DNA from: Acidimicrobiia bacterium
GTDB lineage: Bacteria > Actinomycetota > Acidimicrobiia > Acidimicrobiales > VFJN01
DNA: 64,000 nt
Direction of reading: 5' to 3'
Assembly (NCBI GenBank): GCA_009694375.1
Contig: SHVB01000001.1
Location: 258,366-322,365 of the forward strand
In this document: positions 1 to 64,000 of the stretch, piece by piece
Position numbering within the stretch: the first letter of the stretch is position 1
How the letters are laid out: each line of letters begins with the position of its first letter
Position numbers and translations under genes: made by a program
Notes under the pieces: generated by a model
What the model was told of the DNA's origin: nothing
Databases searched by the model: none
Seen by the model: only the letters and a program-made list of their open reading frames with translations

Positions 1-756
1 CTCCCACTGCTCGCGCCCCCAGGGATCGGTGGCGATCAACGCCTCAGCGCGGGCGCGCACCTCGGTGGTGGGTAGGAGCTCCCGGCAGGCGAACACTTCC
101 AGGTGGTCCAGGTCCTCGGTGGAGCGTTGGTCGCTCACGGAGAACTCGGTGAGACGCTCCACTTCATCGCCCCACAGGTCGATGCGCGCCGGGCGGTCGG
201 CGGTAGAGGGGAAGACGTCGATGATGGACCCCCGCACCGCCACCTCGCCGCGGTGCTCCACCACCGCCTCCCGGTGATAGCCCGCGTCCACCAGGGCCCG
301 TACCAGGTCGTCGCGGTCGCGCTGTTCCCCCCGCCGCACCACCAAAGGCTCCGTGTCTTCCACCTGCGGGCCGAGGCGCTGCACGAGGGCCCGCACCGAC
401 GCCACCACCACGCGCGGGGCGCGTTCGGCATCCCGTAGACGCCACATGGTGCGCAGGCGGCGGCCCATGGTCTCCACCGAGGGTGATACGCGCTCGAAGG
501 GGAGCGTCTCCCAGGCCGGAAACGTGTCCACCGCATCGTGGCCGAGGTAGGCCCGCAAGTCGTTAGCCAAGCGATCTGCATCACCGCGGGTGGGCGTGGC
601 CACCACGATCGGACGGCGAGCCGACTGCGTAGCCAGGCCCGCGATCGCCAACGCGCGCGCCGGTTCGGGGACGGCCAGCAGGGCCGATGACCGGCCGAGA
701 ACCGATGCCAAGCCCGGCTCATCGCGCAGCAAGGCCGGGAGATCGCGCAGCAACAT
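1..756 (-). CDS. mfd: Transcription-repair coupling factor Mfd, N-terminal part (truncated by window edge)
   Basis: The frame stays open from an ATG at 756 to the left edge, giving 252 codons of the N-terminus. The translation begins MLLRDLPALLRDEPG and continues with segments such as PTRGDAD and FPAWETLPFERVSPS, typical of the UvrB-homology region of Mfd. Mfd removes RNA polymerase stalled at DNA lesions and recruits UvrA. The helicase half lies outside the window. Its start is 11 bases after the stop of the upstream epimerase gene on the same strand, so it may be read through from the sugar genes. Family identity is confident; nothing can be said about the C-terminus. Confidence 0.9.
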   Translation of the reverse strand, partial: MLLRDLPALLRDEPGLASVLGRSSALLAVPEPARALAIAGLATQSARRPIVVATPTRGDADRLANDLRAYLGHDAVDTFPAWETLPFERVSPSVETMGRRLRTMWRLRDAERAPRVVVASVRALVQRLGPQVEDTEPLVVRRGEQRDRDDLVRALVDAGYHREAVVEHRGEVAVRGSIIDVFPSTADRPARIDLWGDEVERLTEFSVSDQRSTEDLDHLEVFACRELLPTTEVRARAEALIATDPWGREQWE

Positions 757-767
757 GGGGGCGTTCC

Positions 768-1718
768 TCAGCCCGACGGACCGGTACGGAACCAGTCCAC
801 GGTGTGGCGAAGGCCTGCTTCCAGAGCCACCGGTTCGATCACCGGATCAGTGCCGGCCACCAGTGCGCGCAGAACGGTTTGGTCGGCTTGACTATCCCGT
901 ACATCACCCGCGCGCGCGGCAGTATGGATGCGCTCGATGGGGTGGCCGAGGATCCGTTCGAGAACGTCAAGCACCTCGAGCAGGCTGGCCCGACCTCCGA
1001 AGGCGAGGTTCACCGGGCGGTCGCTCACCAGACGATCGCGCACCACCGCGCCGAGCACCTCGCACACCGAGCTGACGTAGGTGAAGTCGCGAGTCTGGCC
1101 GCCGTCACCGTGCACCACCACCGGTTCCCCGGCCAGCGCGGCCGACACGAAGGCTGGCACCACCGCGGCGTAGGCGTGACCCGCGGCCTGGAGTGGCCCG
1201 AATACGTTGAAGAACCGGAAGGCCACCGCACCGAAACCGAAGCAAGCCGCATGGGAGAGCGCGTAGGCCTCGGTAGCGAGTTTGGATACGGCGTAGGGCG
1301 AGGACGGCATGGTCACGAGATCTTCGGTCTTGGGCAGGGCAGGGTTGTTGCCGTAGACCGACGACGACGACGCCACCACGATCTGACCCACCCCGTGACG
1401 GCGGACGGCCTCAAGTACCTGCAGGGTGCCAGTGGCATTGGCGTGGTGCGAGGCCAGCGGATCCTCGAGCGATCGCGGCACCGATGGCAATGCCCCGAGG
1501 TGCACCACGGCGGCGGCGCCCGGCAACACCTCATCAAGCACGACGGGGTCTACGAGGTCGCCGACCACCAGCGCCGCGGCGGTTCCCGCCAGGTTGGCGG
1601 CCACCCCCGTGGAGAGGTCGTCGAGGGCAACGACCTCCGACACCCCATCAGTGAGGAGCAGTTGACGGCACAGATTGGCCCCGATGAACCCAGCCCCTCC
1701 CGTCACGACGACCTTCAC
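768..1718 (-). CDS. NAD-dependent sugar epimerase/dehydratase (GalE-like extended SDR)
   Basis: A 316-residue extended short-chain dehydrogenase. The N-terminal Rossmann motif is VVVTGGAGFIGANL. A catalytic-type SSSSVYG stretch follows, then SPYAVSKLATE supplies the YxxxK pair. This family epimerises or dehydrates nucleotide sugars in the cytoplasm. I chose the GTG at 1718 because it overlaps the stop of the upstream aminotransferase (GTGA), which implies translational coupling; an in-frame extension to 2084 runs inside that gene and looks non-coding. The setting suggests a UDP-GlcNAc or UDP-Glc 4-epimerase feeding the glycan cluster. The exact substrate cannot be read from sequence. Confidence 0.9.
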   Translation of the reverse strand: MKVVVTGGAGFIGANLCRQLLLTDGVSEVVALDDLSTGVAANLAGTAAALVVGDLVDPVVLDEVLPGAAAVVHLGALPSVPRSLEDPLASHHANATGTLQVLEAVRRHGVGQIVVASSSSVYGNNPALPKTEDLVTMPSSPYAVSKLATEAYALSHAACFGFGAVAFRFFNVFGPLQAAGHAYAAVVPAFVSAALAGEPVVVHGDGGQTRDFTYVSSVCEVLGAVVRDRLVSDRPVNLAFGGRASLLEVLDVLERILGHPIERIHTAARAGDVRDSQADQTVLRALVAGTDPVIEPVALEAGLRHTVDWFRTGPSG

Positions 1719-2842
1719 GAGTGGGCCTCCATGACGTCCAGGATGCCCTGAATCACTCGATCCTGGTCCGAGGGGGTGAGCGAAGAGCCGCTCGGTAAGC
1801 AGAGACCGGATGCGAACAGCCGAGCCGAGGTGCCATCGAGCCGGGCCGGACACTGGGCGAACACCGGTTGGAGGTGCATCGGCTTCCAGGTGGGACGGGC
1901 CTCGATGTCGAGGGTTTCGAGATGTTCCCGCACCGCAGCGGGGGTGCAGCCGGCCACCGTGGAATCGATGGTCATGCAGGTGAGCCAGCGGTTCGTGCGA
2001 CCGGTGGCCGCCTCGGGCATGAACCCGATGCCCGCCAGCGTCCCGAGGGCGGCGACGTAGCGGTCGAAGATGGCCCGGCGGCACTGAACCCTTCGGTCGA
2101 GATCGGCGAGTTGTGCCCGCCCGAACGCGGCCAGAAGGTTCGAAAGGCGGTAGTTGTAGCCCACCTCCACATGCTCGTAATGAACCATCGGCTCGCGAGC
2201 CTGGGTGGAGAGATGTCGCACCCGCTCGGCCACCGTCGCGTCGTTCGTCACGAGCGCTCCCCCACCGGTGGTCGTGATGATCTTGTTGCCGTTGAACGAC
2301 AGCGCCGCCGTCTCCCCGAACGAGGCAGCCGGCGCACCGTCATAGGTGGCCCCCAGGCTCTCGGCGGCATCGGAGAGGTGCACCACACCGTGGGCGGCGA
2401 GGTGCGGGGCGATGGCGTGATGATCGACCGCCTGTCCGTAGAGGTCCACCAGAATGGCCGCCGCGGGCGGGGCCGCCCGGCGGGCCTCGAGTTCTTCGGC
2501 GAGCAGCCCCGGCGAGATGTTCCAGGTATCGGGATCACTGTCGATGAGTACCGGGGTGGCCCCGACGTAGCGGATTGCGTTCACCGAGGCGGCGAAGGTG
2601 AGATCCGATACCAGCACGTGGTCACCGGGCCCCACGCCGTGAACGAGCAAGGCCAGATGCAAGGCCGCCGTGCCGCTGCTCAGCGCCACGGCGTAGCGCC
2701 GGGCCACCACCTGGGCCACCTCCTGTTCGAAGGCCGCCAGGTCCGGCCCGGCGGGCGCCAACCAGCCTGAGTCCATGGCGGCGAGCACCCGCTGGCGTTC
2801 GGCGGGGCCCGCCTCGGGGGGCGAGAGGAAAATCCGTGACAC
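1715..2842 (-). CDS. DegT/DnrJ/EryC1/StrS-family sugar aminotransferase (PglE/LegC-like)
   Basis: A 375-residue PLP-dependent aminotransferase of normal family length. The Schiff-base lysine is Lys187 in SFNGNKIITTTGGG, and Asp158 in LSDAAES matches the pyridine-nitrogen partner. The enzymes convert 4-keto-6-deoxy nucleotide sugars to 4-amino sugars with glutamate as donor. The start is a GTG at 2842 preceded by GGAAGG at good spacing. It is divergent from the PglF-like dehydratase (144-base gap), which would make its 4-keto substrate, and the PglD-like acetyltransferase is nearby. By analogy with PglF-PglE-PglD this would be the second step to UDP-diacetamido-bacillosamine. The role is inferred from context. 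Confidence 0.88.
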   Translation of the reverse strand: MSRIFLSPPEAGPAERQRVLAAMDSGWLAPAGPDLAAFEQEVAQVVARRYAVALSSGTAALHLALLVHGVGPGDHVLVSDLTFAASVNAIRYVGATPVLIDSDPDTWNISPGLLAEELEARRAAPPAAAILVDLYGQAVDHHAIAPHLAAHGVVHLSDAAESLGATYDGAPAASFGETAALSFNGNKIITTTGGGALVTNDATVAERVRHLSTQAREPMVHYEHVEVGYNYRLSNLLAAFGRAQLADLDRRVQCRRAIFDRYVAALGTLAGIGFMPEAATGRTNRWLTCMTIDSTVAGCTPAAVREHLETLDIEARPTWKPMHLQPVFAQCPARLDGTSARLFASGLCLPSGSSLTPSDQDRVIQGILDVMEAHS

Positions 2843-2986
2843 GGGTTCCCTTCCAGATCGGAGTCAGGGGTGGGTAAGATCCGGGCGCGTTGTTGGGGGT
2901 CCAGGCACTGTTCAGGATGCCAGTATCCGCACGCTCGTGGCGACATTCGCCCACGAACAGCGCCAAACAGTGAGAACGGAAGCAGA

Positions 2987-4864
2987 GTGGAGCGAGAACA
3001 CGCTACGCCCGGGGGGGACGATCAAACAGCGGGCGAGGCACGTTCGGTCGCGCCCAGGAGGGGCTACGAGGCCCTGATTGAGTACCGATTCGCCTGGCTG
3101 GCGGGGTGGGACTCACTGAGTTGGGCGATGGCGATGTGGTTAGCGATCTGGGTGCGCTACGACTTCAATGTTGGCCGCATCGGCACCGCTGGGGTGTGGT
3201 TGGCCATCGCCCTGACCGTGTCGATCCAGGTAGTCGTAGGGCTCTGGCAGGGGCTCTACATGGGTCGGTGGCGCCTGGGTTCTTTCGAGGAGATCGAGGC
3301 CCTCCTGAAAACGGTTCTGCTGGCGGTCGGTGCCCTCCTGCTCGTCGATATTCCCACCCGTTGGGTGCCTATCAGCGTGCCCGTGGCAGCCGTGTTCATC
3401 GCGCTGGTGGCCATGGCTGCCGTGCGTTACGGATGGCGCGTGCTGATCGATCGTGGTCGGCGGCCCAGCGGCATCGGAGCGGCGAGGGTCCTCGTGTTCG
3501 GGGCCGGCGAGGGGGCCGATCAGGTCATCACCGCCATGCTGCGAGACCCCTCGAGCCCCTATCTGCCGGTGGGGATTCTCGACGACGACCCCCGCAAGTC
3601 GCAGTTGCGAATCCGGTCGGTGCGTGTGCGCGGTACCAAAGTCGACCTCGCCACCGTGGCCGCCGATCTCCGGGCCGACGTGTTGCTCATCGCCATCCCC
3701 TCCGCCAGCGGTCCGCTCGTACGGGAACTGGCCGCCCTTGGTACCGCCGCCGGGTTGCGGGTGATGGCGGTGCCCGCCATGAACAGCCGCTTCGACGACA
3801 ACATCGGCGTGGAGGACATTCGTCCCCTCACCACCACCGACCTTTTGGGCCGACGAGAGATCGACACCGACATCGACGGCATTGCCAAGTACCTCACTGG
3901 ACGCCGCGTGCTCGTCACCGGTGCCGGCGGGTCCATCGGGTCGGAGCTCTGCCGCCAGGTACACCGCTTCGGGCCATCGGCACTGGTGATGCTCGACCGT
4001 GACGAGAGTGGCTTGCATGCCGTGCAGATGTCGATCGACGGTCGGGCCCTGCTCGACAGTCGCGACCTCGTCGTGGCCGACATCCGTGACGCCGAACGCA
4101 TGGCCGAAGTGTTCCAGGAACACCGCCCCGAGGTGGTGTTCCACGCGGCGGCCCTCAAGCACCTGCCGCTGTGCGAAATGCACCCCAGCGAGGCGGTGAA
4201 GACCAACGTGTGGGGTACCTCCACCCTGCTGGACCTCGCCATGCATCACGACGTGGACACGTTCGTGAACATCTCTACCGACAAGGCCTGCGATCCCGTC
4301 AGCGTGCTGGGCGCCACCAAGCGCGTGGCGGAGCGCCTCACCGCCGCCGCCGCCGGAACCGCACGCGGCGATTACATCTCGGTGCGCTTCGGGAACGTAC
4401 TCGGCAGCCGTGGTTCAGTGCTCGGCGCCTTCCGAGCCCAGATCGCCATGGGGGGTCCGATCACCGTCACCGATCCTGAGGTGACCCGGTATTTCATGAC
4501 GGTGGAAGAAGCCGTGCAACTCGTGATCCAGGCCGGGGCCATCGGCGAGCAGGGCGGGGCGATGGTGCTCGACATGGGCGAACCCGTGCGGATTGTGGAC
4601 GTGGCGCAACGCCTAATCGCCGAAGCCGACCGTCGGATCGAGATCGTCTACACCGGTCTCCGCCCGGGCGAGAAACTCCACGAGGTCCTCGAGGGGATCC
4701 AGGAACATCCCCGGCCCTCGGCCCATCCGCTCATCGCCATCGTGAAGGTTCCTCCCCTAGCCGCCACCGCCGTGGTGGGCCTGACCTCCTCGAGTAGCGA
4801 GGTGCTCCTCAAGGATCTCCTCCGAAACATGGATCAACCCCCTGTGACCGCCCCCCAGGATTGA
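2987..4864 (+). CDS. Membrane-bound nucleotide-sugar 4,6-dehydratase (PglF/CapD/WbpM type)
   Basis: About 625 residues. Four hydrophobic segments (about residues 45-150) precede a first Rossmann-like domain (about 165-290), followed by a CapD-type catalytic SDR domain starting at VLVTGAGGSIGSELCRQ near residue 308. TDKA (431-434) and GATK (442-445) are the active-site signature. As in FlaA1/PglF enzymes the SDR tyrosine is absent; leucine 441 sits there. The start chosen is GTG 2987 with GGAAG just upstream; a longer in-frame start at 2870 lacks a ribosome site. It would convert UDP-GlcNAc to the 4-keto-6-deoxy sugar used by the divergent aminotransferase. Confidence 0.9.
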   Translation: MEREHATPGGDDQTAGEARSVAPRRGYEALIEYRFAWLAGWDSLSWAMAMWLAIWVRYDFNVGRIGTAGVWLAIALTVSIQVVVGLWQGLYMGRWRLGSFEEIEALLKTVLLAVGALLLVDIPTRWVPISVPVAAVFIALVAMAAVRYGWRVLIDRGRRPSGIGAARVLVFGAGEGADQVITAMLRDPSSPYLPVGILDDDPRKSQLRIRSVRVRGTKVDLATVAADLRADVLLIAIPSASGPLVRELAALGTAAGLRVMAVPAMNSRFDDNIGVEDIRPLTTTDLLGRREIDTDIDGIAKYLTGRRVLVTGAGGSIGSELCRQVHRFGPSALVMLDRDESGLHAVQMSIDGRALLDSRDLVVADIRDAERMAEVFQEHRPEVVFHAAALKHLPLCEMHPSEAVKTNVWGTSTLLDLAMHHDVDTFVNISTDKACDPVSVLGATKRVAERLTAAAAGTARGDYISVRFGNVLGSRGSVLGAFRAQIAMGGPITVTDPEVTRYFMTVEEAVQLVIQAGAIGEQGGAMVLDMGEPVRIVDVAQRLIAEADRRIEIVYTGLRPGEKLHEVLEGIQEHPRPSAHPLIAIVKVPPLAATAVVGLTSSSSEVLLKDLLRNMDQPPVTAPQD

Positions 4865-4876
4865 TCCCGAGCGGGA

Positions 4877-5497
4877 TCAACGGATCGGCCGCGCCGGTAC
4901 GCCCACCACCGTGGCCCCCGGGGCCACATCCGCTAGCACCACCGCTCCCGCACCCACCACGGCCGCCTCGCCCACTCGCACGCCCGGCAGGATATGGGCG
5001 CCGGTGCCGATAGACACCCCGCTCTCCAGATGGACCGCACCGCTCACCGTCGCCCCGGGCAACACCGTGACGTAGTCCTCCAGGATCGCATCGTGGCCCA
5101 GCGTGGCGTTGGGCCCCAGGTAGCCGTGGCGACCAATGGTGATGTGGGTGGTGAGACGCGCCCCGGCACAAAGCACCGTGCCCACACCTAACTCCACCTC
5201 GCTGCCAGTGGAGGCCAACGGGTGCACCAGCGCCGGGGACCAAAGCAGGGCGCGGTGGGCATCGAGGGTGTCGCCCACCCGGCGGCGGGTGGCGCTCTCC
5301 CCAATCCCCAGAAGCACCAACGCGTCGAGTTCCGCGAGGAAACCCACGTTGCCGAGTACCGACACACCGCGACGCCGCAGTGGTTCGAGGTCGGGGGAGC
5401 CGTCATCCACAAAGCCCAAACACGAGCCACCGCACGCCTCCACCACGTCGAAGACCTCGCGCCCATGTCCGCCTGCCCCCACGATCACAATGCTCAT
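4877..5497 (-). CDS. PglD-family sugar O/N-acetyltransferase
   Basis: A 206-residue protein with an N-terminal nucleotide-sugar binding Rossmann-like part (MSIVIVGAGGHGREV) and a C-terminal left-handed beta-helix made of hexapeptide repeats. His135 in LGHDAIL matches the catalytic base of PglD. PglD acetylates the 4-amino group of UDP-4-amino-trideoxy sugar with acetyl-CoA. The ATG at 5497 overlaps the stop of the upstream sugar transferase (ATGA), so the two are coupled. With the PglF- and PglE-like genes it completes the UDP-diNAc-bacillosamine branch. NeuD-like sialic acid O-acetyltransferase is an alternative reading of the same family. Confidence 0.9.
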   Translation of the reverse strand: MSIVIVGAGGHGREVFDVVEACGGSCLGFVDDGSPDLEPLRRRGVSVLGNVGFLAELDALVLLGIGESATRRRVGDTLDAHRALLWSPALVHPLASTGSEVELGVGTVLCAGARLTTHITIGRHGYLGPNATLGHDAILEDYVTVLPGATVSGAVHLESGVSIGTGAHILPGVRVGEAAVVGAGAVVLADVAPGATVVGVPARPIR

Positions 5498-6075
5498 GAA
5501 CCGCTCCCCTGGAAAGGTGCCATGGTGGTCGAACCCTCCCCGCTGATGCCCTCCCGGCGAAGGACCGCCCCCACCGTACGGGCGATGATGGCCAGATCCA
5601 GGGCAAAGGAGCGGGTCTCGACATACTGCACGTCGAGTTCGAATCGGTCCTCCCACGCCACCAAGTTGCGCCCTTGGACCTGAGCCAAGCCCGTGAGGCC
5701 GGGGCGAAGGTCGTGACGACGGGCCTGCCGGGGGGAGTACCGCTCCAGATATTCCATCAGGAGCGGGCGGGGCCCCACCAGGCTCATGTCGCCACGCAAC
5801 ACATTCCACAGTTCCGGCAACTCATCGAGACTGCTGGAGCGCAACAAGCGCCCCACCCGCGTGAGGCGCTCTGCATCCTCCCCCGGGCCAGAGCGCATCG
5901 TGCGGAACTTCATGATGGTGAACGGGGTTCCGTGCCGCCCCGGCCGACGCTGCCGGAACAACACCGGGGAACCCGTGGTGACCCGCACCGCTGCCGCGAT
6001 AATCGCCATCGGTACCGCCACCACCAACAACGCCAACCCGGAGCCAACCACATCGAACAGGCGCTTCACCCGCAT
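5494..6075 (-). CDS. Initiating phosphosugar transferase (PglC/WcaJ-type small bacterial sugar transferase)
   Basis: A 193-residue monotopic membrane transferase. One N-terminal hydrophobic helix follows MRVKRLFDVVGSG, then the family motifs KFRTM, LDELPELWNVLRGDMSLVGPRP and DLRPGLTGLAQVQG. The family moves a sugar-1-phosphate from a UDP-sugar to undecaprenyl phosphate, starting lipid-linked glycan assembly. The length matches the minimal PglC form without the extra transmembrane domain of WbaP. Its ATG overlaps the upstream deacetylase stop (TGATG) and its stop overlaps the PglD start, so the three genes form one coupled unit. UDP-diNAcBac is the likely donor by context; this is not shown. 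Confidence 0.92.
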   Translation of the reverse strand: MRVKRLFDVVGSGLALLVVAVPMAIIAAAVRVTTGSPVLFRQRRPGRHGTPFTIMKFRTMRSGPGEDAERLTRVGRLLRSSSLDELPELWNVLRGDMSLVGPRPLLMEYLERYSPRQARRHDLRPGLTGLAQVQGRNLVAWEDRFELDVQYVETRSFALDLAIIARTVGAVLRREGISGEGSTTMAPFQGSGS

Positions 6076-6899
6076 CAGGAACCGGCCTGGGCGTAACGGC
6101 GGCGATTGACCAACTGACGGGCGGAGTCTTCGAGTCGCATGCCGCCGCTGGCCTTGCGCCGGAACCAGCGCAGACCGTCGGCCACCTGGATCGGGGTGCG
6201 GTGCAGTCGGTACCGGTCGCCATCGCTGGGGTTGGCCCGACTCCCCGCCACGGCCGCTGACCGAAAGCGCGCCCGCACCTCCGCCTCCGCCGCCGGCGAT
6301 CCCAGTAGGGCCTTGGGATAGGCAAAGTGGGTGCACGTCACCCCGAGGCGCTCACCGATCAGGTCAATAGAGCGGTCGAGTTCTCCCGCCGCGCTCGGCC
6401 CGTCGACCCGATCCAACAGGGCGTGGGTATGCGTGTGGGAGCCGATGGTGGCGAGGCCCGATGCCACGAGTTCCTGCAGGCCGTCCCAAGAGATGGGAGC
6501 ACCCTCCCCGGGGAAGGGACGGCGGGCCTCAATGAAATCGGTGGCCACGTAGAACGTGGCCGGCGCCCGGTGGCGAGCCAGTACCGGAAGGGCCTCGCTC
6601 ACCCAGTCCGTGGTGCCGTCATCAAAGGTGAGGACGACGGGTTGATCCGCCACAGTCCCTGCCTCCAGACGGGCGATGCCCTCGTCGAGAGTGACGAGTC
6701 GGCCCGAGGCCGCCAACTCCCCCACCTGCGCGTCGAACCCCGCGGTGGTGAGATCCACCGCCGAGGCGGTGTGCCCTCCGACGCGGTGGTAGATGAGGAT
6801 GACCAGGCCGGGGGCGCTTGGTCGCAGCGCGTCGGCACCGGCAGCGGCCACCTTCACCGCCGCACCGATCCCCTGCTTGGCCATCTCCCGGGCTCCCAC
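6075..6899 (-). CDS. Polysaccharide deacetylase (NodB homology domain)
   Basis: A 274-residue protein with a NodB-type fold: LIYHRVGG, then VVLTFDDGTTDWV with the metal-binding Asp pair, then IGSHTHTHALL with the metal-binding histidines. The family removes N- or O-acetyl groups from glycans using a divalent metal. No clear signal peptide is visible; the N-terminus is only mildly hydrophobic, so the cell location is unclear. It is the first gene of a coupled trio with the sugar transferase and acetyltransferase and lies 21 bases after the glycosyltransferase at 6921-8036. It could trim a lipid-linked glycan or the mature polymer. Confidence 0.88.
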   Translation of the reverse strand: MGAREMAKQGIGAAVKVAAAGADALRPSAPGLVILIYHRVGGHTASAVDLTTAGFDAQVGELAASGRLVTLDEGIARLEAGTVADQPVVLTFDDGTTDWVSEALPVLARHRAPATFYVATDFIEARRPFPGEGAPISWDGLQELVASGLATIGSHTHTHALLDRVDGPSAAGELDRSIDLIGERLGVTCTHFAYPKALLGSPAAEAEVRARFRSAAVAGSRANPSDGDRYRLHRTPIQVADGLRWFRRKASGGMRLEDSARQLVNRRRYAQAGS

Positions 6900-6920
6900 G
6901 GTGGCGATGCTACGACCGGC

Positions 6921-8036
6921 TCAGGGGGTGAGGAGGCCGGCGTAGCGAGCCTCCACGATTCGGGCGGTCCGAGCGATGTCGAAGTGCTCCACCCGATGCC
7001 GAGCGGCGGCCGCCAATCGGGCCCGATCGGGGGCCGATCGGGCGAGGCGAAGGTAGGCCATGGCCAGCGCGGCGGGGTCGCCCGGGGGAACCAGGAGGCC
7101 ATCCACCTCGTTGGTCACCACCTCCATGTTCCCGCCCACCCGGGTCACTACCGGGGGCACCCCCAAGGCCATGGCCTCCAGCAGGCTGATGGGGAGGCCC
7201 TCATGGCGAGAACTCAAGGTGAAGACATCTGCCCCCACCACCACCGCCGCCGGATCGGCTTGGTAGCCGAGCATCACCACCCGCTCACCCAGGTTGTAGG
7301 CCAACAGGCCGGCGCGCAGTTCGGCCTCCAGCGGACCCTGCCCTACCGACACGAACCGAAGACGCTCCTCCTCAGCGCACGCCTGGGCCGCGGCGGCGAA
7401 CAGCGTGGGGTAGTCCTTGTTGGCCCGCAGGTTGGCCACGATGGCCACCACGATGTGATCGTCTTTCCAACCCTGTCGAGCGCGGGCGGCGGCGCGTTCG
7501 ACGCGCCGCGCCACCAAGGGTGCCAAGGGCACACCGTGGACCAGCACTTCGGTCTTGGCCCGCCACGGCGACCACTCCGAGGCCACCACCTCGCGCGATA
7601 CGGCCCAGCGCACCCGATCCAGCGGCAGTGTCAGCGCGTTCGCCGTGCGGGTAACCACTCCGTGGGATCCCCAGAGGTTGTGTTCGGTAGACACCAACAC
7701 CGGTCGGGCGCGTTGCGCCCGCAACACCGGCCGGGCCACCGCCGCCACCGCCGGGGAATGGAAATGGACCACGTCGAAGCCACGGGCCAAGGCCCGCAAC
7801 CGCCCCGGCCAACGACGGTCCGACATACCTTCTCGGCCGGCCAGCCGATGGCACCTCACGTCGAGCGCTTCGAGTTCGGGGACCAGGTGCTGCTTGCGCT
7901 CCAGCAGGTACGCCACCTCGTAGTGCACCGCGGCGGGGTTGGCCACCGCCGCCAGTGACACCACCAGGCGCTCCGCCCCCCCGGGACCAAGACCCTTGAT
8001 CACGTGAAGGACGCGCACGGCACGGGACGTATCCAC
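6921..8036 (-). CDS. Glycosyltransferase family 4
   Basis: A 371-residue GT-B glycosyltransferase. The N-terminus reads RVLHVIKGLGPGGAERLV, the acceptor-side loop of GT4 enzymes, and the C-terminal nucleotide-sugar half carries SSRHEGLPISLLEAMALGVP with the EX7E-type motif. The start is set at GTG 8036; the open frame continues upstream to 8108 but that would overlap the divergent glycosyltransferase beginning at 8080. A 43-base gap therefore holds both promoters. It should add one sugar to the lipid-linked glycan on the cytoplasmic side. Donor and linkage are not predictable. Confidence 0.9.
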   Translation of the reverse strand: MDTSRAVRVLHVIKGLGPGGAERLVVSLAAVANPAAVHYEVAYLLERKQHLVPELEALDVRCHRLAGREGMSDRRWPGRLRALARGFDVVHFHSPAVAAVARPVLRAQRARPVLVSTEHNLWGSHGVVTRTANALTLPLDRVRWAVSREVVASEWSPWRAKTEVLVHGVPLAPLVARRVERAAARARQGWKDDHIVVAIVANLRANKDYPTLFAAAAQACAEEERLRFVSVGQGPLEAELRAGLLAYNLGERVVMLGYQADPAAVVVGADVFTLSSRHEGLPISLLEAMALGVPPVVTRVGGNMEVVTNEVDGLLVPPGDPAALAMAYLRLARSAPDRARLAAAARHRVEHFDIARTARIVEARYAGLLTP

Positions 8037-8079
8037 GACGGAACCGTACCCGCCCCACCCGTGCCAGGATTGCCGGATC

Positions 8080-9207
8080 GTGTCCCGCAAGATCGCCCAC
8101 CTCACCACCGTTGACCTGTCGTTGCGCTACCTGCTGTTGGCACAGATCGACGGAAGCCTCGCGGCCGGGGACGAAGTGCTCGGCATCAGTGCCCGCGGCC
8201 CCGACGTGGCGTTCCTCGAAGAACGCGGGATGCGCTTCGTCGAACTCACGGGCTCCACCCGCGCCATGAGCCTCCGCCAGGACCTGCGGGCGGCCCGATC
8301 GCTCTGGCGCATCCTGCGCCACGAACGCCCCGACGTGCTCCACACCCATACTCCCAAGCCGGGTCTGTACGGCCGCCTCGTGGGGCGCCTCGCCGGAGTG
8401 CCCCGTGTGGTGCACACCACCCACGGCCTCTACGCCGCTCCCGACGACCGGCTTCCCAAACGGCTACTCGTCTACACCCTCGAGGCCATCGCCAGCCGCT
8501 TCAGCCATGTGGAGCTGGTCCAGAACCCCGAAGACCTGGAATTGATGGGTCGTTGGCATATCGCCTCGCGCCGGAAACTTCGGCTCCTGGGCAACGGTGT
8601 AGACCTCGACCGGTTCCAGCCCGCCGAGGAGGCCCAACGGCAGGCCGAACGCGCCGCGCTCGGCCTCCAGCCCCACGATGTGGTGGTGGGCCTCGTGACG
8701 CGCCTGGTGGCCGAGAAGGGCATCGAAGAGTTGGTCAACGCGATAGCCATCGTGGGACCGCCGTTTCGTCTCCTGCTGGTGGGGCCCCACGAGCCCGACA
8801 AATCCGATGCCCTCGCCCCCGCTGTCCTCGAGCGGGCCGCCGCGAACGGCGCGATCCTCACCGGTCACCGGCCCGATGTGGAGCGGCTCTACGCGGCCAT
8901 GGATCTCTTCTGCCTCCCGTCGCATCGCGAAGGGTTCCCGCGAGCCGCCATGGAAGCCGCCGCCAGCGGCCTGCCGGTGGTGGCCACCAACATTCGCGGC
9001 TGCCGCCAGGTGGTGGACCCCGGGGTGACCGGAACCCTGGTACCCGTGCGAAATGCCGGTGCCCTCGCCGACGCGCTGCGTCTCTGCGCCGCCGAGCCGG
9101 CCCGGCGCACGCTCGGCATCGCGGGCCGGGCCAAAGCCGTCACCGACTTCGACGAAGCGACCGTGGTCGCCCGCGTGTTGGCCGCCTATGACTCCTCGGC
9201 GGATTGA
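8080..9207 (+). CDS. Glycosyltransferase family 4 (PglA/WcaA-like)
   Basis: A 375-residue GT4 enzyme starting with GTG. HTHTPKPGLYGRL in the N-half and LPSHREGFPRAAMEAAASGLPVV in the C-half are standard for transferases that extend undecaprenyl-diphosphate-linked sugars, including the PglA-like group acting after PglC. It is divergent from the GT4 at 6921-8036. Its 3' end overlaps the converging membrane protein gene by 22 bases. Assignment to the GT4 family is firm; the acceptor is inferred from the PglC-like neighbour. Confidence 0.9.
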   Translation: MSRKIAHLTTVDLSLRYLLLAQIDGSLAAGDEVLGISARGPDVAFLEERGMRFVELTGSTRAMSLRQDLRAARSLWRILRHERPDVLHTHTPKPGLYGRLVGRLAGVPRVVHTTHGLYAAPDDRLPKRLLVYTLEAIASRFSHVELVQNPEDLELMGRWHIASRRKLRLLGNGVDLDRFQPAEEAQRQAERAALGLQPHDVVVGLVTRLVAEKGIEELVNAIAIVGPPFRLLLVGPHEPDKSDALAPAVLERAAANGAILTGHRPDVERLYAAMDLFCLPSHREGFPRAAMEAAASGLPVVATNIRGCRQVVDPGVTGTLVPVRNAGALADALRLCAAEPARRTLGIAGRAKAVTDFDEATVVARVLAAYDSSAD

Positions 9208-9929
9208 GCGGCCCGGAAGCAGGCCGCCGCTGCCACCGCCAGAGCGACCACCACCGCCGCCCACCCCGGCGTCCTCGCCCAATCTCGCTGGATGGCGATC
9301 TGGCGGGCCGCCACCAACGCCGCCGCGAGGTGCACCGCCACTCCCCCGCGCCACCACCAACCCGCCAGCGGTCGCATCGGTGCCGCCACGGCGAGGACCA
9401 CCAGGGTGGTCACGCACAGACCGCCACCCACCAGGGCGTGAGCGTTCCCGGCCGCCCCTATGTACGCGGCCACCACCGGCAGGACACTGACCACAAGGAC
9501 CGCCGGTCGGGAAAGCCTCAACCCACCCAGGGCCAGCACCGCCGCCACTCCCACACTCACACCCGTCGCCACGATGGCGGTACTGGTTTCGGGCACAGCC
9601 GCCCACACCCCCACCAGGGAGGCGACCACGAGCCACAGGACCGGAGGTACTCGATCCACCGGCTCCCCCGGCAAGCGCCACGCCCCCCGTCCCACCACCA
9701 CCGCCAGGGCCAACGCTCCCACGCCCGCCCCCACCCCCAGTTCCTGCACCACCGGCGTCGGTGTACCACCGACGAACCGGCGGTCGGCCACGAGGGCCGC
9801 CAACACCGCCGCGAACACGGCGATCACCCCCACCCGGGATCGACCCCTCACCACCGCCACCGCCGCCGCCGCCCCCCCGGCCACCAGGGCCATGGCTGCC
9901 AGGGACAGGTCGATCTGGCGCAGCATCAC
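9186..9929 (-). CDS. Multi-pass membrane protein of unknown function
   Basis: A 247-residue, very hydrophobic Ala/Val-rich protein with about seven predicted membrane spans and no recognisable catalytic motif. The two N-terminal methionines leave the start at 9929 or 9926. It begins two bases downstream of the GNAT gene stop (9932) on the same strand, so they are probably co-transcribed. Its last 22 bases overlap the converging glycosyltransferase. It is too small for a typical flippase or polymerase. A role in glycan export or modification is possible only by location. Confidence 0.75.
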   Translation of the reverse strand: MMLRQIDLSLAAMALVAGGAAAAVAVVRGRSRVGVIAVFAAVLAALVADRRFVGGTPTPVVQELGVGAGVGALALAVVVGRGAWRLPGEPVDRVPPVLWLVVASLVGVWAAVPETSTAIVATGVSVGVAAVLALGGLRLSRPAVLVVSVLPVVAAYIGAAGNAHALVGGGLCVTTLVVLAVAAPMRPLAGWWWRGGVAVHLAAALVAARQIAIQRDWARTPGWAAVVVALAVAAAACFRAAQSAEES

Positions 9930-9931
9930 GC

Positions 9932-10876
9932 TCAGAACAGCTCGAGGTCGCCGAGTGAAAAGGCCAGGTCACCGAGCGGGGGAACCGCCGGACGCGCCAG
10001 CGGTCGCCAGGTCACAATGGGCCCCCGGTGGCGCAGGGGCAACACACCGTGGGTGGCACCAAACCCGATCCCGATGGCGTAGTCGCCCGCCTCCCGCACC
10101 AGCCGACCCAGGGCTGCCCGATCGGGCCGGGGCGCCAACCACTCCACAATGGCCACCTCGCGTGCCGGGCCGCGACGGCGCACACGGAAAATCACCAGCC
10201 CCCCGCCCGCCTCGATGGCGCGGTACTGGAGTGGCTCGAACGAATAGCGCCAGGCCAGATAGGCCGCCGAGCGCGGCGTGGACCACCCCGTCACCGGCAG
10301 GCCCGCGCCGAGGGCAGCCACCGCGGGATCCTGCAGCACCTCAGCCGCTGGCTCCCCAATGGCGCAAGGCTCGGACCACTTCTCCGCCGCCGTGCGAGCC
10401 TGCCGCAAGATTGGCAACCGCCACAGAGTGGCGGGACGCATCCCGATCGTCGGCCGCCCCAACTCGTGCCACCCCATCTTCAAGTAGCCGGGCCGGCTCT
10501 GCTCGTTGGGGGTATTGAAGATCGCATCCACCCCCGCGGCCGTGAGGTCCCCTACCGCCTGGAGGGTGAGTCGGCGGAACAGACCACGCCCCTGATAGGC
10601 GGGATGCGTGGCTGTGTCCACCGCCCGACCCATGGCGATCGTTTCACTTCGGCTCCGAAAGGACCAGCGCAAGAACGTCCGAAACGCCACCACCTCACCG
10701 CCGTCTTCGGCCACCCACGCCGGCGAAAGACCCGCCGGATTCTCGTCGTGTTTCCATCGAAAAAACTCGCGATCACGCTCGTCATCGGCCCATCCGAGGG
10801 CCATCGCGGCCACGGCCAGCACCTGCTCCCGGTCCCCCGGAACACTGGGCCGGATCGTCAGTTCGTCAGACGCCAT
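9932..10876 (-). CDS. GNAT-family acyltransferase with C-terminal extension
   Basis: A 314-residue protein. The N-terminal half is a GNAT acetyltransferase fold with the acyl-CoA loop HPAYQGRGLFRRL near residues 92-105 and the PGYLKMGW segment typical of GNAT domain ends. The C-terminal half, with SAAYLAWRYSFEP, is conserved-looking and probably a second, degenerate acyltransferase-like domain. The ATG at 10876 lies 72 bases from the divergent NeuB homologue. Such large GNATs are often found in polysaccharide clusters and may acylate an amino sugar. The substrate is unknown. Confidence 0.8.
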   Translation of the reverse strand: MASDELTIRPSVPGDREQVLAVAAMALGWADDERDREFFRWKHDENPAGLSPAWVAEDGGEVVAFRTFLRWSFRSRSETIAMGRAVDTATHPAYQGRGLFRRLTLQAVGDLTAAGVDAIFNTPNEQSRPGYLKMGWHELGRPTIGMRPATLWRLPILRQARTAAEKWSEPCAIGEPAAEVLQDPAVAALGAGLPVTGWSTPRSAAYLAWRYSFEPLQYRAIEAGGGLVIFRVRRRGPAREVAIVEWLAPRPDRAALGRLVREAGDYAIGIGFGATHGVLPLRHRGPIVTWRPLARPAVPPLGDLAFSLGDLELF

Positions 10877-10948
10877 CTGGCCTGCATCATGCCCGACGGC
10901 CCTCGGCTCGGGAGCGACCCCAACCGGGCGGGTAGCATCAGCGGTGTT

Positions 10949-12013
10949 ATGGCCACCCGCACGACCGACCCCGCCGCGCCGGTTCTGAACATCAAAGATG
11001 ATCGCTGTGCGGTGATCGCCGAGGTAGCCCAGGGCCACGACGGCAGCCTGGGCCTGGCGCACTCCTTCATCGATCTCGCCGCCGAGGCCGGGGTTGACGC
11101 CATCAAGTTCCAAACCCACATCGCGGCGGCCGAGAGCACGCCCGAGGAGCCATGGCGGATCAACTTCAGTTACGAAGACACCAACCGCTACGCCTACTGG
11201 CAGCGCATGGAGTTCACCGAACCCCAGTGGCAGGGCCTGCGCGACCATTGCGATGGGAACAACCTTGGCTTTATCTCCTCGGCTTTTTCCACCGAGGCGT
11301 TGGAGTTGCTCCGCCGGGTCGGGGTGGCAGCCTGGAAGATCTCCTCGGGTGAAAGCCTCTCGTCGGACCTCTTGCGCCACCTCGGCAACGAAGGCGTACC
11401 CGTGCTCATCTCCACCGGCATGTCCACCTATGCCGACATCGCGGCCGCCGTGGACCATTGCCGAGCTGCCGGGAGCGAACCCGTGCTTCTGCAGTGCACC
11501 TCGATGTACCCCACCCCGCCCGAGCGACTGGGGCTCAACGTGCTCGCCGATCTCCGCCGCCGCTTTGACTGTGCCGTGGGCCTGTCGGATCACTCCGGCA
11601 CGATCTACCCGGGCCTGGCGGCGGTGGCCCTCGGGGCGGTGGTGCTGGAAGTGCACATGACGTTCTCGCGGCGCATGTTTGGGCCCGATTCGCCGGTGGC
11701 CCTGGAACCCGATGAGCTAAAAATCCTGGTGGAAGGGGTGCGATTCCTCGAGCGGGCGCGCGCCGCCCCGGTAGACAAAGACGCGGTGGCCGCCGAGTTG
11801 TCCGAGGTGCGCAATCTATTCGGCAAGTCCCTAATCAGCGCCCGAGCCCTGGCCGAGGGAACCGTGCTCACTCACGATGACCTCACCGCCAAGAAGCCGG
11901 CCTTTGGCATCCCCGCCACCGAGCGGGAGGTCATCGTGGGCCGCACGCTGCGCGTGGCGGTGCCCGCTGGCCACCCACTCTCCGTCGACGACCTGGCCGA
12001 CCCATCCCATTGA
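10949..12013 (+). CDS. Nonulosonic acid synthase (NeuB/SpsE/LegI family)
   Basis: A 354-residue PEP-dependent C9 sugar acid synthase with an N-terminal TIM barrel and a C-terminal SAF (antifreeze-like) domain from about residue 290. Seen motifs include VIAEVAQGHDGS, AIKFQTH, STGMST, GLSDHSG and EVHMTFSRRMFGPD; the two histidines in SDH and EVH match metal ligands of NeuB. The family condenses PEP with a 6-carbon mannosamine-type sugar to give sialic, legionaminic or pseudaminic acid. It is the first gene of an operon of seven to eight genes running to 19006, and its stop overlaps the TTG start of the next gene. Confidence 0.92.
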   Translation: MATRTTDPAAPVLNIKDDRCAVIAEVAQGHDGSLGLAHSFIDLAAEAGVDAIKFQTHIAAAESTPEEPWRINFSYEDTNRYAYWQRMEFTEPQWQGLRDHCDGNNLGFISSAFSTEALELLRRVGVAAWKISSGESLSSDLLRHLGNEGVPVLISTGMSTYADIAAAVDHCRAAGSEPVLLQCTSMYPTPPERLGLNVLADLRRRFDCAVGLSDHSGTIYPGLAAVALGAVVLEVHMTFSRRMFGPDSPVALEPDELKILVEGVRFLERARAAPVDKDAVAAELSEVRNLFGKSLISARALAEGTVLTHDDLTAKKPAFGIPATEREVIVGRTLRVAVPAGHPLSVDDLADPSH

Positions 12014-12975
12014 TCAACGCCTCCCGCCACCACGTCGTGATCGCGGAGCCCGTCCACTACGCCCCGGAGGCTCGCGCCATCCTGACCGAGATCGGTCCGG
12101 TGGTGGACGGTCCCTTCGACCGCCACGGCCTTCTCGACGCAGTGAGCGACGCCGGTGTATTGGTGGTGCGGCTCGGGCACGAGATCGATGCGGCGGTCAT
12201 GGCGGCCGGCCCACACCTGCGGTACATCGCCTCGCCCACCACGGGCACAGATCACATCGACCTCACGGCGGCGGCCGAGCGAGGCATCCAGGTGATCACG
12301 CTGCAGGGCGAGGTGGAATTTCTCCGCACCGTGCGCGCCACCCCCGAGCACACCTGGGCCCTGCTGCTGGCCCTGGCCCGCAAACTCCCCGTCGCGGCGG
12401 CGAGCAGCCACACCCGGTGGGATCGAGACGCCTTCCGGGGTAGCGAACTGGCCGGGAAGCAACTGGGGATCTTCGGCCTCGGGCGGGTCGGACGCATCGT
12501 GGCGAGCTACGGCGTCGCCTTTCAGATGCCGGTCATCGCCTACGACACGGAGCCGGTTTCAGCCCCAGGGGTCACGATGGTGGCCTCGCTGCCCGAGTTG
12601 CTCCGCCACGCGAACATCCTGACGGTGCACGTTCCCCTCACCGAGCACACCCGCCACGCCATTGGTGCAGCCGAATGTGGCCTCCTCCCCCCCGGGGCGC
12701 TCGTAGTCAACACGGCCCGGGGAGCGATCATCGACGAGGCAGCGCTGGTGGACGCCCTGCGCGACGGCCACCTCGGCGGTGCGGCGGTAGATGTGCTCGA
12801 GGATGAACGCAGCCCCCACGGTGTTCCCGGCGGCCCATTGCTGCGGTTCGCCAGCGAACACCCCGACCGGGCTATCGTGACGCCTCACATCGCCGGGGCC
12901 ACCTGGGAATCGATGCACCGCACCGAGGTATTCCTGGCTGAACGCCTACGGGGGCTGGTCTCCCAGGAGGCCTGA
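12010..12975 (+). CDS. D-isomer-specific 2-hydroxyacid dehydrogenase family protein
   Basis: A 321-residue NAD(P)-dependent dehydrogenase. The cofactor motif is GIFGLGRVGRIV; catalytic Arg lies in VNTARGAI, the Glu in the VDVLEDE region and the His in TPHIAGATWES. The start is TTG 12010, overlapping the NeuB stop by four bases (TTGA), so translation is probably coupled. Enzymes of this family interconvert 2-keto and 2-hydroxy acids. NeuB products are 2-keto acids, so a link to nonulosonate or pyruvate chemistry is plausible, but no such function is known to me. Phosphoglycerate-dehydrogenase-like activity is the neutral alternative. Confidence 0.88.
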   Translation: MINASRHHVVIAEPVHYAPEARAILTEIGPVVDGPFDRHGLLDAVSDAGVLVVRLGHEIDAAVMAAGPHLRYIASPTTGTDHIDLTAAAERGIQVITLQGEVEFLRTVRATPEHTWALLLALARKLPVAAASSHTRWDRDAFRGSELAGKQLGIFGLGRVGRIVASYGVAFQMPVIAYDTEPVSAPGVTMVASLPELLRHANILTVHVPLTEHTRHAIGAAECGLLPPGALVVNTARGAIIDEAALVDALRDGHLGGAAVDVLEDERSPHGVPGGPLLRFASEHPDRAIVTPHIAGATWESMHRTEVFLAERLRGLVSQEA

Positions 12976-13015
12976 ACACACGATGCATCCATTGTCTGCC
13001 CACCAGGAGGCCTCG

Positions 13016-14164
13016 TTGCGCAAGGTGTGCGTTGTCGTCACCGCTCGACCGAGTTATGCCCGCATCAAGAGCGTCCTCGAAGCCGTGCGCGATCGGGCCG
13101 ACCTCGAACTGCAGTTGGTCGTTGGAGCATCGGCGCTGCTCGAACGCTACGGCCCGGCCATCGATGTCATACGGGCCGACGGCTTCGAACCCGACGCGGT
13201 TGCCTACATGGTGGTGGAAGGCGAAAACCTCGTCACCACCGCCAAATCCACCGGCCTGGGCGTGGTGGAGCTGGCTTCGATCTTTGATCGCCTCCAGCCC
13301 GACGTCGTGGTGAGCGTGGCCGACCGCTACGAGACGATCGCCACCGCCATTGCCGCGTCGTACATGAACATTCCCCTCGCCCATGTGCAGGGGGGTGAGA
13401 TCACCGGCTCGATCGACGAGAAGGTTCGCCACGCCGTAACCAAACTGGCCGACATCCACCTGGTGGCCACCGAACTAGCCCGCCAACGAGTGGTGCGCAT
13501 GGGTGAGGTGCCCGCCAGCGTGTTCCTCACCGGCTGCCCGTCGATAGACCTCGCCGATCGAGTGGCCCGGGAGACAGAACCGTTCGATCCGTTTGACCGC
13601 TACGCCGGGGTGGGCGAGGAGTTCAGCGTCGATCAGGACTACGTCGTGATCATGCAGCACCCGGTGACCACGGAGTACGCCGATGCCACCCAACAGATCG
13701 ATGCGACCCTCGCCGCCCTTACGCAGATGGATCTGCCGGTGTTCTTCTTTTGGCCGAACGTAGACGCCGGTTCCGATCGCATCTCCAAACGCATCCGACA
13801 GTTCCGAGAGGAATACGATCTCCCGCACGTGTACTTCTTCAAGAACCTCCCCCCCGAAGACTTCCTGCGGCTGATCAGTCGGGCTCGCTGTGTCATTGGC
13901 AACTCCAGCGTGGGCATACGCGAGTGCTCCTACCTAGGCGTGCCCGTGGTGAACATCGGCACTCGGCAGCACGGCCGGGAGCGCGGCCCCAACGTGATCG
14001 ACGTACCCGCTTCGAGCGATGAGATCGTGGCCGCCGTGCAGCGCCACCTGGCTACCGAACCGGCGCCGGGCGTACACATCTACGGCGATGGGCAGGCGGG
14101 CAGGCGGATCGCGGAGGTGCTCGCCACCTGTGCACTCACCATCGAGAAGCGCCTCACCTATTGA
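13016..14164 (+). CDS. UDP-N-acetylglucosamine 2-epimerase, hydrolysing type (NeuC/LegG family)
   Basis: A 382-residue GT-B-fold hydrolysing 2-epimerase. Motifs include TARPSYARIK at the N-terminus, HVQGGEITGSIDEKVRHA mid-protein and GNSSVGIRECSYLGVPVVNIG near the C-terminus. It releases UDP from a UDP-2-acetamido sugar and inverts C2, giving ManNAc or its 4-acetamido-6-deoxy analogue, the substrate of NeuB-type synthases. I chose TTG 13016 because AGGAGG lies five bases upstream and the protein then starts like its relatives; an in-frame ATG at 12983 with a more distant AGGAGG is the alternative. It sits in one operon with the NeuB and NeuA homologues. Confidence 0.9.
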   Translation: MRKVCVVVTARPSYARIKSVLEAVRDRADLELQLVVGASALLERYGPAIDVIRADGFEPDAVAYMVVEGENLVTTAKSTGLGVVELASIFDRLQPDVVVSVADRYETIATAIAASYMNIPLAHVQGGEITGSIDEKVRHAVTKLADIHLVATELARQRVVRMGEVPASVFLTGCPSIDLADRVARETEPFDPFDRYAGVGEEFSVDQDYVVIMQHPVTTEYADATQQIDATLAALTQMDLPVFFFWPNVDAGSDRISKRIRQFREEYDLPHVYFFKNLPPEDFLRLISRARCVIGNSSVGIRECSYLGVPVVNIGTRQHGRERGPNVIDVPASSDEIVAAVQRHLATEPAPGVHIYGDGQAGRRIAEVLATCALTIEKRLTY

Positions 14165-14183
14165 GGATGGAGGATGACGTCGT

Positions 14184-14927
14184 ATGAACACCCCCGCTGA
14201 GGACGAGGACTACTGGGGTGCCTCCGGCCTCCGGTCCCTCTTCGAGAACCTCCCCGCCGACCCGGTGGCGCTCCGTCCCGATGTCAATGACCTCGTCCGA
14301 CTCCACCGCCTGGTGCGCACCCGACCCTGTGTCACCGTTGTCGAGTTCGGGATCGGCTGCTCCACCATCGCCCTGGCCCACGCCATGGATCAGAACGAAC
14401 AAACCCACGGCGAGGAACTACGGACCCGGCTGGCGCGCAATTCGCAGTTGTTCCAAGTGTTCAGCGTGGATGCCAATCAGCGATGGATCGACCATACGGC
14501 CTCGCGCCTTCCCGCCCATCTTGCTGCCCGCGTGCACCTGAGCCACAGCACCGTGTCGGCCACCACCTTCGGCGGGCGACTGTGTCACACCTACGACACC
14601 CTTCCCAATGTGGTCCCCGACTTCATCTACCTCGACGGCCCTGATCCGGCCGACGTCACCGGGGCCGTCAACGGCCTCGATTTCTCCGCCCCGGAGCGCA
14701 CGGTGATGGCCGCCGACATTCTGCTCATGGAGCCCACGTTGCTGCCGGGAACCGTGATCGTGGTGGACGGCCGGGAAAACAACGTGCGCTTCTTGACCCG
14801 CAATCTGCAACGCCCGATCTCGCTCTCGGTCGAGGGCGACGCATCGATCATCGAATTCGTGGAACCACGCCTCGGTCGGGTGGATGTGATCGGCGTGGAT
14901 GGGCGGGGCCGACCCGGCCAGTCATGA
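14184..14927 (+). CDS. Class I SAM-dependent methyltransferase-like protein
   Basis: A 247-residue protein that looks like a Rossmann-fold methyltransferase: VVEFGIGCSTIALAHAM is a motif I-type glycine loop, FSVDANQRWID gives the acidic residue after beta-2, and DFIYLDGPDP resembles motif IV. No target-recognition motif is visible. Its stop overlaps the start of the next glycosyltransferase (ATGA), so it is part of the nonulosonate operon. A sugar O-methyltransferase is reasonable, but the fold is also used by non-methylating proteins, so I keep the function open. Confidence 0.72.
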   Translation: MNTPAEDEDYWGASGLRSLFENLPADPVALRPDVNDLVRLHRLVRTRPCVTVVEFGIGCSTIALAHAMDQNEQTHGEELRTRLARNSQLFQVFSVDANQRWIDHTASRLPAHLAARVHLSHSTVSATTFGGRLCHTYDTLPNVVPDFIYLDGPDPADVTGAVNGLDFSAPERTVMAADILLMEPTLLPGTVIVVDGRENNVRFLTRNLQRPISLSVEGDASIIEFVEPRLGRVDVIGVDGRGRPGQS

Positions 14928-16048
14928 GGATCTACTGGTACGCCCCCTTCGACAACGCGTCGGAGATCGAACTCGCCCAGGCGTTGGTGGGCCAGGTCTC
15001 CGACCTCGTCCTGCACTCGGTTTACAGCCGATTTGGGGTGCGTCTTCCCAAACGAGACGACGAACTCACAATGGTGCGCGACCTCCCCGCTCCCGCCAAC
15101 GAACTCTTTCGGAGAAGTACCCGGTTCCGTCGCGCCAAGGTGGCGTTAAACCGCGCCCGGTTCCGTCAACACGAGATCTCCAACGGCGACTTTGATCTCG
15201 TCCACCTCCACACGTTCAACATGTTCACGGATTGGATCGCCCTGCCTCTGCTCCGGCGGAAAGGTCGGCCGCTGGTGCTCTCGGTCCACAACGTGCGCCC
15301 GCACGACCAACGCGGACCCCGCGCGATCGAGACACTGGTTCACCGATTGGCGTACAACGTGCCCGACCGCCTCATCGTGGCCCATGAGAGCCTCCGCACC
15401 CGCCTCGTCGAGGAGTTCAGGATTGCGCCGGAACGGATCTCGGTGGTCCCTCTTCCCAGCCCCCGGGTGGAACTGGCCAGTGATCATCCCGCCGAAAATC
15501 CCAAGGAACTGCTGTTCTTCGGCACCCTGCGTAGCAACAAGGGCCTTGAGGTATTGCTCAGCGCCATCGCCTCGATTCCTCGTGCTACCCCGATCATTTT
15601 TCGGATTGCCGGTCGCGGTGATCACGAGATCGAGCAGCTCATCGCGCGCCACGCCCAACATGATCCGCGTATCCGCGTGGAGATTGGTTGGATCACCCCC
15701 GAACGCCAAGCCACCCTGTACGCCCGTGCCTGGGCGGTGGTGGTCCCCTACCTTCCGGCCTTCGCGGCCCAGAGTGGCACCGTCCGCGTGGCGTACAGTT
15801 TCGGCACCCCGGTCATCGCGTCCAATACCGGCGCGCTCGGTGAGACCATCCGCCAAGACGGGACCGGCTGGCTGGCCGAGCCCGGCGATCCACGTGACCT
15901 CGCCGACCGGATGCTGGCGGCGGTAGCCGATGTTGAGGGTCGCCAGGCCCGGGCACTGGTGGCCAAACGCCTCGGCCAGGAGCGCAACGCCGAAACCCTG
16001 GCGCCGCTGGTACTCCAGCTCTACGCGGAACTCGGCGTCGTCCCATGA
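14924..16048 (+). CDS. Glycosyltransferase family 4
   Basis: A 374-residue GT-B enzyme. The N-half contains FDLVHLHTFNMF and SVHNVRPHD; the C-half contains LLFFGTLRSNKGLEVLL and SFGTPVIASNTGALGE, typical of GT4 donor-binding domains. Start and stop overlap both neighbours by four bases, placing it firmly inside the nonulosonate operon. Likely adds a hexose or aminohexose to the same glycan that receives the nonulosonic acid. Sugar and linkage are not predictable. Confidence 0.87.
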   Translation: MRIYWYAPFDNASEIELAQALVGQVSDLVLHSVYSRFGVRLPKRDDELTMVRDLPAPANELFRRSTRFRRAKVALNRARFRQHEISNGDFDLVHLHTFNMFTDWIALPLLRRKGRPLVLSVHNVRPHDQRGPRAIETLVHRLAYNVPDRLIVAHESLRTRLVEEFRIAPERISVVPLPSPRVELASDHPAENPKELLFFGTLRSNKGLEVLLSAIASIPRATPIIFRIAGRGDHEIEQLIARHAQHDPRIRVEIGWITPERQATLYARAWAVVVPYLPAFAAQSGTVRVAYSFGTPVIASNTGALGETIRQDGTGWLAEPGDPRDLADRMLAAVADVEGRQARALVAKRLGQERNAETLAPLVLQLYAELGVVP

Positions 16049-17397
16049 GCGATCCCGGTCGATCGGTCGGGCACCCAAACACCGATGGGCTTGAGGAGGT
16101 GGCGGACGCGCTGTTGCACACGATCGCCAGCGATGGCCTGGGGCGGGGTCTGCTGTGGTCGGCCGCTCCCACTGCGCTTCTCGACCATGCCCGGGGTTCG
16201 GCGGCGCCTCCGGGGCGAGGCGGAGGCCGGGGGGCCCGGCCCACCATCACCACCCTGCTGGCGGCACTGGCCACAGCCCGCGGGTCGTGCCTCACCACCG
16301 TGGACAACGTGTTGTTTGCCTACGAAGGGGCCAACCCGCAGGCCACCCTCGCGCCGGTAATCGATGCCACCGCCCGAACCCGCGGCGTGGCACCCGTGAC
16401 TCACTCTGTGCGCCCACCGCTGTCGCTGCTCACCGCCGGAACCCGCGACCTCCGCCATGAGCGGGCCGCCCTACGCCAGGCGCTTCCGGCCGGGGTGCCT
16501 GAGGCTGTTGAGCGGGCCCTGCAAGCCGCGGTGCGGGCCCACGCCCGCGCCGAGGCAGCGCTGGATTCCATTGAGCCGCGTTTGGTGGTGCTGGCCTCCC
16601 AGCACTCCACCGCTTCACGGGCGTTGATCCAAGCCGCCCGGGTACGCCAGATCCCCACCGCTTACCTCCCCCACGCCCCGGCGGCCGACACCTACCAGTA
16701 CCGCGATCTCCCCACTGATTTCGCCGGATTGCGGGGGGCCCGAGAAGTGGATTTCTATCGGTCGCTCGGGGCTCGAGGGGCCCTCGCGGTGGTGGGCAAT
16801 CCCCAGGCCCAGGTGGTGATCCCCCCGCACCTGAACCCCGAGGCGGCGGTGATCTTCGCGCCTCGGCCCCAACCCATCGCCGAGGTGCGCGAGCAGGTCG
16901 CGGCGGTGGCGGAGGCGGCGGAGGCCGTGGTCGTGTCTCCGCACCCTCGAATGCGCCACCAGCGGCGCTACGCCGATCTATGGCCCGCGCACTGGGAGGT
17001 GCACCACGGCTGGACGGCCGAGCTGCTACGGGACGCCCACCCGTGCGTGATCCAACGCTCTAGCGGGGTGGCGTGGGAGGCCATGGCCCATGGTGTTCCG
17101 GTGATCGAGTTGGCCTCACCCGCCGCGGGGGATCCGTCGTACCTCATGATTCGCGAGCCCTACGCCCGGCGGTGCGCCTCGAACAACGACTTGCCCGCCG
17201 CGGTAGCCCAGGCCCGTCAATCCGCCACCGACCCCCTCGCCCGCCAGCAACTCATGGCCTGGGCGCAGGAGTGGTGTGCCGTCAGCGGCTCCCACGCGGT
17301 GGCTCGGGCCACCGAGTGGATCGAGCAGTGTGCGTCGGCTCCCTACCCCGCGGAGCCCCTACTCGACTATTGGGCACAGCCGTCCGGAGTGGCATGA
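16045..17397 (+). CDS. Putative GT-B-like surface-carbohydrate transferase, function unassigned
   Basis: A 450-residue protein I cannot place in a named family. The C-terminal half looks like the donor domain of capsule or CDP-glycerol-type GT-B transferases: VVVSPHPRMRHQRRY, then CVIQRSSGVAWEAMAHGVPVIEL, which is the usual S-S/G...EA...G.PVI pattern around the nucleotide-sugar site. The N-terminal half has no clear motif and contains a Gly/Arg-rich loop near residues 57-66. It is coupled by ATGA overlaps to the preceding glycosyltransferase and to the cytidylyltransferase that follows, so it is a candidate for using the CMP-nonulosonate. That role is inference. Confidence 0.7.
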   Translation: MSDPGRSVGHPNTDGLEEVADALLHTIASDGLGRGLLWSAAPTALLDHARGSAAPPGRGGGRGARPTITTLLAALATARGSCLTTVDNVLFAYEGANPQATLAPVIDATARTRGVAPVTHSVRPPLSLLTAGTRDLRHERAALRQALPAGVPEAVERALQAAVRAHARAEAALDSIEPRLVVLASQHSTASRALIQAARVRQIPTAYLPHAPAADTYQYRDLPTDFAGLRGAREVDFYRSLGARGALAVVGNPQAQVVIPPHLNPEAAVIFAPRPQPIAEVREQVAAVAEAAEAVVVSPHPRMRHQRRYADLWPAHWEVHHGWTAELLRDAHPCVIQRSSGVAWEAMAHGVPVIELASPAAGDPSYLMIREPYARRCASNNDLPAAVAQARQSATDPLARQQLMAWAQEWCAVSGSHAVARATEWIEQCASAPYPAEPLLDYWAQPSGVA

Positions 17398-18140
17398 GCG
17401 ATCCACGACCTCTGGTCCTCGCGGTGGTCCCGGCCCGGGGTGGGTCCCGTGGCGTCCCGCGGAAAAACATTCGCGTGTTGGGAGGCCACCCGCTTCTCGC
17501 CTACACCATCGCGGCGGGCCGGGCGAGTGAACGGGTGACCGACCTCGTGGTGTCTACCGAGGATCCTGAGATCGCCGAGGTAGCTCGCTCTTACGGTGCC
17601 GAGGTGATCGACCGACCCGACGCCCTCGCCACCGATGAGGCTCCCACTGCGCCGGTGATTCAGCACGCCATCGAGCGCGTCGAGGAAGCCACCGGGCGCA
17701 CCTACGACTACATCCTTACCCTCCAACCCACCACACCGTTTCGCCGCGGCTGGGACATCGATGCGGCGGTTGATCTCCTGGAGGCCACTGCGAACCCGGC
17801 GGCGAGTGTCACGAGCGTGGTGCGGATCTTCGATGCCCATCCGCTGCGGGTGAAGCGCCTGACGCAGGACCGCCTGCAGCCCTACATCGCCGGCGATGAC
17901 GTCCCCACCCGGCGCCAGGACCTTCCTCCCGCCTACCTGCGCAACGGCGCCATCTATCTGGCCCACCGACCCACGGTGACCGGCGGTTCGGTGTGGGGGA
18001 ACCCGGAGATCCCCTACCCGATGCCGCCTGAGCGGTCGGTCAACATCGATGAACCACTCGACTTCCTCCTCGCCGAAGCGGTGGTGCGGGCAGGCCTCAC
18101 CGAGATCGACCTTCTCCTCGAATCCCCCCAGGACGACTGA
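17394..18140 (+). CDS. CMP-nonulosonic acid cytidylyltransferase (NeuA/LegF family)
   Basis: A 248-residue nucleotidyltransferase. The N-terminal signature VPARGGSRGVPRKNIR is the CTP-binding loop of acylneuraminate cytidylyltransferases; LQPTTPFR and YLRNGAIYLAHR are further family landmarks. It activates a nonulosonic acid as its CMP derivative before transfer. ATG 17394 overlaps the preceding stop by four bases. Together with the NeuC and NeuB homologues upstream it completes the activation route. Confidence 0.92.
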   Translation: MSDPRPLVLAVVPARGGSRGVPRKNIRVLGGHPLLAYTIAAGRASERVTDLVVSTEDPEIAEVARSYGAEVIDRPDALATDEAPTAPVIQHAIERVEEATGRTYDYILTLQPTTPFRRGWDIDAAVDLLEATANPAASVTSVVRIFDAHPLRVKRLTQDRLQPYIAGDDVPTRRQDLPPAYLRNGAIYLAHRPTVTGGSVWGNPEIPYPMPPERSVNIDEPLDFLLAEAVVRAGLTEIDLLLESPQDD

Positions 18141-18142
18141 GC

Positions 18143-19006
18143 ATGCACCCTTCCAACGACTACTACGGCCACGAGATGATCCTGTCGTGGGCCGCCTCGA
18201 TCCATCGCCCGAAACGAACCTTCGGTTACATCCAGCACGGGTGGAAGCCGGAGTCGGGGTTTCCGGCCGACATGCGCCTGATCCCGAAGGCGCCGTTATT
18301 CGTCTGGTCCGAAGCCAACCGCTCGGCCACCGCGGCGCGTCATCCGGGCCACACCGTGGAGGCCATCGGCGCGCCATTCCTGTACCTCCATGAGCTCTTG
18401 AAGCCCGCCCTGGCGATCGAGCCCACCAAGGACCTCCTCGTCTATCCGTGTCATCAACTCCGCAGCGCCCCCCTGGCTGGCGAGGTGCACTCGACCCTCA
18501 TCGATCAGGTCCGGGACCTGGATCCCACCTCCATCACGGTGAACCTCCATCCCTATGAGTTCGACGATGGGCACACCGTCGCGCTGTACCAAAGCGAGCT
18601 GCCGGATGCGACGGTCACCACGAACTGGCTACGACCCCCGTGGGTGGTTAGCGACGATCCCACCATGTTGATCCGCCAGATCCTTCAGATGTTGGATCAC
18701 CGACGCGTGGTGTCGAACTGCCTCACCACCGCCGTGCTGTACGCGTCGTACCTGGGTCGCGACGCCCGACTGCTTCGGCACCCTGAGCGCCGCCAACCCC
18801 CTACCGAGGGGCGCGGACGAGCACTCCATGAAAGATTGGAGCAAGCCACCAACGGCACAGCCCTCGCCGCCATCGCGGCGAGCGAGTTGGGGGCCGACCA
18901 TCTCCGTACGCCCGACGAACTGCGGGCCGTGCTGGGATGGGACTCCCGGTGGCGCGGCGCGGCGGCGGGAACCGTCCGGCTCTTCGGGTCCATCCGGAAC
19001 CACTAG
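18143..19006 (+). CDS. Putative surface-carbohydrate transferase, half-length GT-B-like protein
   Basis: A 287-residue protein without a confident family. It contains YIQHGWKP, FVWSEANRSATAARHPGHTVEAIGAPFLYL and ITVNLHPYEF, then a late SNCLTTAVLYASYLGRDARLL stretch. The QHG, HP and S...A-x-x-x-G pattern recalls CDP-glycerol/polysialyltransferase-like donor domains. It starts two bases after the cytidylyltransferase stop and ends the operon; 24 bases separate it from the converging ABC transporter. It may act with, or instead of, the 450-residue protein as the transferase that uses the CMP-sugar. It appears short for a complete GT-B enzyme. Confidence 0.68.
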   Translation: MHPSNDYYGHEMILSWAASIHRPKRTFGYIQHGWKPESGFPADMRLIPKAPLFVWSEANRSATAARHPGHTVEAIGAPFLYLHELLKPALAIEPTKDLLVYPCHQLRSAPLAGEVHSTLIDQVRDLDPTSITVNLHPYEFDDGHTVALYQSELPDATVTTNWLRPPWVVSDDPTMLIRQILQMLDHRRVVSNCLTTAVLYASYLGRDARLLRHPERRQPPTEGRGRALHERLEQATNGTALAAIAASELGADHLRTPDELRAVLGWDSRWRGAAAGTVRLFGSIRNH

Positions 19007-19030
19007 CCGGCGCCGATCAACCCGCGAGCG

Positions 19031-20821
19031 TCACGCGTCGGCGGCCCCGAGGCGGGCGACGAGATCGACCTCGCTGGCATCGCCCTGGGCCACCACCCGA
19101 CCATGCTCGAGCACAATGAAGCGATTGCAGCGTCTGATCAGGGCATCTCGGTGCGACACCACGATCACGATCGAGGTTGGGGACAGGTCGAGCAGAGACT
19201 GCTCCACCAACGCCTCGTTGGCCGCGTCGAGGGCACTGGTGGGTTCATCGAGGATCAGGCAGGTGGGCGAGGCCAGCAGCGAGCGGGCCAGAGCCACGCG
19301 CTGGCGCTGCCCCCCTGACAACGATGAGTGCCCCTCCCCCACTGCGGTGGCATAGCCCTCGGGTAGGGCCTCGATCTCCCGATCAATCCCGGCACGCCCG
19401 GCGGCGCGTTGCACCTGCTCGGCCGTTGCGGGGCGGTGAAAGGCGATGTTCTCGGCGATGGTGGCGGCCAGGAGCACGGGTTCTTGGGATAGCAAGCCCA
19501 GTTGCGTGGTCCACGACTGCGCCGAATAGGTCTCCACCGCCGCACCATTCACCTGCAGCGACCCCGTCGTGGGCGACAACAGTCCGGCCAGCGTGTTGGC
19601 CAGGGTCGTCTTGCCGCCCCCGGAGGGGCCGATCACGCCCAGCCAGTCGCCGGGTCCGAGGTCGAGGTTGATGCCCTCGAGCGCCTGGTGTCCCGAGGGA
19701 TAGCGATAACCCAGGTTGTGGAGCGAGATGGCGGTCACCGGCCCCAGTTCGGCGTCACCCCGGGGGGTTTGCCGATCTCGGTTGTCGCTCACCGAATCAA
19801 GGAGTTCTTCGAGGAACGGCCTCGTCTCTACATAGATCTGAACCGACGAGTTCAGTTGCTGGATGTAACTCAGCGAGCGCACGGCCAGAATGGCGGCCGT
19901 CCCAAACGCTACGGCCGCCACATCTATCGCCCGCCCCACCACCACGATCCCCACGATGGCGGCCAGCAGCACCTGCTGGTAGACGCTCGGCAGCATCCGC
20001 TGAATGAACTTCAGACGGGCGTAACTGTCCGCGGTGGCACTACTCAGATCCTTCAGACGAGTGGCCGCCGCTTCCTCCACCCCGAAGACGTGGAGTTCGC
20101 GATTGAGTTGCACGTACGACGTGGCGTTGAGTTGCAGGTCACCGAGGAGATCCGCTTGCCCTCGCGCCAGGTGCTTCGACCGCCGTCGCAGCGGGTTCAA
20201 CGCGGCGGCGGAGCCGAGGGCCACCACGGCGAACAACAGGGCAATGGCAGGGGCGGTGACCACCACGATGACCAGGTAGATGGCGAGGCTGATCACCGCC
20301 ACCGAGGCCACCGAGAGTAACTGGAGCGGGATCACCGCCTGTTGGGCGTTCAACCCCAGCAACTGCTGCAGGCGCCCAAGACGAGCGGCGTGGAGGTGCT
20401 CCCAATCGGCCGCGAACCAGGCGTCGATCACCAGGGAACGGGCCCGGCGCAGCGCGAACGCCTGGTTCCGGGCCGATACCTGGGCTTCGGCGAGTCGGGC
20501 CAGCAGCGTGATCAGCAGGCTGATCGCCGCCACGCCGGCGAGGGCGCCAAAGGACAACGAGCCCGTGAATGGCCCCCAGGCAAGATTGGCCCGGTTGTTG
20601 TCCTCGACGAGGAGCAGCAGCAGGCGAAGAATGGTGAGGAGCGACACCGTCTCGGACACCGCGATCACGGTGCCCAGGATCGGATGCACGATCAATCGGC
20701 GACGTCGGGGGCCAAAGAGGCGGCCCAGCATCTGCCAGAGGCTAGCGACGGTATCGGGGGCCACTGAGGCGACCGCCCGCTTCAGGGCGCTCACGGAGCC
20801 ACCCCAGGAGGTACCAACCAC
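19031..20821 (-). CDS. ABC transporter, fused membrane and ATPase domains (PglK/MsbA-like)
   Basis: A 596-residue half-transporter: six membrane helices (about residues 40-320) followed by an ATPase with Walker A GPSGGGKTTLAN, signature LSGGQRQRVALA and Walker B LILDEPTSALD. The neighbourhood suggests a flippase for a lipid-linked oligosaccharide, like PglK. The start is uncertain: GTG 20821 gives the full frame, GTG 20794 would start at VSALKRAV and would overlap the stop of a 24-codon frame (20791-20865). It converges with the nonulosonate operon and is divergent from the PqqD-HprK-like gene. Peptide export is an alternative because of that neighbour. Confidence 0.9.
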   Translation of the reverse strand: MVGTSWGGSVSALKRAVASVAPDTVASLWQMLGRLFGPRRRRLIVHPILGTVIAVSETVSLLTILRLLLLLVEDNNRANLAWGPFTGSLSFGALAGVAAISLLITLLARLAEAQVSARNQAFALRRARSLVIDAWFAADWEHLHAARLGRLQQLLGLNAQQAVIPLQLLSVASVAVISLAIYLVIVVVTAPAIALLFAVVALGSAAALNPLRRRSKHLARGQADLLGDLQLNATSYVQLNRELHVFGVEEAAATRLKDLSSATADSYARLKFIQRMLPSVYQQVLLAAIVGIVVVGRAIDVAAVAFGTAAILAVRSLSYIQQLNSSVQIYVETRPFLEELLDSVSDNRDRQTPRGDAELGPVTAISLHNLGYRYPSGHQALEGINLDLGPGDWLGVIGPSGGGKTTLANTLAGLLSPTTGSLQVNGAAVETYSAQSWTTQLGLLSQEPVLLAATIAENIAFHRPATAEQVQRAAGRAGIDREIEALPEGYATAVGEGHSSLSGGQRQRVALARSLLASPTCLILDEPTSALDAANEALVEQSLLDLSPTSIVIVVSHRDALIRRCNRFIVLEHGRVVAQGDASEVDLVARLGAADA

Positions 20822-20865
20822 AGAAGCGGTAGCGGCACCGGAGGGAGGTCGTCGAGAATGGTCAT
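20791..20865 (-). CDS. Possible 24-residue peptide ORF overlapping the ABC transporter start
   Basis: A short frame, ATG 20865 to TGA 20791, encoding a Pro/Leu-rich peptide (MTILDDLPPVPLPLLWLVPP plus four residues). Its stop overlaps the alternative GTG start of the ABC transporter at 20794 in a GTGA arrangement, like many genuine overlaps in this window. No convincing ribosome-binding site precedes it, and it could be a chance frame within the transporter leader. It would make sense as a leader peptide or a small cargo; neither is shown. Confidence 0.25.
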   Translation of the reverse strand: MTILDDLPPVPLPLLWLVPPGVAP

Positions 20866-20988
20866 AGCGCGTGGGGGTCCCAAGGGCCCTCCGTTACCGG
20901 TGAGCCTACGCCAGAGCGATTGGCTCCCCTGGACACCCGGGGGAATCGGCCCACCCCGCCGGTGCAGCAGCGCAGGGCGTTCTAGCCT

Positions 20989-22125
20989 GTGGTCCTGGCT
21001 GTTCTCCCGTACCCCTCTCCTGACATACTCCGTGCCACGCTGGCCGAGTGGTCCGTGGCGTATGACCTCACCACCCAGACCACCCACCTCCTGAGTCCGG
21101 AAGCGGGCTGGGTGTTGGATCTGTGTGATGGGCAGGCCTACACCGAGGAGCTTGTGGCCGAGATCGCCGGCATCACCGGCGGTCCCACCGATGACATAGC
21201 CGCCGATGTGCACGCCTATTTGGAGATGCTCAGCGAGATCGGGTTGGTGGGCGAGCGGGATGGGCTCACCACCCCGGTGGTGGCCGAGAGCACGAGAGCC
21301 GCCGATCCTGCTGGTCCTTACGTCAGCGCAGGGCTGCGGGTGCTGACCACCGGAGTGGTCCTTCGCAGCAATGACGCAGCGCTGCTGGCCCAAGCCGAGA
21401 CGCGGGTGGCGTCGCTTCGAGGGGACCTACCCATCACCGTGACCATCGACATGAAGGCGCAGCCCGGGGGCGACGTCACCCTCACCGGCGGGGGTCCGGC
21501 CCGTTCCTATGCCTCGCCAGCCGAAGCCCTCGACGACCTGCCCCATGCGCTTCGCTCCATCGCCACCCACACCCCCGTTTGCCTCGTGCTGCGCTCCGGG
21601 TGTGTGCGTTCCCCCGACGGTGAGGTCGTCTTGTTACCCGGTCCGTCCGGATCGGGGGCCACCACCCTGGCCGCCGCACTCATTCGCCTCGGCTGGGACT
21701 ACGCCAGTGACGCCATCGTGGGAATCCAATCGGCGCCGCCACGAGCGCTCGCCTACCCCGCTCCACTGGCCCTGAGCGACGAAAGCCGCCGCATCCTCCG
21801 ACTCGACCCCTCCCCATCGGCCACCACCAACCCCACCGACGTGCGGGCCGATGTCACGATCCTCCACGGCCCCGTCGGCCCGGTAGAGCGGGTCGTCATC
21901 ACTTTCTTCCAAGCCGGAGCGCGCCTGCACCTCGAGATGCTCGACCCCACTGTTGCGGTGGGCGCGCTACTCGAGCACGCCCTCAACCTGGCCGAGGTCG
22001 GTAACGCCGGCCTCGACATCGTGTGTGATCTGGCCCAGCGTGTGCCGGTGCTGGGCCTGGTGCACAGCGACATCAACGAGGCCGTGGCGGCGGTCAATGA
22101 TTCGTCGCCCCGGCCCGGGCCGTAA
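20989..22125 (+). CDS. PqqD-like domain fused to an HprK-like kinase domain (Walker A lysine missing)
   Basis: A 378-residue two-domain protein starting with GTG. Residues about 20-90 look like a PqqD-type peptide-binding domain: LSPEAGWVLDLCDG, ELVAEIAG, ADVHAYLEMLSEIGLV. Residues about 110-370 resemble HPr kinase/phosphorylase relatives, with GCVRSPDGEVVLLPGPSG, a P-loop at 218-226 and SDAIVG at 240-245. The P-loop reads GPSGSGATT, with Ala224 where the catalytic lysine is expected. HprK-related kinases paired with PqqD-like proteins are known beside glycan and peptide-modification loci; their targets are mostly unknown. It is divergent from the ABC transporter. No HPr gene is present. Confidence 0.75.
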   Translation: MVLAVLPYPSPDILRATLAEWSVAYDLTTQTTHLLSPEAGWVLDLCDGQAYTEELVAEIAGITGGPTDDIAADVHAYLEMLSEIGLVGERDGLTTPVVAESTRAADPAGPYVSAGLRVLTTGVVLRSNDAALLAQAETRVASLRGDLPITVTIDMKAQPGGDVTLTGGGPARSYASPAEALDDLPHALRSIATHTPVCLVLRSGCVRSPDGEVVLLPGPSGSGATTLAAALIRLGWDYASDAIVGIQSAPPRALAYPAPLALSDESRRILRLDPSPSATTNPTDVRADVTILHGPVGPVERVVITFFQAGARLHLEMLDPTVAVGALLEHALNLAEVGNAGLDIVCDLAQRVPVLGLVHSDINEAVAAVNDSSPRPGP

Positions 22126-22141
22126 GCCCCGGCGCGTTGGT

Positions 22142-23407
22142 TCAGAGGCGTTCGACGTTGGCGGCGTGGGGCAGGCGGGCCTTGGTATCGAGCACGTAGC
22201 GGGCGTGGGCCACGATCACGGCGGGATCGAAGGCCGCGTGGTCCACCAAGAGCACCACGGCATCGGCCGACGCGATCTCCTCGGGCGTGGCCTCCACCGG
22301 CCGCACCCCGGCCGGGAAGCGATCGGAGGCCACGTGCGGATCGGCGGCCACCAGTTCTGCACCCAGATCCGCCAGCAGGTGGGCCACTCGGTGGCTGGGG
22401 CTCTCCCGCCAATCCCCCACGTTGGCTTTGAAGGAGATGCCCAGCAGGAGGATGCGACTCCCCCGGATGGGCTTGCCCTGATCGTTGAGGGCACTGAACA
22501 GGCGTCGTACGACGTAGTCGGGCATGTGCTCGTTGACGTCGTTCGCCAATTCCACGAAGCGGAAACTCTGCCCCAGTCGGCGTTTCACCTGCCAGGAGAG
22601 GTAACTCGGGTCCACCGGGAGGCAGTGGCCACCCACGCCCGGACCGGGCGTGAAACGCAGGTACCCAAACGGTTTGGTGGAGGCGGCGTCGATGGCCTCC
22701 CACACGTCGATTCCGAGATCGTGGGCGAACATCGCCAGTTCGTTCACCAGGGCGATGTTCACATGCCGGAACGTGTTCTCGAGAAGTTTGGTGAGTTCGG
22801 CTTCCTTCGGGGTGGATACTGGCACCGTGGTCTCCACGATCCGGTCGTAGAACAATCGGACGGCGGCGAGGCTGGCGGCGTCGACCCCACTCACCACTTT
22901 CGGGGTGTTCACCAGGGTGTAGGTCTGATTGCCCGGGTCGATGCGCTCGGGGGAATAGCCGAGGTGAAAGTCCTCGCCGGCCCGCAGTCCCGACCCGGCC
23001 GCCAGGATGGGGGCGAGGCGCTCCTCCGTCGTGCCGGGGTAGGTGGTGCTCTCCAGCACCACGGTGGCCCCCGGCGTGAGCAGCGGGGCCAGATCGGCAC
23101 CGGCCTTGTCGATGAAGGTGAGGTCGGGGATGCTCTCGCGCAGCGGGGTGGGCACCGTGATGATGGCCACATCAAAACGGGCCAGGCCCGCGAGGGTGGA
23201 CACGGCTCGATAACGACCAGTGGCCAAGGCCTCCGCCACATCGTGATCGCTGATGTCCTCCACGAACGACGTGCCCGAGGTCAACGCAGCCACCCGCGCC
23301 TCGTCCACGTCGTAGCCGATCACCTCGTAACCAGCGGCCACCGCCCGCATCGCCAGGGGCAAGCCCACGTATCCCTGCCCCACGATGATGGCGATCTCGT
23401 TGCTCAT
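22142..23407 (-). CDS. UDP-sugar 6-dehydrogenase (WecC/WbpA/TuaD family)
   Basis: A 421-residue three-domain nucleotide-sugar dehydrogenase. NAD-binding motif VGQGYVGLPLA is at the N-terminus; the catalytic cysteine is Cys262 in GPGVGGHCLPVDP; conserved Lys207 and Asn211 lie in LTKLLENTFRHVN; the UDP-binding C-domain follows. It oxidises C6 of UDP-Glc, UDP-GlcNAc or UDP-ManNAc to the uronate in two steps. Sequence style (SPERIDPG, NTPKVVSG) is closer to the N-acetylhexosamine dehydrogenases. It is the last gene of the glycan region before pth, and converges with the PqqD-HprK gene. Confidence 0.92.
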   Translation of the reverse strand: MSNEIAIIVGQGYVGLPLAMRAVAAGYEVIGYDVDEARVAALTSGTSFVEDISDHDVAEALATGRYRAVSTLAGLARFDVAIITVPTPLRESIPDLTFIDKAGADLAPLLTPGATVVLESTTYPGTTEERLAPILAAGSGLRAGEDFHLGYSPERIDPGNQTYTLVNTPKVVSGVDAASLAAVRLFYDRIVETTVPVSTPKEAELTKLLENTFRHVNIALVNELAMFAHDLGIDVWEAIDAASTKPFGYLRFTPGPGVGGHCLPVDPSYLSWQVKRRLGQSFRFVELANDVNEHMPDYVVRRLFSALNDQGKPIRGSRILLLGISFKANVGDWRESPSHRVAHLLADLGAELVAADPHVASDRFPAGVRPVEATPEEIASADAVVLLVDHAAFDPAVIVAHARYVLDTKARLPHAANVERL

Positions 23408-23469
23408 CTCCCCATGATGCCCCCTCGACGAGCTCCGCTGGCGTTGCGCCCGTCGGGTCCGCAGCAGAA

Positions 23470-24093
23470 CTACTCTCTCGGCCGGGTGTTATAGCGGCTC
23501 ATGGCTTGTCCGGGATCGCCCTGCAGGATGAGCTCGACGGCATCAGCGGCCTCCTGCACCACCACGTTCAGTTCGGCGCGGTCTGCTTTGCCGGGCTTCT
23601 TGAGGACGTGCTCCACGCCCTGGGCTTTACCCGGTGGCTTGCCGATGCCGATGCGCACCCGCACGAAGTCGTCGGTGTGGAGGTGCGCCTTGACGGACTT
23701 GAGACCGTTGTTGCCAGCCAACCCGCCCCCCACCTTCACCTTGAGCGTGCCTACCGGGAGGTCGAGCTCATCGTGCACAATCACAAGGCGGTGGGGGTCG
23801 TCGATCCCATGCCGGCGCACCAACGGCGCCACCGCCTCGCCCGAGAGGTTCATGTAGGTGAGCGGGATCGCCAGCGCCAGACGCTTCTCCCCCACCGTCA
23901 CCTCGTCGGCCAGGGCGCGTTCCTTGCCTTTGCGGAGTATCGCACCGTGGCGTTGGGCCAGCAGTTGAACCACCTCGGCCCCCACATTGTGACGGGTGCC
24001 GTCGTATTCGGCGCCCGGGTTGGCCAGACCAACCACCAACAGGTCCGCTGGGGTGCCGCGACGCAAGGTCGCGCCACCCCATCGCCCAAACAT
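23470..24093 (-). CDS. pth: Peptidyl-tRNA hydrolase
   Basis: A 207-residue enzyme that recycles peptidyl-tRNA released from stalled ribosomes. Key segments: LLVVGLANPGAEYDGTRHNVG with the catalytic histidine and Asn, LTYMNLSGEAV, and HDELDLPVGTLKVKVGGG with the second catalytic Asp. ATG 24093 overlaps the rplY stop by one base (TGATG), the usual rplY-pth arrangement. In related bacteria mfd commonly follows; here the glycan cluster lies between. Confidence 0.97.
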   Translation of the reverse strand: MFGRWGGATLRRGTPADLLVVGLANPGAEYDGTRHNVGAEVVQLLAQRHGAILRKGKERALADEVTVGEKRLALAIPLTYMNLSGEAVAPLVRRHGIDDPHRLVIVHDELDLPVGTLKVKVGGGLAGNNGLKSVKAHLHTDDFVRVRIGIGKPPGKAQGVEHVLKKPGKADRAELNVVVQEAADAVELILQGDPGQAMSRYNTRPRE

Positions 24094-24764
24094 CAGCCCT
24101 CGTCACCGTCGCTGGCCTCGGGGGCACTATCACCGCTGGCCTCGCCATCGGCCGCTTCGCCGGCACCCTCGGCATCGGTAGCGGCATCGCCGACCACCAC
24201 CACTTCAGCCACCTGACGACTGGCGGTCACCACCGCCTCTTCGGGATCGACGGTGGTGGTAACACCGGCGGGCAGAACGATGTCGCTCACCCGCAGGGCG
24301 CTTCCGATCTCGAGACCGGAGATGTTGATGGTGAGGCCGGTGGGGATGTCGGCCGGTTTGGCGGTAATGAGTAGGGAAGTGAGCACCTGATCCACCACGC
24401 CGTCGTCGTCGGCCACATGCTTGGCTTCGCCTTCGATGTGGATCGCCACCTCGACCTCGACGGTCTTGTCCAGATCCACTCGGATGAAGTCGACGTGCAA
24501 GATGTTGCGGCGCACCGCATGGCGCTGCATGTCCTTCACCAGGGTGGGCATCCGCTCACCGGATACGTCGAGGTTGATGACGGCGTTGAGGCCCTGCTCG
24601 GTGATGAGGGCGGCCCGCAGTTCGCGCCATTCCACCATGAGCGGGATCGGATCGGCCCCGAGGCCGTAGACCACGCCGGGGATTTTTCCCTCGTTGCGCA
24701 GACGACGGGCGGGACGGGTGCCCTGGGGAGGACGCGGGGTTGCTTGGAGAATGATCTCGGCCAT
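24093..24764 (-). CDS. rplY: 50S ribosomal protein L25/Ctc
   Basis: A 223-residue long-form (Ctc/TL5) L25. The N-terminal 5S rRNA-binding domain contains RRLRNEGKIPGVVYG; a C-terminal beta domain follows (about 95-185), and the tail is a strongly acidic Ala/Glu/Asp-rich segment, as is common in actinobacteria. The ATG at 24764 begins MAEIILQATPR. It binds 5S rRNA in the large subunit central protuberance and is coupled to pth. Confidence 0.96.
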   Translation of the reverse strand: MAEIILQATPRPPQGTRPARRLRNEGKIPGVVYGLGADPIPLMVEWRELRAALITEQGLNAVINLDVSGERMPTLVKDMQRHAVRRNILHVDFIRVDLDKTVEVEVAIHIEGEAKHVADDDGVVDQVLTSLLITAKPADIPTGLTINISGLEIGSALRVSDIVLPAGVTTTVDPEEAVVTASRQVAEVVVVGDAATDAEGAGEAADGEASGDSAPEASDGDEG

Positions 24765-24872
24765 CGGATGCTCCTACGTCTGAGATCGCGCCGGAGCGCG
24801 TTGGTTCTGTGGTTGAGGACATGAGGGTACTTGATCGGCCCAATCCCGAGCCACCTGGCAGGATCTCGTCCT

Positions 24873-25751
24873 ATGCGTATCGGACTCGCCCTGCCGGCCA
24901 TGCTCGACGGTCTCGATCGGCGCGGAGTGCTGGAGTGGGCCCGCCGCATCGAAGCCGATGGGTACTCCACCATTGGCTTCGGCGAGCGGATTTCCTACCG
25001 TAACCTGGAGATGTTCTCCGTGCTGAGCGCGGCCGCGGCCGTCACCGAAACGGTCGATATCGCCGCCTCGGTGGTGGTGCTCCCGATGCATTCGGAGGTC
25101 TCGGTGGCCAAGCAGATGGCCACGATCGACGTGCTCTCCGGAGGCCGAGCGGTGCTGGGGGTCGGGGTGGGTGGGCGGTCGGAGGACTACGAGGCGCTCG
25201 ACAGGCCCGTAGCGCAGCGCTGGGACCGCCTCGACGCCCAGGTGGCCCGCCTGCGCCGCCTATGGGACGGGGAGCCACCGGCGCCCGGTCACGCGCCCCT
25301 CGGCCCACCCCCGCTGCATCGGATTCCGATCATCTCAGCGGGGGTAGGACCGCGTTCCCTGGCCCGCAGCGCTCGCTGGGCCGACGGCATCAACGGATTC
25401 GAACTCGACCCCACCCCGGCGGCCCTGGCGGGTGGGGCGGATCGCGTCCGCTCGGCGTGGACGGCCGCCGGGCGAGAGGATCCACCCTTACTCATGACGA
25501 GTTGGTGGTTTGCCCTCGGCGCCCAACCCCTTCCCCAACTGCGGGGGTATGCCCGCCACTACCTCGGGGTCTTTGGCCCCGCGCTCGCCGATGCCCTCGC
25601 CAATTCCGCCACCGCGGCCGGGCCCGATGCCGTGCGAGCCGGGGTAGAAGCCGCCGAGGCGGCGGGCTACGACGAAATCCAACTCGTCCCCACGGTCACC
25701 GATCTGACCCAACTCGATGAACTCACCGAGGTGCTCTCCGACTACCTCTGA
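24873..25751 (+). CDS. LLM-class (luciferase-like) F420-dependent oxidoreductase
   Basis: A 292-residue TIM-barrel oxidoreductase of the luciferase-like monooxygenase superfamily: MRIGLALPAM, then GFGERISYRNLEMFSVLSAAAAVT, LSGGRAVLGVGVGGRSEDYEAL and a C-terminal region with AGYDEIQLVP. Such actinobacterial enzymes usually use coenzyme F420. I chose ATG 24873, with AGGA ten bases upstream, over an in-frame upstream start at 24831. It is the only plus-strand gene within the rplY/prs block and sits between them as a single gene. The substrate is unknown. Confidence 0.87.
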   Translation: MRIGLALPAMLDGLDRRGVLEWARRIEADGYSTIGFGERISYRNLEMFSVLSAAAAVTETVDIAASVVVLPMHSEVSVAKQMATIDVLSGGRAVLGVGVGGRSEDYEALDRPVAQRWDRLDAQVARLRRLWDGEPPAPGHAPLGPPPLHRIPIISAGVGPRSLARSARWADGINGFELDPTPAALAGGADRVRSAWTAAGREDPPLLMTSWWFALGAQPLPQLRGYARHYLGVFGPALADALANSATAAGPDAVRAGVEAAEAAGYDEIQLVPTVTDLTQLDELTEVLSDYL

Positions 25752-25790
25752 CCCGCGGGCCACCCTCGGCAACCCCCGTGAGGGGAACGG

Positions 25791-26774
25791 TCAGTTCTGG
25801 TTGGCGCCGCCGAAGATCTCCGAGACGGAATTGTCTTCGAATACCGCATCGATCGCCTCGGCCAGGATCTTGGCCACCGACAGCACCTCGATCTTGTCGA
25901 TCTGCTTTTCCGGACCCAGGGGCAAGGTGTTGGTGACGATCACCTTGCTGATCACAGAGTTCTTGAACCGGTCGATGGCTGGGCCCGACAGCACTCCGTG
26001 GGTGGCGAGTGCGTAAATATCGGAGGCACCCCGTTCCCGGAGTTGGTCGGCGGCCGCGCAGATGGTGCCGCCGGTGTCGATCATGTCGTCGATGATCACG
26101 CAGGTACGGCCTTGGACGTCGCCCACGATCTCCACGGCCTCCACGCTGTTCTTCACGCCCTTCACCCGGCGCTTGTGCACGATGGCCAGATCAGCCTGCA
26201 GTTGATTGGTGTACCGCTCCGCCACCTTCACCCGGCCGGCATCAGGCGACACGACGACGAGATCGGCGTGGAGGTTGGTCTTGATGTAGTCAACGAGGAC
26301 GGGCATGGCGGTGAGGTGGTCCACGGGGCCGTCAAAAAAGCCTTGGATCTGCCCGGAGTGCAGGTCCACCGACATCAGCCGGTTGGCCCCCGCCGAGGCA
26401 AATAAGTTGGCCACCAACTTGGCGGTGATCGGCTCACGACCCTCGGCCTTGCGATCCTGGCGGGCATAGCCGTAGTTGGGGATCACGGCGGTGATGCGCT
26501 TGGCCGAGGCGCGCCGGGCGGCGTCGATCATGATCAATTGCTCCATGATCACATCATTGACGGAAAGGTCCTCGGTGGAGCCGTGCGTCTGGATGATGAA
26601 CACATCGGCGCCGCGCACGTTTTCCCCGAGCTTTGCGTGGATCTCGCCATTGGAGAACTCCACCAAGTTGGGATGGCCGAGTTCCACGCCCAACTGGGCC
26701 GCAATCTCGTTGGCCAAGGGCAAGTTCGACCGGCCCGACAGTAGGTGCAGCCTCTTCTTGGTAATCAGCTCCAT
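25791..26774 (-). CDS. prs: Ribose-phosphate pyrophosphokinase
   Basis: A 327-residue class I PRPP synthase, making PRPP from ribose 5-phosphate and ATP for nucleotide, His and Trp synthesis. Seen: LLSGRSNLPLANEIA, FSNGEI, YARQDRKAEGREPITAK (flexible and ATP loop), VSPDAGRVKVAERY, and the PRPP loop VIIDDMIDTGGTI. ATG 26774 has AAGGAA just upstream; an in-frame extension overlaps glmU and is not supported. It lies eight bases after the glmU stop, the usual glmU-prs pair. Confidence 0.97.
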   Translation of the reverse strand: MELITKKRLHLLSGRSNLPLANEIAAQLGVELGHPNLVEFSNGEIHAKLGENVRGADVFIIQTHGSTEDLSVNDVIMEQLIMIDAARRASAKRITAVIPNYGYARQDRKAEGREPITAKLVANLFASAGANRLMSVDLHSGQIQGFFDGPVDHLTAMPVLVDYIKTNLHADLVVVSPDAGRVKVAERYTNQLQADLAIVHKRRVKGVKNSVEAVEIVGDVQGRTCVIIDDMIDTGGTICAAADQLRERGASDIYALATHGVLSGPAIDRFKNSVISKVIVTNTLPLGPEKQIDKIEVLSVAKILAEAIDAVFEDNSVSEIFGGANQN

Positions 26775-26782
26775 GGGTTCCT

Positions 26783-27886
26783 TTAGTGCGTGGCGATGTT
26801 GGGAGTGTAGAACGCCCCGGTGTGGGTACCTGGCGCAATTTCGGCCCCCGGTTCCAGCACGGCGTAGGGACCGACCACGCAATCAGCGCCGATGGTGCTG
26901 TGACGGGCAACGGTATGCTTGAGGGTGGTGTGTTCGCCCACCGTGCAGTCCACCAGCCGACATCCCGGGCCAATCTCGACACCCCGTCCAATGGTGGTGA
27001 GACCTTGGAGGATCGTGCCGGGGAACAACGTGACGTCGGCGGCGAGCACCACGGTGGTGTCGATGTAGGTAGCGGAGGGGTCCACCATGGTGACGCCCTT
27101 GGCCAGCCAGGCGGCGTTGATGCGACGGCGGAGCCCGGCTTCGGCATGGGCGAGTTGGGCACGGTCGTTGATGCCATGGGTCTCGTCGGGATCGCCCGCC
27201 ATGAGCGTGACCACTCGATGGCCCGCGTCGGTGAGTACCTCCACCACATCGGTGAGGTAGTACTCGCCCTGACTGTTGTTGGGGTGCACCAGCCGCAGGG
27301 CAGGGGCCAGCAGACTGCGCCGGAAACAGAAGATCCCCGTGTTGATCTCGCGGATCTCAAGTTGCTCAGCAGTGGCGTCTCGGTGCTCCACGATCCTCGC
27401 CACGCGCTCGTCCTTACCCACCCGCACGATGCGGCCGTACCCGGTGGGATCTTTGAGATGGGCGGTGAGCATCGTGCAGGCCGCCCCGGATGCACGATGC
27501 TCGGCCACGAGGGTGTCGATGGTGGCGGGACGCAGAAGGGGGGTGTCGCCGGGCAGCACCAGCACATCGAGATCGTCGTCGAGATCGTCGTCGGGCAGAC
27601 CGGTGAGGCCCACGGACACCGCGTCGCCGGTGCCCAGCTGGCGGGTTTGCTCCACGAATTCGAGCCGGAGGCCAGCACTGTCCTCGGTGAGTTTCTTGGT
27701 CACTCGCTCGGCCTCATGGCCCACCACCACCACGGCCCGACCGATCTCGGCGGCGGGGAGGGCATCGAGGACGTAGAGCACCATCGCCCGGCCACAGAGC
27801 AGATGCAGCGGCTTCGGACGGGTGGATCGCATGCGCGATCCCTCGCCAGCAGCCAGTACGACAGCGGATAGGTGGCGTTCACTCAC
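26783..27886 (-). CDS. glmU: GlmU-type N-acetylglucosamine-1-phosphate uridylyltransferase with truncated acetyltransferase domain
   Basis: A 367-residue protein against about 450-490 for normal GlmU. The N-terminal pyrophosphorylase domain is intact: VVLAAGEGSRMRSTRPKPLHLLCG, QLGTGDAV, LPGDTPLL, GEYYLTDVVE. It should form UDP-GlcNAc from GlcNAc-1-P and UTP. The C-terminal beta-helix stops early at GAFYTPNIATH: the family RPGA arginine is a Glu here (LEPGAEIAPGT) and the later catalytic His, Lys and Asn positions are missing altogether. GlcN-1-P acetylation therefore probably comes from elsewhere. The start is GTG 27886. Directly followed by prs. Confidence 0.9.
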   Translation of the reverse strand: MSERHLSAVVLAAGEGSRMRSTRPKPLHLLCGRAMVLYVLDALPAAEIGRAVVVVGHEAERVTKKLTEDSAGLRLEFVEQTRQLGTGDAVSVGLTGLPDDDLDDDLDVLVLPGDTPLLRPATIDTLVAEHRASGAACTMLTAHLKDPTGYGRIVRVGKDERVARIVEHRDATAEQLEIREINTGIFCFRRSLLAPALRLVHPNNSQGEYYLTDVVEVLTDAGHRVVTLMAGDPDETHGINDRAQLAHAEAGLRRRINAAWLAKGVTMVDPSATYIDTTVVLAADVTLFPGTILQGLTTIGRGVEIGPGCRLVDCTVGEHTTLKHTVARHSTIGADCVVGPYAVLEPGAEIAPGTHTGAFYTPNIATH

Positions 27887-27955
27887 CCCTCTGGTCTACC
27901 CCGCCCGGGCCACCCGCTCCCGTTCTATAGATCCCTCGGCACCAAAAACGGGCTT

Positions 27956-28423
27956 CTAGGGGGCGAATCGTTCCGCATCCACCACGCCAGGCACCACCTG
28001 CACATAAAAGCGGCCGTCGAAACCGTCGGCGCGCCGGGTGTCAATGCTCACTACCGTTCCGTCGGTCAGTTGGAGCGACACCGCATCCGCCGTGCCCGCC
28101 GACCGGCCGAACACCACCGTCTGGCCGCCGAAGGTGGCGTCTTGTGGCGTCAGGCTGCAAGCACCGGCCAGTTGCACGCCGTCGGCGTACAGGAACGTGC
28201 ATGTCTCGCCGTCGACGTCGCGCTCGGCGGTTACCCGCCACTGCGTGGCCGCGAGCGCGCCCTCGTCGAGAGTCACGGACTTCTCGGCGTTGGGATCTTC
28301 CTGCTGGTTGAGGACCGCCCCGATGACGATGCCCACGACCACCACCACCGGGAGGAGAAGGGCGATCATCAAACAACCTGGGCCCGAGGGCGGCGCGCGC
28401 CGGGAGGGGTCGGCGGGATCCAT
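27956..28423 (-). CDS. Small membrane-anchored protein of unknown function
   Basis: A 155-residue protein. After a Pro-rich N-terminus comes one strong hydrophobic helix (about residues 18-40: CLMIALLLPVVVVVGIVIGA), then a soluble, probably extracytoplasmic domain with two cysteines (GETCTFLYADG and AGACSLTP) that might form a disulphide. The open frame continues upstream through the tRNA gene; ATG 28423 is the first start that does not, and it overlaps the encoded CCA of tRNA-Gln by one base. No family recognised. Confidence 0.7.
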   Translation of the reverse strand: MDPADPSRRAPPSGPGCLMIALLLPVVVVVGIVIGAVLNQQEDPNAEKSVTLDEGALAATQWRVTAERDVDGETCTFLYADGVQLAGACSLTPQDATFGGQTVVFGRSAGTADAVSLQLTDGTVVSIDTRRADGFDGRFYVQVVPGVVDAERFAP

Positions 28424-28498
28424 GGCTCGGGGGGGAGGGATCGAACCTCCAACATCCGGCTCCAAAGGCCGGTGTTCTGCCAATTGAACTACCCCCGA
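28423..28498 (-). tRNA. tRNA-Gln (anticodon TTG)
   Basis: A cloverleaf reads on the minus strand from 28498 to 28426, plus encoded CCA to 28423. The acceptor stem is TCGGGGG paired with CCCCCGA, followed by discriminator G. The D arm has AGTTCAATTGGCAG, the anticodon loop is CTTTGGA inside a perfect CCGGC/GCCGG stem, and the T arm is GGAGG TTCGATC CCTCC. The anticodon TTG reads glutamine codon CAA. The CDS at 27956-28423 starts directly after it. Confidence 0.95.
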
Positions 28499-28654
28499 TC
28501 GGTGGCCTCAGGATACGCCCCGGGAACCCCAGTGCACGTTTCGGCCAGGATCACCGCCGCGCCGGAGCCCGCCGGCGCTTCGTTGCGGCGGCCGACGAGA
28601 CGATGGGCCGGCGTTGGCGTCGACCATGGCGTCACCGATAGCGTGGCCAGCCTC

Positions 28655-28756
28655 ATGGGTTCATTGATCAAGAAGCGCCGTAAGCGCATGCGCAAGAAGA
28701 AGCACAAGAAGATGCTGAAGCGCACGCGTTTCAAGCGCAGAGCAGCCGGCAAGTAG
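28655..28756 (+). CDS. 33-residue basic ribosomal protein bS22 (AURKAIP1/COX24-domain protein)
   Basis: A 33-residue, extremely Lys/Arg-rich peptide starting MGSLIKKRRKRMRKKKHKK and ending in a KRRAAGK tail. It matches the small actinobacterial AURKAIP1/COX24-domain proteins known from mycobacterial ribosome structures as bS22 in the small subunit. It stands alone on the plus strand with 156 bases upstream for its promoter and a strong hairpin downstream (28791-28818). Confidence 0.92.
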   Translation: MGSLIKKRRKRMRKKKHKKMLKRTRFKRRAAGK

Positions 28757-28790
28757 CCGACTCGCTCCCCCGCACAACCGATCTCGGTGA

Positions 28791-28818
28791 CCGACCGCCC
28801 CTCCCACGGGGCGGTCGG
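28791..28818. terminator. Bidirectional hairpin terminator between bS22 and ispE
   Basis: An 11-bp perfect GC-rich stem, CCGACCGCCCC (28791-28801) with GGGGCGGTCGG (28808-28818), and a 6-base loop. It lies between converging genes, 35 bases after the bS22 stop and 33 bases after the ispE stop. There is no U-tract, as is common in actinobacteria. Confidence 0.75.
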
Positions 28819-28851
28819 CGCGCGTAGGGCCCGCTGGTGACCCCGGGGCGG

Positions 28852-29544
28852 TCAGGCCCGGATCGTATGGGCCACCACGAAACCGTCGCCTTCGTACGCT
28901 CCCTCCACGAACCAGGTGCTGCCGCTGCCGGTGAGCACTGGGGTGTGGCCGGTGGCGTCGCCGAGGCGATCGCGCCAGTAGGCGAGTTCGGGGGCCACGG
29001 CCAACGCGGCGGGTTCGAGATCGTTGGGGCCTTCCGCTCGCGGCCCCCCGAGGTTGTCCCAGGCCCGGTACACCGTGGCGGTGGCGCAGTACACCGGCGG
29101 GGTGAGCAGGGTAAAGGTGATAGGCAGAAACGCTAAGGGCTCCAGACATTCCCCCATGCCCGTCACCCGAGCCCGGCCGCCGAGCAGGCAAAACGGCACG
29201 TCGGCCCCGAGGGCGGCGGCGAGGGTGCAGTCCGTTTCACCGGCCCAGCGCAACACCGCGGCGGCATCGGCTGAACCCCCGCCCAGCCCGGCGCCCGAGG
29301 GGATGCGCTTGTCCAACCGCACTCGGGCGGTCCGCCCCACTGCCGCCAGGGCTCGTCGTACGAGGTTGTCATCCCCGGCCGACACATCGGCCCCACCCCC
29401 GATCAACTCCAGGCCATCGCCGTCGGTAAAGGTCAAGGTGTCGGCGAGGTCGATGGTGACCATCTCGGCCTCAATCAGGTGCATACCGTCGGGCCGTACC
29501 CCCACCACCCGCAGCGACCGGGTCAGTTTCGCAGGAGCGAGCAC
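28852..29544 (-). CDS. ispE: 4-diphosphocytidyl-2-C-methyl-D-erythritol kinase (short form)
   Basis: A 230-residue GHMP kinase for the MEP isoprenoid pathway. The ATP-binding loop is PSGAGLGGGSADAAAVLRW; the N-terminal substrate strand is APAKLTRSLRVVGVRPDGMH, and the C-terminal GHMP glycine motif is LTGSGSTWF. It is about 50 residues shorter than usual IspE, mostly in the central part. The start is GTG 29544. It follows rsmA on the same strand, the conserved actinobacterial rsmA-ispE order. Confidence 0.88.
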   Translation of the reverse strand: MLAPAKLTRSLRVVGVRPDGMHLIEAEMVTIDLADTLTFTDGDGLELIGGGADVSAGDDNLVRRALAAVGRTARVRLDKRIPSGAGLGGGSADAAAVLRWAGETDCTLAAALGADVPFCLLGGRARVTGMGECLEPLAFLPITFTLLTPPVYCATATVYRAWDNLGGPRAEGPNDLEPAALAVAPELAYWRDRLGDATGHTPVLTGSGSTWFVEGAYEGDGFVVAHTIRA

Positions 29545-29589
29545 CCCCTCAGCGTAGAGCCGAGGGCGGGGCGGAGGGTAACGAGCGAG

Positions 29590-30402
29590 TCAGGGATTCG
29601 CCTCGGCGGCCAGGCGGAGCCAATCGGCAATCACGAGTTCTTCGGCGCGCGCCTCAGGACGGATACCAGCGATGGCGAATGCCTCCGGCGTCACCATCTC
29701 GGCCAGGGAGCGCCGCAACATTTTGCGGCGCTGGCCGAAGCCCGCTTCCACGAGGCTGAACACCACCCGGCGTTGGGCATCATCGCCGGCCGGCTCGTGC
29801 CGTCGGATCGCCACGAGGGCCGACTCCACCCGCGGCGGGGGGATGAAGACGCCGGGCGACACTTTTCCCACCACCTCGGCGTCGGCCCACCAGGCTCGGC
29901 GCACCGACGGGATCCCGTAGGCCTTCGTCCCCGGCGTGGCGGCCAGGCGCTCCCCCACTTCAAGTTGCACCATCACCAGCATGCGGTCGATGGCGGGAAC
30001 GGTGGCGAGTAGGTCGAGCACTACGGGGGTGGCGATGTTGTACGGCAGGTTTGCCACCAGCGACCACGTTCCCTCGCCCAGTTGGGCGGGCCAGTCCATC
30101 TCCATGACATCGGCTTGCACCACCGTCGCCCCCACCGGCTCCACGACCGAACGGAGGATGGGCACCAGGCGACGATCGATCTCGATGGCGGTCACCACCG
30201 CGCCCGCCTCCACCAAACCAAGGGTGAGCGACCCCAGTCCGGCCCCGATCTCTACCACCCTGTCACCGGAGCGCACCCCCGCCAGCCGCACGATCTTGCG
30301 GATGACGTTGGCGTCGGCCAGAAAGTTTTGCCCCAGCGCTCGCGATGGCTCTACCCCACCCGTCGCCAGCAGCGCCCGAATCTCCGTCGGCGAGTGCGTC
30401 AC
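29590..30402 (-). CDS. rsmA: 16S rRNA dimethyladenosine transferase (KsgA)
   Basis: A 270-residue SAM-dependent enzyme that dimethylates two adjacent adenines near the 3' end of 16S rRNA. Motifs: LGQNFLAD, VVEIGAGLGSLT, AIEIDRRLV, VANLPYNIATPV (catalytic NLPY) and PRVESALVAI. I chose GTG 30402 as the start, giving a normal length; the frame stays open to 30615 but the extra residues do not resemble the family. Neighbours are the Rpf-like gene upstream and ispE downstream. Confidence 0.95.
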   Translation of the reverse strand: MTHSPTEIRALLATGGVEPSRALGQNFLADANVIRKIVRLAGVRSGDRVVEIGAGLGSLTLGLVEAGAVVTAIEIDRRLVPILRSVVEPVGATVVQADVMEMDWPAQLGEGTWSLVANLPYNIATPVVLDLLATVPAIDRMLVMVQLEVGERLAATPGTKAYGIPSVRRAWWADAEVVGKVSPGVFIPPPRVESALVAIRRHEPAGDDAQRRVVFSLVEAGFGQRRKMLRRSLAEMVTPEAFAIAGIRPEARAEELVIADWLRLAAEANP

Positions 30403-30487
30403 GCTCTGAGCCTGCCAGAGTCCGGCCCGGCGCCCGGGGTTGAGTGGCGGCGGCCCCGATGGTGAGCCACGACAAGGGGCGCGGGGG

Positions 30488-31174
30488 TCAGAGGAAGCCG
30501 AGGGAGCGAGCGCACGTGGGCCACTGGGCCCAGCCGCCGCGTGCCTGCAGGACCATGCCGCGCTTGATCTGTTCCTCCCGCGACGCCTCGTGCGGATAAC
30601 CCACACCACCCACATCAGCCCACATAGTCAGCGAGAACTGCAGGCCACCGAAGTAGCCGTTGCCGGAGTTGATCGCCCAGTTTCCGCCAGCCTCACACTG
30701 CGCCATCCGATCCCAGTTGGCCGGATCGTTCGGGTCGGCGGGGCCGGCGGTCGCCGGGGGCGTCGTCGTGGTTGGCGCGGGGGGAGCGGCCACGGTGGTG
30801 GGCGGGGCGGCCACCCGCGCCCGAACCGGCGCGGTGGGTGCGGGGGCGGTGGGCGGAGCGGGGGCCACCGTGGTCACGGTGGTGGAGGGCGCCGGCATGG
30901 TCGTGGTGGTGGAGGACGCTGCCAGGGCAGGCTCGAGGGCCACTGGGGCCGCGGGCACATCTTCGGTCTCGGCGGTGGCGGGGAGGTTGTCGATCACCAA
31001 CAGCGGCAGCGCCGCGAGGGTGACGGCGAGGGCCAACGCCATTCGACTGCGCCGCACGCGCACCGCGGGGGCCCCTTCGCCGGCGTCGGGATCCATGCCC
31101 GGTTCGCCAGGGAGACCCGGAGGATTGACCCCGTCCAACTGAGTCGGGGGGCGACGAGGGAACTTTGCTGACAT
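30488..31174 (-). CDS. Secreted Rpf-like transglycosylase (resuscitation-promoting factor domain)
   Basis: A 228-residue protein: cytoplasmic N-terminus, one hydrophobic signal/anchor helix (about residues 44-65), a long Thr/Pro/Ala-rich linker and a C-terminal transglycosylase-like domain of about 75 residues. The domain starts NWDRMAQCEAGGNW, with Glu in the catalytic position of Rpf proteins, and contains YFGGLQFSLTMW. It should cleave peptidoglycan at the cell surface. Its place between tatD and rsmA matches rpfB in mycobacteria, but the DUF348 and G5 domains of RpfB are absent. Confidence 0.88.
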   Translation of the reverse strand: MSAKFPRRPPTQLDGVNPPGLPGEPGMDPDAGEGAPAVRVRRSRMALALAVTLAALPLLVIDNLPATAETEDVPAAPVALEPALAASSTTTTMPAPSTTVTTVAPAPPTAPAPTAPVRARVAAPPTTVAAPPAPTTTTPPATAGPADPNDPANWDRMAQCEAGGNWAINSGNGYFGGLQFSLTMWADVGGVGYPHEASREEQIKRGMVLQARGGWAQWPTCARSLGFL

Positions 31175-31253
31175 GACGTTCCAACATTACGCGCGCCCGT
31201 AACACAACCGCAAACTACCACCTTGTGATTTCTTGAACGACTGGTAAGAGGGG

Positions 31254-32012
31254 TCAGTCGGGGGGTAGCCGGTAGATGGCGTGGGCCGTTTCCCAGGTGG
31301 CAGCCGCAACATCTTCGGCGGCGAGGCCCTTGAGTTCGGCGATCCGAGCCCCCACCTCGGTGACCCACGCCGGCTGATTCCGCTTCCCGCGATGCGGTAC
31401 CGGAGCAAGGTACGGGCTGTCGGTCTCCACCAAAAGAGCATCGAGGGGACACAAGGCGACCGCGTCGTGGAGGGCGACGGCGGAGGGAAAGGTAACGATG
31501 CCGCTGAAGGACAACACGGCGCCGAGATCAAGACAGCGGCGGGCCTCCTCGGGGCCGCCGGTGAAGCAATGGAAAACGGTGCGTTCGGGCACCCCCTCCG
31601 CCGCCAGGATGGCGAAGGTTTCCGACCACGCCTCCCGGGTATGGATCACCAAGGTGAGGTCGTGGGTGTGGGCCAGGGCGATCTGGGCGGCGAAGACCTC
31701 TACCTGCTGCGTCCGCGGGGAGTGGTCGTAATGGAAGTCCAGACCGCACTCCCCCACCCCCACCACCTCGGGTTCGCCCAGCAGTGCCTCGAGCCCGTCG
31801 ATTCCGCCGCTGGCCTCGTGGGGGTGCACTCCCGCAGTGGCCCACACCACCCCGGGATGGCGCCGGGCGGTGGCGAGGTACGCGCGCGACTGCTCCACGT
31901 CACACCCCACGGTGATCAACCGTTCCACTCCGGCGACCCCGGCCGATGTCACCTGCTGGGCGGCCACCGCCGGGTCGAGATCAAGGTGGCAGTGGTCGTC
32001 GATCCAGCGCAT
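31254..32012 (-). CDS. tatD: TatD-family metal-dependent DNase
   Basis: A 252-residue TIM-barrel hydrolase with all family metal ligands: DDHCHLD (His7, His9), GECGLDFHYD (Glu), VIHTREAW (His), VFHCFTGG (His) and VETDSPYLAP (Asp). TatD proteins are 3'-5' exonucleases acting in DNA repair or turnover. It is in the conserved tatD-rpf-rsmA order. Confidence 0.94.
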   Translation of the reverse strand: MRWIDDHCHLDLDPAVAAQQVTSAGVAGVERLITVGCDVEQSRAYLATARRHPGVVWATAGVHPHEASGGIDGLEALLGEPEVVGVGECGLDFHYDHSPRTQQVEVFAAQIALAHTHDLTLVIHTREAWSETFAILAAEGVPERTVFHCFTGGPEEARRCLDLGAVLSFSGIVTFPSAVALHDAVALCPLDALLVETDSPYLAPVPHRGKRNQPAWVTEVGARIAELKGLAAEDVAAATWETAHAIYRLPPD

Positions 32013-32037
32013 CAGGCAAGGGTAGGACTTCGGTTCC

Positions 32038-32826
32038 CTAGCGATGGGGCCCAGGGGGTGCCGTGGCGCGCCTCAGCCGGAGACTGACCAACCCCGCCAA
32101 GATCAAAACCCCTCCCATGATGGTGAGGGGCAGCGACCCGCTCGGCCCCGTGGCGGGCAGGGAGCGGGTGATCACCAACGCCAGCACGCCCACCGAGGTA
32201 GGGGGGCTCTGCTCGATCACGAGCGCAGTACCAATCTCGATTTGCTCTTCGGTGGCGGTGGTCGGGATGGTGGTGGTCGGGATGGTGGTGGTCGGGATGG
32301 TGGTCGTGGGGGTGGAGGAGGAGGTGGCCCCGCAGGTGTGGCTCAGCACGATGGATGACTCCGGCGAGTCAGGGGTGTTGTAGGAGGCGGCGTCGTGCAC
32401 CACCCCGGACCAGGGGGTGTACACGTAGGCATCGTGCCTGCTCGGATCAGCGATGAAATTCTCGGCGGGACTGAAGGTGGCCCACTGCTCGGTGGTGCGC
32501 GCGGTGAGGCCCGCCAACGTCACCTCGTGGCCGTCCAGGGTGAAGGCCACATCGAGCGAGGCCACCTCGGCGGGAGCGTCCAGGATGAAATGCCAGGCGG
32601 TCCATCCCGCCACCACTGCCGCCGAGGGACATTTCTGCGAAGTCTCCAACGAGGACGCCGCAACCCCTCGTTGACCGATGCCGAGGTACGAATGGTAGCC
32701 AGGCCCGAATACCGGCGGGGCCTCCGCCGAGGCCGGGACCGCCCAAACCCCCAGCACAGTCAGGAGTAAGCCCACCACCAATGCCGCTTGAGCGAGGGGT
32801 ACTCGAGCAGGGACTGCCACGGCCAC
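32038..32826 (-). CDS. Secreted LPXTG-type cell-wall-anchored protein
   Basis: A 262-residue surface protein. The signal peptide (about 1-35, ending ASAEA) precedes a globular domain with two or three cysteines (about 36-165), a low-complexity PTTTI repeat region (about 170-190) and a sorting signal RSLPATGPSG followed by a hydrophobic helix and an RLRR tail. This is the arrangement used by sortase for attachment to peptidoglycan; no sortase gene is in the window. The start is GTG 32826 with an AGAGG-type site upstream. The globular domain was not recognised. Confidence 0.85.
   Translation of the reverse strand: MAVAVPARVPLAQAALVVGLLLTVLGVWAVPASAEAPPVFGPGYHSYLGIGQRGVAASSLETSQKCPSAAVVAGWTAWHFILDAPAEVASLDVAFTLDGHEVTLAGLTARTTEQWATFSPAENFIADPSRHDAYVYTPWSGVVHDAASYNTPDSPESSIVLSHTCGATSSSTPTTTIPTTTIPTTTIPTTATEEQIEIGTALVIEQSPPTSVGVLALVITRSLPATGPSGSLPLTIMGGVLILAGLVSLRLRRATAPPGPHR
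32261..32305. repeat. Three tandem 15-bp copies inside the LPXTG protein gene
   Basis: Three near-perfect copies of GTCGGGATGGTGGTG (plus strand) at 32261, 32276 and 32291. They keep the reading frame and encode the PTTTI repeats of the cell-wall linker on the minus strand. Copy number could vary by slippage without breaking the frame. Confidence 0.9.
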
Positions 32827-32945
32827 GCGCCAACCTCTTTCATTTCACAAGAACACATACTGCGATCGACGATAGAAACTTGGTGCCTCCCCGTCAACAG
32901 CCAGGCGGGTGGGCGCCGCCGAGGCCAGTGGGCAACCAGGGTCGC

Positions 32946-34151
32946 TCATCCTACCTCCGCCATCCCCCACGGATCGTCGGGGTTGAGGGGCCCGAGCTCG
33001 ATCGACGGCACGGGAAGCTCTCGTTCTCCCCGCAGACCATCGATGCGGCTGAGTTGGCGTTCAAGTTGGCGACGCCGCGGGCCGGCCACGTCTTCGAGGG
33101 CCCGCTGGGCGAGATCGAACCGTTTGGAAACCCCATCGAGGGCCTCGGAGAACTTCGTCCATTGTTCGCTGAACCCCACCAGGCATCGAAGGATCTCGTC
33201 GGAGGTCCGGGTGAGTCGGGTTTGTTCCACCGCCTGACGGATCACGGCGAGCACCGCAAACAGACTGACCGGAGAGCACAACACCACCTTCTGGCGCAGG
33301 GCCACATCGATCAGATCCGGGTCCTGATCGTGGATGAAGGCCCACACGCTCTCGTTGGGGATGAACAGCAGCACTTCGTCCAGCGTGATGTCGGGATCGA
33401 TATAGCCGCGGGTAGACAGTTCCTTCACCCGGTGACGGACATCACGCAGGAACGCCTTGGCGGTGGCCGCCCGCTCCCCGTCGGTACCGGCCTCCAAATG
33501 TCGTAGGTAGTTGTCGATCGGAAACTTCACATCCATGTGGAGCACCCGCTCCCCTGGGAGCAGAAACGTGACATCCGGAATGGCACCACCGGCGATCGCC
33601 GTCTGCTTTTTATAGGTAACCCCCTCCACCATGCCGGCTAGGCGCAACACGTCGTCAGCCATGCGCTCGCCCCACTGGCCGCGCGCTTTTGGGCTAGCCA
33701 ACGCCTCGCGCAGATGCCCGGTGGTCTCGGCCAGCCGAGTGGTAGAGGCGGTAGCCGCCTGGAGACCGGCCACCAGTTGGCCGTGCTGCTGGGCCCCTTC
33801 CTGCTGCAGGCGAGCAACCACATCGCCGAGGCGTTCCAACTGGGCGGTAAGGCCCTCCACCCGCTTCTCGAAGGCGCTGGCGCGCAGATCCAACTGGCGG
33901 CTGCCGCTTTGCATCGAATCCCCCAGTTTTTCGCCAGCCATTTGCGCGGCCATGCCGGCCGCCGAGGTAACGGTGTGCTCGCGCTCGTGGCCGAGGGTGG
34001 CCGCTAGAGCAGCCGATTGCTCCTCGAGGGCGGCGGCCAGACGGGCATCGGCCTGATGGGCACCGGACCGGGCGGCCGCCAGCCCCACGACCAGTGCCAC
34101 CCCAATCACCCCCAGCACGCCCAACAGGACCAAAACGACAGAAAGTTCCAT
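32946..34151 (-). CDS. rmuC: DNA recombination protein RmuC
   Basis: A 401-residue protein: one N-terminal membrane helix, a long coiled coil (about 35-150) and a conserved nuclease-like domain (about 155-350) with KARGQWGERMADDVLRLAG, DVTFLLPG, HMDVKFPIDNY and VLLFIPNESVWAF. RmuC limits inversions at short repeats; the mechanism is poorly known. It is a single gene with 95 bases before the divergent amidase. Confidence 0.93.
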   Translation of the reverse strand: MELSVVLVLLGVLGVIGVALVVGLAAARSGAHQADARLAAALEEQSAALAATLGHEREHTVTSAAGMAAQMAGEKLGDSMQSGSRQLDLRASAFEKRVEGLTAQLERLGDVVARLQQEGAQQHGQLVAGLQAATASTTRLAETTGHLREALASPKARGQWGERMADDVLRLAGMVEGVTYKKQTAIAGGAIPDVTFLLPGERVLHMDVKFPIDNYLRHLEAGTDGERAATAKAFLRDVRHRVKELSTRGYIDPDITLDEVLLFIPNESVWAFIHDQDPDLIDVALRQKVVLCSPVSLFAVLAVIRQAVEQTRLTRTSDEILRCLVGFSEQWTKFSEALDGVSKRFDLAQRALEDVAGPRRRQLERQLSRIDGLRGERELPVPSIELGPLNPDDPWGMAEVG

Positions 34152-34246
34152 AGGCGCAGTATGGGCGGCGGGTGTGACAACCCTGGCCGGTCTCCTCTCC
34201 GGGTTGGTGGGTAAGGCCGCCGCTCGGGCGCGTAAAGTGAGCCGGA

Positions 34247-35362
34247 ATGGCTACCTGGATACTGCGCCTCGACGATGAGCGCAGTGGCGTACGGGTGGCG
34301 ATCAAAGATCTCATCGATGTGGCGGGCGCGCCCACCACCGCAGCGTGCTCGGCGGTGGCCTCTACCGCCGCCGCCGCCACCCAGGATGCGGAATGTCTGG
34401 CGGGGCTGCGCGCCGCGGGGGTGGCCATCATCGGAAAAACCAACCTCCATGAACTGGCCTTCGGAGGCACCGGAGTGAACGCCGCTTTCGGCACCCCGGT
34501 GAATCCATTCGACCCGGCGTGCATCCCCGGCGGCAGTTCCAGCGGAAACGCCGTCGCGCTCGCCCATGGTGAGGTGGATATCGCCATCGGCACGGATACT
34601 GGCGGTTCGATCCGCACTCCCTCGGCGTGTTGCGGCACCGCCGGCCTCAAGACCACCTGGGGCCGTGTCTCCACCATCGGCGTCTGGCCCCTCGCCCCCT
34701 CACTGGACAGCATCGGCCCGATGGCACGCGATGTGGGCGGCCTCGTGGACGGCATGGCCCTGCTCGAACCTGGCTTCGCCGCCGGGGCGACCACGACGGT
34801 GATCGGGCGAGTTCGGCTCCCCGGGGTGGATCCGAACATCGAGACAGCCATCGACAACCTGCTCGCCGCCGCCGAAATCACGGTGATCCCCATCACCCTG
34901 CCGGGCTGGGACGCGGCGATCCAGGCCGGACGGGACATTCTCCAGTACGAAGCGTGGCAGCAAGACGGGCCCCTGTACGACCACCATCGGGCCGGGTTGG
35001 GCCCGGACATCCAAGCGCAACTACGCCAGGCCCAGGCCGTGACCGGGGCTACCTATCGCAAGGCGCTGGTCCACCGCACGCGGTGGCGCTCTGAATTAGC
35101 CGCCGCCTTCCAGCAGGCACCCGTTCTGGCGTGGCCCGCCATGGTGGAGTTCCCACCCCTCCTCGATGCCCCCACCCCCAATACCCGCGGCGCGAGCATC
35201 GGCGTCAACCTCGCCGGTCACCCCAGCCTCGCCCTTCCCATTCCCGCCGCCGGGCGTTTCCCGGCCAGTCTGCAACTCGTCGGCCCCGATGATACCGAGG
35301 GTCGACTGTGCGGCACCGGCTTGGTGCTCGAAGCCGCCGCCGCCACCGTGCGCTCCGCCTGA
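34247..35362 (+). CDS. Amidase-signature family hydrolase
   Basis: A 371-residue amidase-signature enzyme with the Ser-cisSer-Lys triad visible: Lys20 in VAIKDLIDV, the serine run 97-99 in GGSSSGNAV and nucleophile Ser121 in TDTGGSIRTP. It is shorter than GatA (about 480), and lacks the GatA-type C-terminal region, so a catabolic amidase or hydrolase is more likely than tRNA amidotransferase. No GatB or GatC is nearby. The substrate is unknown. Confidence 0.9.
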   Translation: MATWILRLDDERSGVRVAIKDLIDVAGAPTTAACSAVASTAAAATQDAECLAGLRAAGVAIIGKTNLHELAFGGTGVNAAFGTPVNPFDPACIPGGSSSGNAVALAHGEVDIAIGTDTGGSIRTPSACCGTAGLKTTWGRVSTIGVWPLAPSLDSIGPMARDVGGLVDGMALLEPGFAAGATTTVIGRVRLPGVDPNIETAIDNLLAAAEITVIPITLPGWDAAIQAGRDILQYEAWQQDGPLYDHHRAGLGPDIQAQLRQAQAVTGATYRKALVHRTRWRSELAAAFQQAPVLAWPAMVEFPPLLDAPTPNTRGASIGVNLAGHPSLALPIPAAGRFPASLQLVGPDDTEGRLCGTGLVLEAAAATVRSA

Positions 35363-35401
35363 GGGCCGACACCGGCAACCACCGCGGCACGACCGGCGGA
35401 G

Positions 35402-35857
35402 ATGGTGCGCCGATACCCTTGCAGGGTGACCCACATTCGTATCGGCACGATCCTCGACGCTTCCCCCGAGGCGGTATGGGCCGATGTCAGCCAGATCGCC
35501 AGCCACGTCGACTGGATGGCCGACGCCATCGCCATTCGTTTCACCTCGCTTACCACCGCCGGGGTGGGAACCACCTTCGAGTGCAAAACCAAAATCGGTC
35601 CGTTCAAACTGACCGACGTGATGGAGATTACCGAGTGGGAACCGGCGCGGGTGATGGGGGTTCGTCATTCCGGGGTGGTCACCGGCACCGGTCGCTTCAC
35701 CCTGCAGCCGGTAGCAGGGGGCGGCACCACCTTCGAGTGGAGCGAAACCCTGGTGTACCCGATCTGGCTGGGCGGCCCAGTGGGGGCCTTCCTCGCCGCC
35801 CCGCTACTCCGCTGGGTATGGCGTCGCAACCTCTCCCGCTTGGCCGCCCGCTTCTAA
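35402..35857 (+). CDS. SRPBCC-family lipid/polyketide-binding-like protein
   Basis: A 151-residue helix-grip protein: IRIGTILDASPEAVWADVSQI is the usual opening strand and first helix, and LLRWVWRRNLSRLAARF the long C-terminal helix. Members bind hydrophobic ligands or act as cyclases or dehydratases. ATG 35402 gives the longest form; GTG 35426 (VTHIRIG) is more like relatives and may be the true start. It is 39 bases after the amidase on the same strand and converges with the rhomboid gene. Confidence 0.85.
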   Translation: MVRRYPCRVTHIRIGTILDASPEAVWADVSQIASHVDWMADAIAIRFTSLTTAGVGTTFECKTKIGPFKLTDVMEITEWEPARVMGVRHSGVVTGTGRFTLQPVAGGGTTFEWSETLVYPIWLGGPVGAFLAAPLLRWVWRRNLSRLAARF

Positions 35858-35866
35858 GCCCGCCCG

Positions 35867-36706
35867 CTACCCCGCGCCGGCGAGGACGATCGAGGCACTA
35901 CCGGCCACCAACCCAATGGCCACCACTGCACCCACGATCACCGTGGGGTCCTTCAACACGCGCGGACCAAAGTCGGTGAGGACCCAACCGGCGAGGAAAC
36001 CCACGATCAGGCCACCCACATGCCCCCCCACGGAAATGTTGGGCACGGCAAAAGTAAAGACGAGGTTCAACATGATGGTGGCACCCAGCCCGGAATCCAT
36101 GATGCTGATGCCCCGGGCGCGGAACACCGCCACCGCCACGCCCATGAGCCCGAACACCGCTCCTGAGGCTCCCACCGTGAAACTGCTGGGATCGATGATC
36201 ATCACCCCGAGGGCCCCCCCGAGCATCGCCACGAAATAGAGGAGTACGAACCGGCCTCGGCCCACAACTGGCTCGAGCAACTGCCCCAATCGATAGAGCA
36301 CGAACATGTTGAACGCCAGATGCAAGAAGTCGGCGTGCAGGAACCCCGAGGAGACCAGCCGATACCACTCGCCGTTGGCCACCCCGAAGGCCGATAGCCC
36401 CTCCCCCCCCGAAACCAGGCCACCGTTGCGGATGAACGCTCCCTTCGTAGTGCCGCCGGAACCTATGCCAACGAGGTAGACCATCACGTTCATCCCGATC
36501 AGCATGAAGGTGGCCACCGGCCTCGGCGGCCTCAGGGAGCGGGCACTGATCACCTTCTGGGCGCCCTGCTTCGTGCATTCGGGGCAGTGGAAGCCCACCG
36601 ATGCCTGATGCATGCAGTCGGGACAGATCGGCCGATCGCAGCGCTGGCAGATCACGCCCGCCCGACGATCCGGGTGGCGGTAACAGGTCTGGATGGCGGT
36701 ATCCAC
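35867..36706 (-). CDS. Rhomboid intramembrane serine protease with N-terminal zinc-ribbon-like motif
   Basis: About 279 residues. The N-terminus has a Cys/His cluster (CYRHPDR, CQRC, CPDCM, FHCPEC) like a B-box-type zinc finger common on actinobacterial rhomboids, followed by about six or seven membrane helices. The catalytic serine is Ser181 in GASGAVFG and the histidine is in SVGGHVGGL. I set the start at GTG 36706, just before the zinc motif; the frame is open to a GTG at 36856, but that would leave no room for the promoter of the divergent gene. Cleaves membrane proteins; targets unknown. Confidence 0.88.
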   Translation of the reverse strand: MDTAIQTCYRHPDRRAGVICQRCDRPICPDCMHQASVGFHCPECTKQGAQKVISARSLRPPRPVATFMLIGMNVMVYLVGIGSGGTTKGAFIRNGGLVSGGEGLSAFGVANGEWYRLVSSGFLHADFLHLAFNMFVLYRLGQLLEPVVGRGRFVLLYFVAMLGGALGVMIIDPSSFTVGASGAVFGLMGVAVAVFRARGISIMDSGLGATIMLNLVFTFAVPNISVGGHVGGLIVGFLAGWVLTDFGPRVLKDPTVIVGAVVAIGLVAGSASIVLAGAG

Positions 36707-36874
36707 GAGGGTGAACGCTAGTGGGAGGGCCCCGCGACGAGGTGTCAGGACCACGACGGCAGACGCATTGCGAGACTGTGTCGGGATCGACGCCGAATCT
36801 TCATGCAACCTTTCGGTCCATTTGGAGTCTGAACCGGCGAGTGGAGAAGTCGTCACCGCCCTTAGGAGGTCGGA

Positions 36875-37201
36875 ATGTATAGCTTCGCAATCGTGGTCAT
36901 GTTGGCCCTCGCTACCTTGAAACTGGTCGACTTTGTGGTCGACAACGTGCCGGGCATCGAGCGCTTTCGCTCACTCGGTACCTTCGTAGTGGCCATCGGC
37001 GCCGTGTTGATACTGGACTACTCGCTCTTCGAAGGCTTCGGCATCGAGGTGCGCGACGAGCGCACCGGCCTGTGGATGACCGGGTTCCTCGTGGCGGGCC
37101 TGACCGTCGCCTGGCGAGCCATGTTCACCTGGCTCACCCATGAGCGGGCCGCCGGAGACGAGACCCTCGGCGTGCAGTCGCCCATCCGTCGCGTCGCCTA
37201 A
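36875..37201 (+). CDS. Small membrane protein of unknown function
   Basis: A 108-residue protein with three hydrophobic helices and a polar C-terminal tail. A perfect AGGAGGT lies six to twelve bases before ATG 36875, so it is probably well translated. No family or motif was recognised. It is divergent from the rhomboid gene and followed by a strong hairpin. Confidence 0.78.
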   Translation: MYSFAIVVMLALATLKLVDFVVDNVPGIERFRSLGTFVVAIGAVLILDYSLFEGFGIEVRDERTGLWMTGFLVAGLTVAWRAMFTWLTHERAAGDETLGVQSPIRRVA

Positions 37202-37223
37202 CGCCACTACGGGTTGCTCCCAC

Positions 37224-37259
37224 CCGAAGGGCGGATCGCAGCAGCGGTCCGCCCTTCGG
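37224..37259. terminator. Bidirectional hairpin terminator between converging genes
   Basis: A 12-bp perfect stem, CCGAAGGGCGGA (37224-37235) with TCCGCCCTTCGG (37248-37259), and a 12-base loop. It lies 22 bases after the stop at 37201 and 44 bases after the converging treS stop. No U-tract. Confidence 0.75.
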
Positions 37260-37303
37260 CGCGTTCGGGACCCGCAGCCAGGAAAGACTTGGTGGCCCCG
37301 TTG

Positions 37304-38974
37304 TCACCTCGTGGCGGGTGATCCGGGATGGTCCAGAATGAACCAGTACCAACCGTGCGGGGCCAGCGTGATGACGTAGGGCAATGCACCAATAGGCGGG
37401 AAGGCCACCCCGCCCGTGACCTCGACGGGAATCTGACCGGCCCAGTCGGACAGCATCAACTCGCCGAGTTGCCGAAGCCGGCTGAGGTTATGAACGCACA
37501 GCACGCTCTGGTGCTCGTCGCGCCGCAGATAGGCCAGGACCGCCGGATTGTCAACGGGCAGCACCTCTAGGGAACCAGTGCCCAACACGGGATACTCCCG
37601 ACGCACCTGGAGAAGCCGTCGCAGCCAATGCAGGAACGACGACGTATCGCGTTGCTGGGCCTGCACGTTCACCGTGGCGAAGCCATAGACCGGATCCTCC
37701 ACCGCCGGTAGGTAGAGCTGTGTCGCCTCCGCTTTGGAAAAACCCCCGTTGGGGTCCGGCGTCCACTGCATCGGGGTGCGCACCCCGTCTCGGTCCCCCA
37801 ACAAGATGTTGTCGCCCATCCCGATCTCATCGCCGTAGTAGAGCACCGGACTCCCCGGCAGCGACAACAACAGGGCATGGAAGAGACGGGCGAGGGTTTC
37901 GTTATTGTCCAGCAGGGGGAACAAGCGGCGGGAAATGCCCACGTTGCGGCGCATACGCGGGTCACTGGCGTACTCGGCGTACATGAAGGCACGCTCCTCA
38001 TCAGTCACCATCTCGAGGCTGAGTTCGTCGTGGTTGCGCAGGAAGATCCCCCACTGGCCGCCATCGGGAATCGGCGGAGTCGCCGCCAAGATCTCGGTAA
38101 TGGGATGACGGTCCTCCCGCCGCACCGCCATGAACAGGCGCGGCATGAGCGGGAAGTGAAAGCACATATGACATTCATCGCCGTCGCGGCCGAAGTAGTC
38201 CACCAACTGTTCGGGCCGTTGGTTGGCTTCGGCCAATAACACCCGGCCCGGGTAGTGCTCATCCACCAGCTGCCGGAGGCGCCGCAAGTACGCATGGGTT
38301 TCGGGGAGGTTCTCGCCGTTGGTGCCGTCCTGCTCGAAGAGGTACGGCACGGCGTCGAGGCGAAACCCATCCAGGCCCAAATCCAGCCAAAACCGCACGA
38401 CGTCGAGCATGGCATCGGCCACGTCGGGGTTGTCGTAGTTGAGGTCGGGCTGATGGTGGAAGAAGCGGTGCCAGAAGTACTGTCCCCGCACCGGGTCGTA
38501 CGCCCAGTTCGATGTCTCCGTGTCTACGAAGAGCACTGAGGCATCGCCCCAGCGGCGGTCGTCGTCGCCCCACACATACCAGTCGGCCTTGGGGTTGGTC
38601 TTGTCCTGTCGGCTCTCCTGAAACCAGGGATGCTGGTCAGAGGTGTGGTTGATCACCATGTCGGCGACGACGCGCATCCCCCGCTGGTGCGCTTGTTCGA
38701 TCAACTCACGAACATCGTCCATGGTTCCGTAATCGGGTAGCACACGATAGAAATCGGCGATGTCATAGCCACCATCGCGCAGAGGTGAGGCGAAGAACGG
38801 AAGCAGCCAGAGGCAGTCGATGCCGAGCCACTCGAGATAGTCGAGCTTTTCGATCAGGCCGCCAATATCACCAGAGCCGTCGTTGCCGGAGTCGAAGAAC
38901 CCGCGCACGAATACCTCGTAGAAAACGGCTTGCTGATACCAGCGCGAGTCGATGGGCTCGATGGGGAGCGTCAT
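37304..38974 (-). CDS. treS: Trehalose synthase / maltose alpha-D-glucosyltransferase (GH13)
   Basis: A 556-residue GH13 enzyme that interconverts maltose and trehalose. The catalytic set is visible: nucleophile Asp207 in GFRLDAVPY, acid/base Glu249 in LLAEANQRP and Asp316 in RNHDELSLE. FYEVFVRGFFDSG, DGTNGENLPETH and YGDEIGMGDNILLGDRDGVRTPMQW are diagnostic for TreS. The maltokinase domain fused in some actinobacteria is not present and no separate Pep2 gene is seen. It follows the enoyl-CoA hydratase by eight bases, so it may be in one operon with it and meaB. Confidence 0.93.
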   Translation of the reverse strand: MTLPIEPIDSRWYQQAVFYEVFVRGFFDSGNDGSGDIGGLIEKLDYLEWLGIDCLWLLPFFASPLRDGGYDIADFYRVLPDYGTMDDVRELIEQAHQRGMRVVADMVINHTSDQHPWFQESRQDKTNPKADWYVWGDDDRRWGDASVLFVDTETSNWAYDPVRGQYFWHRFFHHQPDLNYDNPDVADAMLDVVRFWLDLGLDGFRLDAVPYLFEQDGTNGENLPETHAYLRRLRQLVDEHYPGRVLLAEANQRPEQLVDYFGRDGDECHMCFHFPLMPRLFMAVRREDRHPITEILAATPPIPDGGQWGIFLRNHDELSLEMVTDEERAFMYAEYASDPRMRRNVGISRRLFPLLDNNETLARLFHALLLSLPGSPVLYYGDEIGMGDNILLGDRDGVRTPMQWTPDPNGGFSKAEATQLYLPAVEDPVYGFATVNVQAQQRDTSSFLHWLRRLLQVRREYPVLGTGSLEVLPVDNPAVLAYLRRDEHQSVLCVHNLSRLRQLGELMLSDWAGQIPVEVTGGVAFPPIGALPYVITLAPHGWYWFILDHPGSPATR

Positions 38975-38982
38975 GGCTGGCT

Positions 38983-39789
38983 TCAGGTGCCGGTGAAGTG
39001 GGCGTGCCCGGGACCGAACTCCAGGAACGACTGCACCCCGATGCGGGCATCGTGGGTACTGAACACCTCGGCGAAGAGTTGCTGCTCGAGGTCAAGGCCA
39101 CCGTGGAGAGTGATGTCCAGGCCCCGGTCGATGGCCCGTTTGGCGAATCCTTGGGCCACCACTGCTCCGGTAGCCAGGGCGGCGGCGCGCGCCACGGTCC
39201 GGTCGAATACCTCGGCGGACGGCACCACCTCATCCACCAAACCCATCGCCAACGCCTCCTCGGCCCGCACCTGTCGCCCGGAAAAGATCAGGTCCTTCGC
39301 CCGGGCCGGGCCCACCAATCGGGCAAGGCGTTGCGTGCCGCCACCCCCGGGAATGATCCCCAGGAGGATCTCCGGTTGTCCAAGTTTGGCCTTGTCGCTG
39401 ACGATCCGGAAGTCGCAGGCGAGCGCCAACTCGCAACCCCCGCCGAGGGCGAATCCGGAAATAGCGGCGAAGGTGGCCCGGGGAATGTCGGCCACCGCGT
39501 TCAGTGCCCTCAGGAAACACTGCCCGATCAACTGGGCTTCGGCCCGGGTGATGACCTCCTCAGGCGCTTCCACCGAACGGAACTCAGAAATCTCGGCCCC
39601 AGCGGCGAAGATGCGGTCGCCCCCTGTGACCACCACCGCGCCGGGCGGATCGTCCCGCAAGGCCGAGGCGGCAACTTCCAACTGATGGAGTAACTCCATC
39701 GACAGGGCGTTGACTTTAGGGTTGTCGAGGCGCAAGACGGCGACGCCGTCGTCTCGGCGCTCTACGGTGACAAGGGGCAGCGGCGACAT
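38983..39789 (-). CDS. Enoyl-CoA hydratase/isomerase family protein
   Basis: A 268-residue crotonase-fold protein. FAAGAEISEF and ISGFALGGGCELALACDFRI form the oxyanion-hole region, and the two catalytic glutamates of hydratases match the GGGCELA and GQPEILLGIIPG segments. It hydrates trans-2-enoyl-CoA in beta-oxidation. ATG 39789 is chosen; a TTG at 39813 would overlap meaB. It lies ten bases after the meaB stop. Confidence 0.9.
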   Translation of the reverse strand: MSPLPLVTVERRDDGVAVLRLDNPKVNALSMELLHQLEVAASALRDDPPGAVVVTGGDRIFAAGAEISEFRSVEAPEEVITRAEAQLIGQCFLRALNAVADIPRATFAAISGFALGGGCELALACDFRIVSDKAKLGQPEILLGIIPGGGGTQRLARLVGPARAKDLIFSGRQVRAEEALAMGLVDEVVPSAEVFDRTVARAAALATGAVVAQGFAKRAIDRGLDITLHGGLDLEQQLFAEVFSTHDARIGVQSFLEFGPGHAHFTGT

Positions 39790-39799
39790 AGCCGGGACG

Positions 39800-40738
39800 C
39801 TACTCGGGGACAAGCAGTTGCCCGGCGGCGGTCCACGGGTCGATCGTTCGATTGACCACGGCTTCGGTCAGCTCATCGAGCGCCACCCCGGCGGTGGCCT
39901 GGGCCCGCTCGAGCAACAGCGCCATCAGAATACGGGTGAGTTCGGCTCCCACTCGGGCGGCGCGACGCGACGCCAGGGTGTTAGTCGCTTCAAGGTGGGC
40001 GCGGTGGGCCCCGATGGCCTCCCATAATTCATGTACCCCACCACCGGTGAGCGCGTGGGTAGTCACCACTGTGGGTCGCCACCCGCCGGCGTCGGTGAGA
40101 TCCAGCATCCGTTCGAGGTCGCCGCGGGTTTCCTCCACCCCCGGGCGGTCTGCCTTGTTGATCACAAACACATCCGCAATCTCCAACAGACCGGCCTTGT
40201 TGGCCTGCACGGCATCGCCCCAGCCAGGGTTCACCACCACCACGGTGGTGTCGGCGGCTTCAGCCACCTCCACCTCCACCTGCCCAACACCCACGGTTTC
40301 GATCACCACCCACGGCCAACCCACGGCGTCGAGCACTCGCACGGCTTCGAGGGTGGCCAGGGAAAGACCGCCGAGATGCCCGCGAGTGGCCATGGAGCGG
40401 ATGTACACCCGCCGATCGCTGACATGGTCGGCCATGCGCACCCGATCCCCGAGGATGGCTCCGCCCGAAAACGGCGAAGAAGGATCTATCGCCAGCACGG
40501 CGATGGACTCCCCCGCCCCCCGCGCCTCCATGATCAACGCATTGGTAAGCGTGGACTTTCCCGCGCCAGGCGCGCCCGTGACCCCCACTGTGTAGGCCTG
40601 CCCGGCCCACGGATGGGTGCACCGTCCCACCTCCCGAGCCACCGGGCCGCCGCGTTCCACCAACGTCAGCAAACGCGCCAACGCAGCGCGGTCGCCGGAC
40701 CGGGCGCGTTGGACAAGGTCAGCGGGATCATCGGCCAT
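39800..40738 (-). CDS. meaB: Methylmalonyl-CoA mutase-associated GTPase MeaB/ArgK
   Basis: A 312-residue G3E P-loop GTPase. Walker A is GAPGAGKSTL with Lys61; AIDPSSPFSGGAILGDRVRM is the MeaB switch region; IETVGVGQVEVEVAEAADT is the family signature; NKAD gives guanine specificity. MeaB protects and loads B12-dependent methylmalonyl-CoA mutase. The mutase itself is not in the window. It heads an operon with the enoyl-CoA hydratase and treS. Confidence 0.94.
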   Translation of the reverse strand: MADDPADLVQRARSGDRAALARLLTLVERGGPVAREVGRCTHPWAGQAYTVGVTGAPGAGKSTLTNALIMEARGAGESIAVLAIDPSSPFSGGAILGDRVRMADHVSDRRVYIRSMATRGHLGGLSLATLEAVRVLDAVGWPWVVIETVGVGQVEVEVAEAADTTVVVVNPGWGDAVQANKAGLLEIADVFVINKADRPGVEETRGDLERMLDLTDAGGWRPTVVTTHALTGGGVHELWEAIGAHRAHLEATNTLASRRAARVGAELTRILMALLLERAQATAGVALDELTEAVVNRTIDPWTAAGQLLVPE

Positions 40739-40761
40739 GAGTGCCCAACGCTACCGAATCG

Positions 40762-41052
40762 TCAGAGCGACACGGGGGTGCCATCGGCGAGGGTCTCCCC
40801 AATGTTGACCACCTCGGTAACGCCTTCCACGCGGTCCTTGAGGATCCGCTCGATGCCCGCCTTAAGGGTGACGGTGGAAGCGGGGCAACTCACGCAGGCC
40901 CCTACGAGTTCGACCTGCACGATCCCGGTGGTGGCATCGGCGCTATGCAGGAAGATGTCGCCGCCGTCGGCCTGAATGGCCGGACGAATAGCTTCGATAG
41001 TGGTTTGCACCTTCTCTTCAAACACAGGGACTCCTTCAAGGGCCAGAGCCAT
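40762..41052 (-). CDS. NifU-like (Nfu) iron-sulphur scaffold protein
   Basis: A 96-residue single Nfu domain. The cluster-binding CxxC is in GACVSCPASTVTLKAGIERIL, preceded by AIRPAIQADGGDIFLH. It carries and donates [Fe-S] clusters. The start is ATG 41052; an in-frame upstream start at 41073 is less likely. Upstream lies a 13-bp tandem repeat shared with the divergent gene. Confidence 0.92.
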   Translation of the reverse strand: MALALEGVPVFEEKVQTTIEAIRPAIQADGGDIFLHSADATTGIVQVELVGACVSCPASTVTLKAGIERILKDRVEGVTEVVNIGETLADGTPVSL

Positions 41053-41106
41053 GATCGCGCCGCGGAGCAGCACCGAACCACTTCATGAGGGTCAACACCT
41101 CCAACC

Positions 41107-41155
41107 CGCTCCCTGTTCCCGCTCCCTGTTCCCGCTCCCTGTTCCCGCTCCCTGC
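41107..41155. repeat. 13-bp tandem repeat in a divergent intergenic region
   Basis: Nearly four direct copies of CGCTCCCTGTTCC at 41107, 41120, 41133 and 41146 (last copy degenerate). They fill the 120-base space between the nfu-like gene (start 41052) and the membrane protein gene (start 41173). Copies are identical apart from the last, which suggests recent expansion or selection for a binding site. Confidence 0.92.
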
Positions 41156-41172
41156 CTCGTAGGGTCTTGCCC

Positions 41173-42483
41173 ATGTCTTCCCGCCGCGTCCCCCCTGGTG
41201 CCCGTCGCGGCCTTCTCTCCCGAGCCGTATTCGGGTCGCTCACCACGGTGGGGGCCGTGGTGATGATGGCCGCGCCGGCAAGTGCCCACAACGCCGGGGG
41301 GGATGCCCTCCCCGAGCCCCTACTCCTGGGCTATGGCGGCGCGGCCGCCCTGGTGATCACCGCATTGGTGTTGTGGGCGTGGTGGCCTTCGGCTCGTCTC
41401 GCCCGTTTCCACCCCGCCGAAGCCCGGCCCGCCCCCGATACGCCACTCGCCGGCGGGGTGGCGGGCATCCTCTTGTTGGCCCTGGTGCTCGTTATCGCAC
41501 TGGCCGGTGTCAATACCCAGGCCGGCAACCCCACCCCATGGGTGGTGGGGGTTGTGTTCTGGGTGGGCCTGCCGCTGAGTTGTGTGCTCTGCGGGGATGT
41601 CTTCCGCTGGGTCAACCCCTTCGCCACCGTGGTCCGACTACTTCCCCTCGGTACCCGCCAGCCTGCCGAAAGAACCGCTCCCCCGTGGGTGGCGGCGGCC
41701 TTCCTCTTCAGCTTCATCTGGTACTTCCTCGCCTACTACCGCCCGGGGTCACCGCGGGCGCTAGCGATGTTCCTGCTCCTCTACTCGGCGGCGGCGTTGG
41801 GGACCGGTTGGCGATGGGGGCACCGATGGCTCGCCACCGGAGAGGGTTTCGGCGCGCTGTCGTCCACGGTCGCTCGGGTCTCACCCTGGGGTGCTCGGGG
41901 GCCGCTGCCGCCGGGAATCGCGCCGCTCATGACCGTGTGGCTCGGGGGCGTCACGTTCGACCTGCTGGCGGAATCGAACCGTTGGGTCGACTTGCTCGGC
42001 TCCAGTCGGGGCTGGGGGCGGACCCTGCTCGACACTGCCGGGCTGGCCTGGGCGACCCTCATGGTGGCGGCGCTCTATCTCCTGGTGGTGTGGGTGGCCG
42101 AACGGGGTCAGACCCTCCGACTCGCCGCACCCCTGGGGGTGGCCCTCATCCCCTTGGCCACCGGATGGTTCCTCGCCCACGATCTCTCGTTGCTGCTGAC
42201 GGAGGGACGGAACGCCCTCATCCTTGCCTCGGACCCGCTCGGGCGAGGCAACGACCTCTTTGGGACCGTCAACGGCACCATCGACTACGGGTTGCGAACC
42301 CAGAGTTGGCTTCGCTGGAGCGAGTTGGCTCTGGTGGCGGTCGGCAATCTGGCGGCGCTCGTCGTGTTTCACGACACCGCCCTGTCGCTCGTGACCCGCT
42401 CCCGTGCGGCACGCGCCACGGTGGTCACGGCGGCCGCACTGAGCACTACGATGGGCGCCGGTGTCGTAGTGGTACTCGGGTGA
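41173..42483 (+). CDS. Polytopic membrane protein with signal peptide, function unknown
   Basis: A 436-residue protein. An N-terminal signal-like helix ends APASAHNAGG, so cleavage would leave His near the new N-terminus, as in CopC/YcnI-type copper proteins; beyond this I see no copper motif. About ten membrane helices follow, with a conserved-looking CVLCGDVFRWVNPFATV stretch that has two cysteines. ATG 41173 is preferred to TTG 41167. Its stop overlaps the start of the next small gene (GTGA). Not assigned to a family. Confidence 0.8.
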   Translation: MSSRRVPPGARRGLLSRAVFGSLTTVGAVVMMAAPASAHNAGGDALPEPLLLGYGGAAALVITALVLWAWWPSARLARFHPAEARPAPDTPLAGGVAGILLLALVLVIALAGVNTQAGNPTPWVVGVVFWVGLPLSCVLCGDVFRWVNPFATVVRLLPLGTRQPAERTAPPWVAAAFLFSFIWYFLAYYRPGSPRALAMFLLLYSAAALGTGWRWGHRWLATGEGFGALSSTVARVSPWGARGPLPPGIAPLMTVWLGGVTFDLLAESNRWVDLLGSSRGWGRTLLDTAGLAWATLMVAALYLLVVWVAERGQTLRLAAPLGVALIPLATGWFLAHDLSLLLTEGRNALILASDPLGRGNDLFGTVNGTIDYGLRTQSWLRWSELALVAVGNLAALVVFHDTALSLVTRSRAARATVVTAAALSTTMGAGVVVVLG

Positions 42484-42677
42484 CGGTATCGGTGGCGCGT
42501 TTGACGCTCGTGCTGGGCCACCAAGGTGGCTGGGACGAGATGGGGATGGTCCTTGCCCCCGTGGCGCTCTTCGCCGTGCTGCTGGCCATCACTAACCGTC
42601 GCGCCAACCGCTTCGGCGCCGAAGCCGAGGCCGAAGCCATCGAATTACCTCCGCCGGACGAACCCGCACCCCGCTAA
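42480..42677 (+). CDS. 65-residue single-pass membrane protein, coupled to the upstream gene
   Basis: A GTG at 42480 overlaps the upstream stop (GTGA), giving 65 residues: a polar start, one hydrophobic helix (MGMVLAPVALFAVLLAIT) and an acidic, Pro-rich tail. Overlap, length and typical codon usage support a real small protein that probably works with the polytopic protein before it. No family recognised. Confidence 0.7.
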   Translation: MTVSVARLTLVLGHQGGWDEMGMVLAPVALFAVLLAITNRRANRFGAEAEAEAIELPPPDEPAPR

Positions 42678-42697
42678 GTTCCCCTCCCGTTCCCCAC

Positions 42698-44218
42698 TTG
42701 CCGTTGACCCTCCTCCTTCGCACCATCCCGCCGCCGGGCCTCGACCTCGCCCGCCAACCGCGCCACGACGTGGTGGTGGAGATCGCCGACGGCGCGGACC
42801 GGTTCGTCGCCATCTCAGGACCGTTCACGACCTACGAACGCATGTTGCACACCGGGGCCGATGCCACGGTGGAAGAACGCATCAACTACGAGGTGGCCCC
42901 CCTCGTCTGGGGGCCATTCCCGTGGCTCTATCGGCGCGCCCTCGCCGGCCAGGTCATCCCCGGACACCGGCCCTGGTGGTTCCCACCGGAGACCACCAAT
43001 GCCCGCACGGCCACCGTGATGGGCAGCCTCACCTTGCTGGCGGTGATGCTCGGCTATCTGGGTTCGGCACTCACCCAAACCATCACCTTCGCCGCCGACG
43101 AGTTCGGAGCCGGCCGGCCCGCCCAGGGCGCCACGCTGGCGGCCGTGCGCATCGGGGTACTCGGCGCCCTAGCCCTCGCCGCCCTCGCCGACCGGCGCGG
43201 TCGTCGTCGGGTGCTGCTGTGGGCGACCACCGCCGCCTGCGGGCTCTCCGCTCTGAGCGCCTTTGCTCCCAATCTCCTGACGCTGGGCATCTTGCAGGCA
43301 CTGGTGCGGGGCGCCGTCACCGCCTCGGTCATCCTGCTCACCATCGTGGCCGTGGAGGAGATGCCCTCGGGATCGCGAGCCTTCGGGATCAGCCTGTTGT
43401 CGGTCACCGGCGCGCTGGGGGCGGGTCTGGTGCTCTTCGCCCTCCCCCTCGCGGATACCAGCGCAACGGGATGGCGCGTGATCTTCGTGCTCCCCCTGCT
43501 GTTCCTCCCGGTGCTCCTGCGTATCGCCCGCGTGCTGCCGGAGAGCCAACGTTTCACGGTTCCTCATGCCCGTGCTGGCATCAAGGGCCATGGCCGCCGC
43601 CTGGGGTTGCTGGCCGCCTCAGCGTTCCTGCTCGCCTTGTTCACGGCACCGGCTTCACAGTTGATGAACGAGTTCCTCCGCAACGAACGCGGCTTCAGCG
43701 CGGCCCGCATCAGTCTGTTCCTCTTACTCACCAATACCCCCGGGGGGATTGGCATCGTGATGGGCGGTCGACTGGCCGACACCCGCGGCCGTCGACAGGT
43801 TGGCGCCATCGGCACCATTGGAGGGGTGGCGTTCACGGTGGCGATGGTCCTAGCCCAAGGTTGGCCAATGTGGGCGCTGTCGGTGATGGGATCCATAACC
43901 GGGGCGATGGTGGTACCCGCGCTCGGTGTGTACGGACCCGAGCTTTTCCCTACGTCACTGCGGGGCAAAGCCAACGGCATCATCACCATCGTGGGGGTGG
44001 GAGGCAGCGTGGTCGGCCTCCTGGCCGCCGGTGTGCTCTCCGCCCGGTGGGACGGCCTGGGCCCAGCCCTTATGGTCCTGGCCATCGGTCCGATGATGAT
44101 GGCCGCATTGGTGTTGGCGGCCTATCCGGAAACGGCCCACCGCGAACTTGAGGACATCAATCCGGAAGATCAGATTTCCGCGCTGCCCCGCTCCCTGGGG
44201 GGCGACACCCAGCACTAA
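42698..44218 (+). CDS. MFS transporter with a soluble N-terminal extension
   Basis: A 506-residue protein. Residues from about 105 onward form a 12-helix major facilitator with the loop motif ALADRRGRRRVL between helices 2 and 3 and the matching GGRLADTRGRRQVG in the second half. The first 100 residues are soluble, with FVAISGPFTTYERML and a conserved-looking INYEVAPLVWGPFPWLYRRAL segment, which is unusual for MFS proteins. The start is TTG 42698 or 42704, 20 bases after the small membrane gene. The substrate is unknown. Confidence 0.88.
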   Translation: MPLTLLLRTIPPPGLDLARQPRHDVVVEIADGADRFVAISGPFTTYERMLHTGADATVEERINYEVAPLVWGPFPWLYRRALAGQVIPGHRPWWFPPETTNARTATVMGSLTLLAVMLGYLGSALTQTITFAADEFGAGRPAQGATLAAVRIGVLGALALAALADRRGRRRVLLWATTAACGLSALSAFAPNLLTLGILQALVRGAVTASVILLTIVAVEEMPSGSRAFGISLLSVTGALGAGLVLFALPLADTSATGWRVIFVLPLLFLPVLLRIARVLPESQRFTVPHARAGIKGHGRRLGLLAASAFLLALFTAPASQLMNEFLRNERGFSAARISLFLLLTNTPGGIGIVMGGRLADTRGRRQVGAIGTIGGVAFTVAMVLAQGWPMWALSVMGSITGAMVVPALGVYGPELFPTSLRGKANGIITIVGVGGSVVGLLAAGVLSARWDGLGPALMVLAIGPMMMAALVLAAYPETAHRELEDINPEDQISALPRSLGGDTQH

Positions 44219-44227
44219 CGTGAAGGG

Positions 44228-45028
44228 GTGGGCATCCATTACTTCCATGGTCGAGCCACCCTCCGGCGCGTACCCCTCGCCGCTCTCCTTTTCTTCGGGG
44301 CCTGTGCCGGTGAGCGCCCGGAACTCGGCCAATTAGGCACCACCACTACCACTACCGCCACCGTGGTCACCGAGCCCACGGCGGGGATCACCATCCCGGC
44401 CGTGGCCGCTCAGGCCCAGGGAACGTCGATTCAGATTTTTGACGACGCCACGATCGCCACCCCCACCGAGCGGTTCAAGGCCGGCGTGATCACCACTGCC
44501 GAGGCCACCTCCGCGCCGGGCATCCCCATCGTGTTCCTGGTGAAGAAGGTGGTGCCGGTGAAGGGCCGATACGAGGTGTACCTGCCCCTGCGGCCCAACG
44601 GCAGCACGGGCTGGGTAGACGCCGACGACGTCGAGGTGTCGAGCATCAACAACCGCATTGAGGTGAGCCTCACCGATCATCGGCTGCGGTTGTTCGCCGG
44701 CGATGAGATTGTGTTGGATGAACCCGTGGGTGTGGGTCGCGCCGATCGGCCCACCCCGGGGGGGGTCTACTACGTGAAGGAACTCCTCCGGCCACCGAAT
44801 CAGAACGGTCCGTACGGCACCTACGCCTACGGACTGTCGGGCTTTTCTGACGTGCTCACAAATTTCAACGGGGGCACCGGTGTAATCGGTATCCACGGCA
44901 CCAACGATCCCGCTGCCCTGGGCACCGACGTGTCGAGTGGGTGCATCCGTCTCGACAACAAGGTGATCAGCAGAATCGTCGAGGAGATCGGCATCCCCCT
45001 CGGCACCCCCGTGGAAATCCTCCCCTAA
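44228..45028 (+). CDS. L,D-transpeptidase (YkuD domain), probable lipoprotein
   Basis: A 266-residue envelope enzyme. The N-terminus has a hydrophobic segment and a lipobox-like FFGAC with Cys26, then a Thr-rich linker, a small SH3-like part (about 70-140) and a YkuD domain. The catalytic signature is IGIHGTNDPAALGTDVSSGCIRL, with nucleophile Cys239. It would form 3-3 peptidoglycan cross-links or attach proteins. It starts ten bases after the MFS stop. Confidence 0.92.
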   Translation: MGIHYFHGRATLRRVPLAALLFFGACAGERPELGQLGTTTTTTATVVTEPTAGITIPAVAAQAQGTSIQIFDDATIATPTERFKAGVITTAEATSAPGIPIVFLVKKVVPVKGRYEVYLPLRPNGSTGWVDADDVEVSSINNRIEVSLTDHRLRLFAGDEIVLDEPVGVGRADRPTPGGVYYVKELLRPPNQNGPYGTYAYGLSGFSDVLTNFNGGTGVIGIHGTNDPAALGTDVSSGCIRLDNKVISRIVEEIGIPLGTPVEILP

Positions 45029-45045
45029 CCCCGATCGGTCGAGAC

Positions 45046-45642
45046 TCACGCGAGCGTGGCGGAGCTCCACGAAGCGCTGATCCACTGAGCGACCGTGGCT
45101 GCGATAAAGGAGTCCTCTCCTCGGAGGTCATGACCCTTACCCTCCACCCACACATGGGTAACGGGCCCGGGGATCACGGCCGTGTGATGCTCGAGTTCGG
45201 CGGGAGTGCCGAACGGGTCCCTGGTACCGGAGAGAAACAAACACGGCATCGCCAGCGCGGGAAAGTGTTCGACGCGGAGGCGATCCGGTTTTCCCGGCGG
45301 GTGCAACGGGTAGGAGATGAGCACCAACGCGGCGGCGAGCAGGCCATCGGCCGCCGCCATCGAGCAGATGCGTCCGCCCATGGATCGACCGCCCAGCACG
45401 ATGCGCCGCCGCGCCACCCTTGCTTCCTGAGCGAGCCGAGCGGCTTCCTCCACCACACAGGCCAGCAACGCCGGGGCGCGATCAGGAGCCCGACGGCCTT
45501 GCCGCCGGTAGGGAAAGTCGCGTCGGTGCACCGGCAGGGGCGCTAACGCGTGTTCGATCGCCACCAGGCTGGGGTGATCGGCTGAACTTCCTGCCCCGGG
45601 GAACAACAGCGCCGCCCCCGCCGGGGCCTTGGGGGGGGTCAT
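45046..45642 (-). CDS. Alpha/beta hydrolase (TEX30/KANL3-like, dienelactone hydrolase-type)
   Basis: A 198-residue alpha/beta hydrolase: ALLFPGAGSSADHP at the oxyanion region, nucleophile elbow GGRSMGGRI, LFLSGTRDPFG carrying the Asp and VEGKGHDL carrying the His. ATG 45642 overlaps the stop of the upstream J-domain gene (ATGA). Substrate unknown. Confidence 0.87.
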   Translation of the reverse strand: MTPPKAPAGAALLFPGAGSSADHPSLVAIEHALAPLPVHRRDFPYRRQGRRAPDRAPALLACVVEEAARLAQEARVARRRIVLGGRSMGGRICSMAAADGLLAAALVLISYPLHPPGKPDRLRVEHFPALAMPCLFLSGTRDPFGTPAELEHHTAVIPGPVTHVWVEGKGHDLRGEDSFIAATVAQWISASWSSATLA

Positions 45643-46334
45643 GAAGCCAGGAGGATCCGGCGCGCCTCGGTGAGATCGGCGATCCGTTGGGCGGCATCGC
45701 CGTGATCACCCCCATGGTCGGGGTGAGCGCGGCGCACGAGATCACGAAACTGGTGCTGGAGGGAAGACCGGCTGGGCACCTCAATGAGGTCGAGAATCCC
45801 CAGCGCCCATTGGACCGGATCCTGCCCGGCGCCCTGGAACCGGTGGTGGCCTCGCTCCCCGCCCGACAGGTAGCCCACGAAGCGCCCGTCGAGGGCACCC
45901 GACCACCGCATACCCAAGCGGATGCCATCCATCACTCGACCTAGCGGGCCCGGTGACAACTGGCCCGCCGAGTAGACCGCCGCCAGGATGTGCTGAGCGG
46001 CCGCCCCCTTTTCGGCAAACTCGAACTCGATGTCTTTACCGCCACCAATGAGTTGATGGACGCTGCGGGTGAGGCCCACGCGATCCTGCTGGAACCGGTA
46101 CCGCAGGCGGGGTTGCGGGATCCGCATGCCCTCTTGGAGTTGACGGGTCAGGCGATCGAGATCGTCGAACAGGTCGGGGTCGAGTTGGGGTATGAAGTTG
46201 GCCACGATCCCCGCCAGGAGCAGGCCGCCGTAGCCGGGGGCGGGGGCAACGGGAAGATGCTGCTGCCCGAGGGCCACCCGGCGGGTAGGCGCGATGGGGC
46301 GCGAGTGGAAGATCTCCAACTCGGCCAGAATCAC
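45639..46334 (-). CDS. J-domain-like protein with C-terminal HPD motif
   Basis: A 231-residue protein whose last about 55 residues form a shortened J domain: LQHQFRDLVRRAHPDHGGD contains the HPD tripeptide that activates DnaK. The N-terminal 170 residues contain no recognised domain and no DnaJ zinc finger or G/F region. Similar C-terminal J proteins exist in actinobacteria with unknown clients. Coupled by overlap to the alpha/beta hydrolase. Confidence 0.8.
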   Translation of the reverse strand: MILAELEIFHSRPIAPTRRVALGQQHLPVAPAPGYGGLLLAGIVANFIPQLDPDLFDDLDRLTRQLQEGMRIPQPRLRYRFQQDRVGLTRSVHQLIGGGKDIEFEFAEKGAAAQHILAAVYSAGQLSPGPLGRVMDGIRLGMRWSGALDGRFVGYLSGGERGHHRFQGAGQDPVQWALGILDLIEVPSRSSLQHQFRDLVRRAHPDHGGDHGDAAQRIADLTEARRILLAS

Positions 46335-46383
46335 CCGCTCAATCTATCGGCCGCTGCCCGATGGGCCTCCGGCGAGCGCCACG

Positions 46384-47154
46384 CTAGATAACGGGACGGA
46401 GGTGGTCCCGCAGGGCCCCGGCGAGTGCCGCCACTTCATCTTCGTCGGCCTCGGGAGTCTCCATCAGAGCGACCACCGCCTGGGCCTGGGTCACCACGCC
46501 CTTCCACCAGGGGGCATCCATACCGTAGGGGGCTCCCTGCACCACGGCCTGACGCACCGCCACCGGCAGAGCTTTGCGTCCGGCCTGGTCGCTGGGATCA
46601 TTGGCCAGGCGATCGGCAGCCACGAACAGTTCACTCATCACATCGATGCCGCCATCGGCGGGAAGCACAATGGCAAGGGGGTCCAGGACCACCGTCACCA
46701 GTTCGTCGGTGCGCTCTTCATGCATCACATCCACGAAGAGTTCGTTTTCATCGAGTTGGTACGAGATGCCTTCGGCCTCCAGGAAGTCCATCAGTTGTTT
46801 GCAACTGTCGTCGTCCCACTCCGTGAGGTCGTAGCCAACCGTCCCCGATGCCACCTCGGCTTCGGCATCGTCGAGGTCGGCCTCCACCTGATCCATCACT
46901 CGTTCGGTCCAGGCATCGTCGGCACTCGCCACCACCACGGTGGCCCCTTCCCAGCGGTGGGGCACCCCGAGTGTCTCCATCCGTTCCCGGAGAATGTGGC
47001 GGTCCTGCTCACTCCACTCATCGAGCACGTATTCGGTCTCCGACGGGGGTCCACCACCCATCTCGCCCATCCCCGCGATGGAGACCTCCCCTCGCTCTTC
47101 GTCTTCTTCGCCACCACCCCGCGCCAACAGTCCCATCCCCATAGCCTCGCGCAA
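46384..47154 (-). CDS. Acidic cytoplasmic protein of unknown function with an internal duplication
   Basis: A 256-residue acidic protein. Two similar segments are visible: about residues 42-95 (YVLDEWSEQDRHIL, then GVPHRWEGATVVVASADD) and about 108-160 (YDLTEWDDDSCKQLMDFLE, then GISYQLDENELFVDV). Both follow the same Y-x-L-x-EW / L / G-x-x-(Y/H) / V pattern, so they look like tandem copies of one small domain. The C-terminal part is helical. The N-terminal start among several Met codons is uncertain. Not recognised. Confidence 0.75.
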   Translation of the reverse strand: MREAMGMGLLARGGGEEDEERGEVSIAGMGEMGGGPPSETEYVLDEWSEQDRHILRERMETLGVPHRWEGATVVVASADDAWTERVMDQVEADLDDAEAEVASGTVGYDLTEWDDDSCKQLMDFLEAEGISYQLDENELFVDVMHEERTDELVTVVLDPLAIVLPADGGIDVMSELFVAADRLANDPSDQAGRKALPVAVRQAVVQGAPYGMDAPWWKGVVTQAQAVVALMETPEADEDEVAALAGALRDHLRPVI

Positions 47155-47210
47155 GTGGCCCAGGAGGTGGTGCCGCTGAAGCCAACCGCCTCCGTCTTGT
47201 ACCCTGAGGC

Positions 47211-48203
47211 ATGACCGAGAAGCAGCGCCCCGACCGGAACCTTGCCCTCGAACTGGTGCGCACCACCGAAGCCGCTGCCTTAGCCGCCAGTCGCTGGATG
47301 GGCCGAGGCGATAAGAACGGTGCCGATGGGGCCGCCGTCGATGCCATGCGGATCGTGCTCGACACCGTCCCGATGGACGGCATCGTCGTGATCGGCGAGG
47401 GTGAGAAGGACGATGCCCCCATGCTCTTCAACGGGGAGCGTCTGGGCGATGGCAGCCCGATGTCCACCGACATCGCCGTGGATCCCATCGATGGAACCAC
47501 CCTCACCGCGCTGGGCCGCGGCGGCGCCATCGCCGTGATCGCCGTGTCCGAGCGGGGCACCATGTTCGATCCGGGTCCTTGCATGTACATGGAGAAGATT
47601 GCGGTGGGTCCGGATTGTGTGGGCGTGATCGATATCACCCGCACCGCCACTGAAAATCTCATCGCAGTGGCCAAGGCCAAAGGTTCCGCCGTGCGCGACC
47701 TCACCGCGGTGATCCTCGACCGCCCTCGTCACGAGGACCTGATCGCCGAGGTGCGCGCCGCGGGTGCCCGAATCCGCCTCATTCCCGATGGCGACGTCGC
47801 CGGCGCCATCTCCACGGCGTGGGATGATTCCGGGGCCGACATCCTGCTCGGCATCGGGGGTACCCCCGAGGGCGTGATCACCGCCGCGGCCCTCAAGTGC
47901 ATGGGCGGCGAGCAACAGGGCCGCCTCTGGCCCCGTAACGACGAGGAGCGAATGGCGGCCATCGCCAAGGGCTACGACCTCGCCAAGGTGCTCACCATCG
48001 AGGACCTCGTGGCCGGAGACAACTGCTTCTTCTCGGCCACCGGAATCACCGATGGCGAACTGCTCAAGGGCGTGCACTACGACAGTCGGGGGGCTACCAC
48101 CCAGTCGCTCGTGATGCGGAGCAAGTCCGGCACCGTCCGCCAAGTCAACGCCCGCCACCGCCTGGCCAAACTGAGGAACTACGCCTCCATCGACTTCGAG
48201 TAG
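47211..48203 (+). CDS. glpX: Fructose-1,6-bisphosphatase class II
   Basis: A 330-residue GlpX enzyme of gluconeogenesis. Metal and substrate motifs: [27 protein letters not shown] and [29 protein letters not shown]. Class II is the usual and often only FBPase in actinobacteria. Divergent from the duplicated-domain protein across 56 bases. Confidence 0.97.
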
Positions 48204-48215
48204 TCCTCAGGGGCG

Positions 48216-49037
48216 CTAGCCACCGGTGATGATGGCCTGACGTTGCTCTACGTCATGCTGCGCCGAGGCCCGGGCCTCCAGGCCCGCGAGCGGTAGCCAG
48301 GGACCGCCATCCACGCGATATTCCGGCACCAGATGAATCACGGCGACCACCGGGTAAGACCCGTGGCGCTGGTAGCCATGCTGCACCGTGGAGGGGACGG
48401 GATAGGTCCGGCCCAGATCGCCGCGCCACTCGTGGCCGTCACCGAAGTTCCACACCACCAAGTTTGAGAACATCCGCACATCGATGGTGACACCGAAGGC
48501 GGTAATCGCCGGGCTCGTGGCGATACCGGTGAATCCGTCGATCCAGAACCAGGACCTCAGGCCCACCAGACCGCGAATAGCCGGGTTCACCCCGATACCG
48601 ACCTGGGGCACCAGCACGTCCTTCACATACCGCGACGCTTCCGCGGCGGCCACCGCATCCAAATCCACGATGTCCGACGTAGCCACCCAGATCCCGCGGA
48701 GGGTGGTGCCGTTGCAGACAAGCAACGCGAACTGGTCATCGGGATTCCGCTGCGGACTCACCGGCAATCCGTAGGGCGCCTCGGACAGGTCCGGTGCGAA
48801 GATCACCGTCCACGTGCAGCCCGACAACGGGCCCGAGGGGCCGGAAGGTCCCCCGCCTGATACCGCCCCCACGCGATACGACCCACCACTTTTGATCACC
48901 GTCACCCGCACCCCGCCATCAATGGTGCCGGCGCCGGCCTCGGCGTTGCCGCCGCTCTCCTGCGCTCCCGCTCCCCCGGCCACCACCAGTAGGAGAGCCA
49001 CCGCTACCGCCAGGCACGCCGCCCGCGGGCGTGTCAT
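48216..49037 (-). CDS. Secreted PKD-like protein
   Basis: A 273-residue protein with a clear signal peptide (LAVAVALLLVVAGGAGAQ, cleaved near residue 26). The C-terminal region has LVVWNFGDGHEW, then YPVPSTVQHGYQRHGSYPVVAVI, which is a PKD-type beta-sandwich signature; the middle part has two cysteines. No membrane anchor. It lies downstream of a predicted membrane glycosyltransferase-like gene, separated by 154 bases with a hairpin. Function unknown. Confidence 0.82.
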   Translation of the reverse strand: MTRPRAACLAVAVALLLVVAGGAGAQESGGNAEAGAGTIDGGVRVTVIKSGGSYRVGAVSGGGPSGPSGPLSGCTWTVIFAPDLSEAPYGLPVSPQRNPDDQFALLVCNGTTLRGIWVATSDIVDLDAVAAAEASRYVKDVLVPQVGIGVNPAIRGLVGLRSWFWIDGFTGIATSPAITAFGVTIDVRMFSNLVVWNFGDGHEWRGDLGRTYPVPSTVQHGYQRHGSYPVVAVIHLVPEYRVDGGPWLPLAGLEARASAQHDVEQRQAIITGG

Positions 49038-49171
49038 CCGGCGACCCGAGGCGCGCCGGTGGATCTACCCGCCGCCGCCCATCCTCGAGCGACGGCGCGG
49101 CCCGCTCGCGTTACTGACGCCGCCCACACGCGGCCAACGATAGAACCAGTCCGGCTTTGGGCGCAACGGTC

Positions 49172-49192
49172 GCCGCCCCCTTTGCGGGCGGC
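49172..49192 (-). terminator. Possible hairpin terminator after the 407-residue membrane protein gene
   Basis: A 7-bp GCCGCCC/GGGCGGC stem (49172-49178 with 49186-49192) with a 7-base loop, touching the stop codon of the minus-strand gene at 49192. No U-tract. The rest of the 49038-49191 gap shows nothing else I can name. Confidence 0.4.
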
Positions 49193-50415
49193 TAGGGCAC
49201 CCGCCAGGAGGTGCTCTGACAGTTGGCATTACTGGCCGCCCGCACCACCGCCGCCGGCGAGGACGGGTCCGGCCAGGGAGCATCGCGTCGGTCCTCCATC
49301 CGACAGCGCACGTCGGTGAGGACAATCCCACTCGTCACATCGGGCGCCCAACGACCCGAGCGGGCGTTGTTGACCACATCCGGGGTTGCCACCGTGAAGC
49401 CCAGCACACCGGCACTGAGTTGGGCCACCAGCAGGGCCCCGATCCAGCGGCGGGTGAGCAACGGCGAGGACCCCACCCAGAGAGCCAGCGCCGCCACGGC
49501 CGGCAGGAGATGGAGGGGCTTGAAGGGAAAACGGAAGAACAGCACTTCGGTCAGCACCCCCATGATCACCGCGAAGCGCACCACCATTGATGACGGCCAC
49601 CGCCGCAAACCGTCGAGGAGACCTCGGGCGCCAACGATCAGCACCACGCCGGCGAGCAGACCGACCACCGCCAGATTCTTCGTGGCCCACCGACCGAGAT
49701 GGCCCACGAAACCCGCGGTGGCGAGTTGGTTGGTGACAAAGCCCATCGTGCGATCCGCCTCCAGCCACGGAGGCAGGAAACACATCACCCCCACCACCCC
49801 AAACACCACCAGGGTGCGGGCCGTTTCCGCCTTGCGCACCCGATGCGGTGGGCGACCCGTGTATTGCGCAACGATCCAGGCCACCACCACGAGCAGCGTG
49901 GAGACCCGGCATCCGAGGGCCAGGCCCCACAACACTCCCGCCGCCACTGGCCGAGAACGCTGTGAGGCCACCGCGCCCGACAGCCCCAACCCGAGTGCCC
50001 AGGTGAAATCCCCCAGACTGGTGGCGGCAATCCAAAACCACGGGTTGGTAGCCAGCACCAACATGCCCCCGGTCCCCCAGCGGGCGCCGTCGGCCCGCAG
50101 GAGGGCCTGGATACACCACAGGCACAAGAGGGCGAACCCCAAACTGGCCAGGTTCACGAGGACCGAGCCACCGATGCGCTCCAACACCCCCGTACCCGCC
50201 TCGTACACCGCCGACCCCGGGCCCCGAGACATCTGGTAGCGGCCGTCCTCCACCAACGAACGACCCGACCGCAACACATTGGGCACGTCAATTTCGGTAC
50301 CGAATCCCGCCAGGGTAAAGGGCAGGTAGACCGCTCCGCAGATGACCAGCCACGGTCCCGGCCGGTCGAACCACTCGAGGGTGGGAGGACCGGTGGGGCG
50401 GGGGACGTTGATCAT
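49192..50415 (-). CDS. Polytopic membrane protein, GT-C-like
   Basis: A 407-residue protein with about ten membrane helices. An Asp/Glu-containing first outer loop (FGTEIDVPNVLRSGRSL) after helix 1, and the general layout, resemble GT-C glycosyltransferases such as GT87/DPG-type mannosyltransferases, but there is no decisive motif. The C-terminal tail is a soluble outer segment with two cysteines. ATG 50415 overlaps the stop of the short 2H-like gene upstream (ATGA). Confidence 0.78.
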   Translation of the reverse strand: MINVPRPTGPPTLEWFDRPGPWLVICGAVYLPFTLAGFGTEIDVPNVLRSGRSLVEDGRYQMSRGPGSAVYEAGTGVLERIGGSVLVNLASLGFALLCLWCIQALLRADGARWGTGGMLVLATNPWFWIAATSLGDFTWALGLGLSGAVASQRSRPVAAGVLWGLALGCRVSTLLVVVAWIVAQYTGRPPHRVRKAETARTLVVFGVVGVMCFLPPWLEADRTMGFVTNQLATAGFVGHLGRWATKNLAVVGLLAGVVLIVGARGLLDGLRRWPSSMVVRFAVIMGVLTEVLFFRFPFKPLHLLPAVAALALWVGSSPLLTRRWIGALLVAQLSAGVLGFTVATPDVVNNARSGRWAPDVTSGIVLTDVRCRMEDRRDAPWPDPSSPAAVVRAASNANCQSTSWRVP

Positions 50416-50702
50416 TGTGGCCCCCCACCGGGAAGCACCGAGCGCTCCCAGCGCCAAACGACGCTGGAGGCATCGAGTGGCCCCAACCGCCGCGACTGCG
50501 GGTCCACGCCGACCGCCGCCCGGCGCACGGCGGCAAAAACGGTCGGAAGATCCCTCTCAGCCACCTCGATCGGGGGTACCAGGGTGAGGTGGGGCTCGAT
50601 ACGGCTCCGGACCTGATCCCCGAGAGCCCGGCGCAGGCCGTTTACCCAGGGAGCTACGGGTTGGGGTATCACTAAGACAACCCCGAGCCGCTGGCGAGCC
50701 AC
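50412..50702 (-). CDS. Short 2H phosphoesterase-like protein (2'-5' RNA ligase family), only the first H motif
   Basis: A 96-residue protein. The first half of a 2H phosphoesterase is clear: LGVVLVIPQPVAPWVNGLRRAL, then EPHLTLVPPIEV, with His38 in the HxT-type motif, followed by the helix DLPTVFAAVRRAA. A normal member has about 170 residues and a second HxT motif; here the protein ends before it. The stop overlaps the next gene start, so the short form seems fixed rather than a sequencing error. Probably not catalytic alone. Confidence 0.7.
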   Translation of the reverse strand: MARQRLGVVLVIPQPVAPWVNGLRRALGDQVRSRIEPHLTLVPPIEVAERDLPTVFAAVRRAAVGVDPQSRRLGPLDASSVVWRWERSVLPGGGPQ

Positions 50703-50722
50703 GGCTCAGGATACCGCTCGTG

Positions 50723-53570
<2,848 letters not shown>

Positions 53571-53573
53571 GCG

Positions 53574-55169
53574 CTACTCCGATGCCTCGCCGGACAGCAC
53601 GGCATCGGCCGCCACCACCGCGGGCACGGTGATCTCCACGACCACGGCGGAACCGTCTGACACCTGGAACTGATCGGCAAATCCCTGGAGGGCCGCCTCA
53701 AAGGCACCGATGTCGGCGATATCGCCGGTGGTCTTGATGCCATCGAGGATTCCGCCATGACGAGCGTGGAACCACTCGAGAAGCTCCTTCTCGAAGCGGG
53801 TCACGTCTTCCACTGGCACCGGATCGAGATAGCCGTTGGTGGCGGCATAAAGCGACACCACCTGCTCCTCCACGGGCATGGGGCTGTTGAGGTTTTGCTT
53901 CAGGAGTTCCACGAGGCGATAGCCGCGGTCGAGGGCGCCCTGCGACACCTTGTCGAGTTCGGAGCCAAAGGCGGCGAAAGCCTCGAGTTCACGGAACTGC
54001 GAGAGGTCGCCCTTGAGGGTTCCCACCGCCTTTTTCATGGCCTTGATCTGTGCGGCACCCCCCACGCGCGACACCGACTGGCCGGTGTCGAAGGCGGGGC
54101 GTACCCCGGACTTGAACAGGTCATCCTGGAGGAAGATCTGCCCATCGGTGATCGAGATCACGTTGGTGGGGATGTAGGCGGAGATGTCGCCGGCCTTGGT
54201 CTCAATGATCGGAAGCGCCGTAAGCGAGCCGGCACCGTTGGCGTCGGAAAGCTTGGCGGCCCGTTCCAGCAGGCGACTGTGCAGGTAGAACACATCGCCG
54301 GGGTAGGCCTCGCGGCCCGGCGGGCGGCGCAGCAGGAGCGACACCTGGCGGTAGGCCTCCGCCTGCTTGGACAGATCGTCGTACACGATGAGGCCGTGCT
54401 CGCCGTTCTCCATCCAGTACTGCCCCATTGCACAACCGGCATAGGGGGCGAGGTACTTGAAGGGGGCGGGGTCGGAGGCACCGGCGAGGACCACCACGGT
54501 GTAGTCCATCGCGCCGTACTGCTCGAGGGTGGCCACCGTATTGGCCACGGTGGATTCCTTGAGTCCGATGGCCACGTAGATGCACTTCACGCCGAGGCCG
54601 CGCTGGTTGATGATGGTGTCGATCGCCACGGTGGTCTTGCCCGTCTTGCGGTCGCCGATGATGAGTTCGCGTTGGCCACGGCCGATCGGGGTCATGGCGT
54701 CGATCGCCTTGATGCCCGTTTGGAGCGGCTCGTGCACGGGCTTGCGGCCGATGATGCCCGGGGCCTGAATCTCCATGCGACGGTCGTGAACGTTGGTGAG
54801 CGGGCCCTTGCCATCCACGGGGATACCCAGCGCGTCGACCACCCGACCGAGAAGACCGTCGCCCGCCGGTACCGACAGGATCTGTCCGGTGGCCTTTACG
54901 GTGGAGCCCTCCCGCACCGCCCCGCCGTCGCCCAGAATCACGGCGCCGATCGATTCCTCGTCGAGGTTGAGGGCCAAGCCCCGGATGCCCCCTTCGAACT
55001 CGAGGAGTTCGTTCACACCCACGCCCGGCAGGCCGGAGACGGTGGCGATCCCGTCGCCCACCTCGATGACGCGGCCGACCTGAGCGGCCGCCGTGGAGGG
55101 CGAGAAGCCCTCGAGGTTTTTCTTCAACGCAGCGGCGATGTCCGCCGTGTTGATGGTCAGCTCTGCCAT
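53574..55169 (-). CDS. atpA: ATP synthase alpha subunit
   Basis: A 531-residue alpha subunit. P-loop [28 protein letters not shown], the [15 protein letters not shown] segment and the usual three-domain layout. The C-terminus is extended by about 20 residues (after ADQFQVSDG). It forms the non-catalytic nucleotide sites of F1. Confidence 0.98.
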
Positions 55170-55203
55170 CTGGGGTCTCTTCCTTGGTCGTCTTGGTGCG
55201 AGT

Positions 55204-55731
55204 TCAGAACGCGGTCTGGAGTTGTTGGAGGCGGGTCTTGACCGAACCGTCGATCACCGTGTCGCCCACCTGGGCTACGAGACCGCCCAGTACGGACGGG
55301 TCGATGATCACCTTCAGCTCCACTTTCTTGCCGGTGGCCGCCTCGAGGGCGACTACCAAACGCTGCTTCTGGTCGTCGGTGAGCTCGATAGCCGAGCGCA
55401 CCTCGGCGAGTTCCTTATTGCCCTCCGCCGCGCTGAGCCGTACCAGCTCATCCACGATGGCGGCGAGGTCGCGGGCCCGACCGGTTCCCACCACCATCGA
55501 CAGCAGGGCAGTGGTGATCGGGTTGGCCCGACCGCCGAGAAGATCCTCCACGATTTGCTGACGCCGGCTTACCGGCAACGCCGCATCAGTGAGGGTGGTG
55601 CGGAGTTCGTCGTTGGTCTCCAGTACCCGGGCGAAGCGAAAGAGCTCGTCTTCCACTTCCTCGAGGCTGCCCTCAGAGCGGGCCACTACCAGCAGAGCGC
55701 CGGCGTAGGCGTGCGACCGGCCCTGACTCAC
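55204..55731 (-). CDS. atpH: ATP synthase delta subunit
   Basis: A 175-residue peripheral-stalk subunit: [31 protein letters not shown]-domain and C-terminal [25 protein letters not shown], the usual signature. Separate from AtpF, unlike the mycobacterial b-delta fusion. Its start overlaps the atpF stop (ATGA). Confidence 0.95.
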
Positions 55732-56447
55732 GATGCGCCAACCGACGCGATGTAGTCCTCGATGAGCTGCGTCTGGGTAGCGGGGTCGAGGTTCTTGTTC
55801 ACGACGGCCGAAGCGGCCCCTACGGCAAGCGTGGCCAGTTCACCCTTGAGATCGGCAGTGGCTTGCACCTTGGCCGCCTCGATGTCGGTGGCGGCCCGGC
55901 TGCGGGTCTCGGCCAGTTCGGTTTGCAAGCGAGCGGCGGCGTCTTTCTTGAGCGCCTCCGCCGTTTGGCGGGCTTCGTCGATGATCCGGCCCGCCTCCGA
56001 CTGGGCATCAGCCATCTGCACCCGGTAGCCATCAAGAAGCTCGGCCGCTTCGGACTTGGCCTGCTCGGCGGCATCGAGGTCGGAGCGAATGCGATCGGAG
56101 CGATCGTTCATGCCCTTCTTGATCGACGGGAAGGCGTACTTCCGCATCAGGAGGAACAACACGAGGAACGACAGCGAACCCCACACCAACTCATCGGTGG
56201 CGGGGAAGATCGGACTCGGTGCCTCGTGGCAGTCTTCCGGCGACCCGCCCTCCATGAGGATTGCGATGCACTCGGCGTCGAACCCGGAGGCACCGTTTTG
56301 CTCGGCGATTTCCTCGGCCTCTTTCGTGATCTCCTCAACCTGCTCCTCGCTGAAGTCCCCCTCAGTGGCGTACGCCGAGGGAGCAACGGCCACCAAGCCC
56401 ACTGCGAGCAGGCTGCTGGCAAACATGACACGGGTGCGGATTCGCAC
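55728..56447 (-). CDS. atpF: ATP synthase b subunit with an extracytoplasmic N-terminal extension
   Basis: A 239-residue b subunit, about 60-80 residues longer than usual. Residues 1-27 look like a cleavable signal peptide ending PSAYA; residues 28-80 are very acidic with Cys60 and Cys73; the membrane helix follows at about 85-104 and the long coiled coil (DLDAAEQAKSEAAELLDGY onward) makes the peripheral stalk. The coiled coil and C-terminus are normal b-subunit. The extra segment would lie outside the membrane. Operon position between atpE and atpH confirms identity. Confidence 0.93.
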   Translation of the reverse strand: MRIRTRVMFASSLLAVGLVAVAPSAYATEGDFSEEQVEEITKEAEEIAEQNGASGFDAECIAILMEGGSPEDCHEAPSPIFPATDELVWGSLSFLVLFLLMRKYAFPSIKKGMNDRSDRIRSDLDAAEQAKSEAAELLDGYRVQMADAQSEAGRIIDEARQTAEALKKDAAARLQTELAETRSRAATDIEAAKVQATADLKGELATLAVGAASAVVNKNLDPATQTQLIEDYIASVGAS

Positions 56448-56458
56448 GGTTGGCCTCC

Positions 56459-56740
<282 letters not shown>

Positions 56741-57499
56741 TTAGTGCTCGGGATGCATGGCGCCACCGATGTACACGGCAGCGAGGATGGTGAAGATGTA
56801 GGCCTGGAGAAACGCCACCAGGATTTCGAAGGCGCTGAGGAACACCAGCAGCGCGAAGGGGAGGGCGGCACCCAGCTTGGTGGCCTCCCAGAGGGCCTGG
56901 CACAGCACCGCGAAAGTCACGAGGAGAAGATGCCCGGCGATCATGTTGGCGAAGAGTCGCACCGCGAGGGAAAGGGGGCGGGTGATCAGGATCCCCATCA
57001 GTTCGATGAAGAACACCAACGGGAGGATGGCCTTGGGCACACCGGGGGGGATGGTGGCCGAAATGAAGTACTTGATGGGACCTTGGCTCATGATGCCGGT
57101 CACGTGGTAGACGGCCCAGACCACTACGGCCAGCATCGCCGGCACGGCGATCCGGGCGTTCACCGGCATCTGGATACCGGGCATGAGGCCCCAGATGTTG
57201 CACGACAGGATGAAGGTGAACAGCGTGAGTAGGAACGGCGTGTACTTCAGGCCGTCGGGGCCGATCGTCTCCATGATGATGCCGGTCTCAACGAAGTCGA
57301 CGGCAGATTCGGCAACGTTTTGAACCCCGGTGGGCACCAGTGCCTGCTTGCGGGAACCGAGAAACAGCACCGAGAACGACAGGGCGGCCGACACCCACAT
57401 CAGGATGATCACCTTGTTCACGGCAAAGGCGCCGCTTCCGAACAAGGTGGGCCACTCCACCACGTGGGAGATAGGCGGGAATTCCAACCCAAGGATCAC
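56741..57499 (-). CDS. atpB: ATP synthase a subunit
   Basis: A 252-residue membrane subunit forming the proton half-channels. The essential arginine lies in RPLSLAVRLFANMIAGHLLL. GTG 57499 overlaps the stop of the AtpI-like gene. Confidence 0.96.
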   Translation of the reverse strand: MILGLEFPPISHVVEWPTLFGSGAFAVNKVIILMWVSAALSFSVLFLGSRKQALVPTGVQNVAESAVDFVETGIIMETIGPDGLKYTPFLLTLFTFILSCNIWGLMPGIQMPVNARIAVPAMLAVVVWAVYHVTGIMSQGPIKYFISATIPPGVPKAILPLVFFIELMGILITRPLSLAVRLFANMIAGHLLLVTFAVLCQALWEATKLGAALPFALLVFLSAFEILVAFLQAYIFTILAAVYIGGAMHPEH

Positions 57500-57948
57500 G
57501 GGACGACAGCCTCCTTGTCAGCGGTGGGCTTGAGGCCGGGGTAGGCCAACGAAGCCGAGACGTATTGCAGTTCCCAGAACAACAGACCCAGATGGGTAAC
57601 GACCAGGCTGATCCCGAGCGCCACCATGTTGACCCAGGGCTCGTTGCGCAGTACGAGCAGCACGACGCACAACAGGCCCATACGCAGAGCGAAGCCGCCG
57701 AGCGAGACGGCCATGAGGGCCATCGGGGACACCTTGGCCGCCCAGGAGAGTCCCGCGGCGGCCAGAAGGAGGTTCAGCGTCACCAACGCAATCGCCACGG
57801 CCGCCGAGGCGGTGCCCTGCGGCCCCCAGATGACGGTGGCGACCAACAAGATCACCGGAGCGAACCAGACGCCGCGCTTCACCATGTCCAAGACCAGTTC
57901 GCGCTCAACCGCTGGAGTCGGGGAGAGCGGGAGGTCGGTGGCCATCAT
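57496..57948 (-). CDS. AtpI-like membrane protein of the ATP synthase operon
   Basis: A 150-residue protein with four membrane helices (about 24-45, 50-70, 75-100, 105-130), size and location of AtpI-type assembly factors (helps c-ring assembly). The ATG at 57948 overlaps the AtpZ stop by four bases, which decides the start. Sequence similarity to known AtpI is modest, so the name rests partly on context. Confidence 0.8.
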   Translation of the reverse strand: MMATDLPLSPTPAVERELVLDMVKRGVWFAPVILLVATVIWGPQGTASAAVAIALVTLNLLLAAAGLSWAAKVSPMALMAVSLGGFALRMGLLCVVLLVLRNEPWVNMVALGISLVVTHLGLLFWELQYVSASLAYPGLKPTADKEAVVP

Positions 57949-58238
57949 GCCCGTTCCCGATCGATCGTGGGGGCGAGCAGCTCTTGTTGCTGACGGTCCA
58001 TTCGGGCGGCGTAGACGGCGAACTGCTTCCACACGATGTAGCCCAGCGTCACCAAGAACAACGCCAGCGCGAAGAGGGGGAAGGTGCCGAGCTGCCGGTC
58101 GATCCACCAGCCGAGGAGGCCCATGAGAATCGGGGACACGACCAGCTCGACGGCGGTCGACATGGAGTTGCCGAAGCCATTGTTGAGTTCGCGCTTAGCG
58201 GAAAGATCAAACACAGTTGCTTCGGACCCCAGGACCAT
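57945..58238 (-). CDS. AtpZ/ATPase_gene1-family protein
   Basis: A 97-residue two-helix protein: NGFGNSMSTAVELVVSPILMGLLGWWIDRQLGTFP, then a second helix and a basic/acidic tail. The W-W-I-D-R-Q-L-G pattern is the AtpZ/ATPase_gene1 signature. AtpZ-type proteins at the head of ATP synthase operons are linked to assembly or Mg/Ca transport. First gene of the ten-gene operon. Confidence 0.85.
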   Translation of the reverse strand: MVLGSEATVFDLSAKRELNNGFGNSMSTAVELVVSPILMGLLGWWIDRQLGTFPLFALALFLVTLGYIVWKQFAVYAARMDRQQQELLAPTIDRERA

Positions 58239-58277
58239 TCGGTGCGTCTTACGACGAACGCTTGTGAAGAGATTCGC

Positions 58278-58307
58278 AATCTAGAACCCACAGCTCGGGG
58301 CCGACAA
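58278..58307 (-). promoter_or_regulatory. Candidate sigma-70-type promoter of the ATP synthase operon
   Basis: On the minus strand TTGTCG (58302-58307) and TAGATT (58278-58283) are separated by 18 bases and lie about 40 bases before the atpZ start. Each matches four of six consensus positions. A weak prediction in a 153-base gap. Confidence 0.35.
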
Positions 58308-58391
58308 ATCCAGCTCCCCCGCGGGCCAAGCCGGACCTTAGCCGACCCGCGACCAAAACTTCGGAGGGAGAAAAAACTGTCGTTGAGCGGG

Positions 58392-58850
58392 TCAGGGCGA
58401 AGCCGGTGCCGGCAGAGCAAAGGTAAGCGCGATCTGCTCGGCCAGGGAGGTGACACCCTGGGCAAAATCGGCCACCGGCGTGCCGGCCGCGGCGGCCGCC
58501 GCGAGGTCAGCCAAGGCGGCATCCGTGGTCGCCGACGCCCCTTCGGGCAACCAGATCGCCGCGCCGTAGGCCTCATCGAGTTTCGCGCCCGCCCGATCAA
58601 GGGCATCCACGATGGTGCCAGTCGACTCCCCCCCCACCCCGGCGAGGGACTGTTCGTACTCAATCGGTAGGCGCTCCAGTGCCGTGGTGGCCTGCGCGGC
58701 GCGGGCCTGCACTGCTTGCACTTCGCCCGACAAACTCGGCGAGCCCGCCCCGCCGGCGACATACCCCAGCGCCAACCCCACCACCAGGGCAGCACCGGCA
58801 ATCACCAGCACACGGCGGCGGCGAGTACCGGCAGAAACGTACAGGGCCAT
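58392..58850 (-). CDS. Membrane-anchored protein of unknown function
   Basis: A 152-residue protein: short cytoplasmic Arg-rich start (GTRRRRVLV), one membrane helix (about 14-34) and an Ala-rich, largely helical outer domain. No recognised family. It lies upstream of the ATP synthase operon on the same strand but separated by 153 bases. Confidence 0.75.
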   Translation of the reverse strand: MALYVSAGTRRRRVLVIAGAALVVGLALGYVAGGAGSPSLSGEVQAVQARAAQATTALERLPIEYEQSLAGVGGESTGTIVDALDRAGAKLDEAYGAAIWLPEGASATTDAALADLAAAAAAGTPVADFAQGVTSLAEQIALTFALPAPASP

Positions 58851-58900
58851 GGGCTAGGGCTCCTTCGGGAGGCAAACGAACGGCGAACCACCAGGCACCA

Positions 58901-60979
58901 TCATGGGCAGATAACCACCACGACGGCTGGACCGGCCTCGTGGTCTACCGCGGCTACGGCGGCGGCGAGATCCCGTGGCGCCACCTCGGTGGCCCGGTTG
59001 TCTTGGATCAGCCAGGCCGTGGGCAGGGTGGAGACGAAACCCCGCCGCCGAGTGGCCTGGCCTACGAGTGCCACCAAATCCTCCGCGCCGGTGCCACCGG
59101 CGGCGGGCAGCACTCCCCCTCTTCCCGCGACCACCGGATCGCCGAAGCGATCCAGCACCACGGTGGGCCGCTGGGCCACCGGCTCGTCATCGGTGCCGGT
59201 AGCCACCCAAAAACGCCCCACCGCCACGGGGGCTGCCGCGCCCAACTCGGCAGCGATGGCGGTGGCCTCACCGGCATCGATGGGCGAACGACCGGGCAGA
59301 GCACCGGCTGCCAGTCCCACCATGCCCGTGGCCACCGCCCGCAACGCGGCACGGTCGCCATCGAGTTCGATGCGCACATCAATGGAATCTGCCTCCGCCC
59401 CCGCCGCCACCGCCGCCTCGGTGGCTTCCCGGGCCAACGCCGCCTGATCGCTCGGCTGCGGGTTCGTGATCGATCGTTCCCGCTCCACCCGCACCAACGA
59501 CAGTGCGTCACCCACCGCCGAGATGACCTCAGCGAGGTCGGGCACATGCAACCGCCACCCGAGGCGAGCGGCCACATGGCGGCCCAGCCCGCCCGCGCCG
59601 CCCCCCACGGCCACCAAAGTGGGGGCGCTCAGGCCGTACTCGTGGGCCACCGCCAGGGTCAGCGCACCCACCGCATCGGCCGCCGTGTTCAGCACGTGGC
59701 GAGCGAGATCGTCGCCACTCATCTTCACCTGCGGCCCGGCGATGGCGAAGCCCGCTCGGGCTGCCTCGCCATCGGCATGTTCCCCCGCATAGTCACCCGG
59801 CTGCACCACGCCGAGAGCCACGGCGGCGCAGGTGACGGTGAGGGCCACTGCGGTGCCGTCGGTGAGTTTCAGCACGAGACAGTCAGCGGGGTCTTCGGGC
59901 CGGGGTGCATGGAGCATCGCCACCGCGCCCACCAAGGCCGGGGCGGGTTGATAGCAGCAGTACGGCAGGCCCGCGATGTGGGCGCTGCGCGGCCCGACAC
60001 CGTAGAGACGCCCCTTACGGGCTCGGATCAGCGAGCCACCCGCCACTCCGATCACCCGCACGTCGAGAGCGCGCACGGCAGTGGCATGACTAGCCACCCG
60101 CACGTAGGACAGGGCGGGCTGGCCATCTTTGATGGCGGCCACGTTGCTCGATGTGCCTCCCACCTCGATAACGATGCCTTCGGCGACGCGGGTGTGGCGG
60201 AGCACTCCCGCCACCGACGCCGCCGGGCCGGAGTAGAGGGCGCGAGCAGGCTCTCGCCGCAGGCCCGCCGGATCAGTGGCCCCTCCGTCGCCTCGCATCA
60301 CCATCACCGGGGCATGGATGCCCGCCGCCGCCACCCCCGCTTCCACGTGTTGCTCCGTGCGCATGGCGATGGGCAGGACCGAGGCGTTGAGCGCGGCGGT
60401 GACCGCCCGCAACTCGAGGCCGTAGAGGCCGGTCATTTCCGAGGAACCACAGGCGGGCAAGCCACGGTCGATGGCGGCTTCCACCGCCCGGCGCTCGTCG
60501 AGGCCCCCGTCGGTGGCGAAGGCCTCCGCCACGCAGATCGTGGTGGCCCCCCCGGCGCACAATCGGTCCAGCGCCGTCGTGAGCGCGGTGTCGTCGAGGC
60601 CATGGGTGATGTCGAGAAACTCGATCACGGTGGGCAAACGACGACCAGGGGCGAGTTCTACTTTGTCCAGGCGGGTGCGCTGGGCCGCTTTGCGCAGATC
60701 GGGCTGACGGCCCATACCGAGAACCCCCACCACCGCCACATCGCCTTCGAGGAGGGCGTTCACGGCCTGGGTAGTGGAGTAGGTGATGAGCTCGACCTCC
60801 GCCGCGCCGACCACGGCGGCCACCTGGCTCACCACCTCTACCACCCCGGCGGCGGAGCCGGCCCGGTCGTCATGGGTCGTGAGTACCGCCGCCCGCGCCG
60901 CGAGGGCGCCGGTGGCCGTGTCGATACCCACCGCCTTCGTGAAGGTCCCGCCAACGTCGACGCCAATCCGCACTCCCAT
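58901..60979 (-). CDS. Hydantoinase/oxoprolinase family protein (HyuA-like)
   Basis: A 692-residue protein of normal HyuA length. ATP-binding motif GVDVGGTFTKAVGID at the N-terminus, TYSTTQAVNALLEG, MRGDGGATD, EVGGTSSNVAAIKDG and VAVGGGAGGLGRHVA are the actin-fold and family landmarks. Such enzymes open hydantoin or 5-oxoproline rings with ATP, usually with a HyuB partner; none is seen. The gene is ten bases after the iron permease stop. Confidence 0.87.
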   Translation of the reverse strand: MGVRIGVDVGGTFTKAVGIDTATGALAARAAVLTTHDDRAGSAAGVVEVVSQVAAVVGAAEVELITYSTTQAVNALLEGDVAVVGVLGMGRQPDLRKAAQRTRLDKVELAPGRRLPTVIEFLDITHGLDDTALTTALDRLCAGGATTICVAEAFATDGGLDERRAVEAAIDRGLPACGSSEMTGLYGLELRAVTAALNASVLPIAMRTEQHVEAGVAAAGIHAPVMVMRGDGGATDPAGLRREPARALYSGPAASVAGVLRHTRVAEGIVIEVGGTSSNVAAIKDGQPALSYVRVASHATAVRALDVRVIGVAGGSLIRARKGRLYGVGPRSAHIAGLPYCCYQPAPALVGAVAMLHAPRPEDPADCLVLKLTDGTAVALTVTCAAVALGVVQPGDYAGEHADGEAARAGFAIAGPQVKMSGDDLARHVLNTAADAVGALTLAVAHEYGLSAPTLVAVGGGAGGLGRHVAARLGWRLHVPDLAEVISAVGDALSLVRVERERSITNPQPSDQAALAREATEAAVAAGAEADSIDVRIELDGDRAALRAVATGMVGLAAGALPGRSPIDAGEATAIAAELGAAAPVAVGRFWVATGTDDEPVAQRPTVVLDRFGDPVVAGRGGVLPAAGGTGAEDLVALVGQATRRRGFVSTLPTAWLIQDNRATEVAPRDLAAAVAAVDHEAGPAVVVVICP

Positions 60980-60989
60980 TGACGGAGGT

Positions 60990-62327
60990 CTACACGGAGA
61001 CGGGTTCGACCACCGCCGGCGGGGTGGCCGGGCGGGGGGTAACGGCGGCGTGACGGCGCTTCACGAACACCGTGGCGATGGCGCCGGCGACGTAGACCAC
61101 AATGAGGGTTCCCTGCGCCACCACGCTGGGCAAGGTGGGGTAATACCCCGTGGCCTGGGCCAGATAGATCGGCAGGCTCGGCCAGGAGTTGAGAAAATGG
61201 AGGTTGATGATGGCGGCCTCTTGCAGTGCCCGCATCGCATTACCGATCACCGCCACCGACGTAGCCATGACCACCACGAGAGCCACCTGCAGGAATCGCT
61301 TCACCGGAAGTTGACGCCCCATCTTGAGCACCAGCCATCCCACCACCGCCAGCACCACGGCGGCGGTCGCCATGCCGGCGAGGATCCACGCCTGGAGGCC
61401 CTCGCCGTAACTAAACAGCGCTTGGTAAAAGAGCACCGTCTCGAAGCCCTCGCGATACACGGCGGTGAAGCCCACAAAGGCGAGGGAGGCCGCCGAACCA
61501 ACCGACGCCGCCTTCCACACTCGGGCCTGGAGAAACTCCATACGGCGGCGCTGATCGAGACGGGCCAGGAGCCAGAACGAGACGTAGAACAGCATGGCTA
61601 CCGCCAGGATGCCCACCACCGCTTCAAGCACCTCCCGGCCAAAGGGGAGAACGGCGAAGAGCGCATCCACCAGGAAGAAGGTGACCACGGTGGCCAGGAC
61701 CGCCAACCCCACGCCGTAGAGAATCGGCCGACGGTGCCGGGCGTGCTCACTCGACTCGAGATAGGCGAGCAGCACCGCCAGCAGCAACACCGCCTCGAGG
61801 CCCTCGCGCAACAGCAGCGTGAAGGACTGACCAAAGGCAATCGCCGGGGCCCCCACCCCCTTGGTGGTGAGTTGGCGCTCGGCGTCGTCGATGAGGCCAC
61901 GCAGTTCCACGATGTAGGCGCGGATCTCTCCGCTACTGGCATCGTCGGCTTGAATCAGGGCCCGTACCCGGGCGAAAATGTCCTCGACGGAGAACCGGAA
62001 GTCTTGTCCGGCCACGATGTCCAGGGGGGCTTCAAGCGCCTCGAAACAGTCGAGGTAGCCCGTCTTGGCCTCGGCGAAGGCCGCCGCTCGCTGCCCGCTG
62101 TCCAACAGGCGCAAGGTGCGGTCGATCGACAGCCGCACCTCGTGCAGTTGGTTGACCGTTTCCCGCTGCGACAGGGTGGCTTGCGTGCATTCGCGGGCCA
62201 ACCGGGGCGAGGCGCCCGCCGGGGCGGTGCCGAGAACGCCGATAAGGGAACCCATGCCGGCGGCCAACACGAACCCCGCCACCAGCCGCCGCCAGGCGAG
62301 TGGAGGAGGAACGAAACGGGCGTGCAT
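60990..62327 (-). CDS. efeU: FTR1-type iron permease (EfeU) with extracytoplasmic N-domain
   Basis: A 445-residue protein: signal peptide (about 1-40), an extracytoplasmic helical domain (about 42-155) and a seven-helix FTR1 permease. The two iron-transport motifs are seen as LLLREGLEAVLLLAV and AVYREGFETVLFYQ. The start is ATG 62327, four bases after the upstream lipoprotein stop; an earlier in-frame start at 62378 would overlap that gene. It imports iron across the membrane. The operon is preceded by an IdeR/DtxR-like box at 62812-62830. Confidence 0.93.
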   Translation of the reverse strand: MHARFVPPPLAWRRLVAGFVLAAGMGSLIGVLGTAPAGASPRLARECTQATLSQRETVNQLHEVRLSIDRTLRLLDSGQRAAAFAEAKTGYLDCFEALEAPLDIVAGQDFRFSVEDIFARVRALIQADDASSGEIRAYIVELRGLIDDAERQLTTKGVGAPAIAFGQSFTLLLREGLEAVLLLAVLLAYLESSEHARHRRPILYGVGLAVLATVVTFFLVDALFAVLPFGREVLEAVVGILAVAMLFYVSFWLLARLDQRRRMEFLQARVWKAASVGSAASLAFVGFTAVYREGFETVLFYQALFSYGEGLQAWILAGMATAAVVLAVVGWLVLKMGRQLPVKRFLQVALVVVMATSVAVIGNAMRALQEAAIINLHFLNSWPSLPIYLAQATGYYPTLPSVVAQGTLIVVYVAGAIATVFVKRRHAAVTPRPATPPAVVEPVSV

Positions 62328-62331
62328 GCGC

Positions 62332-62781
62332 TCAGCGGTTCCCGTCGGTGAAGGAGGTAATGGCGTCGCTCTGATCAACCGCGCCCTGACCTACCCGATC
62401 GGCGTTGTCGCTTTCGATACCGTCTCGCATCAACCCCTGCGCCGTTTCGATGGCCTCGTAGGCATCAGGATCGGTGTCCTTCACGGTGCCCTCCACCTTT
62501 TCCCATTCGCTATGCATCTGTTCGTAGGCGACGAGGGCCGCGTCGTATTCGCCGGCGGTGGCCGCCACGACGGCGGCGGTACCCCCGTCGTCGACGGCGG
62601 CTAGCCCGGCGAGGGCATCCACCATCGGAACGGTCACCGATTCGGGCGCCGGGGTAGCCACAGTGCTCTCGACGGCGTCGGTACTCCCTTGTGAGCATCC
62701 CGCGCTCACTCCCGCGATGCTCACGAGGGCCGCCGCTAGAGCGACAGAGCGTAGGGAGCGGAGTTGGGGGAAGGCAGACAT
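62332..62781 (-). CDS. Lipoprotein partner of the iron permease (EfeO-like helical domain)
   Basis: A 149-residue predicted lipoprotein: signal ending in the lipobox GVSAGC with Cys29, then a Thr/Glu-rich linker and a helical domain with MHSEWEKVEGTVKD and EAIETAQGLMRDGIE. The E-x-W-x-x-x-EG pattern recalls the EfeO/M75 and FTR1 outer domains. It sits directly upstream of efeU, so a ferric-ion-binding partner is likely. No cupredoxin domain and no EfeB are present. Confidence 0.83.
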   Translation of the reverse strand: MSAFPQLRSLRSVALAAALVSIAGVSAGCSQGSTDAVESTVATPAPESVTVPMVDALAGLAAVDDGGTAAVVAATAGEYDAALVAYEQMHSEWEKVEGTVKDTDPDAYEAIETAQGLMRDGIESDNADRVGQGAVDQSDAITSFTDGNR

Positions 62782-62808
62782 GAAGGGGGGTATCGCGCTG
62801 AGCGGCTC

Positions 62809-62837
62809 ATATTAGGCATGGCTAACATTATCTGCAA
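62809..62837 (-). promoter_or_regulatory. Promoter of the iron permease operon
   Basis: On the minus strand TTGCAG (62832-62837) and TAATAT (62809-62814) are separated by exactly 17 bases, 28 bases before the lipoprotein ATG. The -10 element matches four of six positions; the -35 element only three. The IdeR-like box fills the spacer. Confidence 0.6.
62812..62830. promoter_or_regulatory. IdeR/DtxR-type iron box
   Basis: TTAGGCATGGCTAACATTA matches the actinobacterial iron-repressor consensus TTAGGTTAGSCTAACCTAA at 14 of 19 positions, including both the TTAGG half and the GCTAAC half. It overlaps the -10 element, so bound repressor would block the polymerase when iron is plentiful. Confidence 0.8.
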
Positions 62838-62861
62838 ATGACACCACATCCCCCCGGCGGA

Positions 62862-63977
62862 CTAGTCGGACGCCCGGCGACTGCGGAATCCTGGAGAGAA
62901 CAACGTGTAGAGGATGAGAGCGGCGGCCGAGATGGCAATCGGTACATAGAGATCACCGCGACCACTGGTATAGGTGGGGTACAAGGCGATCGAGGACAGT
63001 ATGAGGGTCCAGGTCCACAGAATCAGCACGCTGCGACGTTGCCCATGACCCAAGCGCATCAAGCGGTGGTGCATATGGTCTTTATCCGCCACCGTTATCC
63101 CCGAACCCCGACGGGCGCGGCGGATAATCGAGAAGACGGCATCGCTGATGGGCACCCCGAGGATCACGAGCGGAATGAACAGCGGGGCAAAGAAGAAGAA
63201 CGTCTGGCCCGAGAACTGCGCATCGGTATTGCCCCCCACGCTGATAGTGGCGGCGGCCATGAGCAGCCCGAGCAACAGCGCCCCCGCATCGCCCATCATG
63301 ATGCGAGCGGGATGGAAGTTGTGGGGCAGGAAGCCCAGGCAGGCGCCCAACATCGCCGCCACGATGACCGGCCCCACGTTGTCGGGGCTGATGGCCCCCA
63401 CACCGTTGAGACGCTCGCAGTACAAGAGCAGAGCGGCCGAGCCGATGGCCATGATCCCCGCCGCCAGTCCGTCCAGCCCATCGATGTAGTTGATAGCGGT
63501 GGTCATCCCGATGACCCACACCACCGTCAACAGCGCCGACATATCCGGGGAGAGGGAGATCAGGCCCACAAAGGGGATGCGGAAGAACAGGATCGTCACA
63601 CCCGCCACCGACAGCACACTGGCGGCCAGCACGGTCCCGGCGAGTTTGGCCGGCGGGGATACGTCACGCAGGTCGTCAACCTGCCCCACCACAAAGATGA
63701 GTATTGCGGCGATCACCACGCCGAGCGGCACGGTGGAGGCCGCAAAGACGGCGTCGAACCTGGTCCCCTGCCAGGCCACCGCCATGCCCACCAGAAAACC
63801 CAGGAGAATGCCAGCGCCACCGAGAATGGCCATCGGCTGGGTGTGTATGCGCCGGGCGTCGGGCATCACCACTGCGCTGGTCCGGAAGGACAACCAGCGG
63901 AAGAACGGCGTAACCGCCAGGGTGGTCAGGCCCGCCGCGGCGATGACGGGGAGAAAACCCGTCAGATATTCACCCAT
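62862..63977 (-). CDS. WecA/MraY-like undecaprenyl-phosphate N-acetylhexosamine-1-phosphate transferase
   Basis: A 371-residue polytopic enzyme with about eleven membrane helices. Signature motifs: PDARRIHTQPMAILGGAG, VGQVDDLRD, NYIDGLDGLAAG, HNFHPARIMMGDAGALLLG and the late DHMHHRLMRLGHGQRRSV. It moves GlcNAc-1-P (or a related sugar) from its UDP derivative to undecaprenyl phosphate; in actinobacteria this first step serves arabinogalactan-type or other wall polymers. The HxHHR-type motif is that of WecA/Rfe rather than MraY. Bases 63978-64000 may hold the last codons of an upstream gene. Confidence 0.92.
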   Translation of the reverse strand: MGEYLTGFLPVIAAAGLTTLAVTPFFRWLSFRTSAVVMPDARRIHTQPMAILGGAGILLGFLVGMAVAWQGTRFDAVFAASTVPLGVVIAAILIFVVGQVDDLRDVSPPAKLAGTVLAASVLSVAGVTILFFRIPFVGLISLSPDMSALLTVVWVIGMTTAINYIDGLDGLAAGIMAIGSAALLLYCERLNGVGAISPDNVGPVIVAAMLGACLGFLPHNFHPARIMMGDAGALLLGLLMAAATISVGGNTDAQFSGQTFFFFAPLFIPLVILGVPISDAVFSIIRRARRGSGITVADKDHMHHRLMRLGHGQRRSVLILWTWTLILSSIALYPTYTSGRGDLYVPIAISAAALILYTLFSPGFRSRRASD

Positions 63978-64000
63978 GCATCAGGCTGGGTACGGCATGA

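Follow-up and report, generated by a model that had tools for sequence, protein, structure and literature searches.

A PqqD-HprK fusion protein with a degenerate kinase site in a nonulosonic-acid locus of the Candidatus Microthrix group: a putative pseudokinase

What can a kinase-like protein do once the lysine of its phosphate-binding loop has been replaced? The question is raised by an ORF in the window (the whole stretch of 64,000 nucleotides analysed here), which an earlier sequence-only reading described as a PqqD-like domain fused to an HprK-like kinase. That reading left three options: a pseudokinase, a protein that binds nucleotide and does not hydrolyse it, or an enzyme acting on a small molecule or peptide. 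The host genome assembly (G000; 2.58 Mb, 96% complete) has as near relatives Ca. Microthrix parvicella and Actinomycetota, and a single scan of genome contigs gave close relatives alone; Ca. Microthrix is a filamentous bacterium of sewage sludge. The ORF has a GTG start, a TAA stop and a high coding score, and its frame is unbroken at the corresponding position in two further species of the Ca. Microthrix group (genomes G001 and G003), in which the sister proteins share 94% and 82% identity with the window protein. The gene and its domains are as follows.

20989..22125, + strand: putative PqqD-HprK pseudokinase fusion gene, 378 aa (Pfam, NCBIfam, AlphaFold2, Foldseek)
20989..21273, + strand: PqqD / RRE-like winged-helix domain, aa 1-95, core from aa 13 (PF05402, model, Foldseek match to TbiB1)
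21325..22101, + strand: HprK-like P-loop domain, catalytically degenerate, aa ~113-371 (TIGR04352 below threshold, Foldseek HprK/PEPCK, alignment to 1ko7)

The PqqD profile PF05402 matched aa 24-87 with 30.6 bits, above the Pfam gathering cut-off of 23.4. The NCBIfam profile for HprK-related kinase A, TIGR04352, matched aa 191-370 (E 1.4e-15) with 57.2 bits against a cut-off of 200, so that the protein is related to this family and is not called as a member of it. An AlphaFold2 model built with 29 sequences was confident (pLDDT 91.9, pTM 0.88). Its N-terminal part, with strands within residues 13-35 and helices within residues 37-83, forms a three-stranded winged-helix fold like that of the leader-binding RREs. 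When the model was compared with the PDB by Foldseek, this part matched TbiB1 with its leader peptide (5v1u; E 9.8e-4, TM 0.76 by target), and the kinase part matched HprK (1kkl, 3tqf) and PEPCK with probability 1.00. Together, the profile, model and Foldseek matches confirm the PqqD plus HprK-like architecture, with the PqqD/RRE fold present at the N-terminus where the first reading had placed it. The N-terminal domain is thus PqqD/RRE-like and, from the modelled fold, a predicted peptide binder.

The kinase domain differs from its family at three places in the active site.

21592..21594, + strand: codon 202, Arg (CGC) in place of the His of the family's LH motif (alignment)
21640..21666, + strand: degenerate Walker A motif GPSGSGATT, aa 218-226, in which Ala224 (GCC at 21658-21660) replaces Lys
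21709..21714, + strand: codons 241-242, Asp-Ala against Asp-Glu or Asp-Asp in the family (alignment)

The loss of the Walker A lysine was as first described. The P-loop glycines, Thr225/226 and Asp241 are kept. The sequence-only reading missed the changes at Arg202 and at Ala242, the latter being the second acid of the SDE motif (the DE/DD pair). In alignment to Staphylococcus xylosus HprK (1ko7) the changed positions fall at the LH, GKS and ADD motifs. We surveyed the active sites of 95 related domains from this order and phylum, the Microthrix ones included. The pattern H-K-[S/T/A]-[D/E]-[D/E] was found in 91 of them, which also keep the Walker A lysine, and positions 202, 224 and 242 are otherwise near-invariant across the survey. 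R-A-T-D-A is the reading in each of the three Ca. Microthrix-group genomes with the gene; outside this group the lysine is lost only in genome G018 (H-T-S-N-G). Since three separate assemblies agree, chance or assembly error is unlikely, and a single mutation in the window protein was likewise ruled out. A relocated catalytic lysine was excluded because no lysine is common to the three proteins. The YPA that follows the acid pair in place of YP[K/R] was not counted as a loss, this motif being variable in intact relatives also. In the HPrK/P of Mycoplasma pneumoniae, both ATP binding and kinase activity are strongly affected when Gly159, Lys160 or Ser161 is mutated (PMC11204831). From the residues at the site we infer that the fusion protein would lack kinase activity. 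A separate variant of the motif was seen in genome G185 (L034:801-1685, + strand), where an HprK-like domain reads SGKAT; here the lysine is kept and Ala replaces the Ser/Thr that follows it.

Comparison of the three species by the NG86 method gave a dN/dS of about 0.25 over the gene and 0.21 in the kinase domain (pS 0.320 against pN 0.099, z 7.8). Conservation is highest in the segment around the P-loop, aa 199-245, where 3 of 47 columns vary, compared with 77 of 378 overall, although the boundaries of this segment were set after the data had been seen. This conservation indicates that the site is still under constraint, and the degenerate site is probably still doing something, though without its lysine. 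The gene thus combines lost catalytic residues with a predicted fold kept under purifying selection, as expected of a pseudokinase. Among the options first offered this is the one now supported: three active-site positions have been lost, purifying selection acts on the gene in the three species in which the losses are fixed, and there is no replacement lysine. Modification of a substrate has become less likely. It should be noted that the kept residues and the conserved P-loop segment would also fit retained nucleotide binding, and to that extent count against the preferred reading.

The strongest alternative is accordingly an atypical active enzyme, or a nucleotide-binding switch, in which Arg202 takes the place of Lys224 in binding phosphate. 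The glycines, Thr225/226 and Asp241 of the site are kept, the segment that holds them is the most conserved of the protein, and Arg202, which is invariant in the three species, could restore positive charge to the site. However, arginine is never seen at this position in intact relatives, the second acidic residue is gone as well, no lysine is conserved, and the equivalent lysine mutation strongly affects ATP binding in the M. pneumoniae enzyme cited above. We regard this alternative as unlikely; nucleotide binding as such may be retained.

The catalytic loss is derived. In a tree of 85 rows the three Microthrix sequences fall in a clade of ten (SH-aLRT 98), of which the other seven are all PqqD-fused and all have intact sites; a smaller tree with bootstrap gave 93/92 for the same ten. 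Because the Microthrix sequences nest among intact PqqD-HprK fusions, the intact state came first. Intact fusions in related families have approximately 33-38% identity. The second degenerate case, in G018 (contig C213, L063:11473-12708, + strand), is also a PqqD-HprK fusion, with Thr in place of the Walker A Lys and Asn-Gly in place of the acid pair; it is known from one genome, which is without PF14907. The best tree needs two changes, one in Microthrix and another in G018, but a tree that unites the four degenerate rows in one clade was not rejected by an AU test (p 0.43). With one clade retained by this test, and with G018 represented by one genome, the independence of the two losses is not established.

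The relatives usually carry a nucleotidyltransferase of family PF14907 (NTP_transf_5), often beside the kinase, with PqqD either separate or fused. Of 46 genomes whose kinase is intact, 41 carried PF14907; it was not found in G000-G003 or G018, which include all four degenerate-site genomes (G000, G001, G003 and G018). For the association of its absence with a degenerate site, Fisher's test gave p 0.0005, or 0.019 with the genus counted once, a comparison in which kinship is not fully corrected. Several of the intact systems sit with polysaccharide genes, such as those for undecaprenyl-phosphate sugar transferases, PglD-like proteins, glycosyltransferases and a Wzz/BYK-like protein. By analogy, the intact systems may act like the kinase and nucleotidyltransferase of lasso-peptide clusters, on some peptide. 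In two genomes, PqqD and PF14907 genes lie beside a Wzz/BYK-like polysaccharide protein (L071:5640-11647 in G057 and L066:8352-11837 in G054), L071 also having an HprK-like kinase; this is a repeated and little-described pairing. Another unusual pairing was found in G002, which belongs to the Microthrix genus, where a 221-aa protein joins PqqD to a SET domain, PF00856 (contig C131, L201:10080-10745, - strand).

The absence of PF14907 from the genome, together with the loss of the catalytic residues, would suit a protein that is a functionless relict of a lost PqqD-HprK-nucleotidyltransferase system and is now decaying. Such a protein would hardly be expected to keep an unbroken ORF and its synteny in three species, a dN/dS of the low value given above, a confident predicted fold and a P-loop segment that varies less than the remainder of the protein. 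Decay is therefore quite improbable.

The gene sits in a cluster for nonulosonic acid, a sialic-acid-like surface sugar, which also holds glycosyltransferases; the transporter and sugar genes noticed earlier as its neighbours proved to be an ABC exporter and this cluster.

10820..12013, + strand: NeuB-type nonulosonic acid synthase (profile matches)
12983..14164, + strand: NeuC-type UDP-GlcNAc 2-epimerase (over the NCBIfam cut-off)
17394..18140, + strand: CMP-nonulosonate synthetase, PseF/NeuA-like (profile matches)
19031..20821, - strand: ABC exporter, permease plus ATPase, a divergent and conserved neighbour (PF00005, NCBIfam type-I-secretion/MsbA-like; synteny)
22142..23407, - strand: nucleotide-sugar dehydrogenase of UDP-ManNAc type, a conserved neighbour (profile matches, synteny)

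Gene and glycan cluster are syntenic in G001 and G003. G002 is without the fusion gene, NeuC and the exporter alike, which suggests, in this small sample, that gene and locus are present or absent together. The fusion gene is flanked by one divergent and one convergent gene and so has no immediate neighbour in its own direction; nothing in this arrangement points to its being transcribed together with the glycan operon. Regulation through HPr was set aside: the earlier remark that no HPr gene lies nearby holds for the whole 96% complete assembly, in which PF00381 had no match at E<=0.01. A lasso-peptide cluster was set aside since no match to the B2 protease profile PF13471 was found at E<=0.001 in ten genomes, with a sensitivity that is uncertain, the control being positive in only 2 of 14 genomes.

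Our preferred explanation, which we hold to be probable, is that the protein is an HprK-family pseudokinase kept as a non-catalytic adaptor that binds a peptide or partner in glycan assembly or export. An HprK-related P-loop domain without the phosphate-holding lysine, the site-adjacent histidine and the second acid of the DE/DD pair would be retained in folded, non-catalytic form. A peptide or protein partner would then be bound by the PqqD domain together with what was once the kinase surface; possible candidates are the ABC exporter encoded on the divergent side and a protein that carries glycan. The fusion protein would thereby serve as an adaptor or chaperone in assembly or export of the nonulosonic-acid surface glycan of the locus. 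We infer the partner and the adaptor role with less support than the absence of kinase activity. That the protein is instead a regulatory pseudokinase for another HprK-like protein, whose site is intact and whose gene lies in a further glycan cluster of the same genome, is rather improbable: a candidate with intact motifs does exist among glycosyltransferases on contig C9, and paired nearby HprK-related paralogues are common in relatives, but this candidate has no more than a remote relationship to the fusion protein (18 bits) and is encoded on a different contig. The C9 protein itself (L072:7793-8893, - strand) is the second HprK-like protein of the genome and a distant one; it matches PF07475 weakly and has intact GGKTE and ADEW motifs.

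Known systems resemble the fusion protein in part. HprK-related kinase A (TIGR04352) and its PqqD partner (TIGR04353) belong to the same fold family and show the same PqqD/HprK-like pairing; here, in contrast, PqqD is fused, three active-site positions are lost, PF14907 is absent and the score falls far short of the family cut-off. HPr kinase/phosphorylase shares the C-terminal P-loop fold, as seen in the Foldseek matches, but in our protein the Lys, the His and one acid are replaced, the N-terminal domain is PqqD-like, and no HPr was found in the assembly. The lasso-peptide kinase K of paeninodin type is homologous to HPr kinase, has peptides as substrates and is clustered with a PqqD-like leader binder (PMC8498205). 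The lasso kinases are active enzymes whose target is a C-terminal Ser, whereas the site here is degenerate, and the genome gave no match to PF13471 or PF14907. The lasso nucleotidyltransferase N of pseudomycoidin, which may belong to PF14907, is compared with it by likeness of system. In Myxococcus xanthus, EcpK is a BY-type P-loop pseudokinase proposed to be a scaffold in exopolysaccharide synthesis (PMC12004946), so that the principle of a pseudokinase scaffold has already been proposed in another kinase family. EcpK differs from our protein in being related to bacterial tyrosine kinases rather than HprK and in having no PqqD domain.

A full-text search of the open literature, with subscription papers outside its scope, returned no paper centred on an HprK-family pseudokinase, and the fusion may therefore be an early example of one. 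A broader proposal is tentative, and we think it somewhat doubtful: that a system of PqqD, HprK-like kinase and PF14907, which phosphorylates a peptide and attaches a sugar to it and is common in the polysaccharide loci of this order, has been reduced in Ca. Microthrix to a phosphorylation-independent adaptor, which would make a class of HprK-family pseudokinases. The intact fusions offer a natural control for what such a protein does without phosphotransfer. The locus also draws attention to the little-studied pairing of PqqD, HprK-like kinase and PF14907 in polysaccharide loci, which resembles the phosphorylating and glycosylating kinase and nucleotidyltransferase of lasso peptides.

Further observations were made in the window. 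Three glycan-cluster genes (16045-17397, 18143-19006 and 9186-9929) are conserved in the three species and match no Pfam family over the cut-off. The NeuB ORF (10028-12013, + strand) is open for approximately 260 codons upstream of its NeuB-like part, and the same frame is open in the two other species; an additional domain or an artefact of the start site would account for this. Finally, a perfect 13-bp tandem repeat of 3.8 copies is located at 41105-41154.

Follow-up and report, generated by a model that had tools for sequence, protein, structure and literature searches.

The GlmU protein encoded in the window, the whole stretch of 64,000 nucleotides analysed here, ends inside its left-handed beta-helix and lacks the acetyltransferase active site. 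Bacterial GlmU is usually presented as a bifunctional enzyme that makes UDP-GlcNAc. One of its activities is missing in the entire order to which the window organism belongs, in part of a separate family, f60, and in members of the Actinomycetaceae, and an uncharacterised GNAT protein family, termed C, is the probable replacement. There is good reason to think that C acetylates glucosamine phosphate and has thereby freed GlmU of its second domain.

The short glmU gene is located at positions 26783–27886 on the minus strand and encodes 367 amino acids, with a GTG start and a TAA stop (26783–26785). The uridylyltransferase domain (residues ∼1–232; 27191–27886, minus strand) is complete. It keeps the motifs LAAGEGSRM, QLGTG, PGDTPLL, GYGRI, EINTG, EYYLTD and GIND, and the motifs of Mycobacterium tuberculosis GlmU align throughout this region. 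The residual N-terminal part of the beta-helix comprises residues ∼263–367 (26786–27100, minus strand) and ends before the acetyltransferase active site. At the Arg of the RPGA motif, the translation and GlmU alignment display Glu345 (codon at 26852–26854, minus strand). The gene directly downstream, prs, encodes ribose-phosphate diphosphokinase (25791–26774, minus strand) and starts at the ATG of MELITKK (26772–26774). The gap between the glmU stop and the prs start is exactly 8 bp (26775–26782, minus strand), which leaves no room for a frameshifted remainder of the lost half. A sequence-only reading of this DNA had described the early stop, the absent active-site region, the Arg to Glu change, the eight-base spacing and the intact uridylyltransferase half, and each is borne out by the profile and structure alignments or by the sequence itself.

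The uridylyltransferase domain and first beta-helix coils align well with the bifunctional GlmU model TIGR01173, but the alignment breaks off near position 344 of the model's 452, and the score of 360.3 bits is 6.5 bits short of the model cut-off of 366.85. One short GlmU of the same order (G017) is just above this cut-off, at 368.2 bits. Alignments to M. tuberculosis GlmU structures stop at chain residues 359–361 (chains of 391 and 495 residues), and that to E. coli GlmU (1hv9) stops at residue 348 of 456. The window protein is a predicted uridylyltransferase (GlcNAc-1-P + UTP → UDP-GlcNAc) with a beta-helix stump, which is possibly kept for trimer assembly.

A second GlmU, which would have overturned the sequence-only reading, was not found when the genome (2.58 Mb in 36 contigs, 96.4% complete) was searched with the window protein. 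The other matches are all weak: two are to the nucleotidyltransferase part, one of them reaching the helix, and two are short matches to the helix part. TIGR01173 gives four matches in total. In four other genomes of the order (G183, G167, G227 and G265), none of the TIGR01173 matches listed covers the lost half. A search of a plasmid collection (100 records, all below 60% identity) was uninformative.

The short form is shared by close relatives. Three genomes of the same genus encode proteins 99, 93 and 78% identical that match over essentially the whole short GlmU. A search of 60 genomes, consisting of the window genome and 59 relatives, gives a match at E ≤ 1e-40 in 49 and none in 11; of the 54 families that it samples in the order, 43 have the short GlmU. 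TIGR01173 was also run against 246 genomes drawn from across the class, 87 of them inside the order and 159 outside it. A full GlmU is present in none of the 87; with classes drawn by E-value and absence taken as E > 1e-40, 69 have a short or partial GlmU and 18 are without GlmU. The best E-values in the order are never below 3e-110. Among the matches listed, GlmU ends at position 330–347 of 452, with the exception of fragments at contig ends and one genome, G012. Outside the order, the acetyltransferase half is present in 141 genomes (137 over the cut-off and four in which the gene is fragmented or runs off a contig), uridylyltransferase alone is found in seven, and 11 are undetermined.

To compare end points and the RPGA motif, 37 loci of the order were taken, of which 34 GlmU could be read to the stop, and 44 full-length loci, of which 42 were aligned. 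All 34 short proteins terminate no more than ∼30 residues beyond RPGA, and many have TG(A/P)FYT there; this common end region suggests one ancestral truncation in the order. The Arg of RPGA is present in 42 of 42 full-length proteins and in none of the 34 short ones, where the position is occupied by Glu (15 proteins), Ala (five), Gln (four), Pro (four), Asp (two) and, once each, Thr, Ser, Val and His. At two loci, G012:C1:1283677-1284786 and G167:C105:20106-21128, the GlmU profile match crosses an in-frame TAG, in the former to position 362; judging from the sequence, a vestige of the helix perhaps persists beyond the stop.

Family C was found in a survey of GNAT proteins, in which PF00583 matches at 61 places in five genomes of the order (G000, the window genome, and G037, G110, G017 and G040) were compared by BLAST. 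The families present in all five include a PAT-like family termed A2, an MshD-like family termed B, which is presumably MshD, a RimI-like family (weak in G017) and C. Members of C are ∼143 amino acids in length and display the signature PQLS...IPTGxRAWIEDVVVD...RGxGVG...VDLTSRPSREAANRLY...TNVYR. A search of the same 246 class genomes, with E < 1e-34 defining a strong match, finds C in 84 of the order's 87 genomes, including 67 of the 69 with a short or partial GlmU. The three without a clear C are G167, G183 and G227, the last with a weak match only, and these absences are perhaps assembly gaps. The genomes without GlmU (for example G039, G040, G059 and G095) carry C in 17 of 18 cases, and GlmM is present in them where checked. 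A search of the GlmU-less genomes for the eukaryote-type UDP-GlcNAc pyrophosphorylase (PF01704) is void, as the profile matched none of 14 control genomes.

Outside the order, strong C matches are limited to 11 of 159 genomes, seven from family f60 and four from a single genus (g116) of family f71. C is thus present in seven of seven genomes with uridylyltransferase alone, in four of 141 with the acetyltransferase half and in none of the 11 undetermined; a Fisher test of the co-occurrence of C and truncated GlmU gives p = 5.5e-56, a rough value that ignores relatedness. The seven C-bearing f60 genomes, from five genera, have a GlmU that matches the profile only to position 239–244 of 452, with open reading frames that end just past the uridylyltransferase. 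Where f60 genomes retain the acetyltransferase half, strong C is absent. In the four f71 genomes, C and a full GlmU are found together.

A scan of named public genomes, from which 80 of 559 confirmed loci were kept, places C mainly in Acidimicrobiales and also in Actinomycetaceae. None of the 18 C-bearing genomes tested for GlmU, out of these 80, exceeds the GlmU cut-off, and in seven of seven Actinomycetaceae tested GlmU is truncated, the match extending to position 313–332. In a sample of the phylum (149 genomes), strong C is found in ten genomes of the order and in one other, G377, which also has a full GlmU. Family f87 of the same phylum (G299, G324, G392 and G410) has a GlmU that extends to position 334–355 of 452 and no strong C (best E 5e-12). 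Another solution must therefore exist there, probably a further acetyltransferase, to judge from these matches.

Phylogenetic trees of C (115 and 58 rows, 147 columns), in which deep support is poor, place the Actinomycetaceae sequences as one clade (bootstrap 99–100) among those of the order. Sequences of f60 are found in two places: genus g158 is separate and the other f60 genera join f71. These placements suggest that C has spread horizontally and that GlmU has been truncated repeatedly. The GlmU end points differ by lineage, being inside the helix in the order, before the whole of the helix in part of f60, and at different stops in the Actinomycetaceae; as there are three different end points, at least three truncation events are indicated. 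It is hypothesized that C, as a separate small GNAT, acetylates glucosamine phosphate from acetyl-CoA, that its presence would have made the acetyltransferase half of GlmU dispensable and led to its loss, and that C would have moved between lineages, with the half lost at least three times, in the window's order, in part of f60 and in the Actinomycetaceae.

C matches Pfam PF00583, and a structure model (from L254, with a 38-row alignment) has a predicted GNAT fold with a mean pLDDT of 97. Foldseek searches with the model retrieve GNATs at E-values down to 1.5e-8, with a Trypanosoma brucei acetyltransferase (3fb3) at rank 2 and Cryptosporidium parvum GNA1 (6yug) at rank 50, and VIA-align gives many GNATs at Z 17–18 with no preference. 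In a comparison of the C profile with solved structures, the best match is 1z4e from Bacillus halodurans, whose substrate is unknown, and the second is 3fb3 at 4e-10. The GNA1 proteins of Caenorhabditis elegans, human and Arabidopsis match at 1e-6 to 7e-6, and 3fb3 and several GNA1 are among the best 18. Structure 3fb3, along with 3i3g, is termed an acetyltransferase in the database and is taken here to be T. brucei GNA1. GNA1 enzymes (EC 2.3.1.4) act on GlcN-6-P. C is comparable in length to the eukaryotic GNA1 enzymes, that of T. brucei among them, is likewise a GNAT and has a strand, IEDVVVD, like one in 3fb3; it differs in being bacterial, its substrate is a predicted one, and several other GNATs are as close to C as GNA1 is. 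Both by fold and by sequence, GNA1 is matched in rank by NAA30 and by acetyltransferases of polyamines and aminoglycosides. As Foldseek and VIA-align rank GNA1 and other GNATs alike, the fold does not fix the substrate of C. Among curated NCBIfam families, none matches C above its cut-off.

The independent change of a GNAT family into a GlcN-6-P acetyltransferase has a precedent in apicomplexan GNA1. This enzyme is described as an independent origin of this activity within the GNATs (PMC5838249) and as a family confined to the Apicomplexa (PMC5838249, PMC7587441), and Tyr127, Thr117, Arg113, Arg73, His81 and Arg141 are given as important residues of the C. parvum enzyme (PMC7587441). In the profile alignment, Tyr127, Thr117 and Arg141 fall on an invariant Tyr, Thr and Arg of C, but Arg73 and Arg113 face no Arg. 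NAA30 shares the Tyr and the terminal Arg, so the match of residues is suggestive only. In place of the terminal Arg, the G166 protein of C has Thr and the f71 proteins have Glu. By sequence the Glu might reflect another function of C in f71; as G166, which has a uridylyltransferase-only GlmU, carries Thr at this position, nothing is built upon the f71 Glu.

The sequence-only reading stated that GlcN-1-P must be acetylated by another enzyme. That another enzyme acetylates glucosamine phosphate in the window organism is well supported by the sequence comparisons, namely by the order-wide short form, the search for a second GlmU and the presence of a candidate in C; GlcN-1-P is one of two candidate substrates. 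The acceptor could be GlcN-6-P, in a GNA1-like route followed by a mutase, or GlcN-1-P, in a direct replacement of the GlmU activity. We lean slightly towards GlcN-6-P, because C resembles GNA1. All 60 genomes of the order that were searched contain GlmM, whose loop GGEQSGH has the usual form in 43 of 43 rows read (from 48 loci, with some genes represented twice). The unchanged loop gives no sign of a switch of GlmM to GlcNAc-6-P and would suit GlcN-1-P. A fuller scenario, in which a bacterial GNA1-like GNAT moved horizontally, the GlmU half was shed at least three times, and the peptidoglycan precursors of the order are made via a eukaryote-like separate GNAT, a mutase and a uridylyltransferase, appears about evenly balanced between right and wrong.

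Other explanations are to be weighed against a role of C in acetylating glucosamine phosphate. The substrate left open by the fold, and the presence of C beside a full GlmU in f71 and G377, would agree with C performing some other common acetylation while glucosamine phosphate is the substrate of a different enzyme, for example the PAT-like A2, conserved in all five genomes in which GNATs were compared, or some hexapeptide enzyme that has escaped recognition. This is considered unlikely, given that C accompanies a uridylyltransferase-only GlmU in the separate family f60 and a truncated one in the Actinomycetaceae, and that A2 resembles enzymes of the phosphinothricin/YncA type; C was profiled over the 246 genomes, and A2 and the other conserved GNATs of the order were compared in the five. 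One hexapeptide protein in the window (4877–5506) was considered as a remainder of GlmU and rejected, as its sequence and surroundings look like those of a PglD/NeuD-type enzyme, by our naming, in a polysaccharide locus. That cells dispense with de novo acetylation and use imported or recycled GlcNAc is quite improbable. The genomes without a recognisable GlmU are at most indirectly in keeping with it; the short GlmU is spread over most of the families sampled, and GlmM is universal among the 60 genomes, with a GlmS homologue adjoining glmM in the window genome, genes that would be pointless without acetylation.

This GlmS is itself expanded, to 1152 amino acids with a C-terminal stretch of ∼320 extra residues, and could be imagined to hold the acetyltransferase in its additional regions. 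A Pfam search of the protein found no acetyltransferase domain, and members of the order with a short GlmU (G009, G028 and G037) have an ordinary GlmS of 608–621 amino acids, on which ground the candidate was rejected and the explanation is held highly improbable. A sequencing error or assembly artefact, the other circumstance by which the sequence-only reading could have failed, has a negligible probability: evidence for it was not found, and the same GlmU end region recurs in independent genomes of the genus and in the 34 proteins of the order.

The expanded glmS is located outside the window, after glmM (L105:10003-13461, on G000:C6), and has an insertion in the glutaminase part as well as the C-terminal extension, which matches no Pfam family. 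Among 18 glmM neighbourhoods, GlmS has 1133–1200 amino acids in seven, is split into two open reading frames in an eighth and is ordinary in three. No obvious acetyltransferase was seen near glmM in these 18 genomes, 11 of which were read gene by gene, except for a RimI-like protein beside tsaD.

M. tuberculosis GlmU has been pursued as a drug target. If the proposed role of C is correct, many uncultured actinobacteria would depend on C as an essential enzyme and would be beyond the reach of inhibitors that target the GlmU acetyltransferase. A report of this replacement was not found in the literature searched on GlmU truncation, on GNA1 and GNAT enzymes and on Acidimicrobi- and Actinomycetaceae, a search that lay mostly outside subscription journals.

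The C gene of the window genome is also located outside the window (G000:C2:173390-173812, minus strand), with a PAC2-like gene close by, an arrangement shared with G037 and other loci. Its product keeps PQLSS, VEDVIVD, VDLTSRPGREAANHLY and TNLYR; the acetyl-CoA loop has ANQGIG where the family signature has RGxGVG, and the branch is long, at 1.6–1.8 changes per site. This copy may be fast-evolving, or the genome may depend on something else, and it is the main local weakness of the proposal.

Hexosamine genes were not found beside C. At the C loci (L242-L321), a NUDIX-like gene, as named from reading the sequences, often comes before C (48 of 78), a GlnD-like gene of ∼765 amino acids precedes it in 45 of 78, and a PAC2-like gene is nearby. 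Within the window, the PglD/NeuD-like hexapeptide acyltransferase is part of a polysaccharide locus (2870–8108) that, with names again from reading, also encodes a CapD/PglF-like epimerase-dehydratase, a sugar transferase and a glycosyltransferase.
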